NCBI RefSeq assembly: GCF_003002055.1
Contig: NZ_PVZF01000007.1
Location: 1-64,000, forward strand
Direction: 5' to 3'
Origin: Kineococcus rhizosphaerae
Lineage (GTDB): Bacteria; Actinomycetota; Actinomycetes; Actinomycetales; Kineococcaceae
Length of the DNA: 64,000 nucleotides
Under the pieces are notes generated by a model, which saw nothing but the letters and a program-made list of their open reading frames with translations, was not told where the DNA came from and made no database searches. The translations under genes were made by a program, and so were the position numbers. Below are positions 1 through 64,000 of this stretch, in pieces (the stretch's first letter is position 1; each line of letters opens with the position of its first letter).

Positions 1-342
1 CGCACCGGTGCCCGCACCCGCCAAACCCGCACCGGTGCCCGCACCCGCCAAACCCGCACCGGCGCCCGCACCCGCCAAACCCGCACCGGCGCCCGCACCC
101 GCCAAACCCGCACCCGCCAAACCCGCACCGGCGCCCGCACCCGCCAACCCCGCACCGGTGCCCGCACCCGCCAAACCCGCACCGGTGCCCGCACCCGCCA
201 AACCCGCACCGGTGCCCGCACCCGCCAAACCCGCACCCGCCAAACCCGCACCGGCGCCCGCACCCGCCAAACCCGCACCGGCGCCCGCACCCGCCACACC
301 CGCACCCGCCGGACCCGCACCCGCCAAACCCGCACCGGCGGA
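1..342. repeat. 27-bp tandem repeat with interspersed 15-bp units
   Basis: A 27-bp unit (nine codons) reading CCCGCACCGGTGCCCGCACC followed by CGCCAAA recurs with GTG/GCG variation at one codon. It is interrupted by 15-bp half-units CCCGCACCCGCCAAA. The array runs from the window edge to about 342 and all units are multiples of three, so copy-number change would keep the frame. One unit carries CCAACC in place of CCAAAC, replacing Lys by Asn. Confidence 0.9.
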
Positions 343-409
343 TCGCGGGGCCGAGGAGGTCGCCCCGGTCAGGCCTGCGCCCGCTCGACCTGCGCCGGGG
401 ACGACCTGA
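2..409 (+). CDS. Pro/Ala/Lys-rich repeat protein, C-terminal part (5' truncated by window edge)
   Basis: The frame is open from the window edge and ends at a TGA at 407-409. It encodes tandem nine-residue units of the form PAPVPAPAK or PAPAPAPAK mixed with short PAPAK units, then a non-repetitive tail rich in Asp, Glu, Val and Arg. No catalytic domain is visible; such tails usually act as flexible linkers, wall-spanning stalks or DNA/polyanion-binding extensions, but the N-terminal part that would decide this lies outside the window. Oddly, lysine is always AAA and many alanines are GCA, although neighbouring genes use AAG and GCC/GCG almost exclusively. A GTG at 8 is probably internal. It could also be non-coding repeat DNA that happens to be open. 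Confidence 0.5.
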   Translation, partial: APVPAPAKPAPVPAPAKPAPAPAPAKPAPAPAPAKPAPAKPAPAPAPANPAPVPAPAKPAPVPAPAKPAPVPAPAKPAPAKPAPAPAPAKPAPAPAPATPAPAGPAPAKPAPADRGAEEVAPVRPAPARPAPGTT

Positions 410-731
410 CGACCGACGGCGCCTGCGCTGTCCACGCTCGGGCGACGGAACCGTGACCGGGGGCGGCCACCGTCCGCGCTCCGGGTGGACGGCACGCGTA
501 CAGTCGAGGGAGTTCCACGTCGAAGTCGCGGTCGCCGCGGCACGGGGAGCGGTTCTGGATCGTGCCCGCTCCTGGTGACGGTGCTCCTCGAGCCGGTGGT
601 CCCTGTTCGCCGACGTCGGCGCACCGGGTCACCCGGGTCGTCGACGGTCGGGTGGTGAGGTACGGCGCGTGCGTCGGCGGGATCACCCGCCGACGAGGAG
701 GACGACCACCACCGAGTGAGGACACCTGACG
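410..731. other. Intergenic region, no gene recognised
   Basis: This stretch of about 320 bp lies between the repeat gene and the STAS gene. Frames through it on both strands have arginine/proline-rich antisense-type composition and no ribosome site with a plausible protein. No clear promoter hexamers or palindromes were seen. Confidence 0.5.
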
Positions 732-1175
732 ATGAAGCTCCACAGCAGTGCGCACGGGGACGAACGGATCGTCGTGGTCGAGGGAGCCGTGGGTACCCCC
801 GAGGTGGCCGAGTTGCGGGCCGGTTTGTTGGAGGCGGTGACGGGCGACGGAGGCCACGACGTCCTCCTGGACGTGCACGGGGTCCCGTCGTTCGCGGACG
901 AGGCGCTGACGGCGTTGACGGCCGCCAGGTCGCAGGGGAAGTCCCTGCGTCGCCGTGTCGTGGTCCTCGACGACCAGGACGGCGCGACGTCGAGGAGCTT
1001 GCGGCGCAGCGGTCAGATCTTCCGCTTCCCGGTCCACCCGGACGCGGTCAGCGCCCGGGCCGCCCTGGCTGCCGACCGGGCGTCGGTGGCGGGTACCAAC
1101 CCCGTGCGGCCCCCGGGCGACCGGGGTGCGGAACCCGTTCGAGCGCGGCCCGGACGGGCGGGTGAACCCCGGTGA
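732..1175 (+). CDS. STAS-domain protein (anti-anti-sigma-factor-like)
   Basis: A protein of 147 residues whose first 110 residues look like a STAS fold: an N-terminal strand pair (RIVVVEGAV), a helix (PEVAELRAGLLEAV), the central strand DVLLDVHGV followed by a serine-containing turn (PSFADEAL) and a later strand VVVLDDQDG. In anti-anti-sigma factors a serine near this turn is phosphorylated by a partner kinase. The C-terminal 35 residues are Pro/Arg-rich and probably disordered. The ATG at 732 has only a weak GAGG upstream. It overlaps the next gene by GTGA and precedes a sigma-70 gene, which suits a regulatory role, but no anti-sigma kinase is adjacent. Assignment is by pattern only. Confidence 0.6.
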   Translation: MKLHSSAHGDERIVVVEGAVGTPEVAELRAGLLEAVTGDGGHDVLLDVHGVPSFADEALTALTAARSQGKSLRRRVVVLDDQDGATSRSLRRSGQIFRFPVHPDAVSARAALAADRASVAGTNPVRPPGDRGAEPVRARPGRAGEPR

Positions 1176-1381
1176 GGCTCCTGTGCGCCGAGCACCTCCT
1201 GACCGGTGACGCCGAGGTCGAGGCGGCAACCGTCTGGAACGGGCGTGCGGTGTGCCGCGAGTGCCTGACCAGTCTCAGCGACAGGTCCACGACCGAGGGG
1301 TGGGACGTCGAGGAATCCCGCGACCGCGAAGAACGGCGCGCTGTGGACGACTTGCGTCGCTCCCCCCGGACGAACCGGTGA
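1172..1381 (+). CDS. Small Cys/His protein, possible zinc-binding peptide
   Basis: A 69-residue hypothetical protein starting at a GTG inside the GTGA stop/start overlap with the STAS gene, so it is probably translationally coupled. It has a pair C5-x2-H8 and a pair C28-x2-C31 separated by 19 residues, the spacing of a small treble-clef or zinc-ribbon knuckle. The C-terminal half is highly charged (Asp, Glu, Arg) and looks disordered. I do not recognise a family. Its place between a STAS protein and a sigma factor suggests a regulatory or adaptor role; that is inference from position only. Confidence 0.55.
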
Positions 1382-1559
1382 GCACCGGGCCGGCGACCGT
1401 CCCGCAGCCCGGCCGGGGCGGTGGTGTTCTGGTGCCCGACGTGGTGTGATGATCGCGCTCAGGGGTACATCGAGAGCCGTCGGTGCGTGCTTGGACGTCA
1501 GACCGGCGTGCAGATCGATGGCCGCGCACCGGTGCCGGTACCGCCACGGAAGGCCCCTC

Positions 1560-2627
1560 GTGTCCTCTCCACCCGTTTCCAGCCGGCCGCTACCGCCGGG
1601 AGCCGCCCCGGTCGTCGGGCCGGGTGGGTGGCACCGAGAACTCGTTCCCGTCGCCGTCTCCGCCGTCGGTCCCGCCGGGGAGGACGACGAGCCGGCTGCG
1701 AGGGTGCTCACCCCCGGGGCGAGCGGGGACCCGGTCAAGGACTACCTGCGGCTCATCGCGAAGGTCGCCCTCCTCGACGCCGAGCAGGAGGTCGAGCTCG
1801 CCCAGCGCATCGAGGCCGGTCTGTTCGCCGAGGAGAAGCTGCGCTCCGGCGGCGAGATCGACCCGGTCTTCAAGCGCGAGCTGTGGTGGATCAGCGAGGA
1901 CGGCCGACGCGCCAAGAACCACCTGCTCGAGGCCAACCTGCGCCTGGTCGTGTCCCTGGCCAAGCGCTACACCGGCCGCGGCATGCTCTTCCTGGACCTC
2001 ATCCAGGAGGGCAACCTCGGTCTGATCCGCGCGGTCGAGAAGTTCGACTACGCACGGGGTTACAAGTTCTCGACGTACGCGACGTGGTGGATCCGTCAGG
2101 CCATCACCCGCGCCATGGCCGACCAGGCCCGCACCATCCGCCTCCCGGTGCACGTGGTCGAGGTCATCAACAAGCTCGCCCGCGTCCAGCGGCAGGTGCT
2201 GCAGGACCTGGGCCGCGAGGCCACCGCGCAGGAGCTCGCCGAGGCGCTCGACATGACCCCGGAGAAGGTCGCCGAGGTCCAGAAGCAAGCCCGCGAGACG
2301 ATCTCGCTCCACACGCCCCTGGGTCAGGAGGGCACCGCGGAACTGGGTGACCTCATCGAGGACTCCGAGGCGGTCGTCCCGGCCGACGCCGTCAGCTTCA
2401 CGCTCCTGCAGGAGCAGCTGCACTCGGTCCTGGACACCCTGTCCGAGCGCGAGGCCGGTGTGGTCTCGATGCGCTTCGGTCTGGGGGACGGGCGGCCACG
2501 GACGCTCGACGAGATCGGCAAGGTCTACGGGGTGACGCGTGAGCGCATCCGGCAGATCGAGTCCAAGACGATGTCGAAGCTGCGCCACCCGTCGCGTTCC
2601 AACGTCTTGCGCGACTACCTCGAGTGA
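1560..2627 (+). CDS. RNA polymerase sigma-70 factor, primary-type (SigA/SigB/HrdB group)
   Basis: Directs core RNA polymerase to promoters. I chose the GTG at 1560 because GGAAGG lies 6 nt upstream and residues before it have non-coding-like composition, giving 355 residues. Region 1.2 ([17 protein letters not shown]) is near residues 57-75, region 2 with [22 protein letters not shown] and [15 protein letters not shown] near 123-182, and region 4.2 with [20 protein letters not shown] near 310-345. The absence of a long acidic N-terminus makes it closer in size to mycobacterial SigB or the alternative Hrd factors than to a full SigA, so it may be a group 2 paralogue and not the housekeeping factor. 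The next gene is convergent. Confidence 0.93.
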
Positions 2628-2677
2628 TCCAGCGCGGCCCCGGCGGCCGTCGCGCCGACCGCGCCCGGGGGCGGCTC

Positions 2678-4510
2678 CTACTGCGCCGGTGTCCCGGCGG
2701 GAGCGCTGGGCGCGGCGCTCGCGGTGGCGCTGGGCTTCGGCGCCGACGGGTCCGGCCCGCAGACGACCCGGTTGTCGGAGTTGTAGACGGTCGTCCACGT
2801 CTCGCGCTGCTCCGGACCGCCCGCCACGGGCGTCATGACGCGGGTGACGTCGACGGTGAACCCCGTGTGCGGCGTGGAGTTCGGCGTGCAGCGGGCCGAG
2901 GTGTCGTAGACGGTCCGGCCGGTCTTCACGTTGCGCCGCGGTGAGGTGATCGACTCGACGTCCATGAACTTCGTCCCGTACATGGACACGACGACCTGGT
3001 TGCCGACGACACCGGCCTGGATGTAGACGCCGTGCCCGGAGTCGTTCTTGAACCGGTTGTCGATGCTGCGCCAGTCCAGGGTCGCCTCGCGGCCCTCGGG
3101 GTAGCGCGAGATGTACAGCGAGTGCGGCTTGTGCTCGATCTCGTCGAGGCCGGCGAAGAACACGTTGTTGAACAGGGTCGTGGACAGCTGCGAGACCCCG
3201 CCGCCGTAGTCGTCGACGAGCTTGCCGCCGGAGATGACGGGCGCCTTGTTGAACCCGCGCTCGGGGGTGCGCTCGCCGACGGTGTCGTTGAGGGAGAACT
3301 CCTCGCCCGGCTTCAGGATCGTGCCGTCCACGTACCGGGCGGCGATCCGGATGTTCTCGGTGCGCTTGGCGTCGGCGGTGAGCTTGGTGGAGAAGGTCGA
3401 GATCCGCTCGACGATGCCGAGCGACTGCAGCTCCTCGGTGCTGAGCGCGGGCTGCGACTGGGTGAGGGCCACCTCGGCCCGCCGCGTGGGGCTCGTCCCC
3501 GTGAGCGCCGCCGTGACGGCGGCCGCGAGGTCGGCCGGGGGCGCGGCCCGGCCGGCGACGGCGGGCACCACCTGCGGGCGGTCGCCGACGATCTCGATCC
3601 GCGCGTCCTGCGGCGGGGTCTCGAACTGCGGGTCGGCGGCGGTGACGGCGGCCTGCAACCTCTCGCCGTCGGCGACGAGCGCGGCCTTGCCGTCGACCGG
3701 GCGCACGGCCAGCGCGGGCGCGAACGCGGCGGGGGCGAGCGTGGCCTGGCGCCCCCCGCCGGCCACGACGAGGTCCCCCGCGACGGCGGGCCGGGCGATC
3801 GCGTCGACCGCGGCCCGGATCCCGGCGGCGTCGACCGCGGGCTGCACCGCGGTGACGGTCAGCGGGACGGCCCCGCCCGCCAGCCACCCGTCGGCGACCT
3901 TCCCGGCGGCGGCGTCGAGGTCCAGCGCCCGGCCCACCACGGGGTCGGTGACGGCGGGTTCGACGGTGCCGTCGGCGCGGACGTCGAACGTCACGGCCCC
4001 TTCGACGGGGGCGACGGCCACGGAGTCGGCGACGGGCTGCAGCGCGGCCCGCACGGCGTCGGTGTCGACGTCCACGACGGGCGCGACGGCGCTCCCGCCG
4101 GCCACGTGCCGCCACAGCTGGGCGGGCGTCCACGCCGGTCCGGCCAGCCGGTCGGCGGTGCGCTCGACGTCGACGGCCAGCCCCGCCCGGTCGGGGACGA
4201 CCTCGGCGGTCGTGGCGGCCCCCGCCCCGCTCAGCGCGAGCGCCACCGGCTGCGCCTGCAGCTCCTGCGCCCGCTGCCCCAGGGTCCGTCCCAAGGCCGC
4301 GCGGTCCTGCCCGCCGACGTCCTGCCCGAGGACGGTGGTCCCCCGGGGGGCCTGGCCGCCGAGGGCGAGCGCCGCGGCGCAGTACCCGCCGGCGACCACG
4401 ACGGCGCCGAGCCCGATCCAGGTCGCCGGCCGCCGAGCCCACGGCCGCCGCGGCCGTGCCCCGGCGGGCCGTGCCGTGTCCTGCTGCGCCGGACGGTCCG
4501 TGTTCGTCAC
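2678..4510 (-). CDS. VanW-family membrane-anchored wall protein
   Basis: A 610-residue protein with a Pro/Arg-rich cytoplasmic N-terminus, one transmembrane segment around residues 31-52 (WIGLGAVVVAGGYCAAALAL), then a long Ala/Val-rich extracellular region resembling repeated peptidoglycan-binding-4 (YoaR-like) domains. A VanW domain follows at about 375-515, recognised by ILKPGEEFSLN, GGGVSQLSTTLFN and HSLYISRYPEGREA. VanW proteins occur in vancomycin-resistance operons but are widespread in Gram-positives with unknown biochemical role; wall association is the safest inference. The tail is Pro/Ser/Ala-rich. It stands alone, convergent with the sigma gene and divergent from the TetR unit. Confidence 0.9.
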   Translation of the reverse strand: MTNTDRPAQQDTARPAGARPRRPWARRPATWIGLGAVVVAGGYCAAALALGGQAPRGTTVLGQDVGGQDRAALGRTLGQRAQELQAQPVALALSGAGAATTAEVVPDRAGLAVDVERTADRLAGPAWTPAQLWRHVAGGSAVAPVVDVDTDAVRAALQPVADSVAVAPVEGAVTFDVRADGTVEPAVTDPVVGRALDLDAAAGKVADGWLAGGAVPLTVTAVQPAVDAAGIRAAVDAIARPAVAGDLVVAGGGRQATLAPAAFAPALAVRPVDGKAALVADGERLQAAVTAADPQFETPPQDARIEIVGDRPQVVPAVAGRAAPPADLAAAVTAALTGTSPTRRAEVALTQSQPALSTEELQSLGIVERISTFSTKLTADAKRTENIRIAARYVDGTILKPGEEFSLNDTVGERTPERGFNKAPVISGGKLVDDYGGGVSQLSTTLFNNVFFAGLDEIEHKPHSLYISRYPEGREATLDWRSIDNRFKNDSGHGVYIQAGVVGNQVVVSMYGTKFMDVESITSPRRNVKTGRTVYDTSARCTPNSTPHTGFTVDVTRVMTPVAGGPEQRETWTTVYNSDNRVVCGPDPSAPKPSATASAAPSAPAGTPAQ

Positions 4511-4630
4511 CCGCTGGTCCCCCTGCTCGATCCCCCGTGACGGGCCCCGGTCCGGCCCGCGCGGCCCAGCCTAGGAGCCGGGTGTGCACCGGACGTGCTC
4601 TTCCCAGGGCCACCCGCCGGAGAACACCAC

Positions 4631-4667
4631 TTCGATGCACAACGAATCGGATGCATTTCGTATCGAA
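4631..4667. promoter_or_regulatory. Candidate TetR operator (nested inverted repeats)
   Basis: Outer arms TTCGAT (4631-4636) and ATCGAA (4662-4667) enclose inner arms ACGAA (4642-4646) and TTCGT (4657-4661). The AT-rich sequence stands out from the surrounding GC and overlaps the core promoter of the downstream TetR gene, as expected for autoregulation. Confidence 0.55.
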
Positions 4668-4673
4668 GACGCG

Positions 4674-4686
4674 TACGCTGGTGCCG
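4674..4686 (+). promoter_or_regulatory. Probable -10 element of a leaderless TetR transcript
   Basis: TACGCT at 4674-4679 matches the actinobacterial TAnnnT -10 pattern and ends 6 nt before the GTG start at 4686, so transcription would start at or next to the start codon. No Shine-Dalgarno sequence is present. Confidence 0.45.
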
Positions 4687-5288
4687 TGACCACGTCCGCG
4701 CCCACCCGGCGCCGCGCCGAGACCCGCGCCCGGCTCCTCGCCGCCGCCCTGGAGGTCCTCGGCGACCAGGGCCTGGCCCGCAGCAGCGTCGAGAGCGTCT
4801 GCGACAAGGCCGGCTACACCCGCGGCGCGTTCTACTCCAACTTCGCCACCATGGACGAGGTCGTCGCCGCCCTGCACGCGGCCCAGACCACCGAACTCGT
4901 CGACCGCGTCACCGAACGCCTCGCCGGCGGCCTGCCCGGCACCGACCTCGACCAGGTCGTCGCCCACGTCCTCGAGGTCCTGCCCGTCGACCGCCAGTGG
5001 CACGCCGTCCGCACCGAGTTCACCGCCCAGGCGCTGCGCAACCCCGAGGCCGCCCGCGCGCTCGCCGCCCAGCGGGCCCAGCTGCGCGAACGCCTGGCCC
5101 CCGTCCTCGTCGAGGCCCTGCACCGCCTGGGCCGGCGCCCCGCCGTCCCCGCCGACGAACTCGTCCGCGCCCTCGTCACCGCCCACGAGGGGCTCACCAC
5201 CGCCCGGCTGCTCGGCGAACCCCCGGGCGTGGGCCGGCGCCTGCTGACCGCCGCCCTGGAAACCTTCACCGAGGAGGTCCCGACGTGA
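4686..5288 (+). CDS. TetR/AcrR-family transcriptional regulator
   Basis: A 200-residue regulator. The N-terminal helix-turn-helix (ETRARLLAAALEVLGDQGLA, then SSVESVCDKAGYTRGAFYSNF) is the standard TetR DNA-binding domain at about residues 11-58; the rest is a helical ligand domain. I chose the GTG at 4686 since the usual start motif TRRRAETRARLL follows closely and a -10 element sits just upstream. Its stop overlaps the ATPase start by GTGA, so regulator, ATPase and YhgE/Pip protein form one unit, and it probably represses that unit through the palindromes at 4631-4667. Confidence 0.92.
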   Translation: MTTSAPTRRRAETRARLLAAALEVLGDQGLARSSVESVCDKAGYTRGAFYSNFATMDEVVAALHAAQTTELVDRVTERLAGGLPGTDLDQVVAHVLEVLPVDRQWHAVRTEFTAQALRNPEAARALAAQRAQLRERLAPVLVEALHRLGRRPAVPADELVRALVTAHEGLTTARLLGEPPGVGRRLLTAALETFTEEVPT

Positions 5289-5986
5289 CCGACACGCTCA
5301 TCCGCGCCGAGGGGCTCGGGCTGCGCGCCGGCGGGCGCACCGTCTACTCCGACGTCGACCTCGACGTGCCCGCGGGCGGGACGCTCGTCGTGCGCGGACG
5401 CGCCGGATCGGGCAAGACGTCCCTGCTGCTCACCCTCGCCGGGCGCATGCGACCCAGCGCCGGGACGCTCACGGTCCTGGGGCAGACGCTGCCGCAGCGC
5501 GCAGCGGCGGTCCGGCGCCGGGTGGCGCTCGCCGAGGTGCGCGGCGTCAACGAGCTCGACGACGCCCTGACCGTCGAGCAGCACGTCGCCGAACGCCTCG
5601 TCCTGCACCAGCCCTGGCACCGCCCCTGGGCCGGCGGCCGGCAGGTCGCCGAGCAGCTCGAGCGCGTCGAGCAGTTCCTGGCCCTGACCGCCGAGGCCGG
5701 CGCCGACGTCCCCGCGCTGCGGCCCAAGGAGTTCGTCAGCGACGTCGACCCCCTCGAGCGCATGGTCCTCGGCGTGGTCCTCGCGCTCATCGGCAAGCCC
5801 GACGTGCTCGTCGTGGACGACGTCGACTCGTTGCGCCGCAGCGAGGACCGCCGCCGCGCCTGGGAGTCCCTGGCCGCCCTGCAGGAGACGACCCCGCTGA
5901 CCGTGGTCGCGAGCTGCTCGGACGCCTCCGACGTCCGCTGGCACCCCGGCGACCACCGCATCCTCCTCGACCTCCCCGAACTGTGA
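5285..5986 (+). CDS. ABC-type ATPase with degenerate motifs, partner of the YhgE/Pip protein
   Basis: A 233-residue ATP-binding subunit. The Walker A motif GRAGSGKT is intact (K44), but the region where the LSGGQ signature should be reads VSDVDPLERM (151-160). Walker B reads VLVVDDVD, so the catalytic glutamate position is Asp. The frame is open upstream, but the GTG in the GTGA overlap with TetR gives the proper N-terminus (DTLIRAEGLGLRAGG). With these changes hydrolysis may be weak or the ATPase may depend on a partner. It sits 13 bp before the YhgE/Pip gene, suggesting an exporter whose ATPase and membrane part are encoded together. Confidence 0.85.
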   Translation: MTDTLIRAEGLGLRAGGRTVYSDVDLDVPAGGTLVVRGRAGSGKTSLLLTLAGRMRPSAGTLTVLGQTLPQRAAAVRRRVALAEVRGVNELDDALTVEQHVAERLVLHQPWHRPWAGGRQVAEQLERVEQFLALTAEAGADVPALRPKEFVSDVDPLERMVLGVVLALIGKPDVLVVDDVDSLRRSEDRRRAWESLAALQETTPLTVVASCSDASDVRWHPGDHRILLDLPEL

Positions 5987-5999
5987 GACAGGACACCCC

Positions 6000-8180
6000 G
6001 TGATCCCCCGTTTCTCCCTGCCCGGTCTCGAGCTCGCCCGGTTCCGGCGGGCCACGATCACCCGGCTCGCCCTCGTCGCGGTCGTCGTCGTCCCGCTCAT
6101 CTACGGGGGCCTGTACCTGTGGTCGAACTCCGACCCGGTCAGCCGGTTGTCGAACCTGCAGGCCGCCGTCGTGAACTCCGACACGGCCGCGACCGTCACG
6201 GGCGTCGACGGTTCGCCGCGCACCGTGCAGGCCGGGCAGGACCTCGTCACCGAGCTCACCGGCCCGGACGCCGCCGCGGGGTTCAGCTGGCACGCCACGT
6301 CGGAGGCCCGGGCCGCGAAGGGCCTGGCGGACGGCGAGTACGCCGCGGTGCTGCGCATCCCGAAGGGTTTCTCGGCGGCCCTGGCCTCCACGGGCGGTGA
6401 CGCCCCGCAGCAGGCGAAGCTCAGCGTCACCACGGACGACGCCGAGAACTACATCCTCGGCCAGGTCACGAACACCATCGCCACGACGATCCGCACGAAG
6501 GTCGCCGCGGGGGCCACGACGGACTACCTCGAGAACGTCTACGTCGCGTTCTCCAAGGTCCACGACTCCCTGGGGCAGGCCGCCGACGGGGCGGGCCAGC
6601 TCAAGGACGGCGCCACCCGGGCCGGCGAGGGCGCCGACTCCCTCGTCGTGGGGCTCGGCGACCTGGGCACGGGGGCCCAGCGGCTGGCCACCGGCACCGG
6701 GCAGCTGCGCACGGGTGCGGCGGACCTGGCCTCGGGGACCGCCCGGCTGGCCACCGGCGCCGACAGCGCCGCGGCCGGCGCGGGGCAGCTGTCCACGGGC
6801 CTGGGCCGGCTGCGCACGGCGACGAAGGACCTGCCCTCGCAGACGGCGCAGCTGTCCGACGGGGCCGCGCAGGTCGCCCACGGCGCCGGTCAGGTCTCGG
6901 CCGGAGCGGCCGCCGTGTCCGCCGCCGCCGACCGGCTGCTGCCCGCGGTGAGCGCGGCGCAGGACCTCGGCCCCCTCGTCGACCAGCTGCTGACCCAGAC
7001 CCGGGCCCTGGCGGCGGCGAACCCCGGCGACGCGAACCTCGCCCAGGCCGTCACGACCCTGCAGGAGGCGCAGCAGGCGCTCGCCGACGGTTCCGCCGCC
7101 GGCGTCGCCACCCAGGTCCGCCAGCAGGTCGGCGCCCTCGCGACGGGCGCGCAGCAGCTGTCCGACGGCGCGAGCGCGGTCTCCGGCGGGGCGAAGCAGC
7201 TCGCCGACGCCGCCCCCGCGCTGCAGCAGGGCATCGCCTCGGCCGCCGACGGGGCCGCGACCCTGGCGACGGGCACGAGGACCCTGGCCACCGGCGCGCA
7301 CTCCGCCGCCGACGGCGCCGCGGCGCTGTCGGCGGGGGCCGCGCGCGTCGACGACGGCGCCACGTCCCTGGCCACGGGCACGACGCGGGCGCAGACCGGC
7401 GCCTCGCAGCTGGCCGACGGGACGAAGCAGCTCGCCGACGGGGCGGGCACCCTGCAGACCCAGCTCGCCGACGGTTCGCAGCAGGTCCCCGACTACGGCG
7501 AGGAGGGCACCGCCCGCGCCGGCGTCGTCGCGTCGCCGGTGGCCGCCGACCGCGTCAAGGAGAACGCGGTGCCCCGCTACAGCGACGGGCTCGCGCCACT
7601 GTTCGTGCCGGTCGCGCTGTGGGTGGGCGGGATGGTCACTTACATGGTGCTGCGGGCGGTCTCGCAGCGGGCGCTGGCCTCCACGGCCTCCTCGTACCGC
7701 GCGGCGGTCGCCGGGTGGGTCCCCGGGGCCCTGCTCGGCGTCGCGCAGGCCGTGGTGCTGTGGCTCGTCCTGTTCCTGGCCGTCGGGATCGCGTCGCCGA
7801 ACCCCGTCGCGACGGTGCTGTTCGCGGCCCTGGTCGCGGTGGTGTTCACCGCGATCCACCAGTGCCTCAACGCGCTGCTCGGCGGGGTGGGCCGGCTGGT
7901 CGCGCTCGTCCTGCTGGTCCTGCAGCTGACCTCGGCGGGCGGGACGTACCCGGTGGGCACGTCCCCGGACTTCTTCGGCGGGCTGCACCCGTTCCTGCCG
8001 ATGTCCTACGCCGTCGACGGCCTGCGGCACCTCGTCACCGGCGCGCCCGCGGGCCCGGTCTGGACCGACGTGGCGGTGCTGCTGGGCTTCGGGGTCCTCG
8101 CGCTGGGGGTGACGGTGCTCGCCTGCCACCGCCGCCGCACCTGGACGGTCGCCGAGCTGCACCCCAGCCTGTCGCTGTAG
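6000..8180 (+). CDS. YhgE/Pip-family membrane protein (ABC-2-like exporter component)
   Basis: A 726-residue protein with the typical YhgE/Pip layout: one N-terminal membrane segment at about 16-38 followed by the conserved stretch YLWSNSDPVSRLSNLQAAVVN, then a long extracellular helical region with many repeats of the type LATGTGQLRTGAADL (heptad-like, Gly-rich), and about five C-terminal membrane segments. Relatives include phage infection protein Pip and the distantly related membrane part of the ESX-like YueB; substrates are unknown. The GTG at 6000 follows GGACACC. It lies downstream of the ABC ATPase and TetR regulator, so a regulated efflux or secretion unit is likely. Confidence 0.9.
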   Translation: MIPRFSLPGLELARFRRATITRLALVAVVVVPLIYGGLYLWSNSDPVSRLSNLQAAVVNSDTAATVTGVDGSPRTVQAGQDLVTELTGPDAAAGFSWHATSEARAAKGLADGEYAAVLRIPKGFSAALASTGGDAPQQAKLSVTTDDAENYILGQVTNTIATTIRTKVAAGATTDYLENVYVAFSKVHDSLGQAADGAGQLKDGATRAGEGADSLVVGLGDLGTGAQRLATGTGQLRTGAADLASGTARLATGADSAAAGAGQLSTGLGRLRTATKDLPSQTAQLSDGAAQVAHGAGQVSAGAAAVSAAADRLLPAVSAAQDLGPLVDQLLTQTRALAAANPGDANLAQAVTTLQEAQQALADGSAAGVATQVRQQVGALATGAQQLSDGASAVSGGAKQLADAAPALQQGIASAADGAATLATGTRTLATGAHSAADGAAALSAGAARVDDGATSLATGTTRAQTGASQLADGTKQLADGAGTLQTQLADGSQQVPDYGEEGTARAGVVASPVAADRVKENAVPRYSDGLAPLFVPVALWVGGMVTYMVLRAVSQRALASTASSYRAAVAGWVPGALLGVAQAVVLWLVLFLAVGIASPNPVATVLFAALVAVVFTAIHQCLNALLGGVGRLVALVLLVLQLTSAGGTYPVGTSPDFFGGLHPFLPMSYAVDGLRHLVTGAPAGPVWTDVAVLLGFGVLALGVTVLACHRRRTWTVAELHPSLSL

Positions 8181-8191
8181 CGTCCCGGCGC

Positions 8192-8800
8192 GTGCACTCC
8201 TACGAACCCCGCCAGGGCCACCGCCTCGCGCACGACCCGCTGAACGCGATCGTCGCGCCGCGGCCCATCGGGTGGGTCTCCACCACCGGGGCCGACGGGA
8301 CGCCGAACCTGGCGCCCTACAGCTTCTTCAACCTCTTCAACTACCGCCCGCCGATCGTCGGGTTCTCCAGCATCGGCCGCAAGGACAGCGTCACCAACGC
8401 CGAGGCGAGCGGGGAGTTCGTCTGGAACCTGGCCTCGGTGGCGCTGGCCGAGCGGATGAACGCCACGTCGGCGGCCGTGGGGCCCGAGGTCGACGAGTTC
8501 GCCCTCGCCGGCCTGAGCGCGCAGCCCTCCACGCTCGTCGGGCCGCCGCGGGTCGGCGAGAGCCTCGTGGCCTTCGAGTGCCGGGTGACGGGCGTGCAGG
8601 AGCTCACCGACACCGCCGGGCGGGGCGTGGACGCCTGGCTCGTGCTGGGCGAGGTCGTCCTGGTGCACCTCGACGACAGCGTCCTCGTCGACGGCGTGTT
8701 CGACACGCTCGCCGCGGACCCGCTGCTGCGCGCCGGCGGCCCCTCGGACTACTTCACCCTCGCCCCCGAGCGCCGGCTGCGGATGGACCGTCCGGGCTGA
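8192..8800 (+). CDS. Flavin reductase-like FMN-binding protein (DIM6/NTAB family)
   Basis: A 202-residue flavin reductase-like domain: VAPRPIGWVSTTGADGTPNLAPYSF at the N-terminus, then PIVGFSSIGRKDSVTNAEASGEFVWNLAS, the standard FMN-binding beta-barrel motifs. Members reduce flavin with NAD(P)H or bind FMN in oxidoreductions; the partner is unknown here. The frame is open far upstream inside the YhgE/Pip gene, but the true start is the GTG at 8192. TAGCGT at 8178-8183, which includes the YhgE stop codon, could be a -10 element giving a leaderless transcript. Confidence 0.88.
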   Translation: MHSYEPRQGHRLAHDPLNAIVAPRPIGWVSTTGADGTPNLAPYSFFNLFNYRPPIVGFSSIGRKDSVTNAEASGEFVWNLASVALAERMNATSAAVGPEVDEFALAGLSAQPSTLVGPPRVGESLVAFECRVTGVQELTDTAGRGVDAWLVLGEVVLVHLDDSVLVDGVFDTLAADPLLRAGGPSDYFTLAPERRLRMDRPG

Positions 8801-8855
8801 CCCTCGGCGGGGGGTCTCAAGCCGTCGCGTCGGCGTGCCGAGACACGCGAGCGTG

Positions 8856-11800
8856 ATGCCCCCCGTCCTCGCCCTGCCGCAGCCGGAGCGCGCCGAGGCC
8901 GAGCGGGTCGCGGCGCTGCACTCCTACGGCGTGCTGGACGCCCCGGCCGACGGTGAGCTCGACGACGTGGTGCGCGCCGCGGCGCTGGTGGCGGGCGTCC
9001 CGCACGCCACGCTCAACCTCGTCGACGAGCACCGCCAGTGCCAGCTGACGACCGTGGGGTTCGAGGGTTCGGACTCCGCGCGCAGCGACTCGATGTGCGC
9101 GCTGCACTTCACCGACGGCGTGGTCGTCCACGTCCCCGACGCCCGCCTGGACGAGCGCTACCGCACGAACCCGTGGGTCGACGGCCGGCTCGGCACGGTC
9201 CGGCTGTACGCCTCGGCCCCGCTGCTGGACCCCGACGGTCACGCCCTGGGCAGCCTGTGCGTGTTCGACACCGGGCCCGGGGAGCTGTCCGCCGGGCAGC
9301 TGGAGGCCCTGGAGGGGCTCGCCCGGGTCGTCGTGGCCCTCTTCGAGCGCCGCCGCCAGGCCCGGGTGGCCGAGCAGCTCGCCGCCCGCGACGCCGAGCT
9401 GCGCCTCGTGCTGGACGCCACGAGCGACGCCTTCCTGGCCGTCGACACCGACCAGCGCATCACGTCCTGGAACGCCGCCGCCGAGCGGGTGTTCGGCTGG
9501 CCCGCGCAGGAGGCGGTCGGTCGCACCCTCGCGCAGACCATCGTGCCGTCGTCGTCCGCGGCCGCCCACACCACGGGCTTCACCCGGTTCACCGCCACCG
9601 GTGTCCGTCGCCTCACGGGCACGGTCGAGGTGCCGGCCGTGCACCGCGACGGGCACGAGCTGACCATCGAGCTGACCCTGACGCCCGTCGAGACCGGGGG
9701 GCAGCGACGGGTCTACGCGGCCGCGCGCGACGTCACCGACCGCCGGTGCCTGGAGCGCGAGCGCGCCGCGCTGGCCGGCATCGTCGCGGGCGCCCGCGAC
9801 GCGATCGTCGCCGTGGACGACGCCGGGCGGGTCACGTCCTGGAACGCCGCGGCCGAGCGGCTGTACGGGCGCCCGGCCGCCGACGCGGTCGGGGCGCACG
9901 TGCACGGCCTGGCCCTGGCCGGGGAGCCGGACCAGCTCGACGGGTGGCTGGCGCGGGCGGTCGCCGGGCAGGTCGTGGACCCCGTCGACACGCCCGGCCG
10001 GCACGCCGACGGCACCGACCTGGACCTGTCGGTCGCGTTCTCCCCCGTGCTGGACGGGTCCGGCGCCGTGGTGGGCGCGTCCCTGACCGCGCGGGACGTC
10101 GCGGACCGCCGCGCGGCCGAGGCGGCGCTGCGCGCGGCCGAGGAGCGGTTCAGCCTCGCCTTCGACCAGGCCCCCACCGGGGTGCTGCTCACGACCCTCA
10201 CCGGCGAGCACGCCGGCCGGTTCGCCGACACCAACCCGGCGGTGTGCGCGCTGCTCGGCTACTCGCGCGAGCAGCTGCTGGGCATGACGTTCGCCGACGT
10301 CACCCACCCCGACGACCTGGCCGTCTCCCAGGACCGGGTGCGGGCGCTGGTCAGCGGCGCGGTGCCCAGCGTGCACTTCGAGAAGCGGTACGTGCGCGCC
10401 GACGGGCGCGTCGTCTGGGTGGCGCTGGACGCCGCCGTCCTGCGCGACCCCGACGGAGCGGCCCGGTTCTCGGTGACGCACGTGGAGGACATCACCGGCA
10501 AGCGCGCGGACCGGATGCGGCTGGCGGCCTCCGAGCAGCGCTTCCGGCTCGCCTTCGACACCGCCCCGGTCGGGATGCTCATCGTCGGCCTGGACGAGCA
10601 GGACCCCGGCCGGATCCTGCAGGTGAACTCCACGCTGTGCCGGTTCACGGGCCTGGACCCGGCGGGACTCGTCGGGCGGGAGGTGCACGACCTGGTGCAC
10701 CCCGAGGAGCGGGCCGACAGCCTGGTGGCGCTGGCCCCCTTCCTGCTGGGCGAGCACGACCACGGTCAGTTCGAGCAGCGGTACCGGCACGCCGACGGGA
10801 CCACGCGGTGGGGGCTGCTGTCGGCCACCGTCATGACCGAGGGGACCCCGGCCGACGGCACGGCCGGGGGTGCGCCCGGCACAGCGGCCGGGCCCCGGCT
10901 GCTGTGCCTCATCGAGGACATCACCGCCCGCAAGGCCGCCGAGCAGGCCCTGCGCCACCAGGCGCTGCACGACGGGCTGACGGGCCTGCCGAACCGGACG
11001 CTGCTGCACGACCGGCTCGAGCACGCGCTGGCGGCGGCCGGTCGCAGCGGCACCGGGGTCGGCGTCCTCTTCTGCGACCTCGACGGGTTCAAGGCCGTCA
11101 ACGACTCGGCCGGTCACGGCGCGGGCGACGACCTCCTGCGGCAGGTGGCCGTCCGCTTCGGCGCGTGCCTGCGCCCCGGGGACACCCTGGCCCGGCTCGG
11201 CGGCGACGAGTTCGCCGTGGTGTGCCCGGACGTGCCGGACGCCCAGGCGCTGGAGGTGGTCGCCCGGCGTCTGCTGGGCGCCCTGCACGCCCCGGTGACG
11301 GTGGAGGCGGGGACCTTCACCGTGGGGGTCAGCATCGGCACGCACCTGGCCCGGCCCGGTGGCGGCGGGGACGGGCTCAGCGAGGCCGAGCACGCCCTGG
11401 CCCGGGCCGACGGCGCCATGTACGAGGCCAAGCGGGCCGGCAAGAACCGGGTGCACCTGGTCGACGACAGCCTCGGCGAGGACGCGCGCAGCGGCCGGGC
11501 CGCGCGGCTGCTGCCGCAGCTGGCCACGGCGCTGAGCCGGGACGAGCTGGTCCTGCACGGGCAGCCCGTGCTGGACCTGGCGACCGGGCACCCCGTGGCG
11601 GTGGAGACGCTCGTGCGCTGGCAGCACCCCCAGCGCGGTCTGCTGTCCCCCGCCGAGTTCCTCGACGTCGCCGAGGAGAGCCCGCTCGTGCTGGCCCTGG
11701 GGCGGCGCGTCCTGGACGAGTCCTGCCGGCTGGCGGCCGCGTGGGGCGCCGCGCTCGGGCCGGCGGCCCCGGCCGTGCACGTCAACGTCTCCGGCCGGCA

Positions 11801-12305
11801 GCTGGAGTCGGGCAACCTCAGCGAGGACGTCCTGGCGGCGCTGGGACGGCACGGGCTGCCCGCCCACCGGCTGGTCCTGGAGCTGACCGAGACGACGATG
11901 CCGCGCGTCACGCACTCGCTGCGCGGCGACCTGCAGCGGTTGCGGGACCTCGGGGTGCGCATCGCCATCGACGACCTCGGGACGGGGTACTCCAGCCTGT
12001 CCCGGCTGACCGAGCTGCCCGTGGACGTCCTGAAGATCGACCTCGCCTTCGTCGCGGGGCTCGGCGTGGACCCCAGCTGCGACGCGGTGGTGCGGGCCGT
12101 CCTCGGCCTCGGCTCGGCGCTCGGGCTGTCGGTGGTCGCCGAGGGCGTCGAGACGGCCGGGCAGGCGGACCTGCTGCGCCGCTACGGCTGCGACACGGTG
12201 CAGGGCTACCTGTACAGCCGGCCGTTGCCGGAGCGGACGCTGCTCGACACCCTCGCGGGGGCGCCGTGGACGGCTGCGGGCGTCAGCGCCCCGCCGGCGG
12301 CGTGA
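8856..12305 (+). CDS. GAF-PAS-GGDEF-EAL c-di-GMP signalling protein
   Basis: About 1149 residues. Order: GAF domain (roughly 25-165, with LHSYGVLDAP and SLCVFDTGPGELS), four PAS-type sensor domains (about 180-690), a GGDEF cyclase and an EAL phosphodiesterase. The active site LGGDEFAVVC is intact and an RPGD inhibitory I-site lies five residues before it, so a feedback-controlled diguanylate cyclase is expected. In the EAL domain the signature is ETL (AVETLVRW), but the catalytic glutamate and the VNVSGRQL, LELTET, IDDLGTGYSS, LKIDLAF and AEGVET motifs remain, so hydrolysis is possible. ATG 8856 is preferred; a GTG at 8835 is an alternative. The 3' end overlaps the convergent gene by 23 bp. 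Confidence 0.93.
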   Translation: MPPVLALPQPERAEAERVAALHSYGVLDAPADGELDDVVRAAALVAGVPHATLNLVDEHRQCQLTTVGFEGSDSARSDSMCALHFTDGVVVHVPDARLDERYRTNPWVDGRLGTVRLYASAPLLDPDGHALGSLCVFDTGPGELSAGQLEALEGLARVVVALFERRRQARVAEQLAARDAELRLVLDATSDAFLAVDTDQRITSWNAAAERVFGWPAQEAVGRTLAQTIVPSSSAAAHTTGFTRFTATGVRRLTGTVEVPAVHRDGHELTIELTLTPVETGGQRRVYAAARDVTDRRCLERERAALAGIVAGARDAIVAVDDAGRVTSWNAAAERLYGRPAADAVGAHVHGLALAGEPDQLDGWLARAVAGQVVDPVDTPGRHADGTDLDLSVAFSPVLDGSGAVVGASLTARDVADRRAAEAALRAAEERFSLAFDQAPTGVLLTTLTGEHAGRFADTNPAVCALLGYSREQLLGMTFADVTHPDDLAVSQDRVRALVSGAVPSVHFEKRYVRADGRVVWVALDAAVLRDPDGAARFSVTHVEDITGKRADRMRLAASEQRFRLAFDTAPVGMLIVGLDEQDPGRILQVNSTLCRFTGLDPAGLVGREVHDLVHPEERADSLVALAPFLLGEHDHGQFEQRYRHADGTTRWGLLSATVMTEGTPADGTAGGAPGTAAGPRLLCLIEDITARKAAEQALRHQALHDGLTGLPNRTLLHDRLEHALAAAGRSGTGVGVLFCDLDGFKAVNDSAGHGAGDDLLRQVAVRFGACLRPGDTLARLGGDEFAVVCPDVPDAQALEVVARRLLGALHAPVTVEAGTFTVGVSIGTHLARPGGGGDGLSEAEHALARADGAMYEAKRAGKNRVHLVDDSLGEDARSGRAARLLPQLATALSRDELVLHGQPVLDLATGHPVAVETLVRWQHPQRGLLSPAEFLDVAEESPLVLALGRRVLDESCRLAAAWGAALGPAAPAVHVNVSGRQLESGNLSEDVLAALGRHGLPAHRLVLELTETTMPRVTHSLRGDLQRLRDLGVRIAIDDLGTGYSSLSRLTELPVDVLKIDLAFVAGLGVDPSCDAVVRAVLGLGSALGLSVVAEGVETAGQADLLRRYGCDTVQGYLYSRPLPERTLLDTLAGAPWTAAGVSAPPAA

Positions 12306-13011
12306 GCTGCTTGGGCAGGCAGGCGTTGCCCCGCTCGTCGGCCGGGACCCGGGCGAACATGCTGTCGCACCAGGCCCGCACGTCGTCGGAGTCGGCGAAG
12401 GGGCCCGCGGCCAGGGTCGCCCAGTAGGGGTTGCCGCGGGCGTCGACGAGCCCGGTGCCGAAGTCGGTGCTGCGCAGCACGAAGACGTCACCGCCCGCGA
12501 CGCCGGAGGCGATCTCGCGGCTCTGGGCGAGGATGTCGGCGGCGTAGAAGGTGCTGCTGCCGTTGGCGGCGGTCTGCACGGGGTCGGTCGTGCCGACGCT
12601 CTTGGCGGCCAGCTGCGCGACCCACTGCCCCCGCGGGGGGTGCGTGGCCAGGCCCCGCTCCCGCAGCCGTTCCAGCTCGCTCGTGGCCGCGGCGTCGGCG
12701 GCGGCGGTGCCGGCCGGGGGGTCCGCGGCCGCGGAGCCGACGGGGGTGACCGGGGGCGCCGCGGGGGTGCCGGACCCCGGGACGGCCTCGGGCCCCGGCG
12801 CCGCGGCGGGGCCGGTCAGGCTCCGGGCGGCGAGCAGCCCGAGCAGGGCCAGGAGCACGACGCTCAGCACGGCCGCGGTGACCTGCAGCCCCCGTGGCCG
12901 GCGGGGCGGGCGGGGTGACGGTACGACCTGCGGCGCGGCGGCGGGTGCGGTGTCCGTGGCGGCCGGTGCGGGACCCGCGCCGAACTCCTCCCACCACGGG
13001 GCACCCGCCAC
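12283..13011 (-). CDS. Single-pass membrane protein with SPOR-like extracellular domain
   Basis: A 242-residue protein: short cytoplasmic N-terminus containing PWWEEF, a Pro-rich stretch, one membrane segment (LQVTAAVLSVVLLALLGLLA), a Pro/Ala linker, and a C-terminal domain beginning QWVAQLAAKSVGTTDPVQTA and containing FVLRSTDFGTG and the cysteine pair in VRAWCDSMF and GNACLPKQL. That C-terminal pattern resembles the SPOR-like tails often attached to actinobacterial membrane proteins and kinases, and peptidoglycan binding is possible. GTG 13011 has GGGAGG five bases upstream; an ATG at 13113 is a weaker option. It overlaps the end of the convergent c-di-GMP gene. Confidence 0.7.
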   Translation of the reverse strand: MAGAPWWEEFGAGPAPAATDTAPAAAPQVVPSPRPPRRPRGLQVTAAVLSVVLLALLGLLAARSLTGPAAAPGPEAVPGSGTPAAPPVTPVGSAAADPPAGTAAADAAATSELERLRERGLATHPPRGQWVAQLAAKSVGTTDPVQTAANGSSTFYAADILAQSREIASGVAGGDVFVLRSTDFGTGLVDARGNPYWATLAAGPFADSDDVRAWCDSMFARVPADERGNACLPKQLTPPAGR

Positions 13012-13163
13012 GACGACCTCCCGGCGCTCCGGGTGCGGCCTTCGCACCCCCGCGGCGCTCGAACCCTGCGACGTCGTGCGCGCCGGTCGGGTTCCGCGTG
13101 CTCGTCCCAGCATGCCTCCGGCCCGTGGTGGGCTGCGCGTCGAGGACCGGGCCGACGGTGCTG

Positions 13164-13664
13164 CTACCCGGCGAAGACCTGGGTCCAGTACGGGCCGATC
13201 GCGCCGGCCTGCTCGGCGATGCCGACGGCGACGAGCCGGCAGTCGAGGATGTTGCGGCGGTGCCCGGGGCTGGCGAGCCAGGCCCCGACGACCCCGTCCG
13301 CGTCGTAGCCGTAGGCGACGTTCTCGGCGGTGATCCACGGGCTCAGGCCCTCGGCGGCGAGCCGGGTGCGCGGGGTGCTGCCGTCGGTGCCGGTGTGGCT
13401 CATCACGCCGTGGACGGCCATGTCCTGCGTGTGGCGCAGGGCGGCGTCACCGAGGGCGGGGTCGAGCAGCAGCGGGGCGCAGCCGGCCTGGGCGCGGGCG
13501 GCGTTGGTGAGGTCCAGGACCCGCAGGGCGGCCGGGTCGGGAGCCGCGGGGACGACCTCCTCCGCGGAGGCGGAGGGGGCCAGGGCCAGCGAGCCGAGGG
13601 TCGTCGCGGCGGCGGCGAGGGCCAGCGCGACCCGCCGAGGGGTGCGCCGGGGGTGCGTCGTCAT
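13164..13664 (-). CDS. Secreted CAP-domain (SCP/PR-1-like) protein
   Basis: A 166-residue secreted protein. A twin-arginine-containing N-terminus and hydrophobic core (RRVALALAAAATTLGSLALAPSASA) form a signal peptide. The mature part is a compact CAP domain: LDLTNAARAQAGCAPL, the helix DAALRHTQDMAVHGVMSHTG with the conserved His, then ENVAYG and WLASPGHRRNIL with the second metal-site His. Bacterial CAP proteins are extracellular and mostly of unknown substrate. ATG 13664 is preferred over a GTG three codons upstream. It is monocistronic between two signalling genes. Confidence 0.9.
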   Translation of the reverse strand: MTTHPRRTPRRVALALAAAATTLGSLALAPSASAEEVVPAAPDPAALRVLDLTNAARAQAGCAPLLLDPALGDAALRHTQDMAVHGVMSHTGTDGSTPRTRLAAEGLSPWITAENVAYGYDADGVVGAWLASPGHRRNILDCRLVAVGIAEQAGAIGPYWTQVFAG

Positions 13665-13740
13665 GCGCCGCACTCAACCAGTCCTGTGCGTGGCACAGGT
13701 GCGTCGTGTGAGATGAACCACACATCCTGTGCACAACTGG

Positions 13741-16344
13741 TCACTGAACGCTGTTGCTGCGATCGGGCTGAGACGCGACGGCCGCCAGGACGGTTCCCTC
13801 CCGCACCCCCCGGTGCACGACGACCCGTCCCTTGCCCGCCCGCTTGGCCTCGTACATCGCCGCGTCCGCGTCCCGCACCAGCTCGTCCACCGACGCCGGC
13901 CCCGAGCACCACCGCACCCCGATGCTCGCGCCCACCACCGCCTGGTGACCGCCGACGTCGAGGGGGTCGCGCAGGGCGGCCAGCACCCGGGTCCCGATCG
14001 CGACGAGGTCCGCCTCCGACGTCGGTCCCGAGCACACGACGGCGAACTCGTCGCCGCCGAGCCGGGCCACCGAGTCACCCGGGCGCACGCACCCCGTGAG
14101 CAACCGCGCCACCTGCACGAGCAGGTCGTCCCCGGCCTGGTGCCCGGCGGTGTCGTTGACGGCCTTGAACCCGTCGAGGTCGACGTACAGCAGCCCCGCG
14201 TGCCCGGCCCCGCGCGCGGCCGCCGCGACCGCGTGCTCCAGCCGGTCCAGGAACAACCGCCGGTTGGGCAGCCCCGTCAGCGGGTCGTGCAGCGCGGTGT
14301 GCCGCAGCTCGGCCTGCGCCGCACGGCGTTCGGTGACGTCCTCGACGAGGCAGAGCAGGCTCACCGCACCCCCGCGCGGGCGCACCAGCGAGGCCGTGAG
14401 CTGCGCCTGCACCCGCCGGCCGTCGGCCGTGCGCAGCACGACGTCGAGCTGCTGCTCGCGGGTGAAGCCGTACAGGACGTCGGCGAACGCGTCGTCGAAG
14501 GGTTCCTCACCCTCGACGAGCCCTGCGAACCCGGCGCCCAGCAGTTCCGGCTCCGGCCGGGCCGTGAACCGGCACAGCGCCCGGTTGACGCGCAGCAGGC
14601 GGCCCGCGTCGGCTCCCGCCGTGCCCAGGATGGCGATCCCGACCGGCGCCGTGTCCAGCGCGACCCGGAACAGCTCCTCGGAGTTCTCCAGCTCCGAGAC
14701 GTCCGTGGCCATGCTGATCCAGCCGACGACCCGCCCGGCCTCGTCGTGCATGGGCGAGGTCGTCAGGCTCACCGGGACGGTGGAGCCGTCCGCGCGGACG
14801 TAGGTGGACCGCCCGGTCGTCGGTTCGTCGCCGCGCTCCGCCGGCGTCCGCGGGTCGAGCACCCGCGCGACGTCACCGCCGACGACCTCCTGCGCGCTCC
14901 AGCCGAGCATCCGCTCGGCCCCCTCGTTGAACAGGGTCACCGTGCCGCGGGTGTCGACGGCGATGATGGAGTGCTCGGTGGCGGCCCTCAGGACGTCGCT
15001 CATGAGGTCGTGGGCCCGCCGGACGCGGGCCGCCGCGGCCCGCACCTCCGAGACGTCGTGGAAGGCGGCGACCACGCCCCCGCTCCACACCGCGTCGTGC
15101 CCGTGAGGCAACGGGTGGGCGCTGACGTTGAGGTGCAGCCCCTCGGGGGTCCGCGGCGTGTGCAGGCGCAGGTCGAGGCCGTCGACGGACTCCCCGGCCA
15201 GGGCCCGCACGATCGGCAGCTCGGCGTCGGCGAACCGGGTCCCGTCGGGGTGGAAGAACCCGTACCGCTCGTCCCACTGCCGACGCTGGACCGGGACCTT
15301 CGTGCCCAGCAGCGTCTCGGCGGCCGGGTTGCGCAGCAGCGAGTCCCCGTGGCGGTCGAAGACGCAGACCGCGTCGGAGATCGAGCCGAAGACGGCCGTG
15401 AGCAGGTCGGCCTGCTCGGCGGCCGCCCGGGCGTTCTCGACGCTCTCGTCGCGGTACAGGGCCAGCACGAGCGTCACGAACGCCAGGGTCCCGACGAAGG
15501 CGTCGGCGCACAGGGCCTGGACGTCGGGGTCCAACCCCGCCCAGGGGCCGCGGTCCGCCCACGTCGAGACGACCACGACGACCGTGGCCAGCACGACGTT
15601 CACCGTGGCGGCCGTCGTCGTGCGGCGCAGCGCGACCCACACCGCGACGGGCAGCACGAGGAAGGCGATGGGAGCGTCGGGCAGGAGCCAGAAGACGAGC
15701 CCGTAGGCGACGACGAACGCAGCGGACACCGCGCACCGCTCCGGCCAGCGCGCCTCGCTGCCGGGGGCGCCGGGACGGCTCTCCGCGGCGCGCAGCACGA
15801 TCGCCAGGACGACGAACGTCGACACCGCCGTGCGCAGCAGCCACTGCGCCGCCGACGGGGGCACCGGGACCCCGGGGGTGACGGCGAAGGCCAGCGCGGC
15901 CACGGGCGTGGAGGCGAGCGCTCCGCTCAGGGACGACAGGGCCAGCGAACGCAGGTGCGCGGGCCTAGCGAGGTGGAAGCCGTCCGGCTGCAGGCGGCGG
16001 TAGGTGAGCGCCCCGGTGAAGGCCTGGACGACGGCCGCGCAGGCCAGGACCGCCGACTCCGCGACGGGCATGTGCGTCAGGACCCGCAGCGCGACGGTGA
16101 GGGCGAGGACCACCGCGCCGTCGACGACGCGACCGCGCCGGCCGGGCGAGCCCGCGACCCACAGCAACCCGACGGCCGACGCCGGCCAGAAGATCGCGAG
16201 GTGCGCGCCGTCGGCCTGGGCGCTGCGGCCCACGAGGGTCGCCGCCGCGAACAGCGCGCAGAAGACCAGCCGGCGGCGCCAGGTCCCCCGCAGCAGGGCC
16301 GGTTCACGGGGGGCCTCGACGAGACGTCCCGGGACGGACGACAC
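13741..16344 (-). CDS. Membrane PAS-GGDEF diguanylate cyclase with MASE1-like sensor
   Basis: An 867-residue protein. The N-terminal 300 residues hold about eight membrane helices with features of a MASE1 sensor (HLAIFWPASAVGLLW). Several PAS domains follow (about 330-690, for example SISDAVCVFDRHGD and HSIIAVDTRGTVTLFNEG), and a C-terminal GGDEF domain contains DLDGFKAVND and LGGDEFAVVC with an RPGD I-site five residues before it. An active, product-inhibited c-di-GMP synthase is expected. GTG 16344 has GGAGGTG seven bases upstream. There is no EAL domain, unlike the other two c-di-GMP proteins in the window. Confidence 0.92.
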   Translation of the reverse strand: MSSVPGRLVEAPREPALLRGTWRRRLVFCALFAAATLVGRSAQADGAHLAIFWPASAVGLLWVAGSPGRRGRVVDGAVVLALTVALRVLTHMPVAESAVLACAAVVQAFTGALTYRRLQPDGFHLARPAHLRSLALSSLSGALASTPVAALAFAVTPGVPVPPSAAQWLLRTAVSTFVVLAIVLRAAESRPGAPGSEARWPERCAVSAAFVVAYGLVFWLLPDAPIAFLVLPVAVWVALRRTTTAATVNVVLATVVVVVSTWADRGPWAGLDPDVQALCADAFVGTLAFVTLVLALYRDESVENARAAAEQADLLTAVFGSISDAVCVFDRHGDSLLRNPAAETLLGTKVPVQRRQWDERYGFFHPDGTRFADAELPIVRALAGESVDGLDLRLHTPRTPEGLHLNVSAHPLPHGHDAVWSGGVVAAFHDVSEVRAAAARVRRAHDLMSDVLRAATEHSIIAVDTRGTVTLFNEGAERMLGWSAQEVVGGDVARVLDPRTPAERGDEPTTGRSTYVRADGSTVPVSLTTSPMHDEAGRVVGWISMATDVSELENSEELFRVALDTAPVGIAILGTAGADAGRLLRVNRALCRFTARPEPELLGAGFAGLVEGEEPFDDAFADVLYGFTREQQLDVVLRTADGRRVQAQLTASLVRPRGGAVSLLCLVEDVTERRAAQAELRHTALHDPLTGLPNRRLFLDRLEHAVAAAARGAGHAGLLYVDLDGFKAVNDTAGHQAGDDLLVQVARLLTGCVRPGDSVARLGGDEFAVVCSGPTSEADLVAIGTRVLAALRDPLDVGGHQAVVGASIGVRWCSGPASVDELVRDADAAMYEAKRAGKGRVVVHRGVREGTVLAAVASQPDRSNSVQ

Positions 16345-16434
16345 GGTGGGGCACCTCCGGCGATCGGGACCGTGGCGCGCCGGGGGTTGGACGCACCACG
16401 GTCTCCATCGACCGGACGGGCAGGAGCCTTGAGA

Positions 16435-17460
16435 TCAGCCCTTGGAGCTGAAGGCGGCGTCGAAGGCGGCGGCCGGCGGCTGGAACAGCTCACCGAGGCC
16501 CCGCACGAACGCCAGCGCGTCGGGCGCGCCGCGCAGGCGGTCGATGCCGGCGTCCTCCCACTCCACGCTCGTCGGCCCCGCGTAACCGATGTTGTTCAGC
16601 TCGCGGAAGATCGCCTCCCACGGCACGTCGCCGTGGCCGACGGAGGTGAAGTCCCAGCCGCGGCGCGAGTCCGCCCACGGCAGGTGCGAGCCGAGGCGGC
16701 CGTTGCGGCCGTCGAGCTGCTTGCGGGAGTCCTTGCAGTGCACGTGGTAGATGCGGTCGGCGAAGTCGCGCAGGAACGGCACCGGGTCCAGGTCCTGCCA
16801 CACGAAGTGCGACGGGTCGAAGTTCAGGCCGAACGCCTCGCGGTGGCCGATGGCCTCCAGCGTCCGCTTCGTCGTCCAGTAGTCGTAGGCGACCTCCGAG
16901 GGGTGCACCTCGAGGGCGAACTTCACCCCGACCTCGTCGAACACGTCGATGATCGGGTTCCAGCGGTCCGCGAAGTCCCGGTACCCGCGCTCGACCATCG
17001 CCTCGGGGGTGGGGGGGAACATCGCCACGGTGTGCCACACCGAGGACCCGGTGAACCCGGTGACGGTCTTCACGCCGAGGCGGGCCGCGGTGCGCGCGGT
17101 GTCCTTCACGTACTGCGCGGCGCGCTGGCGGACGCCCTCGGGGTCGCCGTCGCCCCACACGTCGACGGACACGATGTCCTGGTGGCGCTCGTCGATGAGG
17201 TCGCAGACGGCCTGCCCGGACAGGTGCGCCGAGATCGTCCAGACCTTCAGGCCGTACTTGTCGAGCGTCGCCTTCTTCTCGGCGATGTAGTCGTCGTCGG
17301 TGGCGCCGCGGGTGGAGTCGAGGTGGTCGCCCCACGTCGCGATCTCGAGGCCGTCGAAACCCCACTCGGAGGCGAGGCGGCAGACCTCCTCGAACGGCAG
17401 GTCGGCCCACTGGCCGGTGAACAGGGTGACGGGACGGGGGGTCTTCAGCGGTTCGGCCAC
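16435..17460 (-). CDS. Sugar phosphate isomerase/epimerase-like TIM-barrel protein
   Basis: A 341-residue AP-endonuclease-2-type TIM barrel ([65 protein letters not shown]). The acidic and histidine residues on these strand ends are typical of the metal site in IolE/xylose-isomerase-like enzymes. GTG 17460 follows GAGGAGGAG. It lies 11 bp downstream of a Gfo/Idh/MocA oxidoreductase in the same direction. Such pairs oxidise a sugar or polyol and then isomerise, hydrolyse or eliminate the keto product; the substrate cannot be read from sequence. A shared operator (see 19793) links it to the transporter operon at 29-34 kb. Confidence 0.9.
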
Positions 17461-17471
17461 GGTTCTCCTCC

Positions 17472-18665
17472 TCAGATCTCGGTGTACTGCGAGTTGTTCT
17501 CGGCGCTGCGCTGCACGGCTTCGAGGACCTGCTGGACCTGCAGGCCGTCGGCGAAGCTCGGCGAGGGGTCGCGCCCGTCGGCGATCGCGCCCAGGAACTC
17601 CTGCAGCTCGTGCACGAACGGGTGGTCGTAGCCCAGGCCGTGCCCGGCCGGCCACCAGTTCGCCACGCCGGGGTGCTCGGGTTCGGTCGCCAGGATCCGG
17701 CGGAAACCGTTCTCGGCCGCGGGGATCGAACCGTCGAAGAAGTGCAGCTCGTTCATGGACTCGAAGTCGAACGCGATCGAGCCCTTCGACCCGTTGACCT
17801 CGATCCGCATGCCGTTCTTGCGGCCGGTCGCCATGCGGGTGGCCTCGAACGTCATGAGCGCGCCGCCGTCACCGCGGCCGAAGAACACCGCCGCGTCGTC
17901 GACGGTCACGTCGCCGTACTCGCTGGAGGCCTCCGCGCCCAGGCCGGTGTTCGCGCCGGTGCGGGTCGCCTCCAGCGGGCGGCGCTTGACGAACGTCTCG
18001 ACCGTGCCGGAGACGCCGGTGAGGCGCTGGCCGGTGATGAACTGCGCGGCGTCGATGATGTGCGAGCCGATGTCGCCCAGCGCGCCCGCGCCGGAGCGGT
18101 CCTTCTGCAGCCGCCAGGTCAGCGGGAAGTCGGGGTCGACGATCCAGTCCTGCAGGTAGACCGCGCGCACCTGGCGCACCTCGCCGAGGCGGCCGGCGTC
18201 GACGAGCTGCTTGGCCAGCCCGATCGCGGGGACCTGGCGGTAGTTGAACGCCACCATCGACCGCACGCCCTGCGCGGCGGCGGCCTGCGCGGCCTCGGTC
18301 ATGCGCTGCGCCTCCTCGACCGTCTTGGCCAGGGGCTTCTCGCAGATGACGTGCTTGCCGGCCTGCAGGGCCGCGATGGCGATCTCGGCGTGCGAGTCGC
18401 CCGGGGTGAGGATGTCGATGACCTGGACGTCGTCGCGCTCGATCAGGGAGCGCCAGTCGTCGACGCCCTCCTCCCAGCCGAACTGGGTGGCCGCGGCCTG
18501 CGCGCGGGAGGCGTCCCGGCCGGCGAGGGCGACGCGCCGGGTGCGGAACCGCGGGGTCCCGACGTGGTCGACCGAGCGCCACGCGTGCGAGTGCACCGCG
18601 CCCATGAAGGAGTGGCCGACGACGGCGACCCCGAGTTCCGGCAGTGCGTTCTGGTCAGCGGACAT
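17472..18665 (-). CDS. Gfo/Idh/MocA-family NAD(P)-dependent oxidoreductase
   Basis: A 397-residue enzyme. The Rossmann dinucleotide loop is [17 protein letters not shown], with the first glycines changed (GHSFMG) from the usual GxGxxG. The catalytic EKPLA motif ([11 protein letters not shown]) and the substrate-domain stretch [13 protein letters not shown], with Asp and His placed as in inositol dehydrogenases, are present. The ATG at 18665 has GGGAGGA upstream; the frame is open beyond it but that part has antisense composition. It probably oxidises a sugar or cyclitol and works with the isomerase immediately downstream. Confidence 0.92.
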
Positions 18666-18730
18666 GCTGGCTGGTCCTCCCGGGGACTTCGTCGTCGGTG
18701 GCTGTGCTGGTGCGGATCGTACTGACCGGT

Positions 18731-19768
18731 TCAGGCCGGTGGAACCGGCGGGGTGGGGCCCGGCAGCGGGTCCCGGACGGAGCGGCGGCGGGTGATCGAG
18801 GCCGGCACGGACCGCACCTGCGCCTCGCCGGAGTTCCCCTCGAGGAGCCCGAACAACCAGGCCATGGCCTGGCGGGACACGTCGCGCGGGTGGGTGGAGA
18901 CGGCCGTGACGGGCACGGGGAAACCCGTCGCGTCGGCGTCGGTGGCCAGGGCGACCAGGTCGAGGTCGGTGCCCGGCTGCAGACCGGCGGAGCGGACGGC
19001 GTGCACGACCCGGGTCAGCTCGGTGGTGACCAGCAGGGAGCGGTGGCCCGCCGCGAGGACGTCCTGCACCTGCGCCTCGACGCGGTCGCGCTCGACCGGG
19101 ACCCAGTCCAGCGCGACGCCCTGCGCGGCAGCGGCCTCCTGCGCCGCCCGGCGGAACCGGGGGACGTAGTTCAGGTCGCGCTCGGTGGCCTCCGGGCCCC
19201 AGCCGAGCACCGCGACGCGGCGGCCGGCGGCGAGCTCGGTGACCAGCAGGCGCGCCCCGGCCTCGAAGTCGAAGTCGATGCAGTGCAGGCCGTCGGCGTC
19301 GGCGGGGAACCCGATGAACAGGGTGGGGACGCGCAGGTCGCGGGCGATCGCGGCCCGCGGGTCGGCGGTGCGGACCTCCATCACGACGATGGCGTCGCAC
19401 AGGGCGCCGCCGGCGACCCGCCGCAGCCCGTCCCCACCCTCCTCGGCCGTGACGAGCAGGACGTCGTGGTCGTGCTGGCGCGCCGCGAGGGTGATCTCCT
19501 CGATGAACGCCATGAGCCCGGCCGCCCCGAGGGTGGAGTCGAACGGCACGACGACGGCGATGACCTGGGTGCGCTGGCTGGCCAGCGCCCGGGCGCCCGC
19601 GTTCGGCTGGTAGGTGAGCTGGTCGATGGCGTCCTGGACGAGGCGGCGGGTCTTCTCCGAGATCGGCCGCTTGCCGCTCATGACGTAGGAGACCGTGGAC
19701 TGCGAGACGCCGGCGACGCGTGCCACGTCCTTGCTCGTCACGGTCCGGCCGTTCGCTGCCCGGGCCAC
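18731..19768 (-). CDS. LacI-family transcriptional regulator
   Basis: A 345-residue repressor: N-terminal LacI helix-turn-helix (TSKDVARVAGVSQSTVSYVM, then SGKRPISEKTRRLVQ) and a periplasmic-binding-protein-like effector domain (VIAVVVPF, DAIVVMEV, LALATDADATGFPVPVTAVS). GTG 19768 has GGGGAGG four bases upstream. It lies 65 bp upstream of the oxidoreductase and isomerase genes, all on the minus strand. A perfect palindrome at 19793-19812 is placed for autoregulation, and the same motif recurs before the ABC operon at 34 kb, so this is the probable regulator of both. Confidence 0.93.
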   Translation of the reverse strand: MARAANGRTVTSKDVARVAGVSQSTVSYVMSGKRPISEKTRRLVQDAIDQLTYQPNAGARALASQRTQVIAVVVPFDSTLGAAGLMAFIEEITLAARQHDHDVLLVTAEEGGDGLRRVAGGALCDAIVVMEVRTADPRAAIARDLRVPTLFIGFPADADGLHCIDFDFEAGARLLVTELAAGRRVAVLGWGPEATERDLNYVPRFRRAAQEAAAAQGVALDWVPVERDRVEAQVQDVLAAGHRSLLVTTELTRVVHAVRSAGLQPGTDLDLVALATDADATGFPVPVTAVSTHPRDVSRQAMAWLFGLLEGNSGEAQVRSVPASITRRRSVRDPLPGPTPPVPPA

Positions 19769-19792
19769 GTCGCCTCCCCCCGCCGTCGCTGC

Positions 19793-19812
19793 GCGTCGAT
19801 GCGCATCGACGC
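19793..19812. promoter_or_regulatory. Perfect 20-bp LacI-type operator
   Basis: GCGTCGATGCGCATCGACGC is a perfect palindrome with a central CG step, typical of LacI-family sites, 25 bp upstream of the lacI start codon. Its core CGTCGATGCG(C/T)ATCGACG recurs at 34061-34080. Confidence 0.8.
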
Positions 19813-19868
19813 CTCCGGACGGTAGTCCACCCCCACCCGCCCCCACAACCCCTCTCCCACCACGCTCG

Positions 19869-19920
19869 AGGCACACCTCCCGCCCCCGCGACGCGGCGCG
19901 TCGGGGCGGGAGGTGTGCCT
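19869..19920. terminator. Strong hairpin / repeated palindromic element, copy 1
   Basis: Perfect 18-bp arms AGGCACACCTCCCGCCCC (19869-19886) and its complement (19903-19920) enclose a CGACGCGGCGCGTC-type loop. It lies 20 bp beyond the PIG-L stop codon and so probably ends the YcaO operon transcript. A close copy lies at 29034-29093. Confidence 0.75.
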
Positions 19921-19939
19921 CCGGCGGGAGGGGGTCGTC

Positions 19940-20680
19940 TCAGACCGGTGCGGCGGGCAGCGGCGGGTCGAAGGTCTCCGGCAGGGCCCGCAGCGCCCGG
20001 ACCATCGCCGCCGTCCCGTCGAACTGGAAACCCAGCTGGGTGGCGTACGCGGCGCAGGCCTCCACCTTGGCGTCGAGCTCCTCCTCGGTCGGGTACCGGG
20101 GGTCGCCGGCGGGGGTGTCCGCCCCGGCGCGCAGGACGTAGGGGGTGTCCGCCCACCGGGCCAGGGGCAGACCCCTGTCGCGCGCGAGGGCGTCCACGGC
20201 GGTCCGCACGTGGCGGTGGTCAACGTGGTCGCCGAGGGCCTGGGGCCCCAGCAGCAGGTCCACCGCACCCGTGGGGCGTGCGTCGAGGAACGCCGCCAGA
20301 GCCCGCCCCACGGCGTCCGGGCACCCCTCGTCCCCGGCAGCGACGGGCCCGAAGAGCGCTGCGGCGCTGTGGTACCCGCGGTGCGGTGCCTCCAGCAGGG
20401 GCAGGTGGACGCCCCCCACGCCGAGGACGGCGGTGGCCGCGTCGTCCTCGGCCCGGCGCAGGGCCATGTAGTCGGCGTCCTCGGGCAGGCCCTTGTCGGT
20501 CTGGCAGGCCAGGGCGAAACCCGTCGGGTCCGCCACGCTGCCGGTGAAGACGGTGAGCACCACGACCTCGGCCCCCGCGGCCGCCAGCCCGGTCAGCAGC
20601 CCCCCGGCGGAGAACACCGCGTCGTCCAGGTGCGGGGAGACGGCGAGGACCCGCGCGGGACCGGTTCCGGCGCGGTTCAC
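19940..20680 (-). CDS. PIG-L (LmbE/MshB-like) N-deacetylase
   Basis: A 246-residue member of the GlcNAc-phosphatidylinositol deacetylase family. The zinc-site motif is SPHLDDAVFSAGG (H17, D19/D20; usual form PHPDDE) and the second metal histidine lies in GDHVDH. Family members remove an N-acetyl group from GlcNAc glycosides, as MshB does in mycothiol and BshB in bacillithiol synthesis. GTG 20680 overlaps the glycosyltransferase stop as GTGA. It is the last gene of the six-gene operon and sits directly behind a GT4 enzyme, an arrangement that suggests acting on that enzyme's product. Confidence 0.9.
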   Translation of the reverse strand: MNRAGTGPARVLAVSPHLDDAVFSAGGLLTGLAAAGAEVVVLTVFTGSVADPTGFALACQTDKGLPEDADYMALRRAEDDAATAVLGVGGVHLPLLEAPHRGYHSAAALFGPVAAGDEGCPDAVGRALAAFLDARPTGAVDLLLGPQALGDHVDHRHVRTAVDALARDRGLPLARWADTPYVLRAGADTPAGDPRYPTEEELDAKVEACAAYATQLGFQFDGTAAMVRALRALPETFDPPLPAAPV

Positions 20681-21984
20681 AGCAGGTGGGGCGTCACGAG
20701 GAACCGGCAGTCCGCGTCGGCGGTCGTCGGTTCCACGCCCCGGCCCGTGCTGGTGGGTCGCTCGGCGGGCGGGACCTGCGTCCACGAGGTGTCCGGGGGC
20801 GTGCCCACGAGCCGGTCGTAGACGGCTTCCACGCGCTCCGTCAGGGCCGGCCAGGACCACACGTCGCGCACCTCGGTCAGCGCCTGCTGGGCGAGCTTCG
20901 GGCCCAGCGCCGGGTCGTCGAGGAGCCTGCGCAGGGCGTCGACCAGACCCGCGACGTCGCCGACGTCGTGGAGCAGACCGTTCTCGCCGTCGCGGACGCA
21001 GTCCACGACCCCCACCGTGCGGGTGGTGACGACGGGGAGCCCGGCGGCCATCGCCTCCAGGATCGTGTTGGAGAAACCCTCGGACTGGGTCGGGGAGACG
21101 AACGCGTGGGCGTCGCGGTAGACGGCGGGCGCGCCGGTGTACGGGACGTAGCCCCGCCGCTCCACGACGTCGTCCAGCCCGAGTTCGGCGGTGAGTTCGT
21201 CGACCGCGGTGACGTCGGGACCGATCCCGGACACCAGCAGCCGCACGTCGCGGCCCTCCGCGCGCAGCGCCGCGAGGGCGTGCAGGAGGTCGAGGACGCC
21301 CTTGCGGCGGTCGATGCGGCCGTGGAAGAGCAGCGTCACCGGCGCGTCCAGGGGCAGCACGCCCACGGCGGCCTCGTCGGCGGGGGTGAAGGCCCGCGTG
21401 TCGGTGGCCCCACCCACCAGGTCGAACCGCTCCGGGTCCGTGCCGTGGTGCTCGACGACCTCGTCGGCGAACGTCCGGGAACCGATGAGCACCGCCCCGG
21501 CGCGGTCCAGGACCGTCCGGATCCCGACGGAGTGGGCGGGGCAGCACAACCCGACCCAGTGCCCGTCGCCGCCCTGGACGCTGACCACCGAGGGCAGGCC
21601 GAGCGCGGCGGACGCCTCCAGGACGGCCATGCCGGTGGGCCAGGCGTACTGGGCGTGCAGCAGGTCGAACGGTTCCTCGGCGTGCAGGCGTTCCACGGTC
21701 TCGCGCATGGCGGCGATGTCCGCGTCGAAGTCGGCGGGCAGTCCCTCGCCCGAGCGCTGCTCGCCGAACGCCTCCAGCCCGACGGCGCGCACGCCGGCCG
21801 GGACCCGGTCCGCGGGCGGCGGGCCCCCGCCGTAGACGGCGCTGCCGGCGGGGTCGCCCCGGAACTGCGAGACGAGGACGACGTCGTGACCGCGGGCCAC
21901 CAGCCCCTCCATCAGCTTCTCCGCGTACACGCTCATGCCCGACACGGCGGGCCAGTAGCGGCGGGAGACGAGGCAGATCCTCAT
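20677..21984 (-). CDS. GT4-family glycosyltransferase
   Basis: A 435-residue GT-B fold enzyme. The N-terminus has ICLVSRRYWPAVSGMSVYAEKL and LLHAQYAWPTG, and the donor-binding half has LLFHGRIDRRKGVLDLLHAL and the EX7E motif in SEGFSNTILEAMAAGLPVV. ATG 21984 is preferred because it forms an ATGA overlap with the YcaO stop; another ATG three codons upstream is possible. Its size and pairing with a PIG-L deacetylase resemble MshA/BshA, which transfer GlcNAc to inositol phosphate or malate, but the acceptor cannot be deduced. The last 35 residues after the GT domain are Pro/Thr-rich. Confidence 0.9.
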   Translation of the reverse strand: MRICLVSRRYWPAVSGMSVYAEKLMEGLVARGHDVVLVSQFRGDPAGSAVYGGGPPPADRVPAGVRAVGLEAFGEQRSGEGLPADFDADIAAMRETVERLHAEEPFDLLHAQYAWPTGMAVLEASAALGLPSVVSVQGGDGHWVGLCCPAHSVGIRTVLDRAGAVLIGSRTFADEVVEHHGTDPERFDLVGGATDTRAFTPADEAAVGVLPLDAPVTLLFHGRIDRRKGVLDLLHALAALRAEGRDVRLLVSGIGPDVTAVDELTAELGLDDVVERRGYVPYTGAPAVYRDAHAFVSPTQSEGFSNTILEAMAAGLPVVTTRTVGVVDCVRDGENGLLHDVGDVAGLVDALRRLLDDPALGPKLAQQALTEVRDVWSWPALTERVEAVYDRLVGTPPDTSWTQVPPAERPTSTGRGVEPTTADADCRFLVTPHLL

Positions 21985-23546
21985 GCGGTCCATCCGTTCT
22001 CGCGGGCCACGGCGGCCGCGTGCAGTGCCGGTTCGCGGTACAGCGGGTACAGCTCGCCCAGGACCCGGTCGAGCGCGGCGCGGTCCAGCCACGCCGGGCC
22101 GCCGACGCGCTCGCGGGCGGCGTCGGTGAGGTGGACGGGGACCGCGGTGGCGGGGACCCCTGCCTCGCCGGGAGTCCCCAGGCCGACGATCGCGTGCAGC
22201 CCGGTCCGGCCGTCCCCGCGCGCCAGCAGGTCGGCCAGCCCGCGTTCGCCGATGCGCCCGTAGCTGACGATCTCGACCTCCAGGCCGGGCACGACGACCC
22301 GGGCCACGGCGACGCCGTCGTGCGAGCAGTCCAGCACGAGGACGTCGAAACCCTCCGCGCGCAGCAACCCGACGAGGTGGGCGCACAGGGCCTGCTGCTC
22401 GTCGGCGCCTTCGGGGGCGCTCCAGGTGGGCAGGGTGTCGAACCGGCGGCGGCTGCGCTCGGCCAGCACGACCGGTTCGAGCAGCGCCCGCAGCCCGGCG
22501 GCGTCGCGCTCCAGCCAGCCCAGCATCCCGCGCAGCGCCCGCTGCTCCTGGGTGGCGGGGTCGGCGGCGTAGCGGTCGACGTACCCCTCGGGGCTGATGG
22601 CGCGCACGGCGTCGAGGTCGCCGTGCGTGAACGCCTTGCGGGAGCGGGCCGCGGCGAACTCCAGGACGGCCTTGCGCAGCGCCACCTCCCGGTCGGGGTG
22701 GGCGGCCTCGCCGGCGGCGGTCACCATGACGGGTTGCAGGGGGTTCTCGTCGGCGCCGACGACGGTGACGTTGACGATCCCCCACCAGTCGTTGGCGAGC
22801 TTGGGCACGACGCGCACGCCCTGCGCGCGCAGCTTGGCCAGCGCCTCGCGCGTCACGGGGTCCTGCACGAGTTCGTCCCCGGGTCCGAGGTCGAGGACGA
22901 CGCCGGTGTCCAGGGCGCGGAACCGGGTGCCGTTGCCGTCGCGCTGCAGGAGTTCACCGATGCCGTGGGCCACGGCCCGTTCCAGGCTGTCCCCGGCGCC
23001 CAGGCCGTTGCCGTGGCGGGTCACCAGGCGCGGCAGGTCGTCGACTAACCCGGGGGGCAGTTCGTCGGCGTCGCGCAGCACGACGTCGGCCGGGGCCCAC
23101 ACCCGCTCCCCGGTCCCCCAGCGCTGCAGCGGCAGCCAGTTCAGCGGCGCGTCGGGGGCGTAGGGGGCCCCGGCGTCCAGGCACACCGCCGGCGGGTCCA
23201 GCACGGCGTCCGCGCCGAACTCGGCGACGAGGTCGGCGCGGGTGCCCCGGCGGTGCTCGAGGGTGGCGACGGTGCGGCGCAGCAGCGCCAGCTCCGCCGA
23301 CTCGCCCCAGCTGGAGCGGCGCGCGTCGGCGTCGGTCGCGCCGTAACCGTGGCCGATGGCCGCCGCGCCGGACGCGCCGGTCGCCGCGATCGTCCACCAG
23401 GAGGGGATCCCCACGGTGTCGAGGCGGTAGGTGGGGAACTGGAACCGGTCGCGCTCGCCGAGGGCGGCGCGGAACGCGTCGGTGGCGCGGTGGTCGTCCC
23501 CCTCCTCGACGGGGTGGTCGACGGTCAGGGGGTGGGTGGTCTTCAC
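21981..23546 (-). CDS. YcaO-domain protein (ATP-dependent amide-activating type)
   Basis: A 521-residue protein with YcaO features. An ExxE pair lies at E82-E85 inside SSWGESAELALL after a GYGATDADAR loop, the segment TRHGNGLGAGDSLERAVAHG is at 176-195, and ELLQRDGNG (E198 to R202) gives the ExxxR motif that binds ATP/Mg. YcaO enzymes phosphorylate backbone amides for azoline, thioamide or amidine formation. The C-terminal 200 residues (AVARVVVPGLEVEIVSYGRIG) look like the rest of the fold plus an extension. GTG 23546 overlaps the MBL stop. An in-frame TTA leucine codon occurs at residue 167, very rare here. No precursor peptide or E1/ocin partner is adjacent. Confidence 0.85.
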   Translation of the reverse strand: MKTTHPLTVDHPVEEGDDHRATDAFRAALGERDRFQFPTYRLDTVGIPSWWTIAATGASGAAAIGHGYGATDADARRSSWGESAELALLRRTVATLEHRRGTRADLVAEFGADAVLDPPAVCLDAGAPYAPDAPLNWLPLQRWGTGERVWAPADVVLRDADELPPGLVDDLPRLVTRHGNGLGAGDSLERAVAHGIGELLQRDGNGTRFRALDTGVVLDLGPGDELVQDPVTREALAKLRAQGVRVVPKLANDWWGIVNVTVVGADENPLQPVMVTAAGEAAHPDREVALRKAVLEFAAARSRKAFTHGDLDAVRAISPEGYVDRYAADPATQEQRALRGMLGWLERDAAGLRALLEPVVLAERSRRRFDTLPTWSAPEGADEQQALCAHLVGLLRAEGFDVLVLDCSHDGVAVARVVVPGLEVEIVSYGRIGERGLADLLARGDGRTGLHAIVGLGTPGEAGVPATAVPVHLTDAARERVGGPAWLDRAALDRVLGELYPLYREPALHAAAVARENGWTA

Positions 23547-24478
23547 GCGAGCACCGTCACCTTCGTCGTGAGCAGGTCCATCGGGACGGGCGCCGCCGAC
23601 GGGGGGTTGGTGAGCATGTGGTCCACCAGGGCCGTGACGTGCCGGGTCGTCACGCCGCGCGCGAACTCGAAGGGGCTGAAGACGGTGTCGAACTCCAGCG
23701 CGCCCACGATCTCGCGCATGCTGCGCAGTTCGGCCCGCGACAGCGGGATCTGCGCGTGGAACGCCTTGTGGGCGCTCAGCGCCACGGCGTTCCCGTGCTC
23801 GTCGAGGTCGATCTTCAGGGAGTCGCCGCAGAAGAACAGACCGCGGCCGGCGTCGTGCAGCACGCTGTGCCCGGGGAAGTGCCCACCCGTGCGGTGCAGC
23901 GTGATCCCGGGCGCCAGTTCCGTCCGGTCGTCGGCGGGCCAGGTGACGCGGAACGCCTTGGTCCAGGTGAGGTCGTGGACCCCGACGGAGACCACGGGCG
24001 GGTCGAGCTCGTCCTGCAACTGCCACAGGCCGCCGAAACCGTGCACGTGGCTGGAGGCCAGGACGCGCAGGCCCCCGCGACGGCGCAGTTCGGCCAGCGC
24101 GTCGGCGGAGTACCACGGGGCGGCCTCGAAACCGAGCAGACCCTCGGCGGTCTCCAGCACCCAGCCGTGCGACCCGAGCCCCACGACCGGGTCGCACCAG
24201 AACTCGGTGACACCCGGCACGGCCTCGCGCCAGGACGTGGTGACGAGCTCGTCGACCTCGGTCTCGCGCAGGAACTCGAACCCGTCGACGGGCAGTTCGT
24301 TGCGGACGTCGGAGCACACCGGGCACGACGGCGGCGGGGTGTGCGCGAACCAGCGCTGCCAGTGCCCGCAGTTCGTGCACGAGTACGCCCGGTGCTGACG
24401 GTGGGCGCGGGTTGGCAGCGGGGCGAGTTCGGCGGCGCGGACCCCGCGCAGCGCGTGGGAGTCGTCCGGACCGGTCAT
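23543..24478 (-). CDS. Metallo-beta-lactamase-fold protein with N-terminal zinc ribbon
   Basis: A 311-residue protein. Cysteines C34, C37, C52 and C55 (SCTNCGH and SCPVCSD) form a rubredoxin-like zinc ribbon. An MBL-type domain follows: LGSHGWVLETAEGLLGFEA, SSHVHGFGGLWQL, HRTGGHFPGHSVLH and FFCGDSLKID. The usual HxHxDH reads SHVHGFGG, so the first metal site is reduced, while the TGGHFPGH and GDS positions are kept. MBL-fold partners include hydrolases and persulfide-handling enzymes; the activity here is unknown. It lies in the YcaO operon, with a GTGA overlap to YcaO, which argues that the two act together. Confidence 0.82.
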   Translation of the reverse strand: MTGPDDSHALRGVRAAELAPLPTRAHRQHRAYSCTNCGHWQRWFAHTPPPSCPVCSDVRNELPVDGFEFLRETEVDELVTTSWREAVPGVTEFWCDPVVGLGSHGWVLETAEGLLGFEAAPWYSADALAELRRRGGLRVLASSHVHGFGGLWQLQDELDPPVVSVGVHDLTWTKAFRVTWPADDRTELAPGITLHRTGGHFPGHSVLHDAGRGLFFCGDSLKIDLDEHGNAVALSAHKAFHAQIPLSRAELRSMREIVGALEFDTVFSPFEFARGVTTRHVTALVDHMLTNPPSAAPVPMDLLTTKVTVLA

Positions 24479-24496
24479 CGTGCAACCTCCAAGGGG

Positions 24497-25591
24497 TCAG
24501 GCTTCCTGAGCGGCGAGGACGGGGTCGGGACGGGACCCGGTGACGCCGGCGCCGAGGGCGTCGTGCAGCAGGTTCAGCAGGCGCAGGTCGCGCGACATCG
24601 GGAAGCGCCACGGCACCCCGCCGGTGACCGCGGCCTCCAGGGCGCGCAGTTCCCCGGTGAACGGCGAGGTGGTGGTGTCGAACTCCAGGTCGCGGGACTC
24701 TCCCGTGACGGCGTCGATGAACTCCACGCGGCCGCCGGCGTCCTGCCCCATGGTGTCGTTCGCGACGAGCTGGCCCGCGGTGCCGACGATCTCGAGCCGG
24801 CGGCGCGGCAGGGTCTCGACGGTGTTGAACGAGTTCGAGATCGTCACCAGCACCCCCGAGGGGGTGGAGCCGACCAGGACGGAACCGTCGTCGACGGCGT
24901 AGTCGTGGACGCGGTGCTGCACGTGGGTGGTGGCCGTGACCACGTCCTCACCCAGCAGGGTGCCGACGAGGTCCAGCCCGTGCGGGGCGAGGTCGACGTA
25001 GGCCCCGCCACCGGCCCGCACGGGGTCGACGCGCCAGTTGTCGCCCGTGGTGCTGCCGGGCGGCGCCCACCCGGGCGGCAACCAGCACGCGTAGACGATG
25101 CGCACGGCGGTCACGGTGCCGAGGTCGCCGCGGGCGATCAGCCGCGCCATCAGCTCGTGGGCGGGGTGGAACCGCTGGTCGAAGGCCGTCGCGGCCACCA
25201 CCCCGGCGCGTTCGCACCCGGCGACCAGCGCCGCGGCGTCGTCCAGGGCGGCGGCCAGCGGTTTCTCGCACAGGACCGCCAGCCCGGCGTCGGCCGCGGC
25301 GAGGGCGACCTCGCGGTGAGCGTGGTTCGGCGTGGCGACGTAGACGACCTGCGCGCCGGGAACGGCGAACGCCGCCGTCAGGTCGTCGTGGGCCTCGGCC
25401 CCGGGGAAGCGCGCCGCGAGGGCGCGGGCCGCCTGCAGGTCCCGGTCGACGACCGCGACGACCCGGCTGGTGGTGGAGGCGGCCAGCGCGGGCGCCATGT
25501 GGTCGCGGGCCACCCAGCCCGCGCCCGCGATGACCCACCCGGTGCGGGGGTCCTCGGCCCGGTGCTCGGTCTGCTCCTCGGGAGTGGTCAA
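24497..25591 (-). CDS. Gfo/Idh/MocA-family oxidoreductase
   Basis: A 364-residue enzyme with dinucleotide loop VIAGAGWVARDHM, catalytic AVLCEKPLAAAL and the substrate-domain stretch GGGAYVDLAPHGLDLVGTLLG, where the Asp and His are arranged as in sugar and inositol dehydrogenases. It should oxidise or epimerise a sugar or cyclitol with NAD(P). It lies 18 bp upstream of the MBL gene and 22 bp downstream of the HD-like gene, within the YcaO operon. Of the three family members in the window this one has the most canonical nucleotide site. Confidence 0.9.
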   Translation of the reverse strand: MTTPEEQTEHRAEDPRTGWVIAGAGWVARDHMAPALAASTTSRVVAVVDRDLQAARALAARFPGAEAHDDLTAAFAVPGAQVVYVATPNHAHREVALAAADAGLAVLCEKPLAAALDDAAALVAGCERAGVVAATAFDQRFHPAHELMARLIARGDLGTVTAVRIVYACWLPPGWAPPGSTTGDNWRVDPVRAGGGAYVDLAPHGLDLVGTLLGEDVVTATTHVQHRVHDYAVDDGSVLVGSTPSGVLVTISNSFNTVETLPRRRLEIVGTAGQLVANDTMGQDAGGRVEFIDAVTGESRDLEFDTTTSPFTGELRALEAAVTGGVPWRFPMSRDLRLLNLLHDALGAGVTGSRPDPVLAAQEA

Positions 25592-25613
25592 CTGCGCTCC
25601 TTCGTCGGGGTGC

Positions 25614-26600
25614 TCAACGCACCGGGATGCCCGCGCCGGCCAGGACGTCGAGCTGGAACCGCTGGACGGTCCCGGGGTGGACGATGTCCAGGTCGTCGAG
25701 GGCCTGGGCGGCGGTGAACGCCGCCGCGCGGGCGTGGTGGTGGACCTGCAGGACGCGGTCCAGGACGTCGGCGGTGTTGAAGACCCGCCCCACGGCGGTC
25801 TCCGTGGTCTCGCGCTGCGGCAGCAGCACCCGCAGGCGCTCCGCGAGGCCCTGCGGCACCTGCTGCAGGGACCGCTGTTCCAGCACCGCCAGCACGCGCA
25901 GGTAGTGCTCGCCCAGCAGGACCTCGCCTCCGAAGCCGGCGTCGGGCAGGTCGCCGTTGGGCAGGTGGTGGGCCAGCGCGACGAGGAACGCCTCGCCCCG
26001 GCCCACGCCGAAGCGCGGCGCGACCAGCGCGGAGTACACCGCGGTCACGAAGCAGTGGTCGCCGTGGCTCTCAGGGGGTTCGACGACGACGCGCGGCAGG
26101 ACCGGGTGGGTGGCCCCCGCCCGCGGCTGGCGGACCAGGGCGTCGACGAAGGGCGGTGCGGCCGGGAGGAGGTCCTCCGCGAACGGGTCGGGGTCCAGGG
26201 CGGCGCGCAGGTCGGCGAGGTCGCCGAAACCACCTTCGGCGGTCGCGGTGACGGCGTCGAAGGCGCGCTGCAGCACGAGCAGGCGCTCACCCCGGTCCAG
26301 GCCGGCCAGGGCCAGGACACCGGCGTCGACCCCGGCGAGACGGGCCGCGACGAGCGCGTGGGCGACCTCGCGCAGCGCCAGGGCCAGGACGCGGTCGGTG
26401 GACCAGTCCCGCAGGAGGACGCGCCAGGAACGCACGAACGCGCGGTCGGCCAGGGAACCCGGGCCACGGGCGTCCCGCAGGCGCTTCACGTCCGCCACCT
26501 CCCGCAGGAGCTGCAGCGTGCGGGGTTCCACCACGGGACCCGCCTCGGGACGGGGGTTTGCGGTGTCGGGTCCCGCTAGAACGGGCGGCGGGGAGGTCAT
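25614..26600 (-). CDS. HD-like hydrolase-fold protein
   Basis: A 328-residue protein, first gene of the YcaO operon. The N-terminal half is helical and Arg/Leu-rich. The C-terminal half has a spaced pattern like a divergent HD domain: PPESHGDHCFVTAVYSAL (first His), ALAHHLPNGD (His-His in place of His-Asp) and FNTADVLDRVLQVHHHA (final Asp). HD proteins are metal-dependent phosphohydrolases, or oxygenases in the inositol oxygenase branch; which applies is not clear. The ATG at 26600 has no good ribosome site. A relation to EboA-type proteins was considered but not supported. Confidence 0.6.
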   Translation of the reverse strand: MTSPPPVLAGPDTANPRPEAGPVVEPRTLQLLREVADVKRLRDARGPGSLADRAFVRSWRVLLRDWSTDRVLALALREVAHALVAARLAGVDAGVLALAGLDRGERLLVLQRAFDAVTATAEGGFGDLADLRAALDPDPFAEDLLPAAPPFVDALVRQPRAGATHPVLPRVVVEPPESHGDHCFVTAVYSALVAPRFGVGRGEAFLVALAHHLPNGDLPDAGFGGEVLLGEHYLRVLAVLEQRSLQQVPQGLAERLRVLLPQRETTETAVGRVFNTADVLDRVLQVHHHARAAAFTAAQALDDLDIVHPGTVQRFQLDVLAGAGIPVR

Positions 26601-26720
26601 CGACGAGTTCGAGCGACTGCGCTCGGCACGGTGAACGGCACGACGTCACTGTGCCTCCCTCCCCGGAGGTCCGCACACCGGACCGGACGCCCCGTGACGA
26701 TCCTCACGTGGGGAGGTTCA

Positions 26721-26732
26721 GGGAGCGCTCCC
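26721..26732. promoter_or_regulatory. CebR-like LacI operator palindrome
   Basis: GGGAGCGCTCCC is a perfect 12-bp palindrome identical to the core of the streptomycete CebR box TGGGAGCGCTCCCA, here flanked by A and G. It lies between the divergent YcaO operon and TIM-barrel gene, about 120 bp from each start codon. Confidence 0.6.
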
Positions 26733-26835
26733 GGCCGGACCGTGCCTATCGTCGACGAGCGCAGCCGCGGGAACGCTGCCACGCTGACCCGATCCTTCCC
26801 TCCCCCGCGACCCATCGCGATCACGAGGAGCACCC

Positions 26836-27789
26836 GTGCCCGAAACATCCCTGCCGTCGCCGACCTCGCACGCCCGGCTGGCCTACAACGCCAACGGTTT
26901 GCGCTCGGTCAGCCTCGACGACGCCGTCCGCACGCTGGCCGACCGCGGGTACGACGGCATCGAACTCTCGCTCAACGCCCAGCACGTCGACCCGTGGACG
27001 TTCTCCGCCGCCGACGCGGCCCACCTCCGCGAAACCCTCGCGGAGACCGGCATGGTCGCCTGCAGCCTGGCCACCGGCGACCCGCACCTGCTGAGCGAGC
27101 ACGCCTTCGAACCCGCGCTGGTGGATCCCGACCCCGCCGAACGCGCCCGCCGGCTGGACCTGCTGCAGCGCGGCGTGCGCACCGGGGTCCTCATCGGGGT
27201 TCCGCTCGTGGTGTTCTCCACCGGCAAACGGCGTCCGGAGGTCAGCGAGGCGCAGGCCGACGCGTGGCTGGACGAGGCCCTGGCCGTGCTGCTCGACACG
27301 CTGCACGAAACCCTCGACGCCGCCGGGCTCCCCCGCGGCAGCACGGTCCTGGCCATCGAACCCGAACCTGGTTTCCACTGCCGGACGAACGCCGACGTCG
27401 CCGCGGTGCTGGAACGGACCGGGAGCACGGACCTGTGGCTGAGCCAGGACCTCGGCCACTGCGTCGTCGAGGAGGAGGACGCCCTGGGTTCGCTCGCCCG
27501 TCACCTGCCGGTGACCCGTCACCTGCAGGTCGAGGACATCGCCGGCAGGGTGCACGCGCACCTCGTCCCCGGCGACGGCGACGTCGACTTCGACGCCGTC
27601 GGCCGGGTGCTGGCCGACGGGTACGACGGCTGGATCAGCGTGGAGCTGTACGACCACGACCCCGTGCACCGCGAGGCCGCCCGGCGCAGCGAGGAGTTCC
27701 TCCGCGACCGCTTCCCGTCGCTGACGCGCTCGTCGGACGCGATCGACCTGACGGTTCTCGAGGAGCGGAGCACCACGGCCGTCCACTGA
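26836..27789 (+). CDS. Sugar phosphate isomerase/epimerase-like TIM-barrel protein
   Basis: A 317-residue AP-endonuclease-2-type barrel: RLAYNANGLRSVSLDDAVRTL, GYDGIELSLNAQHV, LAIEPEPGFHCRT, LWLSQDLGHCVVEEED, LQVEDIAGRVHAH and DGWISVELYDHDP. Glu, Asp and His at these strand ends form the usual metal site. GTG 26836 has GAGGAGC upstream. It is transcribed divergently from the YcaO operon with a CebR-like palindrome between, so it is probably part of the same pathway. It is not a close copy of the isomerase at 16435. A phosphate-free substrate such as an inosose is possible. Confidence 0.88.
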   Translation: MPETSLPSPTSHARLAYNANGLRSVSLDDAVRTLADRGYDGIELSLNAQHVDPWTFSAADAAHLRETLAETGMVACSLATGDPHLLSEHAFEPALVDPDPAERARRLDLLQRGVRTGVLIGVPLVVFSTGKRRPEVSEAQADAWLDEALAVLLDTLHETLDAAGLPRGSTVLAIEPEPGFHCRTNADVAAVLERTGSTDLWLSQDLGHCVVEEEDALGSLARHLPVTRHLQVEDIAGRVHAHLVPGDGDVDFDAVGRVLADGYDGWISVELYDHDPVHREAARRSEEFLRDRFPSLTRSSDAIDLTVLEERSTTAVH

Positions 27790-27864
27790 GGTGGACCGTC
27801 CTGCCCGCCTCACCCGGGAAGCCCGTGGAACCTCCCGGGTGGGGCACCCGTCCGCCTGGACGGG

Positions 27865-28911
27865 TCAGTTCAGGTGGTGGACCCGCCGGTACTCCAGGGC
27901 GTAGGCGAGCTTGCCGGGCTTGTCGGCGGAGTACGGCTGGCTGAGCTTGGCGAACTCGCCCTTCGTGGCGGCCTTGCCGTCGTTCCACTCCTCCAGGGCC
28001 CCGAGCTCCTCGGCGGTGAACCCGCTGTCGACGACCTCGTCCCGGGGCAGCGCGGTCATCGCGCGCGTCACCGACTCCACGGTCGACAGGTAGCTCGGCA
28101 GGTCGTCCCGGTCCCACCCGCACAGGTCGACGCCGGAGGAGTCGCGGACCCAGCTGCCCCAGTAGAACTCCTGGAACGGCACCCCGCCGGCGGCGTAGCC
28201 GATGTCGCGGCCGAAGTAGAGCAGGCTGCGGTAGCGGTCGTCCTGGAAGTTCGCGAGCCCGATGCTGGTGGGCAGCTGGTCGACCTTAACGGCGCGGCCC
28301 TCGGGGTCCTTCAGGTAGACCCACTGGTGGGCCTGCACCAGCGCCCAGAAGTCCTTCTTCCCCAGCGTGCTGTAGTTCGCGACCACGCGCAGCCGGACGT
28401 GCAGGTCCGCACCGCCGTCGGGGGTCTCGTAGAACGAGGTCAGCGTGTGGTGCCCGTCGGTCAGGAACGGCTCCCCGCCGGGGCCGATGACGACGGTCTT
28501 CATGGGCGCCGTGCTGTCGGCCGTCTCCGCCCCGCGCGGGAGTTCGCACGTGAACGACGAGGGACGGTCCAGCCGGGCCCCGGGCGAGACGGTCGCGGCC
28601 TCGACGCGGCCGTCGGCCTCGCACCAGTCGTCGAACTTCTTGTTCACGGCGTCCTTGCCGAGCGTGTACCGGCCGAGCTTGTAGTAGACCTCGTCGTACC
28701 CGAGCGAGGGCTGGGTCGGGTGCACGTCGCCGATGCGGACGTCGAGCAGTTCGCCGATCGTGGCGCACACGTACTGCGACCAGTGGCCCTCGGCCTTGCA
28801 GACGGCAGGCTTCTTCTCGGCCGAGGCGGTGGCGGCCGGGGCCGTCAGGCCCAGGCCGACGCCGGCGGCGAGGACGGCGGCGAGGACGGTGCGCAGGGTT
28901 CTGCGGCGCAT
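27865..28911 (-). CDS. Secreted ParB/Srx-like-domain protein
   Basis: A 348-residue protein with a clear signal peptide (RRRTLRTVLAAVLAAGVGLGLTAPAATASA). The mature part has cysteines in VCKAEGHW, YVCATIGE, WCEADG and FTCELPRG, and the segment VVIGPGGEPFLTDGHHTLTSFYE, whose DGHH core is the ParB/sulfiredoxin N-terminal nucleotide-binding motif. Secreted proteins of this type occur in streptomycetes without known function. ATG 28911 follows GGGAG and precedes the signal peptide; upstream residues are disordered antisense-like sequence. It is monocistronic and convergent with the isomerase gene, which ends 75 bp away. Confidence 0.72.
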   Translation of the reverse strand: MRRRTLRTVLAAVLAAGVGLGLTAPAATASAEKKPAVCKAEGHWSQYVCATIGELLDVRIGDVHPTQPSLGYDEVYYKLGRYTLGKDAVNKKFDDWCEADGRVEAATVSPGARLDRPSSFTCELPRGAETADSTAPMKTVVIGPGGEPFLTDGHHTLTSFYETPDGGADLHVRLRVVANYSTLGKKDFWALVQAHQWVYLKDPEGRAVKVDQLPTSIGLANFQDDRYRSLLYFGRDIGYAAGGVPFQEFYWGSWVRDSSGVDLCGWDRDDLPSYLSTVESVTRAMTALPRDEVVDSGFTAEELGALEEWNDGKAATKGEFAKLSQPYSADKPGKLAYALEYRRVHHLN

Positions 28912-29033
28912 GGGTTCGGGCTCCCGGGTCGGTGGTGTCGACGGTCCCGGTGAGACTGCCGAGGACGTCGGGCCCGGGGACGGACGGGAGGTGACGCCCC
29001 GGCGACCGCTGCGTGAACCGCCTCCCGCACGCG

Positions 29034-29093
29034 CCGAAGGCACACCTCTCGCCCTCACGACGCGGCGCGTCGGGGCGCGAGGTGTGCCTTCGG
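29034..29093. terminator. Strong hairpin / repeated palindromic element, copy 2
   Basis: Arms CCGAAGGCACACCTC (29034-29048) and GAGGTGTGCCTTCGG (29079-29093) enclose a CGACGCGGCGCGTCGGGG core shared with copy 1 at 19869. The element starts 11 bp past the Gfo/Idh/MocA stop codon at 29104, so it probably ends the transporter operon. The sequence CGGCGGGAGGGGGTC between hairpin and stop is also shared by both copies. Confidence 0.75.
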
Positions 29094-29103
29094 CGGGAGG
29101 GGG

Positions 29104-30171
29104 TCAGCGGCTGAGGGCGGCGCGGGCCGAACCCCAGCCCTTGAGGACCTCCAGCACGTCCTCGCGCTGCTCGTCGGCGACGGCCTGCGCGTGCGCGCGG
29201 TCCAGGACGTCGTCGAGGCGCACGCGGGTGCCGGTGGCGGCGGACTCGACGGCCGCCTCGACCATCGCCAGGCTCAGGACGTTGTCGTGCACCTCCCCCC
29301 ACAGCGGGGTGCCGTCGGCGAGGAAGCGCGTGAACGCCGCGAGCGAGCCCGCGATGCCCTCCCCCGGGTCGTCGGCGGGGCCGGCCTCGGCGCCTTCGAC
29401 GACAGGGTCGTGGTCGCCGTCCCACAGCGCCGAGCCGCGGGCGCCCGACAGCCGCCAGGCGCCGTTCCACGACGTCTCCAGCCCGGGGGCGCACCAGCTG
29501 CCCGTGAAGGTGTAGCGGGCGCCGGTGGACATCTCGAAGACGGCCGCGGCCGAGGCGGCCCCGGCGTACCAGGACCACGACGGGTTGAACTCCTCGCAGT
29601 ACACCGAGACGGGTTCGGCGTCGAGCAGGAACCGGGCCAGGTCGAACTGGTGGATGGCCATGTCGACGAGCAGGACGTGGTCCATCTCCTCGCGGAACCC
29701 GCCGAAGTGCGGGGCCTTGAAGAACTCCGTCGCCAGCGACCCCAGGTCGCCCAGCGCGCGGGCCTGCGCGCGGAAGGCGTCGACGTGCGCGTTGTAGCGC
29801 CGGGACTGCGAGACGACGAACGGCTGGCCGGACACCTCGGAGGCGGCGACGAGCGAGAGGGCCTGCGCGACGGTCGGGGCGACGGGCTTCTCCCCCAGCA
29901 CCGGGTAGCCGGCGAACAGCGCGGCGGTGGTGACGGGGTGGTGCGCCACCGGCACGGTGACGTTGACGACGGCGTCGGCCCCGACCTCCCGGGCCAGCGC
30001 GACGGTGTCGGTGCCGACGGGCACGTCGGGGACGCCCGCGTCGGCCAGCGCGGCCCCGGCGACGCCGAGGTCGAGGTCGACGACCCCGGCCAGTTCCACG
30101 GCCGGGTCGGCCAGGATCGTCGCGAGCCAGGCCTTGCCCATGCCGCCGGCGCCGACGAGGACGACCTTCAC
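29104..30171 (-). CDS. Gfo/Idh/MocA-family oxidoreductase (ThuB-like)
   Basis: A 355-residue NAD(P)-dependent oxidoreductase with [14 protein letters not shown], catalytic [10 protein letters not shown] and substrate-domain stretch [20 protein letters not shown] 30171 overlaps the ThuA stop as GTGA. ThuA-ThuB pairs in rhizobia convert disaccharides such as trehalose to 3-keto forms, and this gene occupies the ThuB position in a transporter operon. It is the last gene of the operon before the hairpin at 29034. Confidence 0.9.
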
Positions 30172-30944
30172 TTCTGCTTCTCCGGGTCCAGCGCGCCCTG
30201 GTAGCCCTGGCCGTTGTAGAAGTCCTCGGTGTCGTAGCGCAGCAGGACCGGGTCGGTGCGTTCGGGGCGGACGGTGACGGCCCACTCGACGGCGTTGGAG
30301 ATGACCTTGCGGACGCCCTCGTGGAAGTACGTGGGGAAGTCCTGGTCGCCGGGGCGGAAGTAGAAGATCTTCCCGAAGCCGCGCTTGAAGGTGATGCCGG
30401 AGCGGAACACCTCACCGCCGGTGAAGGAGGAGATGAAGACGATCTCGTCGGGGGCGGGGATGTCGAAGAACTCCCCGTACATCTCGTCCTCCTCGATGAT
30501 CAGGGGGTGCGGGACGCCCTGCGCGATGGGGTGGGTCGGGTCGACCGTCCACAGCAGTTCCCGGTCGTGCTCGGAGCGCCAGCGCAGCGTGCAGCTCGTG
30601 CCCATCAGCCGCTGGAAGATCTTCGACCAGTGCCCGGAGTGCAGGACGACGAGGCCCATCCCGGCCAGAACGTGGCGCTGGACGCGGTCGACGACCTCGT
30701 CGGAGACCTCGGCGTGCGCGGCGTGCCCCCACCAGGTGAGGACGTCGGTGTTCTGCAGGACCTCCTCGGTGAGCCCGTGCTCGGGGTCGTCCAGCGTCGC
30801 GGTGCGGACGGTGACGCCCTCGCCGAGGTTCGCCTCGATGCCCTCGGCGACGGCGCCGTGCATGCCGTTCGGGTAGCGCTTGGCGACCTCGGGTTCGAGC
30901 TGTTCGTGGCGGTTCTCGCCCCACACGGTGACACGGATCGTCAT
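30168..30944 (-). CDS. ThuA-like trehalose utilisation family protein
   Basis: A 258-residue glutamine-amidotransferase-like-fold protein: [54 protein letters not shown] and [25 protein letters not shown]. These are the usual ThuA landmarks. ThuA with ThuB takes part in disaccharide catabolism, recently associated with 3-keto sugars, but the catalytic role of ThuA is uncertain. It lies 9 bp downstream of the MalG-type permease and overlaps the ThuB-like gene, so transport and oxidation are encoded together. Confidence 0.92.
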
Positions 30945-30953
30945 GGTTCTCTC

Positions 30954-31823
30954 CTAGGACTTGACGGCCCCGCCCGTGACGCCGGCGGCGACGTACCGCT
31001 GGGCCAGGACGAGCAGGGCGATGGCGGGCAGGGACGACAGCACGGCCGTGGCCATGATGGGCGACCAGTCGGCGACGAAGCTGCCGACGTAGGTGTACAG
31101 CCCCAGGGTGATGGGCCGCAGGTCGGCCGTGGTCGTCAGGGTCAGGGCGAACAGGAAGTCGCCCCAGGCGAACAGGAACGTGAACAGGCCCGCGGTGATG
31201 AGGGCGTTGCGGCTCATGGGCAGGACGATGGAGAAGAAGGCGCGGACGTGGCCGGCGCCGTCGACGTAGGCGGCCTCGACGATGGAGGCCGGGATCGACC
31301 CCATGAAGGCGCGCATGAGGATGATGGAGAAGGGGATGCCCGCCGCGGAGTCGGCGAGGATGAGCCCGCCGAGGGTGTTCAGCAGCCCCAGGTCGCTGTA
31401 GGCGGAGTACAGGGCGTTGGCCACGACGATGCCGGGGACCATCTGCGTGATGAGGATCCCGAACAGCACGACGGTGGCCCAGCGGCCCAGCTTGAAGTGG
31501 GCCATGGCGTAGGCCGCGGGGGTCGCGATCAGCAGGCTGAACACGACGGAGCCCAGGCTGATGAGCAGCGACGTGACGAGGTTGCGGCCCTGCTCGGAGA
31601 TCGCCGTCGTGTAGCCGCGCAGCGACAGGTCGAACGGCAGCCAGGGGGTCGCGACGGCGTTGCCGGCCGGCTGCAGGGACACGTTGATCATCCAGTACAG
31701 CGGGAACAGCATGAACGCCAGGATGACGATGCCGATCACCGTGTAGACGGGCCGCCGGGGGGCCTTGACCTTCGCCGGCGACCCCTCGGGCGCCCGCGTG
31801 CGGGTGGGGACCATCGCGCTCAC
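30954..31823 (-). CDS. Sugar ABC transporter permease (MalG type)
   Basis: A 289-residue inner-membrane permease with six membrane segments. The cytoplasmic EAA loop reads EAAYVDGAGHVRAFFSIVLP, and the C-terminus QRYVAAGVTGGAVK is typical of carbohydrate-uptake-1 permeases. GTG 31823 or ATG 31814 may be the start. It pairs with the MalF-type permease upstream. No ATP-binding subunit is encoded here, as is usual in actinobacteria where a shared MsiK-type ATPase serves several sugar transporters. Confidence 0.93.
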   Translation of the reverse strand: MSAMVPTRTRAPEGSPAKVKAPRRPVYTVIGIVILAFMLFPLYWMINVSLQPAGNAVATPWLPFDLSLRGYTTAISEQGRNLVTSLLISLGSVVFSLLIATPAAYAMAHFKLGRWATVVLFGILITQMVPGIVVANALYSAYSDLGLLNTLGGLILADSAAGIPFSIILMRAFMGSIPASIVEAAYVDGAGHVRAFFSIVLPMSRNALITAGLFTFLFAWGDFLFALTLTTTADLRPITLGLYTYVGSFVADWSPIMATAVLSSLPAIALLVLAQRYVAAGVTGGAVKS

Positions 31824-31833
31824 TCGTCTGCGC

Positions 31834-32787
31834 TCATTCGTCTACAGCCTTCCGGTTGAGCCGCAGGTACACCACGGCGAAGACCAGCGAGATGACGATG
31901 AGGATGTTGCCCAGGGCCGCACCCGCACCGAAGTCGAACTGCCTGAAGGACATGTCGTAGGAGAACGTCGAGATCGTCTGGGTCGAGTTCGCCGGGCCGC
32001 CGTTCGTCAGCCCGAGGATCACGTCGAGCACCTTGAGGGTGTAGACGACCCCGAGCACCAGGACCACCGTCACGACGGGGCGCAGCATGGGCCAGGTGAT
32101 GTGCCGGAACGCCCGCCACCCGGTCGCGCCGTCGAGGGCACCGGCCTCGTACAGCTCCTCGGGGATCTCCTGCAGCCCGCCGTAGAGGATGGTCATGTTG
32201 AACGGGATGCCGAGCCAGATGTTCACGCCGATGACCGCGACGAGGGCCAGCGACGTCGACGTGAGCCAGTTCGGGTGCGCGTCGAGGAACGGCACCGCGC
32301 CCAGGATCCGGTTGAGCGCCCCGTTGTCGGTGTCCAGGATCCAGCGCCACACGGCGGTCCCGGCGATCATCGGGATGAGCCAGGGCAGCAGGATGAGCGA
32401 GCGCAGCACCCCGGACAGCGCGAACTTCTTGTGGAAGAACAGCGCGATGGCCAGGCCCAGGACGAACTGCCCCACGATCGAGCCCGCGGTGAACAGCAGG
32501 GTGTTCAGCAGCGTCCGGTCGAAGATGGCGTCGCCGAGGACGTGGCGGTAGTTCTCCAGGCCGACCCAGGGCGCCTCGCCCGTGTAGAACGTCTTGGTCG
32601 TGTACTCCTGGAACCCCATGACGACGTTCTTGACGACGGGGTAGCCGAAGAACAGGACCAGGTACACCACGGCCGGGACGATGAACGCGACCTCGACGAG
32701 CCGGGTCCGCAGCTTGTGCCCCGCTCCCCTCCCCGCCGGCGCGAGCGCCGACGGGGAGGTGGCGCGGCTGGTGGCCACGTCAGCCAT
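31834..32787 (-). CDS. Sugar ABC transporter permease (MalF type)
   Basis: A 317-residue permease: cytoplasmic Arg-rich start, first membrane segment VEVAFIVPAVVYLVLFFGYPV, and EAA loop EAGALDGATGWRAFRHITWP. It overlaps the end of the binding-protein gene by 8 bp, so translation is coupled. With the MalG-type partner it forms the membrane channel of a carbohydrate importer; the sugar is not identifiable. Confidence 0.93.
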   Translation of the reverse strand: MADVATSRATSPSALAPAGRGAGHKLRTRLVEVAFIVPAVVYLVLFFGYPVVKNVVMGFQEYTTKTFYTGEAPWVGLENYRHVLGDAIFDRTLLNTLLFTAGSIVGQFVLGLAIALFFHKKFALSGVLRSLILLPWLIPMIAGTAVWRWILDTDNGALNRILGAVPFLDAHPNWLTSTSLALVAVIGVNIWLGIPFNMTILYGGLQEIPEELYEAGALDGATGWRAFRHITWPMLRPVVTVVLVLGVVYTLKVLDVILGLTNGGPANSTQTISTFSYDMSFRQFDFGAGAALGNILIVISLVFAVVYLRLNRKAVDE

Positions 32788-34018
32788 TCTGCGCCTGCTT
32801 GAGCGCGTCCTCCGGCGTCATGCCGCCCACGAGGGCGTTCTGGACCGCCGTGTAGATCTTGGTGGCCGCCTTCGGCCAGTCCGGCCCGAGCTCACCGGTG
32901 CGGGCGCGCAGGTCCGGGACCTGGTCGGCGAACGCCTTGAGGTTGGGGTTCTTGGAAGTGACCTGGTCGGCCAGCGCCGGCTTGGTGGGCACGGTGCCGG
33001 TGCCGAGGGAGATGTTCACCTCGTTCTCGTCGCTGTTGAGGCACTGGACGAGCTCGGCGGCCTTCTTCTGCTTGTCCTTGTCCCCGGTCTGCGGGACGGT
33101 CCACGCCTCGCCGCCGAACGGGGAGACGGTCTTGCCGCCGGCCTGCGGGACGGGGATCGGGACGATGCCGTACTCCAGCCCCTCGGCCTTGTCGAGGGTG
33201 CCGAAGTTCCACGGGCCGTTGATCATCATGGCGGCCTTGCCGGCGGTGAACTGGTCGGCCACGTCGGCCTGCGACCAGTTCACGGAGGACTGCGACAGCG
33301 ACTTGGCGTCCAGCATGTCCTTGACGAGCTGCAGCGCGGCGGCGGTCTGGGGCGTGTCGATGTCCTTCTCGTCGCCGCCGTTGGACCACATGAAGGGCAG
33401 GAACTGCCAGGTGCCCTCGTAGGTGTTGATGTTCGACATCGCGAAGCCGTACTGGTCGCCGGTGGTGAGCTTGGCCGCGTCGGCCTTCAGCTCGTCCCAG
33501 GTGGTGGGCGGGGTGACGCCGGCGGCGTCGAGGATCTTCTTGTTGTAGAACAGCGCGATCGTGTTGGTGACCGGCTGCAGGCCGTAGAGCTTGCCCTCGT
33601 ACGTGGAGGCCTTCAGGACGCCGTCGGCCACGCCGGAGGAGTCGATGCCGAGGTCGTCGAGGGGGGCGAGCGCCCCGGAGGCGGCGATCTGCTGGACGTC
33701 GGGGTTGTCGAGCATGAGGACGTCGGGCAGCGTCTTGGAGGAGGCCTGCTGCAGCACCTTCTGGATGAGCGTGTCGCCGGGGACGGCCTCGCGCGAGATC
33801 TTCATGCCGACGGTCTTGCCGCACGCCTCGATGGCGTTCTTCCACAGCGTCGCGTTGGGGTCGGAGTTGTAGTAGTCCAGGACGCGCAGGGTGTCCGAGC
33901 TCGACCCCGTCGCGCTGCCCCCCTTCGCGCCCCCGCAGGCGCCGAGCGCCAGCGGCAGGACCAGCAGCGCGGCCAGGCCGGCGCGGGTGCGGAACCCTCG
34001 GACCGAGTGTCGAGCCAT
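32780..34018 (-). CDS. Extracellular sugar-binding lipoprotein of ABC transporter
   Basis: A 412-residue solute-binding protein. The signal peptide ends in a lipobox (LPLALGACGG), followed by a Gly/Ser linker and a family-1 extracellular binding domain (DVLMLDNPDVQQIAASGALAPLDD, LYGLQPVTNTIALFYNKKIL, AAMMINGPWNFGTLD, PFGGEAWTVPQTG). ATG 34018 has AGGAG upstream. It is the first gene of a five-gene operon (binding protein, two permeases, ThuA, oxidoreductase). LacI-type operators at 34061 and 34257 lie in its promoter region. Confidence 0.95.
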   Translation of the reverse strand: MARHSVRGFRTRAGLAALLVLPLALGACGGAKGGSATGSSSDTLRVLDYYNSDPNATLWKNAIEACGKTVGMKISREAVPGDTLIQKVLQQASSKTLPDVLMLDNPDVQQIAASGALAPLDDLGIDSSGVADGVLKASTYEGKLYGLQPVTNTIALFYNKKILDAAGVTPPTTWDELKADAAKLTTGDQYGFAMSNINTYEGTWQFLPFMWSNGGDEKDIDTPQTAAALQLVKDMLDAKSLSQSSVNWSQADVADQFTAGKAAMMINGPWNFGTLDKAEGLEYGIVPIPVPQAGGKTVSPFGGEAWTVPQTGDKDKQKKAAELVQCLNSDENEVNISLGTGTVPTKPALADQVTSKNPNLKAFADQVPDLRARTGELGPDWPKAATKIYTAVQNALVGGMTPEDALKQAQNG

Positions 34019-34060
34019 GTCGTTCCTCTCCTCGTGCTCACGGCATCGTGAGCGCTGGTT

Positions 34061-34080
34061 CGTCGATGCGTATCGACGAT
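34061..34080. promoter_or_regulatory. LacI-type operator in the ABC operon promoter
   Basis: TCGTCGATGCGTATCGACGA has perfect 8-bp arms and matches the lacI autoregulatory site at 19793 over an 18-bp core with one change. It lies 43 bp upstream of the binding-protein start, where bound repressor would block RNA polymerase. Confidence 0.8.
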
Positions 34081-34256
34081 GGGTGCGGCGGACCCCGGTG
34101 GGGTCACCGCAGGGGTGGTCAGTGCGCCGGTCGCACCGGCTGTGGTCGGGTCCGGGACGCCGGCACCGGGCGGGTCTCGCCGTCCGCGGGGGACTTCGAC
34201 ACACCACCCTCCTCACCGGGAGTCCGGACCACCGTGTCCTCTGAACCGTCGTCGGG

Positions 34257-34287
34257 TCGTCGATACGCATCGTCGATGCGAATCGAG
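34257..34287. promoter_or_regulatory. Overlapping pair of imperfect LacI-type operators
   Basis: TCGTCGATACGCATCGTCGA (34257-34276) and the overlapping CGTCGATGCGAATCGAG (34271-34287) both resemble the site at 34061, with mismatched second arms. Their distance of about 200 bp from the first operator would allow DNA looping. The intergenic region 34019-34382 contains no gene. Confidence 0.65.
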
Positions 34288-34382
34288 AACCTAGCCCGAG
34301 CGGGTCGACCTGCACAAGGGGTCCGTCAAGTTCGTCACCCCGGGAGACGATGCAGACTGGTCCCACCGATCCGGAGGCTGCT

Positions 34383-35624
34383 GTGCCCAAGCCCGCCCGT
34401 ACCGCCGCCCTGTCGGCGGCCCTGCTCGCCGTGGCTCTCGCGCCCGCCTCCGCGGCCCACGCGGTCGAGGTGACCCCCGGCCCCGCGCCCGTCCAGGTCG
34501 ACGCGCTGCGCTGGGTCGACGGGCAGCCGCGGCTGGAGACGCGCACGGCGCCCGGCCCCGCCGCGGCGGCCCGGCTGGTGACGGCGCTGGAGCGCGACCC
34601 CGCCGTCAGCGACGCCCAGCCCCGCACGACGTACGCGGTGACCCCGCCCACCACGGCCCCCGGCACGGCTCCGCTGCGCCGCGCGCTGCTGGGCACCGAC
34701 CCCTACCTGCGCTACGCCTACCACCTCACGTCGGTGGACGCCTACGCCGCCTGGACCGTGACCCGCGGGGCCGGGGTGAAGGTCGCCGTGCTCGACACCG
34801 GCGTCGACGCCACGCAACCGGACCTCGCCGGCCGGGTCGTGCCCCTGGGGAACTTCACGACGGAGGCGGCCACGACGATCGGGGAGCACGGCACGGAGGT
34901 CGCCACCGTCATCGCCGGCGCGTACCAGAACTCCGTGGGCGCGGCCGGGGTCGCGCCCGAGGTCACGATCCTCGCGGGCAAGGTCTGCGCCGTCGACGGC
35001 TGCGCGAGCGACGCCGTGGTCCGGGGCATCACCGCCGCCGTCGAGGCGGGCGCCGACGTCGTCAACCTGTCCCTGGGCGGGGACACCTACAACCGGACGA
35101 CGGCCGCGACGATCCAGTGGGCGATCGCGCGCGGCGTCGTCGTGGTGGCCTCGGCGGGCAACAGCGGCGACAAGGGCAACCCCGTGGAGTACCCCGCCTC
35201 CTACGACGGGGTGGTCTCGGTGTCGGCCTCGACGTCGACGGGCGCGGCCGCGACCTGGGCGCAGCACAACTCCGCCGTCGACCTCAGCGCCCCGGGCGAG
35301 GCGGTCCCCGCCGGGCAGCCGGGGACGGGCGGGACCTACCCCTACGTGGCCGTGTCGGGCACCTCGTTCTCCGGCCCGCAGGTCGCCGCGGCCGCCGCCC
35401 TGCTGACGGCGGTGGCCCCCGCGGCGGACGTCGCCACGATCGAGGGCTGGCTCAAGGGCACCACGACCCCGCAGAGCTGGGGCCCCGGCTACGGGACCGG
35501 GATGCTCGACGTCGCGGCCGCGGTGCAGGCCGCGCAGGCGGTTCCCGTGCCCGTCCAGAGCGCGCCCGTCACGGTCGAGCGCGGGACCCGCAGTCCCCGC
35601 CACCCCGTGGTCGTCACGGGCTGA
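34383..35624 (+). CDS. Secreted S8-family serine peptidase (subtilisin-like)
   Basis: A 413-residue secreted protease. A signal peptide covers about residues 1-27, a short propeptide-like region follows to about 110, then the catalytic domain. D138 lies in VAVLDTGVD, H169 in EHGTEVATV, oxyanion N260 in SAGNSGD and S328 in SGTSFSGPQ, so the triad is complete. GTG 34383 has GGAGG five bases upstream. There is no C-terminal anchor, only a short basic tail, so release to the medium is likely. It is monocistronic and convergent with the HAD gene 24 bp away. Confidence 0.93.
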   Translation: MPKPARTAALSAALLAVALAPASAAHAVEVTPGPAPVQVDALRWVDGQPRLETRTAPGPAAAARLVTALERDPAVSDAQPRTTYAVTPPTTAPGTAPLRRALLGTDPYLRYAYHLTSVDAYAAWTVTRGAGVKVAVLDTGVDATQPDLAGRVVPLGNFTTEAATTIGEHGTEVATVIAGAYQNSVGAAGVAPEVTILAGKVCAVDGCASDAVVRGITAAVEAGADVVNLSLGGDTYNRTTAATIQWAIARGVVVVASAGNSGDKGNPVEYPASYDGVVSVSASTSTGAAATWAQHNSAVDLSAPGEAVPAGQPGTGGTYPYVAVSGTSFSGPQVAAAAALLTAVAPAADVATIEGWLKGTTTPQSWGPGYGTGMLDVAAAVQAAQAVPVPVQSAPVTVERGTRSPRHPVVVTG

Positions 35625-35648
35625 CCCGTCGGCTGCTCGACCGGCCGC

Positions 35649-36308
35649 TCAGCTCGGCCGGGCGAACTCCGTGCCGTCCAGCCCGTCGAGCAGCTCGCGC
35701 AGCGAGTCGAACACCGCCCCCGCCCCCGCACCGGTGAGCTCCTCCACCGAGAACCCCCCGGTGCGCACGGCGACCGCGGGCATGTCCGCGTTCGCCGCCG
35801 CCTCGCAGTCCCACGTCGAGTCCCCGAGCAGCACCCCCGCGCGGCCCGAGACCTTCTCCAACGCCACTCGGAGCAGGTCGGGCGCGGGTTTGGTGCTCTC
35901 GGCGTCCTCGGAGGTGGTCCAGGCGTCGCACAGCTCCCGGGCGTCCAGCAGGTCGAGGTAGGCGTCGACGTGCGCGGCCTGCCCGGAGGAGGCCAGGACC
36001 ACGGTGAAACCCCGGGCCTTCAGTTCGGTGAGCAGGTCCTGCGCACCCTCGAACGCCTGCACCTCGGGCAGCAGCGGGTCGAACTCCTCGCTCCAGGCCT
36101 GCCGCGCGGCGTCGCCGTGCTCGGCCTCGAAGGCCTGCCCCGCGACGGCCGGCACGAGCTGGTCGCCGCCCATCCCGATGGCCCGGTGCAGGCGCCACAC
36201 CGGCAGGGTCAGGTCGAAGCGACGGAACGCGCGGAACCACGCGAGCGCGTGCTGGTAGTTCGTGTCGACGAGCGTCCCGTCGACGTCGAGGACTGCGGTG
36301 TCGGGCAC
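35649..36308 (-). CDS. HAD-superfamily hydrolase (phosphoglycolate phosphatase-like)
   Basis: A 219-residue haloacid dehalogenase-type phosphatase. Motif I is LDVDGTLVDTN with nucleophile Asp and acid Asp, motif II VVLASSG, motif III Lys in ESTKPAPD, and motif IV LLGDSTWDCEAA. The cap region after motif I is helical (type C1, as in phosphoglycolate phosphatase and beta-phosphoglucomutase). GTG 36308 has AAAGAGG upstream. Substrate unknown; it is 46 bp downstream of the glycosylase-like gene but shows no functional tie to it. Confidence 0.9.
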   Translation of the reverse strand: MPDTAVLDVDGTLVDTNYQHALAWFRAFRRFDLTLPVWRLHRAIGMGGDQLVPAVAGQAFEAEHGDAARQAWSEEFDPLLPEVQAFEGAQDLLTELKARGFTVVLASSGQAAHVDAYLDLLDARELCDAWTTSEDAESTKPAPDLLRVALEKVSGRAGVLLGDSTWDCEAAANADMPAVAVRTGGFSVEELTGAGAGAVFDSLRELLDGLDGTEFARPS

Positions 36309-36354
36309 GGGGAACCTCTTTCGGGCGGTGGGGACGGCTGGGGCTGGGGGCGGT

Positions 36355-37233
36355 TCACACGGCGAGGTCGACGCAGAACAGCGCCCGCGGGTCCTGCAGC
36401 ATCGCGGGTGGGCGGACGTCGGTGCGCGCGGCCCGCCCGCCCCAGCGGACGCGGCGCCGGTGCCGCACGCAGACCCCCTTGGCGGAGCTGAACTCGTAGT
36501 CCCCCACGACCTCGCCGAGCAGCAGCGCGCGCTCGGACTCGATGGGCACGGCGACCTCGTCGCCGGGGGCGAGTTCGTGGACGAACGTGTCGAGGACGCG
36601 CAGGTCCTTGCCGGGGCGGCGTTCGGGCCGGATCTCCTTCAGCAGCGCCCGCAGCGACGTGCCCGGGGCCGCGCCGCGCACGTCGACGTCCACCCCGGAG
36701 GCGGTGCCCAACCCCACGACACCGTCGGCGAGGAACTCCCCGAGGGCCTGCGGCGCAACGGGTCGCACGACCCACACGAGCCGCCCCTGCTCCCGCTCGA
36801 CGGGTTCGAGGGGTTCGGGTTCGGGCCACACGTACGGCAGGTCGTCGGGTTCGTCGCCGAACAGGGGGCGGTAGAACTCGGGGTCCTTGCGCAGCAGCGC
36901 CGAGCGGTGGCTGCGGTGCAGCGCCTCGTCCCCGACCCAGGGCGGCAGCGCGGTCCGAGTGGCGGCGTCGGGGGCGAACTCCGCGATCTGCGGGCCCGTC
37001 GTGTCGGCCCGTCCGGTCCGGGTCCACTCGGCGACGACGGCGAGCCCGTAGGCCACCAGCGCGGGGGTGTACCCCCGCCACATCCGCACGGCCGGGTGGT
37101 TGGCCCACCCGTAGTCGGGCAGTTCGAGGGCGCGCAGGACCTGCAGCGTCTCCACCCGCTGCTTGCCCAGCCGCGGGCCGTCGAGGACGGCCGCGGACCG
37201 GGCGAAGTCGGGGTACGGGAGGAACGTCTGCAC
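36355..37233 (-). CDS. MSMEG_6728-type (pyrimidine-dimer-glycosylase-like) protein fused to a restriction-linked reader-like domain
   Basis: A 292-residue protein. The N-terminal half (QTFLPYPDFARSAAVLDGPR, LGKQRVETLQVLRAL, HPAVRMWRGYTPALVAYGLAV, SHRSALLRKDPEFY) matches the MSMEG_6728 family, related to T4 endonuclease V-like pyrimidine dimer glycosylases. The C-terminal half (LVWVVRPVAPQALGEFLADG, then FVHELAPGDEVAVPIESE, LLLGEVVGDYEF and HRRRVRW) has the spacing of the predicted reader domain found at the N-terminus of restriction endonucleases. GTG 37233 begins the family-typical N-terminus. DNA repair or modified-base recognition is inferred from these similarities. Confidence 0.7.
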   Translation of the reverse strand: MQTFLPYPDFARSAAVLDGPRLGKQRVETLQVLRALELPDYGWANHPAVRMWRGYTPALVAYGLAVVAEWTRTGRADTTGPQIAEFAPDAATRTALPPWVGDEALHRSHRSALLRKDPEFYRPLFGDEPDDLPYVWPEPEPLEPVEREQGRLVWVVRPVAPQALGEFLADGVVGLGTASGVDVDVRGAAPGTSLRALLKEIRPERRPGKDLRVLDTFVHELAPGDEVAVPIESERALLLGEVVGDYEFSSAKGVCVRHRRRVRWGGRAARTDVRPPAMLQDPRALFCVDLAV

Positions 37234-37300
37234 GTCCCCACCGTCGCGCGGGCCCCGGCGCCCCGCACCTCGGAGCGGAGCCCGGGGCGGACCCGGAGGG

Positions 37301-38215
37301 TCAGTACCCCTGCGACAGGTCGACGAGACCGAGAAGTTCCTCGCCCGCGCCGAACCGGCGGACGTTCTCGGCGACGCGGTCGGCGAGCAGCGGCAGGCGC
37401 AGCGTCGACGGGTTCGTCGAGTGGGGCGTGACGATCGCGCGGGGTTCGGTCCACAGCGGGTGCCCGTCGGGCAGGGGCTCGGGGTCGGTGACGTCGAGGG
37501 CGGCACCGGCGATCGTCCCGGCCCGCAACGCTTCCACCAGCGCGTCGGTGTCGACGAGGGACCCGCGGGCGATGTTCACGAGCCAGCCCTGCGACCCCAG
37601 CGCCGCCAGCTCGGCCGCGCCGACGAGCGCTGCCGTCTGCGCCGTCGCGGGGGCGGCGAGCACGACGTGGTCGGCCACGGCGAAGACCTCACCGACGCGG
37701 TCGGCGGCCCACGTCTCGTAGGCGCCCTCGACGGGCAGCCCGCGCCGCGTCACGGCCAGCACGCGCGCACCGAGACCGGTGAAGGCCGGGATCATCGCCC
37801 GGCCGATCCCGCCGGCCCCGACGATCGCGATCGTCGAGCCCCGCAGGGTGCCCTGGACGCCGTCGAGCGCGGCGCCGTCCCAGGTCCGCGCGCGGGCCGC
37901 GCGGCCGATGCCGCGGATCCCGGCGAGCAGCAGCGCGACCGCGCCCTCGGCGACCGACGTCGAGTAGGCGCCCGCCGCGGACGTCCACGTGCGGTCCTCG
38001 TCGAGGGCGCCCGAGGCCACCCACGACTCGATGCCCGCCGACGGCAGCTGCACCCAGCGGACACCGTCGTGCAGGTCGGGCAGCTCCCCGTGCCCGCCGG
38101 AGACGACGACGGCCTCGGCCTCGGCGAGCGCCACGACCTTCCCGCCGCCGCGTTCGACGGCCTCGGTCAGCAGCGGGTTGTCCTCGGGTCCGACGTACAC
38201 GGCGGGGGTGGGCAC
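37301..38215 (-). CDS. D-isomer-specific 2-hydroxyacid dehydrogenase family protein
   Basis: A 304-residue NAD-dependent dehydrogenase. The nucleotide loop is IAIVGAGGIGRAMIPAF, the catalytic Arg lies in LVNIARGSLVD, the Glu in DVTDPEPLPDGHPLW and the His in VTPHSTN. GTG 38215 was chosen because AGGAG lies 6-7 nt before it; a GTG seven codons upstream has no ribosome site. Family members reduce 2-keto acids or glyoxylate to the hydroxy acid; the substrate is not predictable. It is monocistronic. Confidence 0.9.
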   Translation of the reverse strand: MPTPAVYVGPEDNPLLTEAVERGGGKVVALAEAEAVVVSGGHGELPDLHDGVRWVQLPSAGIESWVASGALDEDRTWTSAAGAYSTSVAEGAVALLLAGIRGIGRAARARTWDGAALDGVQGTLRGSTIAIVGAGGIGRAMIPAFTGLGARVLAVTRRGLPVEGAYETWAADRVGEVFAVADHVVLAAPATAQTAALVGAAELAALGSQGWLVNIARGSLVDTDALVEALRAGTIAGAALDVTDPEPLPDGHPLWTEPRAIVTPHSTNPSTLRLPLLADRVAENVRRFGAGEELLGLVDLSQGY

Positions 38216-38308
38216 GGGGGCTCCTCTACGGGTCACGGAGTGGTCGGCCCACCCTAGGACCCACCCCCGCTCCCCTCCGCCGCCGCGGGGGCCTCACCCC
38301 CGGCGGGG

Positions 38309-39358
38309 TCAGCGCCCGCCGACCGTGCGGCCGGTCCGCGTGCGCGCCTGCGGGACCCGCGCGCGGTCGGGGTCCAGCAACCCCTCGGCCTCCCGCTCCG
38401 TGACGGCCCACCGTTCCCGCGCCGCCGCGTCCGCCGACTCCGAGACCGCGCTCGGGTCCAGGAAGACCTGGGTGATCGTCGGGACCCGGCGGCGCATCTC
38501 CTCCTCGGCCCGGGTGCAGATCCGCTCGACCTCGCCGGCGTCGAGGTGGGCCGCGAACTGCACGCGCCCGGCGACCAGGACGTTGCTGGGGCCGAGCTGC
38601 ATCGTCAGGACCTCCTGCACGCGCACGACCCCGTCCTCCTCCCCCAGCACCCGCACGGCCTCCAGGCGCACCGCGGGGTCGGCCGCCTCGCCGATGAGCA
38701 GCTCCTTCGTGTCGCGGCCCAGCAGGAACGCGACCACGGCCAGCAGCAGGCCGATGGTGATGGAGCTCACCCCGTCCCACACGGCCGAGCCCGTGACCTG
38801 GTGCAGCACCGTGCCCGCGAGCGCGACGAGGACCCCGAGCACGGCGATGCTGTCCTCGCTGGCGACGGTCTTGACGGTCGGGTCGGGGCTGCGGACGACG
38901 TAGGTGAGGAGCCGGCGGCGGGCCGTGGCGGCCTCGCGCGTGACCTGGCGCAGGGCCTTCAGCAGCGAGCCGCCCTCCAGGACGAGGGAGAGGCCGAGGA
39001 TCGCGTAGATCACGACGAAGTGCTTCGTGGACGTGGGCTCGGCCTCGCCCCGCAGCGAGGAGACCCCCTCGGCGACGGAGAACACGGCGCCGGACAGGAA
39101 GATGCCGACGGCGGCCAGCAGCGACCAGAAGAAGCGTTCCTTGCCGTAGCCGAAGGGGTGGGTGCGGTCGGCGGGGCGCTCGGCGCGGCCCAGGGACAGC
39201 AGCAGGAACACCTCGTTGAGGGTGTCGGCGACCGAGTGCGCGGCCTCGGCGAGCAGGGCGCTGGACCCGGTGACGATCCCGCCGACCGCTTTCGCGACGC
39301 CCACCCCCACGTTCGCGAGCAACGCCACCAGCACGGTTCCGCGGGTCTCCTCAGCCAC
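38309..39358 (-). CDS. Cation diffusion facilitator (CDF) metal efflux transporter
   Basis: A 349-residue CDF protein with about six membrane helices and a cytoplasmic C-terminal domain. The first metal site lies in LLAEAAHSVADTLNE (His-x3-Asp) and the second in VASEDSIAVLG, where Glu-Asp replaces the usual His-Asp. The conserved loop THPFGYGKERFFWSLLAA is present. Transport of Zn, Fe, Mn or Co by proton antiport is the family role; metal choice cannot be assigned. The last 60 residues are Arg-rich. It is divergent from the dioxygenase-like gene across 126 bp. Confidence 0.92.
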   Translation of the reverse strand: MAEETRGTVLVALLANVGVGVAKAVGGIVTGSSALLAEAAHSVADTLNEVFLLLSLGRAERPADRTHPFGYGKERFFWSLLAAVGIFLSGAVFSVAEGVSSLRGEAEPTSTKHFVVIYAILGLSLVLEGGSLLKALRQVTREAATARRRLLTYVVRSPDPTVKTVASEDSIAVLGVLVALAGTVLHQVTGSAVWDGVSSITIGLLLAVVAFLLGRDTKELLIGEAADPAVRLEAVRVLGEEDGVVRVQEVLTMQLGPSNVLVAGRVQFAAHLDAGEVERICTRAEEEMRRRVPTITQVFLDPSAVSESADAAARERWAVTEREAEGLLDPDRARVPQARTRTGRTVGGR

Positions 39359-39484
39359 GCACCGAATCTGCACCGGTCGGCCGCTGCCCGCCCGTCGACC
39401 ACCCGACGATGTACGTCCGGTCACTGGAAAGTCACGGTGAGATACCGATACCGTCCTCCCACTCCGCCGAGAGGGAGAAGAGAC

Positions 39485-40291
39485 GTGCGCCGCCCCCACC
39501 ACCGCCCGACCGATCGCGACCTCAGCGCCGAGGCCCACCGGGTCCTGTCGGACCTGCGCCGCGACGGCGTCGCCCGCACCACCCTGACCGCGCTCACCGG
39601 TGGCCCGACGCTGCTGGCGGACGTGCTCTCGCGCACCGACGACCTCATCGCCGACCAGTCCGCCGACATCGTGCGCCGCCGCCGGTACGTGGCGGGCGAC
39701 CCCGTCGCCCGGTGCGGTCCGGGCGACCCGCACCGGGTGGAACTGCTCGGCGACCACCCGCCCGTCGACCCCGAGGACCCCTACGCGCGGTTCCTGCGCC
39801 ACCCCGCGATCGCGGGCGTCGCCACGGCCTACTGCCGGCGCGACGTGCGCATCTGGGACATGAACGGACTGCTCACGCTCGCCTCGGCCCCCGCCCGGGA
39901 GGACGACTGGGGCCGTTCCGTCGAGGGGGCGGGCGTGGAGGTCCACCTGCACCTGACGGGTGTCGACGACGGCGTCGGGCCGTTGTCCTACGTGCGCACC
40001 TCGCACCGGCGGCGGGGCCGGGTGCGGGGCCTGGAACGGACCGGCCGCCGCATCGGCGACGAGGACCTCGGGCGCGTCTTCGGCACCGGCTGCACCACCA
40101 CGCTGACGGGGGCGGCCGGCACGGTGGTCTTCGTCGACCCCCGTGGGCTGCACCGCAGGGCGCGCCCGACGGCCCGCGACCGCCTGCTGCTGCAGGGTCG
40201 CTACTCGCCCCGCGGCGGCCGCGAGCGCGCCGTGCTGCTGCCCGCCGAGGAGGTGCCGCGCAGCGCGCTCGCCGACTTCGCCCTGGCCTGA
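39485..40291 (+). CDS. Phytanoyl-CoA-dioxygenase-like protein with an incomplete metal site
   Basis: A 268-residue protein with PhyH-like landmarks: VEVHLHLTGVDDGVGPLSYVRTSHRRRG (strand, turn and post-turn SH) and GTVVFVDPRGLHRRARPTARDRLLLQ (distal His and Arg for 2-oxoglutarate). The usual proximal HxD, expected near DDWGRSVEG, is absent, so the iron site may be lost or formed differently. GTG 39485 follows GGAGAAGAGAC. The direct repeat GATACCGATACCGT lies about 45 bp upstream and may include a -10. Substrate unknown; it might be a non-catalytic relative. Confidence 0.6.
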   Translation: MRRPHHRPTDRDLSAEAHRVLSDLRRDGVARTTLTALTGGPTLLADVLSRTDDLIADQSADIVRRRRYVAGDPVARCGPGDPHRVELLGDHPPVDPEDPYARFLRHPAIAGVATAYCRRDVRIWDMNGLLTLASAPAREDDWGRSVEGAGVEVHLHLTGVDDGVGPLSYVRTSHRRRGRVRGLERTGRRIGDEDLGRVFGTGCTTTLTGAAGTVVFVDPRGLHRRARPTARDRLLLQGRYSPRGGRERAVLLPAEEVPRSALADFALA

Positions 40292-40301
40292 GGGCCCGGG
40301 G

Positions 40302-40673
40302 TCAGCGCCCGAGGAGCTTGTCGATCAACCGGGCGAAGAAGCCCTTCTTCACGGGCTCGGCGACGGGCGCCGCGACGGGCGCGACGGGTTCGGCGACGGG
40401 CTGGACGCGGGCGGGTGCCGCCGCGGGCTGGACGCGGGCGGGTTCCACGACCGCTTCCTCGACGGGCTCCACGACGGGCTCCACGACCGGTTCCACGACG
40501 GGCTCGAGGGCGCTCTCGTGCGGGCGGGAGGCGTTCAGGGTCCCGTGCAGCTCCTGCTCGGGGGTGTAGCTGGCCTCGCCGAGGATGGACGCGGCGTGCA
40601 GCAGGGCCGACGCCTGGACGGGGGCGACGGTCTGCGCCCCGCGCACGGGGGTGGTCTCGTCGAGGGTGGACAT
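40302..40673 (-). CDS. Small protein with PVVE repeats and C-terminal amphipathic helix
   Basis: A 123-residue hypothetical protein. The N-terminal third is moderately polar. A central repeat of the form EPVVEPVVEPVVEPVEEAVVEP leads to PARVQPAAA-type repeats, and the protein ends KKGFFARLIDKLLGR, a basic amphipathic helix that could bind membrane or a partner. ATG 40673 has GGGAG seven bases upstream. I recognise no family. It is convergent with the dioxygenase-like gene, 10 bp apart. Confidence 0.6.
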   Translation of the reverse strand: MSTLDETTPVRGAQTVAPVQASALLHAASILGEASYTPEQELHGTLNASRPHESALEPVVEPVVEPVVEPVEEAVVEPARVQPAAAPARVQPVAEPVAPVAAPVAEPVKKGFFARLIDKLLGR

Positions 40674-40957
40674 CAAGCAGCTCCCGGTGTCGTGGCCGCC
40701 TCTTCGGTGACCGTCGTCCCGTCATCGGCCCGCCCGGTCGGCCCCCTGAGCCGGCGCGGCGAGCACCACCCGGACGGACGCCGGGGACACGCGGCCGTCC
40801 TCCCCGCGCGTCGCACACGTTCGACCCGGATCGCGGCGCGGTCGCGGCCCGACGTGTGCTCTCGACCCCGTCCGGACGCGAACCGGGGTCCGACGCGTGC
40901 GACGCGCGGGACAGTCGCCCGCGCTCACGTCGGCCCCCCGTCCGCCGATGGGACGAC
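40674..40957. other. Divergent intergenic region, no gene recognised
   Basis: About 284 bp between the PVVE-repeat gene and the membrane protein gene. Frames here are Arg-rich antisense-type. No palindrome longer than about 7 bp or convincing promoter pair was noticed. Confidence 0.4.
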
Positions 40958-41794
40958 GTGCGGGTACCCGACCTGGAGGCGCTGCGTCCCGGAGACTTCG
41001 TCAAGGTCCGCGGCAACCCCAACCCGCTGCACACCGGCGGCCGGGCCGTCGTCGTGGCCGTCCACCGGCAGGACGGTCCGCCGTGGCGCGTCGTCGCGCT
41101 CGACCTGCGGTACTCGGCGACGAGCCCGGCGGTCCGCGTGGACGTCGCCGACAGCGGGGAGCTGGCCCGGTGGGAGACGCCGTGGGCCCCGAAGCACACC
41201 GTCGAGGACGAGCCCGAGGTCCGCGAACTGCTCGCCGCCGGGGCCGCGCACGTCGAGTCGCGCACCCCGCGCCGCACCCTCGTCGTGGCCGGTCTCGCCG
41301 CGCTGGCCGTCGTCGCCGGCGTCGGGGTGCTCGAGCACCAGCAGCGACCCGCGCCGAACCCCGTCGTCGTCCAGCGCGCGCTGGCCGAGGGCGCGCGCGG
41401 CACCGCCGGAGCCACCCCGGTCCTCACCGCGACCCCGACGGCCACCCCCACCCGGGTCGCGGCGACGGCCTCGGTCGTGGCGTACGCGGCGGGTCCGGTG
41501 CCGGTCGTCGCCGGCGCCGACGGAACCCGCCCGACGCCACTGGCCGGGCTCGCCGAGGCCCCGGGCTGCCACGACGCCTACGTGGCGGACCTGTTCTCGT
41601 ACCTGCCCGTGGGCCAGGCCGTCGACGTGGCCGGCGCCGGCTGGTACCGCACCGACGACGGCCTCGACGTCAACGCCGAACTCGTGCGCCAGGGGGTCGC
41701 GGTGCCGGTCGCGACGACGGCCGGTTCCAGCACGACCGACACGAGGAACTACGCGCAGCTGACCGAGCTCGCGGCCGACGCGCCGCACTGCTGA
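40958..41794 (+). CDS. Single-pass membrane protein of unknown function
   Basis: A 278-residue protein. A cytoplasmic region of about 105 residues has a small beta-rich look (GDFVKVRGNPNPLHTGGRAVVVAVHRQ). One membrane segment (TLVVAGLAALAVVAGVGVL) follows, then a Thr/Pro linker and a C-terminal extracellular part with CHDAYVADLFSYLPVG and DGLDVNAELVRQGVAVPV, faintly similar to a staphylococcal-nuclease-like segment but lacking recognisable catalytic residues. GTG 40958 is chosen by composition; the ribosome site is weak. It is convergent with the GT4 gene, 3 bp apart. Confidence 0.65.
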   Translation: MRVPDLEALRPGDFVKVRGNPNPLHTGGRAVVVAVHRQDGPPWRVVALDLRYSATSPAVRVDVADSGELARWETPWAPKHTVEDEPEVRELLAAGAAHVESRTPRRTLVVAGLAALAVVAGVGVLEHQQRPAPNPVVVQRALAEGARGTAGATPVLTATPTATPTRVAATASVVAYAAGPVPVVAGADGTRPTPLAGLAEAPGCHDAYVADLFSYLPVGQAVDVAGAGWYRTDDGLDVNAELVRQGVAVPVATTAGSSTTDTRNYAQLTELAADAPHC

Positions 41795-41797
41795 GCC

Positions 41798-42991
41798 TCA
41801 GCGCCCGGCGACCTCCGCGAGCGCGGCCTCCACGCGCGCGACGACGACCCCGGGCGAGAACCGCTCCTCGACGTGCGCGCGGGCCCGCCCGGCGAGGTCG
41901 GAGCGCAGCTCCAGCCCGCGCAGGACCGCCGCGGCGAGGTCGGCCGGGGCGGTCGAGGCGGCGATCGTGCGGGGGTCCAGGGACCCGGCGACCTCGGGGT
42001 TCGCGCCGACGGGGGTCGCCACGACGGGCAGCCCGCTGGCGAACGCCTCGACGGTGACGATGCCGAAACCCTCCATCTCCAGCGTCGGCAGCACGAACAG
42101 GTCCGCCGACCGGTACAGCTGCGGCAGGTCGGCCTCGGCGACGAAACCGGGGAACAGCACGGGGATCCCGAGCCGTTCGGCGCGCGCACGCAGTTCCGGG
42201 CCGAGGTACCCGGTGCCTCCGATGACCAGTTGCGCCGCAGGGTGTTCGGCGAGGACGGCCGGGAACGCGTCGAGCAGGTTCTCCAGCCCCATCCGGCGCA
42301 CGAGGCGCCGGACCGTCACCAGGACCGGGCCGCCGGTCAGCCCGAACGCGGCGCGGTCCCCCGGCCCCGGGGCGAACCGGCCGAGGTCGACGGCCAGGGG
42401 CACGACGTCGACCCTCGCCCGGGCCGCGGGGTGGACCTGCTGCAGCAACCGGCGGACGTACCAGCTCGTCGCCAGGGTCCGCGCGGTGCCGTTGACGGCG
42501 ACGAGTTCGGCGCGGCGGGTGAGGTCGGCGACGACACCGCTCGCGGCGCGCGCCAGCGGGTACTTCCCACCGGCGGCGTCCAGGCGGACCTCCAGCGAGG
42601 AGGGGGCGTGGAAGCGCAGCACGGTCCGGGGACCGAGCCCGGCGCGGACCGCGGCGGCGGCGTGGAACGTGGAGTGGACGTAGACGGCGTCGAACCGCGC
42701 GCGGGCGTCGAGGGACCGCAACCAGCCGGGGACCTGCAGCAGCGTCGTGGCCGGGTGGGCGTAGTAGGCGCGGCTGCCGCGGGCCGGGGCGGGGTGGCGC
42801 AGCAACCGGTACCCGCCGCCGCCCTCCACGACCCGGTGCTCGACGAGAGGGGCGTCCCGGTCGTGGCGGCGCACCAGGAGGGTGACGTCGTGCCCCCGCC
42901 GCACGAGCTCGTCGACCTCGACGAGCACGGAACTGGCCACCCCGCCGCGGTGCTCGGGCGGGACTCCATCGGTGATCACGAGCAGGCGCAC
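41798..42991 (-). CDS. GT4-family glycosyltransferase
   Basis: A 397-residue GT-B enzyme: LLVITDGVPPEHRGGVASSVLVEV at the N-terminus, AVYVHSTFHAAAAVRAG, and the donor half with LVTVRRLVRRMGLENLLDAF and EX7E in EMEGFGIVTVEAFASGLPVVAT. GTG 42991 is taken because the family N-terminal strand begins there. Probable role in cell-envelope glycan or glycolipid synthesis; substrates unknown. Unlike the GT4 at 20677 it has no deacetylase neighbour and is monocistronic. Confidence 0.9.
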   Translation of the reverse strand: MRLLVITDGVPPEHRGGVASSVLVEVDELVRRGHDVTLLVRRHDRDAPLVEHRVVEGGGGYRLLRHPAPARGSRAYYAHPATTLLQVPGWLRSLDARARFDAVYVHSTFHAAAAVRAGLGPRTVLRFHAPSSLEVRLDAAGGKYPLARAASGVVADLTRRAELVAVNGTARTLATSWYVRRLLQQVHPAARARVDVVPLAVDLGRFAPGPGDRAAFGLTGGPVLVTVRRLVRRMGLENLLDAFPAVLAEHPAAQLVIGGTGYLGPELRARAERLGIPVLFPGFVAEADLPQLYRSADLFVLPTLEMEGFGIVTVEAFASGLPVVATPVGANPEVAGSLDPRTIAASTAPADLAAAVLRGLELRSDLAGRARAHVEERFSPGVVVARVEAALAEVAGR

Positions 42992-43203
42992 GCGACGAGC
43001 CTGCCAGACGGGGTGGCCGCGACCGGGCCCCGCGGCCGCCGGGCGCGCGCTGCGGCTGCTCACCGCGGCGCTCCGCGAGACCTCGCACCCGTCGCCGGCC
43101 GCAGGTGCCGCCGGGTCAGGGGTGACCGCTCCGGGCCGGTGCGGGAAGCTGGGCGGCCACGGCCGGTCGACGGGTCCGGCACCGACGAACCACGGGAGGA
43201 CCG

Positions 43204-43605
43204 ATGGACGACTCGTCCGCGAAGGCGGCGCCGGGAGCGGCACCGTCGGCGGGGGACGCGGCCGGGGCGACGCCCACGGTGCGCGACGTGCCCGACCGGG
43301 GGCGGTTCGAGGTCCTCGTCGGCGACCAGGTCGCCGGTGCGGCGCACTACCTCGACGTGGACGCCGTCGGGGGCGGTCCCGGGCGGGAACGGATCTTCTT
43401 CCACACCGTCGTCGAGGACGGTTTCAGCGGGCAGGGTCTGGCGGGGCGGCTGGTGCGCTCCGCCCTGGAGGAGACCGTGCGGTCGGGCCTGGGCATCGTC
43501 CCGGTGTGCCCGTTCGTCAAGACCTACGTCGGCCGCCACCCCGAGTACCGCCCGAGCACCCGCACCGTCCGGGGGGAGCACCTGCAGGCCCTGGCCGACC
43601 GCTGA
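43204..43605 (+). CDS. YjdJ-like GNAT N-acetyltransferase
   Basis: A 133-residue protein with a short Ala-rich leader and a minimal GNAT fold (FEVLVGDQVAGAAHYLDV, RIFFHTVVEDGFSGQGLAGRLV, GIVPVCPFVKTYVGRHPEY). The GQGLAGRL segment is the acetyl-CoA pyrophosphate loop, and the C-terminal cysteine in VCPFV is typical of this small subgroup. ATG 43204 has GGGAGGA upstream. Substrate unknown; it is monocistronic and convergent with the ROK gene. Confidence 0.9.
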   Translation: MDDSSAKAAPGAAPSAGDAAGATPTVRDVPDRGRFEVLVGDQVAGAAHYLDVDAVGGGPGRERIFFHTVVEDGFSGQGLAGRLVRSALEETVRSGLGIVPVCPFVKTYVGRHPEYRPSTRTVRGEHLQALADR

Positions 43606-43645
43606 AACGTTCCCGCTCGGTTCAGCGGCCGCCGCTGCCGGTCGC

Positions 43646-44551
43646 TCAGAACTCGAAGGCGGGTTCGATCCCCACGCGCTCGAACCCCAGCAGCGCCGCC
43701 CCGATCCGCCCGGCCCGCGCACCCCAGCGCGCCGTCCGCAGCGGCGGCGGTTCCCGCCACGCCAGCAGGGACCGCAACCGCGCCTCGAGCGGGTCCAGCA
43801 ACCGGGGACCCGCGCCGGAGACCCCACCGCCGAGGACGATCTCCGCCGGGTCGAGCAGCATCGTCAGCCCCTGCAGCCCCAGGGCCAGCGCCCGCACGGC
43901 GTCGTCCCACACCTCGTCGGCGACCGGGTCCGCCCCCAGCCGCTGGACGACCTCGACCGTCGAGGCGGCCGTCCCCCCGCGCGCGCGGTACCGCCGCAGC
44001 ACCGCCGCACCGGCCGCGTAGGCCTCGACGCAGCCCCGCTGCCCGCACGGGCAGGGTTCGCCGTCGGGGTGCACGACGACGTGCCCGAACTCCCCCGCCG
44101 CTCCCGAGACCCCCGAGACCGCCGAACCCGCCACGACGAGCGCCGCGGAGATCCCCGTGCCGATGGGCACGAAGACGAAGCTGCCGTGCGTCCCGGAGAC
44201 CAGCTGCTCGGCGCGGCCCGCGGCGCGGCCGTCGTGCCCGACCGCGACGGGCAGCCCCGTCGTCTCCTCCAGCCGGGACCGCAACGGCAGGTTCCGCCAC
44301 CCGAGGTTCGAGGCGTAGACCACCGTCCCGCTCGCCTCCTCGACCGTCCCCGGGGTCCCGATCCCGACGGCGACCGGTCGCGACGGGGCGGCGGCGGCCA
44401 GTTCGGCCAGGAGCTCGCGCAGGTTCTCCTCGACGGCCGACCCCCCGGACCGGGTCGGCCGGTCGCGCACCGCGACCTCCCGCCCCCGGGCGTCGACGAC
44501 CGCGCCCTTGAGCCCGGTGCCGCCCACGTCGACGGCGAGCACGACGCTCAC
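43646..44551 (-). CDS. ROK-family sugar kinase
   Basis: A 301-residue ROK protein without a DNA-binding domain. The phosphate-1 loop is VLAVDVGGTGLKGAVVD, the zinc-binding signature is GEFGHVVVHPDGEPCPCGQRGCVEAYA-type (key residues His, three Cys), and adenosine-site glycines lie in EIVLGGGVSGAG. The substrate-site stretch TPGTVEEASGTVVYASNLGW fits a glucose- or N-acetylhexosamine-type kinase, but the sugar is not settled. GTG 44551 is the start. It is monocistronic. Confidence 0.92.
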   Translation of the reverse strand: MSVVLAVDVGGTGLKGAVVDARGREVAVRDRPTRSGGSAVEENLRELLAELAAAAPSRPVAVGIGTPGTVEEASGTVVYASNLGWRNLPLRSRLEETTGLPVAVGHDGRAAGRAEQLVSGTHGSFVFVPIGTGISAALVVAGSAVSGVSGAAGEFGHVVVHPDGEPCPCGQRGCVEAYAAGAAVLRRYRARGGTAASTVEVVQRLGADPVADEVWDDAVRALALGLQGLTMLLDPAEIVLGGGVSGAGPRLLDPLEARLRSLLAWREPPPLRTARWGARAGRIGAALLGFERVGIEPAFEF

Positions 44552-44756
44552 GCGGCGGCCGGGGAGTCGATCGACCCGGCCGACCCGGCCGGTGCGGCCG
44601 CGGTCGCGACCTGCCCGCTGTTCATGCGGGGACGATAGCCCGGACCGTCGACGCGCTCCGCCGGCGCGGGAGCCGCCCGAACGGTCCGGGCGGTTCGTCC
44701 GGCGAACGAGTGAGGGGCTTCAGGACCGGGCGCCGGGTGCCGAGGAACCCCTGGTG

Positions 44757-46982
44757 ATGACGGCCCCCACCATCCACGACGTCCTGAGCGCCGCCGCGGT
44801 GCGCAGCGAGTTCCAGCCGATCGTCGACCTCGACTCCGGGGCCGTCGTCGCCTACGAGGCGCTGGCCCGCGGCCCCGTCGGGCCGCTGCACCGCCCCGAC
44901 CACCTGTTCGCCGCGGCGCGCGAGGCGGGGGTGCTCGCCGAGCTCGACCACGCCTGCCGGGCCGCTGCGCTGCACGGCGCCGTCGAGCACGGTCTCGTCG
45001 CGCCGCTGACGCTGTTCGTGAACGTCGAGCCCGAGATCCTCGACTCCGCGCCCCTGACGGAGCTGGTGCAGCTCGCGGACGGTGCCCCCGGGGGGCTGCG
45101 CGTCGTCGTGGAGATGACCGAGCGGGCGCTGGCCGCCCGCCCCGCCGAACTGCTGCGCACCGTCGAGCGCATCCGCGAGATCGGCTGGGGCGTCGCCCTC
45201 GACGACGTCGGCGCGGACGCGATGTCGCTGGCGTTCATGCCGTTGCTGCGCCCGGACGTCGTCAAGCTCGACCTGCGGCTGGTCCAGGACCGCCCCGGCC
45301 CGGCCGTCGCGCAGATCATGAACGCCGTCAACGCCTACGCCGAGGAGTCCGGCGCGCTCGTCCTGGCCGAGGGCATCGAGGACGAGAAGCACCTGCTGAT
45401 GGCCCGGGCCCTCGGTGCGCGGCTGGGCCAGGGCTGGCTGTTCGGGCGCCCCGCCGCCCCGCCCCCGGCCCCCGTGGCCGTGGCGGCGCTGACGCTGCCG
45501 CCCGCCGTGCCCACCGCGTCCCTGTCGGCGAGCTCCCCCTTCGCGGCGCTGACCGAGGGGACCCCGTTGCGGCGCGCCCCCAAGGGGCTGCTCATCGAGC
45601 TGAGCAAGCAGCTGGAGCGGGAGGCCCTGCGGCTCGGCGACACGTGCGTCGTGGCCTCGACGTTCCAGGAGGCGAAGCACTTCACCCCCGCCACCCGCAG
45701 CCGCTACCGCGACCTCGCCGAGCGGGTCGGGTTCGTCTGCGCCCTCGGCGAGGGGCTGCCCGAGGTGACGGTCCCCGGGGTGCGGGGGGCGACGTTCGCG
45801 GCGGGCGACCCGGTCCGCGGCGAGTGGGACGTCGTCGTGCTGGCCCCGCACTTCGCGGCGGCGCTGCTGGCCCGCGACCTCGGCGACGACGGTCCCGAGC
45901 GCGAGCGCACCTTCGAGTACGCCCTGACCTACGAGCGCACCACGGTGGCGGCGGCCGCGCACTCCCTGCTGGCCCGAGTGGCCCCGCGCCGCGCCGAGGT
46001 CGTGCCCGTCGCGGCGCCGGCCCCGAGCGCGTCCGCCCCGGCCCCCGTGGCCGTGGCCGCGGTCGACCCCCGCGCCTTCCTGGAACGGGCGCTGAGCGCG
46101 ACCACCAGCGGGGTGTCGATCGCGGACGTGCTGCGCCCGGACCACCCGCTCGTCTACGTGAACTCCGCGTTCGAGGAGCTGTCGGGGTGGCGCTCGGAGG
46201 ACGTCCTGGGCCGCAACTGCCGGTTCCTGCAGGGGCCGGACACCGACCGCGCGACCGTGGACGAGGTCCGGGCCGCGATCCGCGACGGCCGGGAGTGGCG
46301 GGGCGTGCTGCTCAACGTGCGCGGTCCCGAGCGCACGCCGTGGTGGAACGAGGTGCACCTGGCCCCCGTGGTGGACTCCTCGGGGCGGGTCGTGCAGTAC
46401 GTCGGGATCCAGAACGACGTGACGGCCCGGGTGCAGGCGCAGCGCGACCTCGAACGGGAGCGGGAACGTTCGCGAGCGTACGTGCGGCGGATCGAGGAGC
46501 TCGCCTCCACCGACCCCCTGACGGGGCTGGCGAACCGGCGGCACGTGGAGTCGGCGCTGCGCACCGCCGAGCACGCCACGACGTTGCTGTTCTGCGACCT
46601 GGACGGGTTCAAGGTCGTCAACGACGAGCTCGGGCACGCCGCCGGGGACGAGCTGCTGGTCGAGGTCGCCCGGCGGCTGCGCGCCGCCGCCCCGGCCGAC
46701 GCGCTGCTGGCCCGGCTGGGCGGCGACGAGTTCCTGCTGGCCCTCACGGGGCCGGACCCGGACGCCGTGGCCCGCCGGGCCGCCGGCCTCGCCGGCGAGG
46801 TGGCCGCACGGGTCGCCGACCCGTTCGCGGCGGGCGGGCGGCAGGTGTCGGTGGGCGTCAGCGTGGGGGTCGCCCACGGCGGGCCCGGGGAGTCCTTCGA
46901 GGACCTGCTGCGCGCCGCCGACCACGCGATGTACCGCGTGAAGAACCGTCGCGCGCAGCAGCAGCGCCTCCCCGTCGGCTGA
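44757..46982 (+). CDS. EAL-DICT-LOV-GGDEF c-di-GMP protein, blue-light sensor candidate
   Basis: A 741-residue soluble protein. The N-terminal EAL domain (1-232) keeps E34 of EAL, NVEPE, EMTER, LDDVG, VKLDL and EGIED, so it may hydrolyse c-di-GMP. A DICT-like sensor domain spans about 265-410 and a PAS domain about 440-560. That PAS is a LOV domain: GRNCRFLQG with photoactive C488, N520 in the NVR stretch, WWNE, and IQND with Q552. A GGDEF domain follows (LGGDEF at 654-659) without an I-site. ATG 44757 is used; GTG 44754 is also possible. Blue light would act through FMN bound in the LOV domain. Confidence 0.92.
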   Translation: MTAPTIHDVLSAAAVRSEFQPIVDLDSGAVVAYEALARGPVGPLHRPDHLFAAAREAGVLAELDHACRAAALHGAVEHGLVAPLTLFVNVEPEILDSAPLTELVQLADGAPGGLRVVVEMTERALAARPAELLRTVERIREIGWGVALDDVGADAMSLAFMPLLRPDVVKLDLRLVQDRPGPAVAQIMNAVNAYAEESGALVLAEGIEDEKHLLMARALGARLGQGWLFGRPAAPPPAPVAVAALTLPPAVPTASLSASSPFAALTEGTPLRRAPKGLLIELSKQLEREALRLGDTCVVASTFQEAKHFTPATRSRYRDLAERVGFVCALGEGLPEVTVPGVRGATFAAGDPVRGEWDVVVLAPHFAAALLARDLGDDGPERERTFEYALTYERTTVAAAAHSLLARVAPRRAEVVPVAAPAPSASAPAPVAVAAVDPRAFLERALSATTSGVSIADVLRPDHPLVYVNSAFEELSGWRSEDVLGRNCRFLQGPDTDRATVDEVRAAIRDGREWRGVLLNVRGPERTPWWNEVHLAPVVDSSGRVVQYVGIQNDVTARVQAQRDLERERERSRAYVRRIEELASTDPLTGLANRRHVESALRTAEHATTLLFCDLDGFKVVNDELGHAAGDELLVEVARRLRAAAPADALLARLGGDEFLLALTGPDPDAVARRAAGLAGEVAARVADPFAAGGRQVSVGVSVGVAHGGPGESFEDLLRAADHAMYRVKNRRAQQQRLPVG

Positions 46983-47010
46983 CCCCGCCGGGCCTGGGCC
47001 CGGGCGGGGT
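46982..47010. terminator. Probable terminator hairpin of the LOV-GGDEF gene
   Basis: ACCCCGCC (46982-46989) pairs with GGCGGGGT (47003-47010) around a GC-rich loop that can extend the stem. It begins at the stop codon. There is no T-run, as is common in high-GC actinomycetes. Confidence 0.45.
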
Positions 47011-47117
47011 GAGGGGTCGCGACGCGGCGCGCCCGGCGCACGGGCGAACGGGTGACGGTCCCGGGGGAACCTCGCGGGTGGCCCCCAGGGCGGCGGGGTC
47101 CGTGCTGTGCTGCCCGG

Positions 47118-47993
47118 GTGCGCCGCCCGTCCCCCGCCACCCCGCTGTTCCTGCTGCCGGTGCTGCCCCTGCTGCTGACCGCCTGCGCCACCGCCGGTCC
47201 GGGGGCCGGACCTGGTCCTGGTCCTGGTCCCGGTCCGGACGAGCCCGTGGCCACCACGGCCGCAGCACCCGAGCAGGTCGCGCCGGTCGTCGGGTTCCGC
47301 GCGTGCGAGGACACCCCCGCCGCCGTCGGCAGCACCCACCTGCGCCCTCCTGCGGCGATCGAACTGCCGCCCGCCGGACCCGACGCGCCCGGACTGTCCG
47401 GTCCCGTGCGGCTGCAGCACGTCCTGAGCCTGCAGCTGCCGACGGGTTCGGTCCGGGCCGGGTCCGGGGCCGACGCCGTGTGGGCCCTCGGCGGGAACGC
47501 CTTCGCGCTCGCCGACGGCGCGGTGGACGCCGAGGTGACGGCCGCGGTGTGGGCCCCGGGCGACGTCCGCCAGGTCGCGTGGCTGGAACTGTCCCTGGGG
47601 CCCACCGACCCCGTGCGCTGGGAGACGGCGGCGGACCTGACCATCGTCACGGACGGGGGCGACGGGGGTTTCTGGTCGCCGGACGCGCCGGACGCGTCCT
47701 CGCAGCTGCCGGAGGACCCGGAGTCCGGGGACCTGGGACCGGCGTTCGCGGCGTACCTGGCCACCGCCGTCCCGGACGGCGGTCCCTACCCGACGTGCGT
47801 GGTGCGCGACAGCGACGGGGTCGACGACGGCCTCGTCTTCCCGACCGGCACCGGCGACGGCTGGTACCCGACGTACGCGGGGTACGACGCGCAGGGACAC
47901 GTCGTCTCCCTGCTCAGCGACGGCGGGATGGACTGGGACACGGCGGGCGTCACCGGGACCCCGCCGCCCGACTACCTGCCGCCGGAGCCCTGA
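47118..47993 (+). CDS. DUF4241-like lipoprotein
   Basis: A 291-residue lipoprotein. GTG 47118 gives a compact signal peptide (RRPSPATPLFLLPVLPLLLTAC) ending in lipobox LTAC; a GTG at 47052 would add an Arg/Gly-rich extension. After a Gly-Pro linker the mature region ends in DGLVFPTGTGDGWYPTYAGYDAQG and VVSLLSDGGM, the pattern of DUF4241. Function unknown; surface attachment is expected. The 3' end overlaps the convergent TetR gene by 22 bp. Confidence 0.72.
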   Translation: MRRPSPATPLFLLPVLPLLLTACATAGPGAGPGPGPGPGPDEPVATTAAAPEQVAPVVGFRACEDTPAAVGSTHLRPPAAIELPPAGPDAPGLSGPVRLQHVLSLQLPTGSVRAGSGADAVWALGGNAFALADGAVDAEVTAAVWAPGDVRQVAWLELSLGPTDPVRWETAADLTIVTDGGDGGFWSPDAPDASSQLPEDPESGDLGPAFAAYLATAVPDGGPYPTCVVRDSDGVDDGLVFPTGTGDGWYPTYAGYDAQGHVVSLLSDGGMDWDTAGVTGTPPPDYLPPEP

Positions 47994-48562
47994 GCCAGAG
48001 AGCTCTGGACCACGGTGAGCGCGGTGCCGAGGGCCTGCACGGCGGCCGGGGGGTCGACGCGGGCGAGGACGAACGCCGTGACGACCGCGGAGGTGCACAC
48101 GGTCGCGATCCGCTCGGCGTCCTGGATCCCGGCCGCGACCGCCCCGCGCCCGAACGCGGCGTGCAGTTCGGCGCGGTAGGCCGCGACGACCTCGGCCACG
48201 GCGCTGTCGCGGCCGACGGGGGCGGTGGCGGCGTTGACCAGCAGGCACCCGCTGCGCGCGGCGGCGCTCGTCCCGGCCAGGGCCGTCCGCAGTCCGGTCA
48301 GGTAGTCGTGCAGGGCGGCGGGTTCCACGGCGGGACCGAGCAGCGGGCGCAGCCGGGGGCGCACGACCTCCTCGAGGTAGTTGTCGACGGCGGCGTCGAA
48401 CAGGCCACGCTTGCTGCCGAACGCGTGGTAGAGGCTGGAGCGGCCCACCCCCGTGGCGGCTTCCAGGTCCGGCACCGCGACGTCCTCGAAACCCCGCTGC
48501 CAGAACAACGTCCGCGCCGCCCGGACGACGGTGCCGGTGTCGAAGGTCTGCGTCCTGCCCAT
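47972..48562 (-). CDS. TetR/AcrR-family regulator
   Basis: A 196-residue regulator: FDTGTVVRAARTLFWQRGFE and VPDLEAATGVGRSSLYHAFGSK form the helix-turn-helix, and the ligand domain contains GCLLVNAATAPVGRD, a pattern of the YxaF/LmrA-like branch. ATG 48562 is preferred over an upstream GTG since the TetR start motif GRTQTFD follows. It is divergent from the DUF1304 and MDR genes across 52 bp, so it probably controls them. TATAGT at 48572-48577 in the gap may be their -10. Confidence 0.9.
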   Translation of the reverse strand: MGRTQTFDTGTVVRAARTLFWQRGFEDVAVPDLEAATGVGRSSLYHAFGSKRGLFDAAVDNYLEEVVRPRLRPLLGPAVEPAALHDYLTGLRTALAGTSAAARSGCLLVNAATAPVGRDSAVAEVVAAYRAELHAAFGRGAVAAGIQDAERIATVCTSAVVTAFVLARVDPPAAVQALGTALTVVQSSLAQGSGGR

Positions 48563-48614
48563 GGACGTGAGTATAGTGGAACAGTCATCACACAAACGAG
48601 CGTCAGGAGCCGTC

Positions 48615-48995
48615 GTGATCGTCGCCGCCCTCGCCCTGGCCGCCGTCGCGGCCCTCGTGCACGTCTACGTGTTCGTGCTGGAGTCGATCCTGTGGACGGG
48701 GCCGCGCGCCGCGCGCACCTTCGGCCTGGACGTCCCCACGGCGCGGGCCAGCGCACCGATGGCCTTCAACCAGGGGTTCTACAACCTGTTCCTGGCCGTC
48801 GAGATCGTCGCCGGGATCGTGGTCCTGGCCACCGGCCACCGCGCGGTCGGTGCGACCCTCGTGCTCGTCGGGACGCTGTCGATGGTCGGCGCCGGTCTGG
48901 TGCTCATCGCCTCGGACCGCTCGAAGGCCCGCGCCGCGCTCGTCCAGATCGGGCCCGCGCTGCTCGGCGCCCTGCTCCTGCTGCTCGCGCTCTGA
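48615..48995 (+). CDS. DUF1304 small membrane protein
   Basis: A 126-residue protein with four membrane segments: VIVAALALAAVAALVHVYVFVLE, a middle pair beginning MAFNQGFYNLFLAVEIVAG, and a C-terminal helix LLGALLLLLAL. The E-S-x-x-W sequence after the first helix and NQGFYNLFLA are DUF1304 landmarks. GTG 48615 has AGGAG five bases upstream. Function unknown; such proteins often sit beside TetR regulators. It precedes the MDR oxidoreductase by 11 bp, so both are probably one transcript. Confidence 0.9.
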   Translation: MIVAALALAAVAALVHVYVFVLESILWTGPRAARTFGLDVPTARASAPMAFNQGFYNLFLAVEIVAGIVVLATGHRAVGATLVLVGTLSMVGAGLVLIASDRSKARAALVQIGPALLGALLLLLAL

Positions 48996-49006
48996 GAGGA
49001 AAACCC

Positions 49007-50011
49007 GTGACCACCAGCACCCAGGTCCAGCTCGTCTCCCGCCCGAAGGGCTGGCCGACGCCGGAGGACTTCCGCACCGTGCAGGTCGAGCTGCCGGAGC
49101 TCGGCGCCGGCGAGGTCCGCGTCCGCAACGAGTTCGTCTCCGTCGACCCGTACATGCGCGGGCGCATGAGCGACGCCAAGAGCTACGTCGCTCCCTACGC
49201 CCTCGGCGAGACCATGACCGGCGGGGCCGTCGGCCGGGTCACCGAGTCCACCGCCGAGGCGCTGCCCGTCGGCACCCTCGTCCTGCACGGGCTCGGCTGG
49301 CGCGACGTCGCCCAGGGGCCCGCTGACCAGTTCCGCCAGGTCGCCGAGATCCCCGGGGCACCGTCCTCGGTGCACCTCGGGATCCTCGGCATGATCGGCC
49401 TGACCGCCTACGTCGGCCTCACCGAGATCGCCCACCTGCAGGCGGGCGAGACGGTGTTCGTCTCCGGTGCCGCCGGCGCCGTGGGCACGGCCGTCGGCCA
49501 GATCGCCCGGCTGCTGGGCGCCGGTCGCGTCGTCGGGTCGGCGGGTTCGGCCGAGAAGGTGGACCTGCTCACCAGCCGCTACGGCTACGACGCGGCCGTG
49601 AACTACAAGGACGCCCCGATCCGCGAGCAGCTCCCGGCGATCGTCCCCGACGGCGTCGACGTGTTCTTCGACAACGTCGGCGGCGACCACCTCGAAGCCG
49701 CCATCGACGTGTTCAACACGAACGGCCGGGCCGCGCTGTGCGGGGCGATCTCCGGGTACAACGACGTCGAGCGCCCCGCGGGGCCGAACAACCTGTGGCA
49801 CCTGGTGAGCAAGAAGCTCACGCTGCGCGGGTTCATCGTCGGCGACCACGCCCACGTCGCCGCCGAGTTCGGCGAGAAGATGGCCGGCTGGTTCGCCGAG
49901 GGGAAGGTCGTGTTCGACGAGACCGTCGTCGACGGGATCGAGAACTCCGTCGAGGCGTTCCTCACGATGATGCGCGGCGGGAACACCGGGAAGATGGTCG
50001 TGCGCGTCTGA
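49007..50011 (+). CDS. MDR-family NADP-dependent oxidoreductase (CurA / prostaglandin-reductase-like)
   Basis: A 334-residue zinc-independent medium-chain reductase. N-terminal RPKGWPTPEDFRTVQVELPEL and SVDPYMRGRMSD mark the leukotriene B4 dehydrogenase/CurA branch; the NADP loop is VFVSGAAGAVGTAVGQIARL and VFFDNVGGDHLEAAI follows. It reduces alpha,beta-unsaturated ketones or aldehydes with NADPH in relatives. GTG 49007 has AGAGGA upstream. It is likely co-transcribed with DUF1304 under the divergent TetR, consistent with a response to reactive carbonyls; that stimulus is inferred. Confidence 0.93.
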   Translation: MTTSTQVQLVSRPKGWPTPEDFRTVQVELPELGAGEVRVRNEFVSVDPYMRGRMSDAKSYVAPYALGETMTGGAVGRVTESTAEALPVGTLVLHGLGWRDVAQGPADQFRQVAEIPGAPSSVHLGILGMIGLTAYVGLTEIAHLQAGETVFVSGAAGAVGTAVGQIARLLGAGRVVGSAGSAEKVDLLTSRYGYDAAVNYKDAPIREQLPAIVPDGVDVFFDNVGGDHLEAAIDVFNTNGRAALCGAISGYNDVERPAGPNNLWHLVSKKLTLRGFIVGDHAHVAAEFGEKMAGWFAEGKVVFDETVVDGIENSVEAFLTMMRGGNTGKMVVRV

Positions 50012-50020
50012 CGTCGACGG

Positions 50021-50061
50021 GTACGGCGGTCGGAGCGTCGGTGATGCTCCGACCGCCGTAC
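50021..50061. terminator. Bidirectional terminator hairpin
   Basis: Perfect 16-bp arms GTACGGCGGTCGGAGC (50021-50036) and their complement (50046-50061) enclose a 9-nt loop, between two convergent genes that end at 50011 and 50065. Confidence 0.85.
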
Positions 50062-50064
50062 GGG

Positions 50065-51684
50065 TCAGGAGGCCGCGACGCGGGCGGGGTCCTTCAGGGG
50101 AGTCCCCACGAACACCTCCGCGGGCCACTGCAACGTGATCCCGAGCCGGTCGGACAACAGGGACCGGTAGCGCTCCAGGTGGGCGGGGTCCCCGTGGACC
50201 TGGTGCGGTTCGGTGCCCGTCCGCGTGCAGTAGGCCGCCAGTGCACCCACGGCCTCACCGATCGACCACTCCACGGGGTGGAGCCGGTAGGCCCCGTTCG
50301 TGACGTGCGTGGTCCCGATGTTCTTGTTCGCGGCCAGCAGGTTCCGGCAGTCGCGCGGGACGAGCGTCCCCAGCGGGATCTGGAACGGCAGGGAGTCGAT
50401 GTCGACGTACGTCCGGCCGGCCGTGGAGGGGTGCAGGTCGATCCGGTAGTACCCGGTGCCCACGGAGTCGTGGAACTGCTCGGCCACCCGCGACCCCCGC
50501 TGCTCGGCACCGATGTGCTCCTCGGTGACGGTGAACAGCGCGCGGATCCGTCGCGACTCGCGGACGTACACCTCACGGGCCAGCCCGTCGTCGGTCCCCG
50601 TGGCGTCACCCCGCAGACGGAGCTCGGGGTAGCCGGTACCCCCGTCGTGGCGGGGGGCGGCGGTCTGGAGCCAGTGTACGAACGACAGCGTGAGGTCGCG
50701 GGCCCCCTCCAGGGCCTGCGCACGGGTGGAGTCGGGCACCCCCAGCAGCGGGAGGTCCCAGTAGTCGATCTGGGGCCAGTTCACGCACGTGATCTCGCCA
50801 CCGGGGAAACCCTCCTCGAGCTGCGCCCGGGCCAGGATGCGCCGGTACTGCCACAGGTCGTGCGTCGACTCCCGCTCACCACGGGCGGGGTCGACGTCGA
50901 ACAGGGGGCGGGTTCGCCGTTCGAGGGTGTGCGGGACGACGTCGTCGAAGGAGAGCTGCGACCCCGGCCAGAAGGGGTCGCGCTTGGTCAGCCACCGCTG
51001 GTACCCGGCCGGTTCGGGGATCGTCCAGTCGCCCGAGCGGGTGAACTCCAACGCGGCGCACCACGTCACGGCCTGCTGGTCGAGCGGGTCGGCGACGTCG
51101 GGCGCGTGCAGCTCCCCCGTCTCGGCCCGGGACTCGGCGCCGATGACGTGGTCGAGGCCGGCGAGGTCGAGGACGTCGCCGAGCTCGGTGGCGTCCGCGA
51201 CCCAGGACGCGGTGAGCTCGCGCTCACCCCCGGGACCGCGGACGAGGACGCCGGTGATCCGCTCCCCCTCCCGGCGCACCTCGACGACCTCGTGCCGCCG
51301 CAGCACGGTGAGCAGGCCCGAGGCCTGCGCACCGGACAGCAGTTCCTCGACGGCCAGCTCGGCGACCCGGGGTTCGCAGCACAACCTCGACACGTACCCC
51401 AGTCCGGGGTTCAGCGCCTCCACCTGCGCCGCGCTGCGCTTGAGCGGGTAGGCGCGGCGGTAGTGGTCGCGGATGCCGCTGCGCAGCCGCTGGTACGACG
51501 GCGCCGCGAGCGGGCCCTCGATCCACCGGTGCTCGTCCGGGGGGACGGCCTGGGCGGTGAGCTGGCCCCCGAGCCAGTCGCCGCGCTCGACGAGCACGAC
51601 GCGCAGGCCGAGCGAGACGGCGGTCGAGGCTGCGGACACCCCGCCCAGCCCACCCCCCAGGACGAGCAGATCCGTGTGAGTCAT
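50065..51684 (-). CDS. FAD-dependent oxidoreductase (FAD_oxidored family)
   Basis: A 539-residue flavoprotein. The FAD loop is LVLGGGLGGVSAASTAVSLGLRVVLVE, followed by GDWLGGQLTAQ, and near the C-terminus RNLLAANKNIGTTHVTNGAYR and EWSIGEAVGALAAYC complete the FAD site. The family includes proteins annotated as xanthan lyase- or sugar-associated oxidoreductases, with reactions largely undefined. ATG 51684 overlaps the MalG-type permease stop (ATGA), so it is the last gene of a sugar-import operon and may oxidise the imported sugar. Confidence 0.88.
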   Translation of the reverse strand: MTHTDLLVLGGGLGGVSAASTAVSLGLRVVLVERGDWLGGQLTAQAVPPDEHRWIEGPLAAPSYQRLRSGIRDHYRRAYPLKRSAAQVEALNPGLGYVSRLCCEPRVAELAVEELLSGAQASGLLTVLRRHEVVEVRREGERITGVLVRGPGGERELTASWVADATELGDVLDLAGLDHVIGAESRAETGELHAPDVADPLDQQAVTWCAALEFTRSGDWTIPEPAGYQRWLTKRDPFWPGSQLSFDDVVPHTLERRTRPLFDVDPARGERESTHDLWQYRRILARAQLEEGFPGGEITCVNWPQIDYWDLPLLGVPDSTRAQALEGARDLTLSFVHWLQTAAPRHDGGTGYPELRLRGDATGTDDGLAREVYVRESRRIRALFTVTEEHIGAEQRGSRVAEQFHDSVGTGYYRIDLHPSTAGRTYVDIDSLPFQIPLGTLVPRDCRNLLAANKNIGTTHVTNGAYRLHPVEWSIGEAVGALAAYCTRTGTEPHQVHGDPAHLERYRSLLSDRLGITLQWPAEVFVGTPLKDPARVAAS

Positions 51685-52592
51685 CCCTTGACGCTCCCGT
51701 CGGTGAGTCCGGACACGAAGGCCCGCTGGTTGAAGAGGAAGACGGCCAGGACGGGCAACGTCACGAGGACCGCCCCGGCCATGAGGGGCCCGTACTGCAC
51801 GTTGCCGGTGGACAGGAACCGCGCGAGGGCCAGCTGCACGGTCTGGTTCTGGGGTGAGCTCGTCACGACGAGCGGCCACAGGAAGTCGTCCCACACGCCG
51901 GTGAAGGAGAAGATCGCGACCACCGCGACGAGCGGCCGGGCGAGCGGCAGGTGGATCCGCCAGAAGATGCGGAACTCCCCCGCCCCGTCGAGCCGGGCGG
52001 CCTCGGACAGGTCCGGGCTCGTCGCCGCGAAGTACTGCCGGGCCAGGAAGATGTTCATCGGGGTCACCACGTACGGCAGCAGGACACCGCCGAGGCTGTC
52101 GAGCAGCCCGCTCCCCCCGACGCCCATCAGGTCGTTGCCCCCCGCGAGCGGGAACTGCTTGGCCATGAGGAACAGCGGGATCAACGTGACCGAGGCGGGG
52201 ATGGCCGCGGTCGAGACGAGGCCGTAGAAGAGCACCCGGCTCCCCCGGAACGGCAGGAGCGCGAACGCGTACCCGGCGGCCGTGGCGAGCGCCACGTTCG
52301 TGACGACGGCGACGACCGTGAGGATCGCCGAGTTCAGGAACGCCCGCCCGAGGTCGGCGTCGACGACCGCGGTCGCGTAGTTCGACAGCGTCGGGTCGGC
52401 GGGGAACAGCCGGGGCTCGCCGAACGCGTCGCGCGTCGGTGTGAAGGACAGGCTGATCACCCACAGGAACGGGATGAGGACCAGGACCGTGGCCACGGCG
52501 AGCACCGTGACGTTCAGCGCCCGGCTGCGTGGTCGGGACCGGCGGCGCGAGACGTGCCGCACGTGGACGGGCGGTGGGGCCAGAGCGGTCAC
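51681..52592 (-). CDS. Sugar ABC transporter permease (MalG type)
   Basis: A 303-residue permease with six membrane segments, EAA loop EAARLDGAGEFRIFWRIHLP and C-terminus FNQRAFVSGLTDGSVKG typical of carbohydrate-uptake-1 MalG subunits. GTG 52592 overlaps the MalF-type stop. The basic N-terminus (HVRHVSRRRSRPRSR) is cytoplasmic. The substrate is unknown; there is no local ATPase gene. Confidence 0.93.
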   Translation of the reverse strand: MTALAPPPVHVRHVSRRRSRPRSRALNVTVLAVATVLVLIPFLWVISLSFTPTRDAFGEPRLFPADPTLSNYATAVVDADLGRAFLNSAILTVVAVVTNVALATAAGYAFALLPFRGSRVLFYGLVSTAAIPASVTLIPLFLMAKQFPLAGGNDLMGVGGSGLLDSLGGVLLPYVVTPMNIFLARQYFAATSPDLSEAARLDGAGEFRIFWRIHLPLARPLVAVVAIFSFTGVWDDFLWPLVVTSSPQNQTVQLALARFLSTGNVQYGPLMAGAVLVTLPVLAVFLFNQRAFVSGLTDGSVKG

Positions 52593-53488
52593 GACTTCCT
52601 CCCGGCGACTCCCCGCACCGCGACGGCGGAGAACGAGACGATGAGGGCGAACAGCACGAACGCCATGGCTGACGCCGACCCGAAGCTGTTGTACTGGAAC
52701 GCTTCGGTGTAGACGAGGTAGTTGACGGTGGTGGTGGAGCCGAGCGGGCCGCCCTGGGTGAGGACGAAGATCTCGGCGAACCCCTGGGCGAGGAAGATGA
52801 TGTCCATCGCCACGACGTAGGTCAGCATGGGTCGCAGACCGGGGAGCGTGACGTAGCGGAACTTGTGCCACCACCCGGCACCGTCCACGGACGCGGCCTC
52901 GTACAGGTCCCGGGGGATGCCTTGCAGACCGGCCAGCAGCAGGACCATGTTGCTGCCCAGCGCCTTCCAGATCCGCATGGCCGAGGCCGCGGCCAGCGCG
53001 GTGTCCTGGTCCAGCAGCCAGCGCTGACCCGGCAGCCCGAGGCCGTCGAGCCAGTGGTTGAACAACCCGTCCGGGCTGTACATCCACAACCACACCATGG
53101 CGACGACGGTGAGCGACACGATGTGGGGGACGTACAGCGCCGACCGGAAGAACCCGACACCGCGGAAGGGGCGGTTGGCCAGCAGCGCCAGACCCAGGGC
53201 GATGAGCACCGTGAGCGGGAGCACCAGGAGCACGTACTTCCCCGTGACCCACAGCGCCTTGCCGAAGTCGCTGTCGTGCAGCAGGGCGGCGTAGTTGGCG
53301 AGGCCCACGACCCGCGGTGCGGAGCGGCTCAGCGGCGAGTACTCCGTGAAGCTCAGCGCGAGCCCGTACAGCACGGGGAACAGCTGGAACACGACGAGGT
53401 AGAGCGCGGCGGGGGCGACGAAGACGGCGCCGACCCAGTGGGTGCGCCCGACCCGCCGGGGTTTGGCGTACAGGGGTGCGGTGGCCAT
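52589..53488 (-). CDS. Sugar ABC transporter permease (MalF type)
   Basis: A 299-residue permease: first membrane segment WVGAVFVAPAALYLVVFQLFPV and EAA loop EAASVDGAGWWHKFRYVTLP. ATG 53488 was chosen because it forms an ATGA overlap with the binding-protein stop; residues upstream in the open frame are Arg-rich antisense sequence. It pairs with the MalG-type gene downstream. Confidence 0.93.
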   Translation of the reverse strand: MATAPLYAKPRRVGRTHWVGAVFVAPAALYLVVFQLFPVLYGLALSFTEYSPLSRSAPRVVGLANYAALLHDSDFGKALWVTGKYVLLVLPLTVLIALGLALLANRPFRGVGFFRSALYVPHIVSLTVVAMVWLWMYSPDGLFNHWLDGLGLPGQRWLLDQDTALAAASAMRIWKALGSNMVLLLAGLQGIPRDLYEAASVDGAGWWHKFRYVTLPGLRPMLTYVVAMDIIFLAQGFAEIFVLTQGGPLGSTTTVNYLVYTEAFQYNSFGSASAMAFVLFALIVSFSAVAVRGVAGRKS

Positions 53489-54834
53489 CACGAGCCACCG
53501 GCCCGGGCCGCCTTGGCCAGCACGTCGTCGACGGCGGGCGCGGCCTGGGCCAGGGCGTCGTGGGCGGGGACCTGGCCGTTGAGCGCCTGCTCGAGGAACT
53601 TGCTGAGGGTGTCGCGAACCTGCACCCAGCCGGGGACGTTGGGGTTGGGGACCCACGCGTCGGCGGCGTCCACGAAGGCCGTCATGATCCGGCTCCCGGT
53701 GACGTACTCGCTCGTCGAGGCCGACCGGCGGACGGGGATCGCCCCCACCCCCTGGGTGTACGTCGTCGACGTGGCGGGGTCGATGAAGTAGGTGATGAAC
53801 CTCCAGGCCAGGTCCTTGTTCACGGAGTCCTTGTTGATCATCAGGCCGGGCCCGGCCCCGCCGAGGACCCCGGGTTCGCCCCCGGCCAGCGGGAGCGGTG
53901 GCACCACGCGCAGGTCGAACTCCGGGTGGGCCGTCGCGATGGTCTGGGCCACCGTCGCGGTCAGCATCGTCATGGCCGCCCGGCCCGTCACCAGGGGTTG
54001 CTGCTCGGTGGGCAGGCTCGTCCAGTCCTCGCCGAGGTCGGCGGCGACGGCGGGGTTCCCGCGCCAGAGGGCCGTGAGGTAGTCCAGCGCCGTCTCACCC
54101 TCGGCGGTCGCGAACGACGCCTTCGCAGGGTCGCTGTCGGTGAGCTGACGGCCGCCCGTCGAGGCGAGCAGCGTGGCGAACGACTGCTGACGGCCGATCG
54201 GGTGGGAGGCGAGCAGGAGGCCGCTGCGGGTGATCCGGTCGCCGTCGCGCGCAGTGAGCCGCAACGCCGCGTCGTGCAGCTCCTCCCACGTCGCCGGGGG
54301 GCGGTCGGGATCGAGACCGGCGGCGGTGAGGTCGGCGGCGCGGTAGGCGATGAGGCTGCCCTGCAACGACAACGGGATGAGGTACTGCCGGCTGTCGACC
54401 TGTCCCCCGGGCAGGGCCGCCGACAGGTCGTCGCGATCGTCGCCGGGCAGCTTCGCGACGAAGGGGCTGAGGTCCTCGAGCCGGTCGTTCACGACGAAGT
54501 CGGCCACGGCTGCCGGGCCGTGGCCGAAGACGTCGGGCGCGGTCCCGGCCGCGAACGCGGCGTTGAGCTTGGTCGACAGGTCTCCCCAGTCCAGGTAGGT
54601 GACCTCGACCCGCACCCCGTGGTCCTTCTCGAACTGCGGGACGATCGTCTTGGTGACGAGGTCGATCTCGGTCTGGTTCGTGCCGGGGAACCAGACGACG
54701 AGGCGGTCGGTGGACCCCGCGGACGAGTTCGACGCGGGCCGGTCACCGCCGGCGAACGCGCAGCCCCCGAGGCCGAGGGTCGCGGCGCCGAGTCCGCCGA
54801 GGACGGTCCGACGGCGTGCTGCGGATCTGGACAT
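53488..54834 (-). CDS. Extracellular sugar-binding lipoprotein of ABC transporter
   Basis: A 448-residue solute-binding protein. The N-terminus SRSAARRRTVLGGLGAATLG with lipobox LGGC combines a twin-arginine-like motif with a lipoprotein cleavage site. The binding domain has LVVWFPGTNQTEIDLVTKTIVP, PDVFGHGPAAVADFVVNDRL, and GVGAIPVRRSA. ATG 54834 has GGAGG four bases upstream. It heads a four-gene operon (binding protein, two permeases, FAD oxidoreductase). A half-operator for the adjacent LacI lies 13-22 bp before the start codon. Confidence 0.94.
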   Translation of the reverse strand: MSRSAARRRTVLGGLGAATLGLGGCAFAGGDRPASNSSAGSTDRLVVWFPGTNQTEIDLVTKTIVPQFEKDHGVRVEVTYLDWGDLSTKLNAAFAAGTAPDVFGHGPAAVADFVVNDRLEDLSPFVAKLPGDDRDDLSAALPGGQVDSRQYLIPLSLQGSLIAYRAADLTAAGLDPDRPPATWEELHDAALRLTARDGDRITRSGLLLASHPIGRQQSFATLLASTGGRQLTDSDPAKASFATAEGETALDYLTALWRGNPAVAADLGEDWTSLPTEQQPLVTGRAAMTMLTATVAQTIATAHPEFDLRVVPPLPLAGGEPGVLGGAGPGLMINKDSVNKDLAWRFITYFIDPATSTTYTQGVGAIPVRRSASTSEYVTGSRIMTAFVDAADAWVPNPNVPGWVQVRDTLSKFLEQALNGQVPAHDALAQAAPAVDDVLAKAARAGGS

Positions 54835-54846
54835 GGAGCCTCCTGT

Positions 54847-54856
54847 TTCGTATGAG
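54847..54856. promoter_or_regulatory. Half-operator of the adjacent LacI regulator
   Basis: TTCGTATGAG is identical to one arm of the dyad at 55959-55985 and lies 13-22 bp upstream of the binding-protein start, just behind its ribosome site. No matching second arm at the same spacing was found. Confidence 0.6.
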
Positions 54857-54901
54857 CGAGCGACGTTGCTGCGACAGGAACTGCGGGTTCTCAGGGGTGG
54901 T

Positions 54902-55963
54902 TCAGCGGGGCGGGGCGATGGTGCTGCCCCGCAACGGGGTGCAGGGCACGACTTCGACGTGGGTGCGCGGCAGGTCGCCGTCGAGCAGCCCGAGCAGGAC
55001 GCGGACGGCGGCGGCCCCCATGGTGCGCCGGGCCACCCCGACGTGACTGACGTGCGCGGCGAGGTGGTCGGCACGGGGGACGTCCAGGAGGACGACGGAC
55101 ACGTCGCCCGGCACGTCGCGGCCGAGGTCGGCGAGCAGTTCGAGCACCTCCTCGCCGTGCTGCGGCGACTCGACGACGAAGGCCGTCGCCCGCTGGTCGC
55201 GGACCCACTCCGGGCCGACCCCCCCGTGCGGCACGAGCAGGGGTTCCGACGAGGACAGGCCCGTCGCGGCGAGCAGGGTGCCGTAGGCGTCGAGGCGTTC
55301 GGCCTGGGGGCGGCTGCGCTGGTCGAGCCCGACGTAGGCCAGGTCGCGGTGGCCCGCGGCCTGGAGCGCCTCGAGGGTCTCGGCCACGGCCGCGACGTAG
55401 TCGGCCGCCACGTACGGCATGGGGTGGACCGCCCCCGAACGGTTCCCGATGAGGACGTACGGGAAACCCTCGGCCGCGAGCCGTTCGAGCTCGTCCTCGT
55501 CACGCTCGCGACCGAGGACGACCGCCCCGTCCGCGAGACGCAGCCGGTTGGCACCGGCGTTGTAGACGCTGCGGGTCCCGTCCTGCCGCTGGGTGGAGGC
55601 GAACAGGACCAGGTCCTGCCCGGCGGCCACGGCCTGCTCCTCGATGCCCACGAGGAACTCGTGGTAGTAGTCGTCCGGTGCGACGGGGAAGATGCGTTCG
55701 AACGTGTGGACGCCGAGCAGGCCGTTCCGCCCGCCGCGCAGGGAGCGCGCGGCCGCGTTCGGGACGTAGCCGAGCGCTGCCATCGCCTCTTTGATCTTCG
55801 CCTGGGTGGCCGGTGCGATGCCGCGTTCGGTGGCCTTGCCCGTGAGCACCAGCGATACCGCGGCCTGCGAGACCTGCGCGACCCGCGCGATGTCCCGCTG
55901 GCTCGGGCGCCCGTCCCTGGTGTTCGGCACTCGTCCGCCCCCGTCGTCCTCGACTCGGCTCAT
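54902..55963 (-). CDS. LacI-family transcriptional regulator
   Basis: A 353-residue repressor. The helix-turn-helix is SQRDIARVAQVSQAAVSLVL with hinge helix PNAAARSLRGGRNGLLGV, and the effector domain has DYYHEFLVGIEEQAVAAGQD, AYVGLDQRSRPQAERLDAYG and VSVVLLDVPRADHLAAHVSHVGV. The ATG at 55963 lies inside its own operator; a GTG at 55930 is an alternative start. It is 67 bp upstream of the ABC operon in the same direction and is the likely repressor of it. Confidence 0.93.
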   Translation of the reverse strand: MSRVEDDGGGRVPNTRDGRPSQRDIARVAQVSQAAVSLVLTGKATERGIAPATQAKIKEAMAALGYVPNAAARSLRGGRNGLLGVHTFERIFPVAPDDYYHEFLVGIEEQAVAAGQDLVLFASTQRQDGTRSVYNAGANRLRLADGAVVLGRERDEDELERLAAEGFPYVLIGNRSGAVHPMPYVAADYVAAVAETLEALQAAGHRDLAYVGLDQRSRPQAERLDAYGTLLAATGLSSSEPLLVPHGGVGPEWVRDQRATAFVVESPQHGEEVLELLADLGRDVPGDVSVVLLDVPRADHLAAHVSHVGVARRTMGAAAVRVLLGLLDGDLPRTHVEVVPCTPLRGSTIAPPR

Positions 55964-55985
55964 ACGAAGCAGTAGTTCGTATGAG
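55959..55985. promoter_or_regulatory. LacI autoregulatory operator, 10-bp perfect arms
   Basis: CTCATACGAA (55959-55968) and TTCGTATGAG (55976-55985) form a perfect dyad with a 7-nt spacer. It overlaps the ATG of the lacI gene, so bound repressor would block its own initiation. Its AT-rich sequence stands out from the surroundings. Confidence 0.8.
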
Positions 55986-56023
55986 GAAGAAAACCACCTC
56001 GCTCAGGGACCTGTCAACGACAA

Positions 56024-56054
56024 CGCCCCCCGTCCCGGTGGGGGACGGGGGGCG
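56024..56054. terminator. Terminator hairpin of the MFS gene
   Basis: CGCCCCCCGTCCC (56024-56036) pairs perfectly with GGGACGGGGGGCG (56042-56054) across a 5-nt loop, 15 bp beyond the MFS stop codon. On the minus strand it is followed by TTGTCGTTG, a modest T-enriched tail. Confidence 0.85.
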
Positions 56055-56068
56055 CTGTGCGTCCCGGG

Positions 56069-57583
56069 TCAGCGACCGGCGGGTTCCGCGGCCTCCGGGA
56101 ACGGCAGCTCGGAGACCTCCAGGTCGGGGTTCTCGTCCTGACCGGCGACGAGCTCGCGGGCCTCCTGCTCGCTCGCCACGCTGGGCATGGCGCCCGGCAG
56201 CGGGCGGCGCGCGGACTCCTTCATGAGGCCCACGGCGATCGCGCCGACGACCGCCGTCAGCACGAGGTAGGCGGCGGGCACGAGGTCGTTGCCGGTCCAC
56301 TGGACCAGCGCCTCCTGGATCAGGGGCGTGGTCCCCCCGAACACCGCGACGGCGATGTTGAAGGAGATGCCCATCCCGCCGTAGCGGCTGGAGGTCGGGA
56401 ACAGGGCGGGCAGCGCCGAGGCCTGGCAGGCGATCCCGCACGCGACGGGGACCGTCAGCAGCGCCAGGCCGAGCAGCGTCGTGACCGTGGTGCCGCGGCC
56501 GATGAGCCAGAACGTCGGGAACGCCAGGAGGATCATCCAGCCGCCGCCGAACCACATGACCGGGCGGCGCCCGAACCGGTCGGACGCCCGGCCCGCGGCC
56601 GGGAGCATCACCGCGAGCAGCAGGAGCACCGGGACGGTGAGCAGCGTGCCGTGCAGCGCGTCGTACCCGAGGGAGTCGGTGAGGTACGTCGGCATGTAGC
56701 TGGTCAGCGTGTAGCCGACGCTGTTCGCGGCCGCGACGAGCGCGAAGGCGATGAGGATCGAGCGCCAGTGCAGCTTCACGAGGTGGAGGGTGTTGCGTGG
56801 GCGGCCCTCGGCGTCGGCCGTCGCGGCGGAGTTCGCCTCGTGCAGGTCCTGGGTCGCCTGGAAGGCCGGGGACTCCTCGATCCGCAGGCGGAAGTAGATC
56901 GAGACCGAGCCGATGACGCCCGCGAACAGGAACGGCAGTCGCCAGCCCCAGCCGAGCAGCTGTTCCTCCGAGAGGGCCAGTTGCAGCGCGGTGACGATGC
57001 TGGCGCCCAGCGCGAACCCGAGGTAGCTGCCGAAGTCGAGCAGGCTGCCGAAGAACCCGCGCCGCGCGTCGGGGGCGTACTCGCTGACGAACGTCGTGGC
57101 GCCGGCGTACTCACCACCGGCGGAGAACCCCTGCACGAGCTTGAGGACGACGAGCAGGACGGGCGCGAGCGCGCCGAGCGTGGCGTAGGAGGGCAGGAGA
57201 CCGATGACGAACGTCGCCCCGGCCATGAGGATCAGCGTGGCCGCCAGCACCTTCTGCCGTCCCACCCGGTCGCCCAGGCGGCCGAAGAAGATCCCCCCGA
57301 GGGGCCGGGCCAGGTAGGTGGAGGCGAAGACCCCCAGGCTGAACAGGACCTGCAGACCGGGGTCGGCGCCGGGCAGGAAGACCCGCCCCATGGTGACGGC
57401 GAGGTAGCCGTAGACGCCGATGTCGTACCACTCCATCGTGTTCCCCACGACGGTGCCGCCGACGGCGCGGCGGAGCATCGAGGAGTCCACGACGGTGACG
57501 TCGTCGACCCTCAGGCGCCGACCCCGTGGACGAAGGGGCCGCTGTCTCGAGCCGGTCTTCGGAACGCGTGTGTCATGCGACAT
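56069..57583 (-). CDS. MFS transporter, metabolite:H+ symporter type (ProP/KgtP-like)
   Basis: A 504-residue, 12-helix transporter: AVGGTVVGNTMEWYDIGVYGYLAV, the loop-2 motif GGIFFGRLGDRVGRQKVL, and loop FVSEYAPDARRGFFGSLLDFGSYLGF place it in the metabolite:H+ symporter subfamily, which imports osmolytes or dicarboxylates. The substrate cannot be assigned. A basic N-terminal extension of about 35 residues precedes the first helix. The ATG at 57583 lies 7 nt after a TACAAT element, suggesting a leaderless transcript; a downstream start near the first helix is an alternative. Confidence 0.92.
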   Translation of the reverse strand: MSHDTRVPKTGSRQRPLRPRGRRLRVDDVTVVDSSMLRRAVGGTVVGNTMEWYDIGVYGYLAVTMGRVFLPGADPGLQVLFSLGVFASTYLARPLGGIFFGRLGDRVGRQKVLAATLILMAGATFVIGLLPSYATLGALAPVLLVVLKLVQGFSAGGEYAGATTFVSEYAPDARRGFFGSLLDFGSYLGFALGASIVTALQLALSEEQLLGWGWRLPFLFAGVIGSVSIYFRLRIEESPAFQATQDLHEANSAATADAEGRPRNTLHLVKLHWRSILIAFALVAAANSVGYTLTSYMPTYLTDSLGYDALHGTLLTVPVLLLLAVMLPAAGRASDRFGRRPVMWFGGGWMILLAFPTFWLIGRGTTVTTLLGLALLTVPVACGIACQASALPALFPTSSRYGGMGISFNIAVAVFGGTTPLIQEALVQWTGNDLVPAAYLVLTAVVGAIAVGLMKESARRPLPGAMPSVASEQEARELVAGQDENPDLEVSELPFPEAAEPAGR

Positions 57584-57590
57584 TCAAACA

Positions 57591-57596
57591 ATTGTA
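57591..57596 (-). promoter_or_regulatory. -10 element of the MFS gene (leaderless)
   Basis: On the minus strand TACAAT lies 7 nt before the ATG at 57583. It is nearly the consensus -10 hexamer and AT-rich relative to surroundings. No Shine-Dalgarno is present. Confidence 0.55.
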
Positions 57597-57639
57597 CCGA
57601 GACATCGGATCGTCGCCACATCGCGCGATCCCCCCGCTC

Positions 57640-57728
57640 GGGCAGGATCGATGCACCCACAGCCCCTCGGACCCTCGGCAAACGCTTGCCGGACCCGTCG
57701 GAGGGGAGTGGGTGCATCGATCGTGCCC
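57640..57728. repeat. Long nested imperfect hairpin, about 89 bp
   Basis: Outer arms of 21 bp (57640-57660 and 57708-57728) match at 20 positions; inner pairs CCCCTC/GAGGGG and CGGCAA/TTGCCG continue the stem to an ACGC loop at 57682-57685. It lies 9 bp beyond the antitoxin-like gene stop and could be its terminator, a REP-like element or a structured RNA. The central CGGCAAACGCTTGCCG also looks like a LacI-type operator. Confidence 0.7.
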
Positions 57729-57736
57729 GCCCCTCG

Positions 57737-58060
57737 TCAGCCGGCGGCGACCGCCTCCTCGGCCTCGGCCGACGCGTCGTCCTCGAGCAGCTCCACCGCG
57801 GCGTGCGCGCGGTTGAAGAAGTCGACGGAGACGACGACGGCGGCCTCCTGCTCACCGCGGGTGATGACCAGCGGACGCCGGACGATGCCGTCGACGACCG
57901 ACCTCAGATCGACCGAGTCGAGGTCGGCGTGGGGGTAGATCGCGGTCGCGGGGTCCTCCCGCGCGTCCCGCCTGAACTCCTCAGCCCGTTCACGTGCCTC
58001 CCAGGCGGAGGCGTCGGACGAACGGGGCTGCTCCTGGACCGAGTGCGGATCGAGCTCCAT
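57737..58060 (-). CDS. Phd/YefM-like antitoxin-type protein, no adjacent toxin
   Basis: A 107-residue protein. The central segment DLRSVVDGIVRRPLVITRGEQEAAVVVSVDFFNRA has the pattern of the Phd/YefM fold (helix, then strand with ITR and a hydrophobic strand). The N-terminal 45 residues are charged and flexible; the C-terminus is Glu/Ala-rich, unlike the toxin-binding tail of classic antitoxins. ATG 58060 starts a plausible N-terminus. Neighbours are a transporter and a wall protein, so no RelE or Doc toxin is encoded beside it. It may be a stand-alone transcription factor. Confidence 0.6.
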   Translation of the reverse strand: MELDPHSVQEQPRSSDASAWEARERAEEFRRDAREDPATAIYPHADLDSVDLRSVVDGIVRRPLVITRGEQEAAVVVSVDFFNRAHAAVELLEDDASAEAEEAVAAG

Positions 58061-58103
58061 CCGTCCACGGTAGTCCGACGGGCCCCGTTCGTCTCCGGGA
58101 GCC

Positions 58104-60626
58104 TCAGTCCTGGGCGACGAACGAGCCGAAGGACGCGTACGCCGCGGCCGGGACGGACGGCTGGCCGCCGAAGACGACACCCGTCGCGAGCGGCTTCGCC
58201 GCGTTCAGCGCCGCCAGCGCCGAGCGCGCCGACGCCGACAGGTCCGCGCCGGAGGTCAGCAGCAGCGGACCACCCATGAGCCCGACGGCCGAGGCCCCCA
58301 CGAGCGCGTCGGGCCACGTGTCGCCGGTCGCGACGCCGACGACCTTCGTGGGCGTCCCGGTCGTGAAGCGGCGCGCCACGAGGTTCGCGGTGTCGAAGCG
58401 GTCGACCCCCACGATCGCCCGGGTCGCGCTGCCCCCGGCGGCCGGCAGGGCCTTCGCGGCCTCGGCCGCCGCCCCGCCGACGGGCACCACGCGGGCACCG
58501 TTCGGGTCCACGGCCTGCAGGTAGGCCTTCGTGGCGGCCGGCAGCACGGTCGCGTCGGTCAGCAGGACGACGCCGCCGGTGCGGGCGGCGAGCGCCGAGA
58601 CGGCGAGGCCGTCGGGGAAGTTGACCCCGCTGGCCAGGTAGATCGGGGCGGTGCCGGTCCCGGGCGCCTGGGCCGCGACCTCGCCGGTGATCTTCGCGGC
58701 GGTGTCGTAGCGGTCGTCACCGGACAGCCGCTTCACCACGTAGTTCGGGGACAGCCCCGCGAGCGCCGTCTCGACGCCGCTGGACACCGTCCCGCTGCCG
58801 CCCAGGACGTAGATCGTCCCCCCGGGGGCCAGGACGCGGGAGATCTCCGTGCCGACGCTCGCGCTGAGCTTGTCCGACTCCGTCAGCAGCAGCGGCGCCG
58901 AGGTCGCCGACGCCAGCCGCGCCCCCGCGAGGGCGTCGGCGTACTTCCACGCGGCGGAGACGACGACGGAACCGGCCGACCCCGTCGTCGGGAACAGGGC
59001 CTTGGAGGAGTTCACCGCGGTCTCGATGCGGTCCTTGCCCGACAACCGGCTGACCGGGACGTCCAGGACGGGCTTCTTCACCGTGGCGTAGGGCGTGACG
59101 GCCGTCGAGACCGCCGACGCGGTGCCCGTGCCGAACGAGTTCGTCGCGGCGAGCGTGAACGTGTACTTCGCGCCGTTGGTGAGGCCGGTGACGACCTGCG
59201 TGGCGGGCTGGGTCGCGGTGAACGTGACGGGGGCCTGCGCGACGCCGTCCTTGTACGGGGTCAGGGAGTAACCGGTCACGTCGGTCGCGGTGGTTCCGGC
59301 CGCGGCCGCGGGCTTCCACGTCACGACGGCCCGGCCGTCGCCCGCGACGGCCGTGGGGGCGGCCGGAGCGGCGGGCAGGGTGCCGACGGTGAGGGTGACG
59401 ACCTGGTCGTCGTGGCCCTCACCGTTGGTCGCCCGCACCGTGAAGGTCACGGTCCCCGCCTTGTCCGGCGTGGCGGTCAGCACGCCGGTGCCGGCGTTCA
59501 GCGACAGCCACGCGGGGACGCTCTGGTCGACGAAGGACCACTGGGCCGTCGGCGTGCCGGTCGCCGTGAACCGGTGCACGAGAGTGGTCTTGACGGCCGC
59601 CTTCGTCGGGGCGGCCGACGTGATGCGCGGGGCGCTCGCCTGCGCCGAGGGGTGCAGCTCGGTGATGGAGCCGGAGTCCGCCACCCACAGGTAGCCGCTG
59701 GCGTTGGTGGCGACCGCCGTGGGCGCCACGGGTGCGGAGTCGACCGTCACGAGCTTCGGCGCTCCGCCGGGGACGATCCTCTGGATCGTCCCGGCGGCCG
59801 GGTCGGTGACGAACACCGATCCTGCGAGGTCGACCGCCAGGGACGTGACCGAGCTGGACGGGCCGGTGCTCCCCAGGACGCTGAGGTTCCCGGAGGGGTC
59901 GACGCGGTCGACCGAGTGGTTCGCGGCGTCGGCGACGAGGAGGTTGCCGTAGACGTCGAGCGCCACGGCCGACGGGCCGTTGAGCGGGGAGCGGTTGGCC
60001 GGACCGGCGACGGGCGACGCCGCCGTGCCCGTTCCCGCGAAGACGGTGAGCGTCTTGCCTGCCGCGGTGTACTTCTCGACCTGGTTGTTGCCCGAGTCGG
60101 CGACGTAGACGTTGCCCGAGCCGTCGACCGCGACACCCGTCGGGTTCCTCAGCAGTGACGTGGCGCCGTTCGTGGGGGCGCCCGCGACACCTTCGGTGCC
60201 GATGAGGACGGTGAGCTTGGCGGGAGCGGCGGACGCCGTCGCGTCGGCCGTGACCACGACGTGGTTCGCCCGGTCCGCGATGTAGAGCGTCTTGCCGTCG
60301 CTGCTCAGAGCCAGACCTGCGGGGTGGTCGAGCAGCCCCTCGGACGGTTTGCCCTCGCTGACGTCACCCGCGATGACCGTGCCCTGGGTCTCGCCGGGGG
60401 CGAAGCGCTGGACGCTCGCACCGTCGGCGACGAAGACGTTGCCGGAGGCGTCGACGGCGACGGCCTGGGGGTCGTACGCCGACAGGATCGTGTCCGTGTC
60501 GACGAGGTAGTCGGGGCCGGTGGCGAACGCGTTCGAGGCACCCGCCACGATCCCCACGGGCAGGCACATCGCGAGCAGCCAGGCGGCGGGACGGCGGAGT
60601 CGGCGCGGGGCGGTGGCGGGGGTCAC
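58104..60626 (-). CDS. Secreted NHL-repeat / Fn3 protein with cell-wall-binding repeat 2 domains
   Basis: An 840-residue exported protein. A signal peptide (PAAWLLAMCLPVGIVAGASNAFA) precedes about five NHL-type beta-propeller repeats (VAVDASGNVFVAD, LALSSDGKTLYIAD, VAVDGSGNVYVADSGNNQVEK) to about residue 330. Then come an Ig-like segment (WLSLNAGTGVLTATPDKAG), a fibronectin-III segment (APTAVAGDGRAVVTWKPA) and three cell-wall-binding repeats (RLSGKDRIETAVNSSKALFP, RLSGDDRYDTAAKITGEV, IVGVDRFDTANLVARRF). It should be a non-covalently wall-bound surface protein that binds a ligand by its propeller. GTG 60626 is used. Confidence 0.9.
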   Translation of the reverse strand: MTPATAPRRLRRPAAWLLAMCLPVGIVAGASNAFATGPDYLVDTDTILSAYDPQAVAVDASGNVFVADGASVQRFAPGETQGTVIAGDVSEGKPSEGLLDHPAGLALSSDGKTLYIADRANHVVVTADATASAAPAKLTVLIGTEGVAGAPTNGATSLLRNPTGVAVDGSGNVYVADSGNNQVEKYTAAGKTLTVFAGTGTAASPVAGPANRSPLNGPSAVALDVYGNLLVADAANHSVDRVDPSGNLSVLGSTGPSSSVTSLAVDLAGSVFVTDPAAGTIQRIVPGGAPKLVTVDSAPVAPTAVATNASGYLWVADSGSITELHPSAQASAPRITSAAPTKAAVKTTLVHRFTATGTPTAQWSFVDQSVPAWLSLNAGTGVLTATPDKAGTVTFTVRATNGEGHDDQVVTLTVGTLPAAPAAPTAVAGDGRAVVTWKPAAAAGTTATDVTGYSLTPYKDGVAQAPVTFTATQPATQVVTGLTNGAKYTFTLAATNSFGTGTASAVSTAVTPYATVKKPVLDVPVSRLSGKDRIETAVNSSKALFPTTGSAGSVVVSAAWKYADALAGARLASATSAPLLLTESDKLSASVGTEISRVLAPGGTIYVLGGSGTVSSGVETALAGLSPNYVVKRLSGDDRYDTAAKITGEVAAQAPGTGTAPIYLASGVNFPDGLAVSALAARTGGVVLLTDATVLPAATKAYLQAVDPNGARVVPVGGAAAEAAKALPAAGGSATRAIVGVDRFDTANLVARRFTTGTPTKVVGVATGDTWPDALVGASAVGLMGGPLLLTSGADLSASARSALAALNAAKPLATGVVFGGQPSVPAAAYASFGSFVAQD

Positions 60627-60749
60627 GCCGTGTCCATCGGCCGATCGGGTGTCACCCTTGAACTCCCGCGCCCGGGAGCGCGGCCCCGTCGCGCACGACG
60701 CGGACGGCGCGAGGGTGGCGTCCGCCGCCGCGCGTGCGGGGCTCCCGGA

Positions 60750-62741
60750 TCAGGGTGCGGTGGTGAGCCAGACGTCCCCGGCCGTCCCGGTCGGGACGTC
60801 GGTGGGCTGCACGTAGACGATCGCACCGGGTCTCACTGCGGCGTTGAACTGCTCCGCGGTGGCCAGGGAGCCGTCGACGTGGATCCGGCACCCCCAGCCC
60901 AGCGACCACGTCTGCGGCGCCCCGGTGTCGGTCGCGTGCCCCCGGAAGGTGCTCAGCGCGCCGGTGCCGGGGTCCGCCGTCGGCAGGGTCCCGCTCTCGT
61001 AGACGCTGGTGAACGGCTGCGGGGCGTAGTTCGTGAGGTCGAGGCGCCGGACGCCGCCGACGGTCTGGTCCTGCACCGCGTCGCCGACGGTCAGCTGCTG
61101 CGCGAACTGCGCCGCGCTCATCGCCGTCCCGGCTTGCCGGACGTCGTCGGCCGGGCCGGGCAGCGGGTACCGGTACGCCGCGGTGTCGCCGTACCCCCGG
61201 GCCGTGTAGCCGGTGGCGTCGACCCCGACGACCACCCCGCCGAAGGCGACGTTCGTCAGCGCGAACGTCGTCCCGGTGACCCGCACCCGGTCGTCGGTGT
61301 TGAGGTCGGCCAGGAGACCGCTGCGGGTGCTGCTCGTGCCGTCGACGGTGTACGTCCCGCCCGCGGGCAGGTCGGCGTCGGTGAACGTCCGCAACCGCAG
61401 GCCAGTGACGGGGTCGACGAGGGCGAAACCCCCGGTGAAGCGCTCGATCTGCCCGTCGGTCCAGTCCTCGGGGCGGGTCGTGAGCAGTGTCCAGGTCACC
61501 GTCCCTGGGCGGGGGATCTCCCACTCCGCGACGATCCGGCTGCCCGCGTGCGCCGCGGCGATCAGCTCCTGGCGGGTGGCCTGGCGCTCGTCGACGACGT
61601 AGGTGTCACCGGGGTGCAGGTCACCCTCGCGACCGCCGACGAACAGCTTCCCGCCGGCCACGTCCACCGAGGTGACCGCCTGGGGCGCAGCGGGTCCGCC
61701 GTGGGCGAGTTCGCGCGCCCGCACGGCGAGCGCCTGCGGGACGCTGCGCTCGTCGCCGAAGACGGTGCCGCGGGTCATGCCGGTGCTCGTCAGGTACTCC
61801 GCGGTCCCCGACCCCAGCGAGGCGGTGCCGTCGGTGAGCAGGATCGGGGCGTGGCGCAGCCCCGCCCACACGCCGGCGCCGAGCGCGTCGACCGTGTACC
61901 CGTTGGCGACGGCGACCTGCCCGCGCCACTCGTACAGGACGTCCGGCGATGTCGACCTGGCCAGCATCGCGGCCGTCTCGGTGCGGTCGGCGCCGCCGAT
62001 GGTCTGGATCCGCGCGCCCGGGACGAGGTCGGCCACCTCGTCGTGGACGTCCTGCGAGATGCCCCGGCCGAGGAACACGACGTTCTCGGGCTGCACCGCG
62101 TCGAGGGCGTCGGCCACGACGTCGGGGAGCCGGTCGGCGGCGGTGAGCAGGATGGGACGGCCGTTGAACGCCGCGGGACCGGCGGCCAGGGCGTCGGCGG
62201 CGACGGTGCCGGTGGGCACGTCGCCGCGGGCGATGAACACGGTCCGCGGAGCGGTCTCACCGAAGCCGTAGATCTGGACGGCGGTGTCGTAGCGGTCCTC
62301 GCCGGCCACGACGTCCGCGACGCCGATGCCGGCGGCGTCGAGCTGGTCGAGCGCGGCGTCGCCCACCGAGTTCTCGTCGCCGAGCACGACGACGTCCTCG
62401 ACGCCGAGGGCGCGCAGCGCGGCGAGGGTGCTCGCCGGGACGGTGTCGCGGTCGGTCAGCAGGATCGGGGCCTTCTCCAGGCCCGCGAGGTAGGCCCCGG
62501 ACAGCGCGTCGATGTTCCGCCAGCCGTTCGCGAGGATCGCGGTGCTCGCCCCGTCGGGGAACGCGTCCAGCGCGGTCCGGGCCGCGGTGTCGAAGCGGTC
62601 GACGCCGCCGATCCGGCGGTCCGGGGCGTCGGGCTGGAAACCCGTGCTCGCGGCGGCGGGCAGCACCGACCCGGCGGCGGTCAGGGACGTCAGGACGAAC
62701 GCGGCGGCGAGGGCGCGCAACCGCGGGGACCGCGAGGTCAT
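60750..62741 (-). CDS. Secreted protein with N-terminal cell-wall-binding repeat 2 domains
   Basis: A 663-residue exported protein. The signal peptide is followed by three cell-wall-binding repeats (RIGGVDRFDTAARTALDAFP, VVAGEDRYDTAVQIYGFG, TIGGADRTETAAMLARS), each with a downstream ILLTD-type strand, covering about 40-345. The C-terminal 300 residues (YVVDERQATRQELIAAAHAG, YTVDGTSSTRSGLLADLNT) are beta-rich repeats of unknown function with weak internal similarity. The order is the reverse of the neighbour at 58104, where the binding repeats are C-terminal. The ATG at 62741 is preceded by GGAG. Confidence 0.9.
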   Translation of the reverse strand: MTSRSPRLRALAAAFVLTSLTAAGSVLPAAASTGFQPDAPDRRIGGVDRFDTAARTALDAFPDGASTAILANGWRNIDALSGAYLAGLEKAPILLTDRDTVPASTLAALRALGVEDVVVLGDENSVGDAALDQLDAAGIGVADVVAGEDRYDTAVQIYGFGETAPRTVFIARGDVPTGTVAADALAAGPAAFNGRPILLTAADRLPDVVADALDAVQPENVVFLGRGISQDVHDEVADLVPGARIQTIGGADRTETAAMLARSTSPDVLYEWRGQVAVANGYTVDALGAGVWAGLRHAPILLTDGTASLGSGTAEYLTSTGMTRGTVFGDERSVPQALAVRARELAHGGPAAPQAVTSVDVAGGKLFVGGREGDLHPGDTYVVDERQATRQELIAAAHAGSRIVAEWEIPRPGTVTWTLLTTRPEDWTDGQIERFTGGFALVDPVTGLRLRTFTDADLPAGGTYTVDGTSSTRSGLLADLNTDDRVRVTGTTFALTNVAFGGVVVGVDATGYTARGYGDTAAYRYPLPGPADDVRQAGTAMSAAQFAQQLTVGDAVQDQTVGGVRRLDLTNYAPQPFTSVYESGTLPTADPGTGALSTFRGHATDTGAPQTWSLGWGCRIHVDGSLATAEQFNAAVRPGAIVYVQPTDVPTGTAGDVWLTTAP

Positions 62742-62863
62742 GGGTGGGGTTCTCCTTCAGCGCGGGGCGCGACGGCCTCCGCTGGTGGTTCGTCCCTCCA
62801 CTGTAAGGACGCGACCGGCCGAGCGGGGGCTTTCGGGGAAGTCGCGCACAGGGTGGGTGCCCT

Positions 62864-62902
62864 GTCAGCCGCGCGTCAGGATCCCGTCAGGGCCACGTCA
62901 AG
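62864..62902. promoter_or_regulatory. Four 11-bp-phased GTCA direct repeats, response-regulator-type site
   Basis: GTCA begins at 62864, 62875, 62886 and 62897, exactly 11 bp apart, each preceded by C or T. One-helical-turn direct repeats are the hallmark of OmpR/PhoB-family regulators; streptomycete PHO boxes use 11-bp units containing TCA. The last unit touches the -35 region of the downstream promoter, an activator-like position. Confidence 0.65.
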
Positions 62903-62907
62903 GACTG

Positions 62908-62944
62908 TTCCGCAGCGGGTTCCGCGTCCCTAGCGTTCACGACA
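62908..62944 (+). promoter_or_regulatory. Promoter of the SAV_915-lysA unit (leaderless)
   Basis: TTCCGC at 62908-62913 and TAGCGT at 62931-62936 are 17 bp apart, and the -10 ends 7 nt before the ATG at 62944, so the transcript probably starts at the start codon. The -35 match is poor, consistent with activation by a regulator on the repeats just upstream. Confidence 0.5.
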
Positions 62945-63294
62945 TGCCCAGCACCACCAGAACGGCCACCGCGGCCGACGGTTCACCAGCCCGTCTCTTC
63001 GTCCCGGTCCTCCAGGGTTCCCACGCGAGCCTGCGCACCTTCGTCGACCCCCTCGGGAACCGCACCGGGGTGGCCTTCACCTCCCCCGACACGTTGCACG
63101 CGGTGCTCGGGGACGCGCAGGCGTACCGGGAGATGGGCCCGAACGCGTTGCGGGCGCTGCTCACCGCCGCCGGGACGCAGGAGTTGCGGATCGACCCGCG
63201 CCTCGTCGCCGCACCGCCCGCCGACCGGGGAGCGGAAGCAGCGGTGGCGTCCGTGCCCCGGGCCCGGCTGCGCGTGGAGGGGTTCGCCGCGTGA
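62944..63294 (+). CDS. SAV_915-family protein
   Basis: A 116-residue actinobacterial conserved protein: LFVPVLQGSHASLRTFVDPLGNRTGVAFTS, LHAVLGDAQAYREMGPNALRALL and ELRIDPRLVAAP match the SseB-like SAV_915 family. Biochemical role unknown. It overlaps lysA by GTGA, a gene order seen in other actinobacteria, so the two are translationally coupled. The ATG follows a leaderless-type promoter without a Shine-Dalgarno. Confidence 0.85.
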   Translation: MPSTTRTATAADGSPARLFVPVLQGSHASLRTFVDPLGNRTGVAFTSPDTLHAVLGDAQAYREMGPNALRALLTAAGTQELRIDPRLVAAPPADRGAEAAVASVPRARLRVEGFAA

Positions 63295-64000
63295 GCCTCC
63301 TGCTCCCCGACCCCCAGCCCACCCCCTCTTCCACCCCCGTGCCCACCGGGGCGCACCGGACGGGTTCCCCGTGGCCGCGCAGCGCCCGCACGGTCGGGGG
63401 TGACGTCCGCGTCGCGGGGGTCGCGCTCGCCGACGTCGCCGCCACCTTCGGCACCCCCGTCCACGTCCTGGACGAGACGGAGGTCCGCGCCCGGGCCCGC
63501 ACCTACCGCGAGCACTTCGGCGCCGACGGGGTGTTCTACGCCGCCAAGGCGTTCACGTGCCGGGCCCTGGTGCGCTGGCTGGCCGACGAGGGTCTGGGCA
63601 TGGACGTGTGCTCGGCCGGGGAGTTGCGCACCGCGCTGGACGGGGGCCTGCCGGCGCACCGCACGCTGCTGCACGGTGTCGCCAAGAGCCCCGCCGACCT
63701 GCGGGCGGCGATGGAGGCCGGGGTGGGGCGCATCGTGCTGGACTCCCCCGACGACGCCGACCTCGTCGCCTCGCTCCTGCCCGCCGGGGCCCGGCAGCAG
63801 GTGCTGCTGCGCCTGGTGCCCGGCATCAGCGCCGGGGCCCACCCGAAGGTCCGCACCGCGACCCCGGACCAGCAGTTCGGCACGGCCACAGCCGACGTCG
63901 ACGGTTTCGTCGACCGGGTCCTGGCGCACCGGTCGCTGGAACTCGTCGGTCTGCACTGCCACCTGGGCTCGCAGATCACCGAGATCGCGCCCTACCAGGA
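63291..64000 (+). CDS. lysA: Diaminopimelate decarboxylase-like type III PLP decarboxylase (3' truncated by window end)
   Basis: The frame starts at the GTG at 63291, inside the GTGA overlap, and runs open to the window edge (about 236 residues visible). After a Pro-rich leader come VHVLDETEVRARARTYREHF, FYAAKAFTCRALVRWLADEG with the PLP lysine in YAAKAF, GMDVCSAGELRTALDGG, and GLHCHLGSQI with the conserved His and Gly-Ser-Gln. This is the fold-III decarboxylase pattern of LysA, the last step of lysine synthesis. The substrate-specific C-terminal part is outside the window, so a paralogue with another substrate cannot be excluded. Confidence 0.88.
   Translation, partial: MSLLLPDPQPTPSSTPVPTGAHRTGSPWPRSARTVGGDVRVAGVALADVAATFGTPVHVLDETEVRARARTYREHFGADGVFYAAKAFTCRALVRWLADEGLGMDVCSAGELRTALDGGLPAHRTLLHGVAKSPADLRAAMEAGVGRIVLDSPDDADLVASLLPAGARQQVLLRLVPGISAGAHPKVRTATPDQQFGTATADVDGFVDRVLAHRSLELVGLHCHLGSQITEIAPYQ

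Follow-up and report, generated by a model that had tools for sequence, protein, structure and literature searches.

A two-domain gene in Kineococcus rhizosphaerae

The window analysed here, a 64-kb stretch of DNA from Kineococcus rhizosphaerae, carries on its minus strand a gene for a protein in which a domain of the T4 endonuclease V type is followed by a putative base-reading domain. The gene and its parts are as follows.

36355..37233, minus strand: whole gene, 292 amino acids, two-domain protein; GTG start at 37233, stop codon ending at 36355
36820..37233, minus strand: N-terminal domain, residues 1-138, MSMEG_6728 family, T4 endonuclease V type (NF038085, 218.7 bits; PF03013, 69 bits)
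36787..36819, minus strand: linker, residues 139-149, lowest model confidence (mean pLDDT 62 for residues 141-150)
36358..36786, minus strand: C-terminal domain, residues 150-292, PUA-superfamily reader-like (PADLOC PDC-S02, E 3.6e-10; fold matches; homologues L041, L042, L049 and L051-L053)
37150..37152, minus strand: codon for Glu28, aligned by MAFFT with the catalytic Glu23 of T4 DenV (gene numbering)
36703..36705, minus strand: codon for Thr177, a position that is W, F or Y in 6 of 7 restriction-type reader rows
36496..36498, minus strand: codon for Tyr246, a conserved reader-domain aromatic

An artefact of frame or annotation is ruled out by a single open frame conserved at 36 loci. A protein search returned 41 loci, with Kineococcus species as the closest named matches, and 36 of these loci match from the first residue to at least residue 286 (30 of them outside Arthrobacter). 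Alignment A1 combines 35 of the 41 with the K. rhizosphaerae protein (36 rows, 31 non-Arthrobacter and five Arthrobacter), leaving out a locus cut by a contig end (L033), a split gene (L038), two loci with the N-half only (L039 and L040) and two McrB-like proteins (L041 and L042). The start codon occupies the same column in all 36 proteins, 35 of which show Met and the remaining one, with its GTG, Val. Within its own genome the gene is the sole one with PF03013, and the C-terminal domain likewise occurs once (search up to E 10); at E 0.001, neither the Mrr_cat nuclease nor the EVE domain was found anywhere in this genome.

Both halves are under purifying selection, with a median dN/dS of 0.31 (N) and 0.29 (C) over the 463 pairs without Arthrobacter and of 0.36 and 0.38, respectively, over all 548 pairs, as given by a crude Nei-Gojobori count that is prone to saturation at high GC and keeps a pair only if each of its dS values lies between 0.1 and 1.2. 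The C-half has the higher dN/dS in 20 of 25 listed pairs, all of which include the K. rhizosphaerae protein.

Elsewhere in the window, a GC-rich tandem array with periods of 27 and 123 bases lies at the very start (1-340), and a small minus-strand ORF (40302-40676) with repeated PVVEPVVEP-like units has no Pfam match. No Rfam family was found in the 64 kb.

The N-terminal domain

The model NF038085 (MSMEG_6728_fam) covers residues 1-138 at more than twice its curated cut-off of 100 bits, and PF03013 (Pyr_excise, pyrimidine dimer DNA glycosylase) covers residues 1-75 well above its cut-off of 23 bits, bearing out a first-pass annotation that had assigned the N-terminus to an MSMEG_6728, T4 endonuclease V-like pattern. 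T4 DenV itself scores 53.3 bits on PF03013, and it is on this shared family that the probable link between the two proteins rests. A direct profile comparison of the N-domain with DenV gave nothing (probability 0.15%), the N-domain profile (A3) matched no PDB chain, and the K. rhizosphaerae protein itself matched no solved structure by sequence. Among the fold matches listed for the whole-protein model, which are filled by the C-domain, the absence of T4 endonuclease V is uninformative on the N-domain. Uracil-glycosylase models do not match the 292-residue protein up to E 10.

When aligned with phage and actinobacterial relatives, Glu28 sits under Glu23 of DenV and is invariant, both in the 36 fused or extended rows and in the 22 rows of a wider set. 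The corresponding residue of the T4 pyrimidine dimer glycosylase, numbered 22 in the processed protein, is described as catalytic, and the nucleophile as the amine of the processed Thr (PMC3285167). The Thr2 feature of the T4 enzyme is replaced by Gln in every row of both sets (36 and 22). By the methionine aminopeptidase rule, Met1 should stay in place before Gln2. With Gln at residue 2, therefore, Met1 is expected to be retained and the T4 Thr2 amine would not be reproduced.

The C-terminal domain and its relatives in restriction-type proteins

The C-half has no match in Pfam or NCBIfam up to E = 10, and Pfam finds only PF03013 in the entire protein, with neither an Mrr_cat nuclease nor an AAA GTPase domain. 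Residues 153-270 match the PADLOC candidate defence family PDC-S02 along profile positions 3-123 of 346, a likeness to the first ~120 residues of restriction-type proteins. Residues 180-264 match an insert in two McrB-like AAA proteins of Ghiorsea (E 8e-7 and 9e-6), one of which (L041) carries AAA_5 with the C-domain as the insert. GTPase domains of McrB often hold inserts that are likely to encode specificity domains, according to a census of McrBC systems (PMC11090510).

A profile of the C-half (A2), searched against 296 genomes drawn evenly from the phylum, hit 13 places in 12 genomes. These comprise the K. rhizosphaerae gene, further MSMEG_6728 fusions (L046, L047, L048, L050 and L056), Mrr-type proteins with Mrr_cat (L049 and L051), a protein with a NucS/PD-(D/E)XK-type region (L052), an AAA_5 protein, by our reading McrB-like, with the domain inside (L053), and a 238-codon frame (L045, 1198-1914) that ends in a zinc-ribbon-like CxxC-type cysteine motif and has no recognisable nuclease. 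The remaining places, L054 and L055, lie antisense to unrelated genes and are probable chance matches. Judged by these profile matches, the C-domain is homologous to the reader domain of Mrr-type and McrB-like restriction proteins. It is not a classical EVE domain by sequence, as neither the EVE (PF01878) nor the YTH sequence models match up to E 10 and profile comparison with EVE gave a probability of 2%. Sequence searches of solved structures returned chance-level matches only (2 with A2, 11 with A4), and a PHROGs search returned weak, unnamed families only.

The first-pass annotation had proposed a fusion of these two parts at 36355-37233, with a restriction-type reader at the C-terminus, and both proposals are supported by profile matches and structure prediction. 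It had also named the reading that would undo them, namely that the C-half is simply the normal extension of the glycosylase family. We looked for this and found otherwise: the NF038085 model ends at position 149 and matches residues 1-138 only, stand-alone forms make up 10 of the 18 strong members in the phylum and all of the 80 viral relatives examined, and Mrr-type and McrB-like proteins contain the C-domain as well.

Predicted fold and pocket

Structure prediction returned a mean pLDDT of 91.4 and a pTM of 0.87 for the whole protein, and 89.2 and 0.84 for the C-domain alone. The best PDB rows in Foldseek are YTH domains, at E 5.5e-3 with the whole model and 2.1e-3 with the C-domain model; no row reached E 0.001 with either. 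VIA-align placed the whole model closest to PH1033 (Z 8.3, rmsd 3.0, 103 residues aligned), MJECL36 (7.9), the EVE-HNH enzyme VcaM4I (7.3, 109 aligned) and YTHDF2 (6.9), and the C-domain model closest to MJECL36 and PH1033 (both 8.1), YTHDF2 (7.2) and VcaM4I (7.1), where a Z of about 8 is in the middling range of the tool's own scale. We take PH1033 and MJECL36 to be EVE-type proteins. The best 50 rows for each of the two models are EVE- or YTH-type, by title or known family, and align over most of the domain. The C-domain is thus predicted to adopt the PUA-superfamily fold of modified-base readers. The RuBisCO factor Raf1, which appears in Foldseek rows 7, 21 and 31 with a probability of 0.14 or less, was set aside.

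VcaM4I is reported to flip 5mC or 5hmC into a pocket of P24, W82 and Y130 (PMC7897488). Several residues of the C-domain are strongly conserved: Tyr246 is kept in 31 of 31 non-Arthrobacter fusion rows and in all seven restriction-type rows (six plus L045) and in none of the five Arthrobacter rows; His258, Arg260 and the Gly224-Asp225 pair are kept in all 31 non-Arthrobacter rows, and Trp154 in 30 of them. Position 177, aromatic in most restriction-type readers, is Thr in 28 fusions, Ala in two and Val in one. As this position is non-aromatic in the fusions, the ligand may differ from that of the restriction-type readers.

Distribution and history in cells

Stand-alone and fused forms coexist across the phylum. 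NF038085 matched 20 genomes of the 296-genome draw, 18 of them above the cut-off; these 18 strong members divide into 10 stand-alone proteins, six with the C-domain, one with a weak remnant of it (L081) and one with another extension (L082). The gene occurs in 10 of 11 genomes of the genus Kineococcus, always in a frame with a C-domain match, and the lone genome lacking it is a draft in ~1060 contigs. One related family, picked because an order-wide search had shown matches there, has a match in 11 of 13 genomes; ten of these matches span the whole profile, and a contig end truncates the other. The full-length profile matched 54 of 297 genomes of the order, 44 in the N-half (some also in the C-half, or only in part of it) and 10 in the C-half alone; most of the order is therefore without the gene. 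Arthrobacter has an eroded C-domain, and Nocardioides and many other family members have none.

A tree of the N-domain (79 rows, few columns, support of 80-90% at key forks, phage rows on long branches) groups the fused and extended rows together and apart from 12 cellular stand-alone rows. Its exceptions are a phage row (L103) that adjoins the fused group and the split Arthrobacter gene (L038) that lies inside it, and the stand-alone label requires at least two changes on this tree. A single old fusion followed by erosion in Arthrobacter and relatives is likely, as the simplest reading. The fusion is the standing form in one branch and not special to the K. rhizosphaerae genome, and the computed pattern is that of a gene inherited vertically like an ordinary chromosomal gene.

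Two oddities accompany this distribution. The fusion gene of Arthrobacter sp. ATA002 (L038, 5989-6776) is split into two open frames of ~149 and 128 codons, and one genome with the fusion has a second reader-domain match in a 379-codon frame (G340:C3:8287-8661).

Gene neighbourhood

The setting of the gene looks like a housekeeping one. Its neighbours in the window encode a HAD hydrolase, a 2-hydroxyacid dehydrogenase, a subtilase and a cation efflux protein; in Geodermatophilaceae, genes for a tRNA-editing-domain protein, a glyoxalase-like protein, MscL and a zinc-ribbon protein also lie around it. These gene lists are approximate because gene calling relied on a simple script based on ORFs and GC3. 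Among nine neighbouring proteins scanned from the window and the Geodermatophilaceae loci, eight have no match to a PADLOC model; the exception is the subtilase, two genes from the fusion gene, which matches the PADLOC subtilase model at E 1.6e-21 and also IetS.

A SIR2-family gene lies upstream on the same strand at 18 Geodermatophilaceae loci (in the range L008-L031), with a gap of 7-436 nt, and in some of them a small ORF lies in between. An operon of the SIR2-family gene and the fusion gene is possible. At three of the loci the two are only 7-16 nt apart.

Relatives in phages, viral contigs and plasmids

Phage relatives are confined to the N-domain. A match is present in 39 of 50,697 phage records, and every one of them falls within residues 1-131. 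The IMG/VR viral contigs contain at least 584 relatives among 600 candidate stretches, and in all 80 contigs examined the N-domain frame ends no more than 40 residues after the domain, with no C-domain match in any of the 80. Stand-alone genes of the MSMEG_6728 type (L160-L239) are very common in viral contigs, mostly without known function.

DNA-metabolism genes are close by in five of the eight phage neighbourhoods viewed. The eight settings are listed below.

L102: replication protein
L155: adenylate kinase and dUTPase
L156: helicase and thymidylate kinase
L157: primase/polymerase
L158: ligase-like protein
L101: stand-alone phage gene beside methyltransferases
L159: stand-alone phage gene beside a regulator, with a SprT-like protease nearby
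L103, 1501-3024: Microbacterium phage Cece, stand-alone gene that ends a tRNA array, directly before an RNA ligase gene

The last of these hints at a possible RNA role for some members of the MSMEG_6728 family.

A viral structure library gave eight matches at E <= 0.001, from phages and giant viruses. One is a Lausannevirus protein of 293 residues aligned over 244 columns; since the aligned part of these matches is not given, its likeness may extend beyond the N-domain.

The whole protein was used as the query for the plasmid count, as a C-half query misses the eroded Arthrobacter form, and it matched 6 of 72,556 records, five of them confined to residues 1-131 and located on replicons of between 0.6 and 11.9 Mb. 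The sole match over both halves (residues 1-288, 41% identity) is on a 1.35 Mb Arthrobacter replicon typed as non-mobilizable. The C-half alone has a weak match to one other plasmid protein.

Proposed function and alternatives

Retention in nearly all close relatives, an apparent housekeeping setting and an N-domain from a repair family make a repair enzyme the simplest explanation. We put at about even the chance that the gene encodes a chromosomal base-excision repair enzyme with a base reader of its own. The mechanism envisaged builds on the two domains, their conserved linkage, the vertical inheritance pattern and the conserved Glu that the computations revealed. The PF03013 domain would act on damaged DNA as the T4 pyrimidine dimer glycosylase does, through putative glycosylase/lyase chemistry in which Glu28 would assist attack by the N-terminal amine, the base would be released and the strand would be cut at the abasic site. 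The PUA-superfamily domain would bind a flipped-out unusual base, thereby placing or holding the enzyme at the lesion, presumably a UV photoproduct or other altered base.

Several results count for such a repair role: the N-domain shares the Pfam family of T4 DenV, with the catalytic Glu aligned and invariant; all but one of the 11 Kineococcus genomes have the gene, as do 11 of the 13 in the related family, and the tree fits one origin of the fusion in cells; eight of nine neighbours have no PADLOC match, and five of eight phage contexts lie near DNA-metabolism genes; and the C-domain is, by profile, homologous to restriction readers, with a predicted PUA-superfamily fold in two models. Others count against it. 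Residue 2 is Gln and not Thr, there is no direct profile match to DenV, and position 177 is not aromatic. Fold scores are middling, with Foldseek E values no better than 2e-3 and a Z of about 8. Many relatives have no reader, the domain is eroded in Arthrobacter, the N-half is matched in 44 of 297 genomes of the order, and the C-half evolves faster in 20 of the 25 listed pairs with the K. rhizosphaerae protein.

A further proposal, which we consider unlikely, is a modification-guided DNA glycosylase, in which the reader would find a specific methylated, hypermodified or damaged base and the T4-endonuclease-V-type domain would excise at or next to it. If true, repair (or restriction) would work by taking out a base, in place of the nuclease step of type IV restriction enzymes. 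A rival reading is an anti-phage role, in which the reader would recognise a modified phage base and the glycosylase would remove that base or its neighbours as a counterpart of type IV restriction. Such a role gains from the occurrence of the reader domain otherwise mainly in restriction-type proteins, among the proteins examined, from glycosylase defence against modified phages as reported for Brig1 and Brig3 (PMC11078745, PMC13160076), and from the PADLOC-matching subtilase (E 1.6e-21) two genes away. We nevertheless regard it as distinctly unlikely. The gene is not patchy within the genus or the related family (10 of 11 and 11 of 13 genomes), eight of nine scanned neighbours match no PADLOC model, and only six of 72,556 plasmid records match, the one over both halves being the 1.35 Mb non-mobilizable Arthrobacter replicon. 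The 39 phage records all end by residue 131, 80 of 80 viral contigs examined stop within 40 residues past the N-domain, and Brig1 has a uracil-glycosylase-like structure, unlike PF03013. The first-pass annotation had left repair and defence side by side; distribution and neighbours favour repair and disfavour defence, and a vertically inherited repair enzyme is the favoured reading over an anti-phage factor.

The substrate could also be RNA, with the N-domain acting on RNA or tRNA and the PUA-type domain reading a modified RNA base. YTH and EVE domains are mostly tied to modified RNA (PMC7897488), the stand-alone gene of phage Cece ends a tRNA array beside an RNA ligase gene, and a tRNA-editing-domain gene is nearby in Geodermatophilaceae. 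Yet PF03013 is, by its T4 member, a DNA repair family, five of the eight phage contexts viewed concern DNA metabolism, and relatives of the reader are fused to Mrr_cat and PD-(D/E)XK-type nucleases, leaving an RNA-directed enzyme very unlikely in our estimation. Finally, the C-domain might no longer read bases and merely lend DNA affinity, stability or dimer contacts to an ordinary glycosylase. The missing aromatic at pocket-loop position 177 (28 T, 2 A and 1 V in 31) would fit, as would the erosion of the domain in Arthrobacter and its absence from Nocardioides and many other members. We think it unlikely, however, given that all 31 non-Arthrobacter rows retain Tyr246, His258, Arg260 and the Gly224-Asp225 pair and that median constraint on the C-half is about equal to that on the N-half. 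For the favoured reading, inheritance like that of a chromosomal gene argues that the protein is probably a repair enzyme that has a base sensor of its own.

Published data on relatives touch on this role. MSMEG_6728 of Mycobacterium smegmatis has a SigF-like promoter and values of -5.57/-4.75 in an expression table of a sigF mutant (PMC4694148), and is listed at -4.0 under zinc chelation (PMC7174638); these table entries fit a stress role. For Kineococcus radiotolerans, the genome paper lists photolyases along with Uvr proteins, and no homologue of Mrr or Uve1 (PMC2587704).

Relation to known systems

No report of a PF03013-reader fusion was found among titles and abstract beginnings of open-licence PMC papers, and the word "glycosylase" is absent from the main text of a survey of EVE and DCD domains (PMC7641849). 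The Kineococcus protein resembles several known systems in part. It shares PF03013 and the aligned catalytic Glu with T4 DenV, whereas DenV has 138 residues, starts with Met-Thr (PMC3285167) and has no reader, and the Kineococcus protein starts with Met-Gln and has one. The stand-alone MSMEG_6728 family (NF038085) corresponds to residues 1-138, far above the cut-off, and 10 of 18 strong members in the phylum have no C-domain, while the Kineococcus branch adds the reader.

Mrr-type or PDC-S02 endonucleases and McrB-like AAA proteins have a homologous reader domain, coupled to a nuclease or AAA domain; the Kineococcus protein has neither of those and a glycosylase-type domain instead. The EVE-HNH enzyme VcaM4I and the YTH readers have a similar predicted fold over ~105 residues (Z 7.3 and up to 7.2, respectively), but the C-domain matches neither the EVE nor the YTH sequence model up to E 10. 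Brig1 and Brig3 are likewise glycosylases connected with modified bases. Brig1, however, is structurally of the uracil-glycosylase type, and many of its homologues lie in putative defence islands (PMC11078745), in contrast to the PF03013 domain, apparent housekeeping setting and separate reader of the Kineococcus protein.

The branch with the fusion includes Kineococcus, Modestobacter and Blastococcus. DNA glycosylases usually locate lesions with a single catalytic pocket. A glycosylase equipped with a base-flipping reader of the kind common to restriction enzymes would, if the proposal is true, represent a different search strategy and show the passage of defence-type readers into core repair. 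Kineococcus, Modestobacter and Blastococcus are lineages known for tolerance to radiation and drought. For Kineococcus radiotolerans, such tolerance is also described in its genome paper (PMC2587704).
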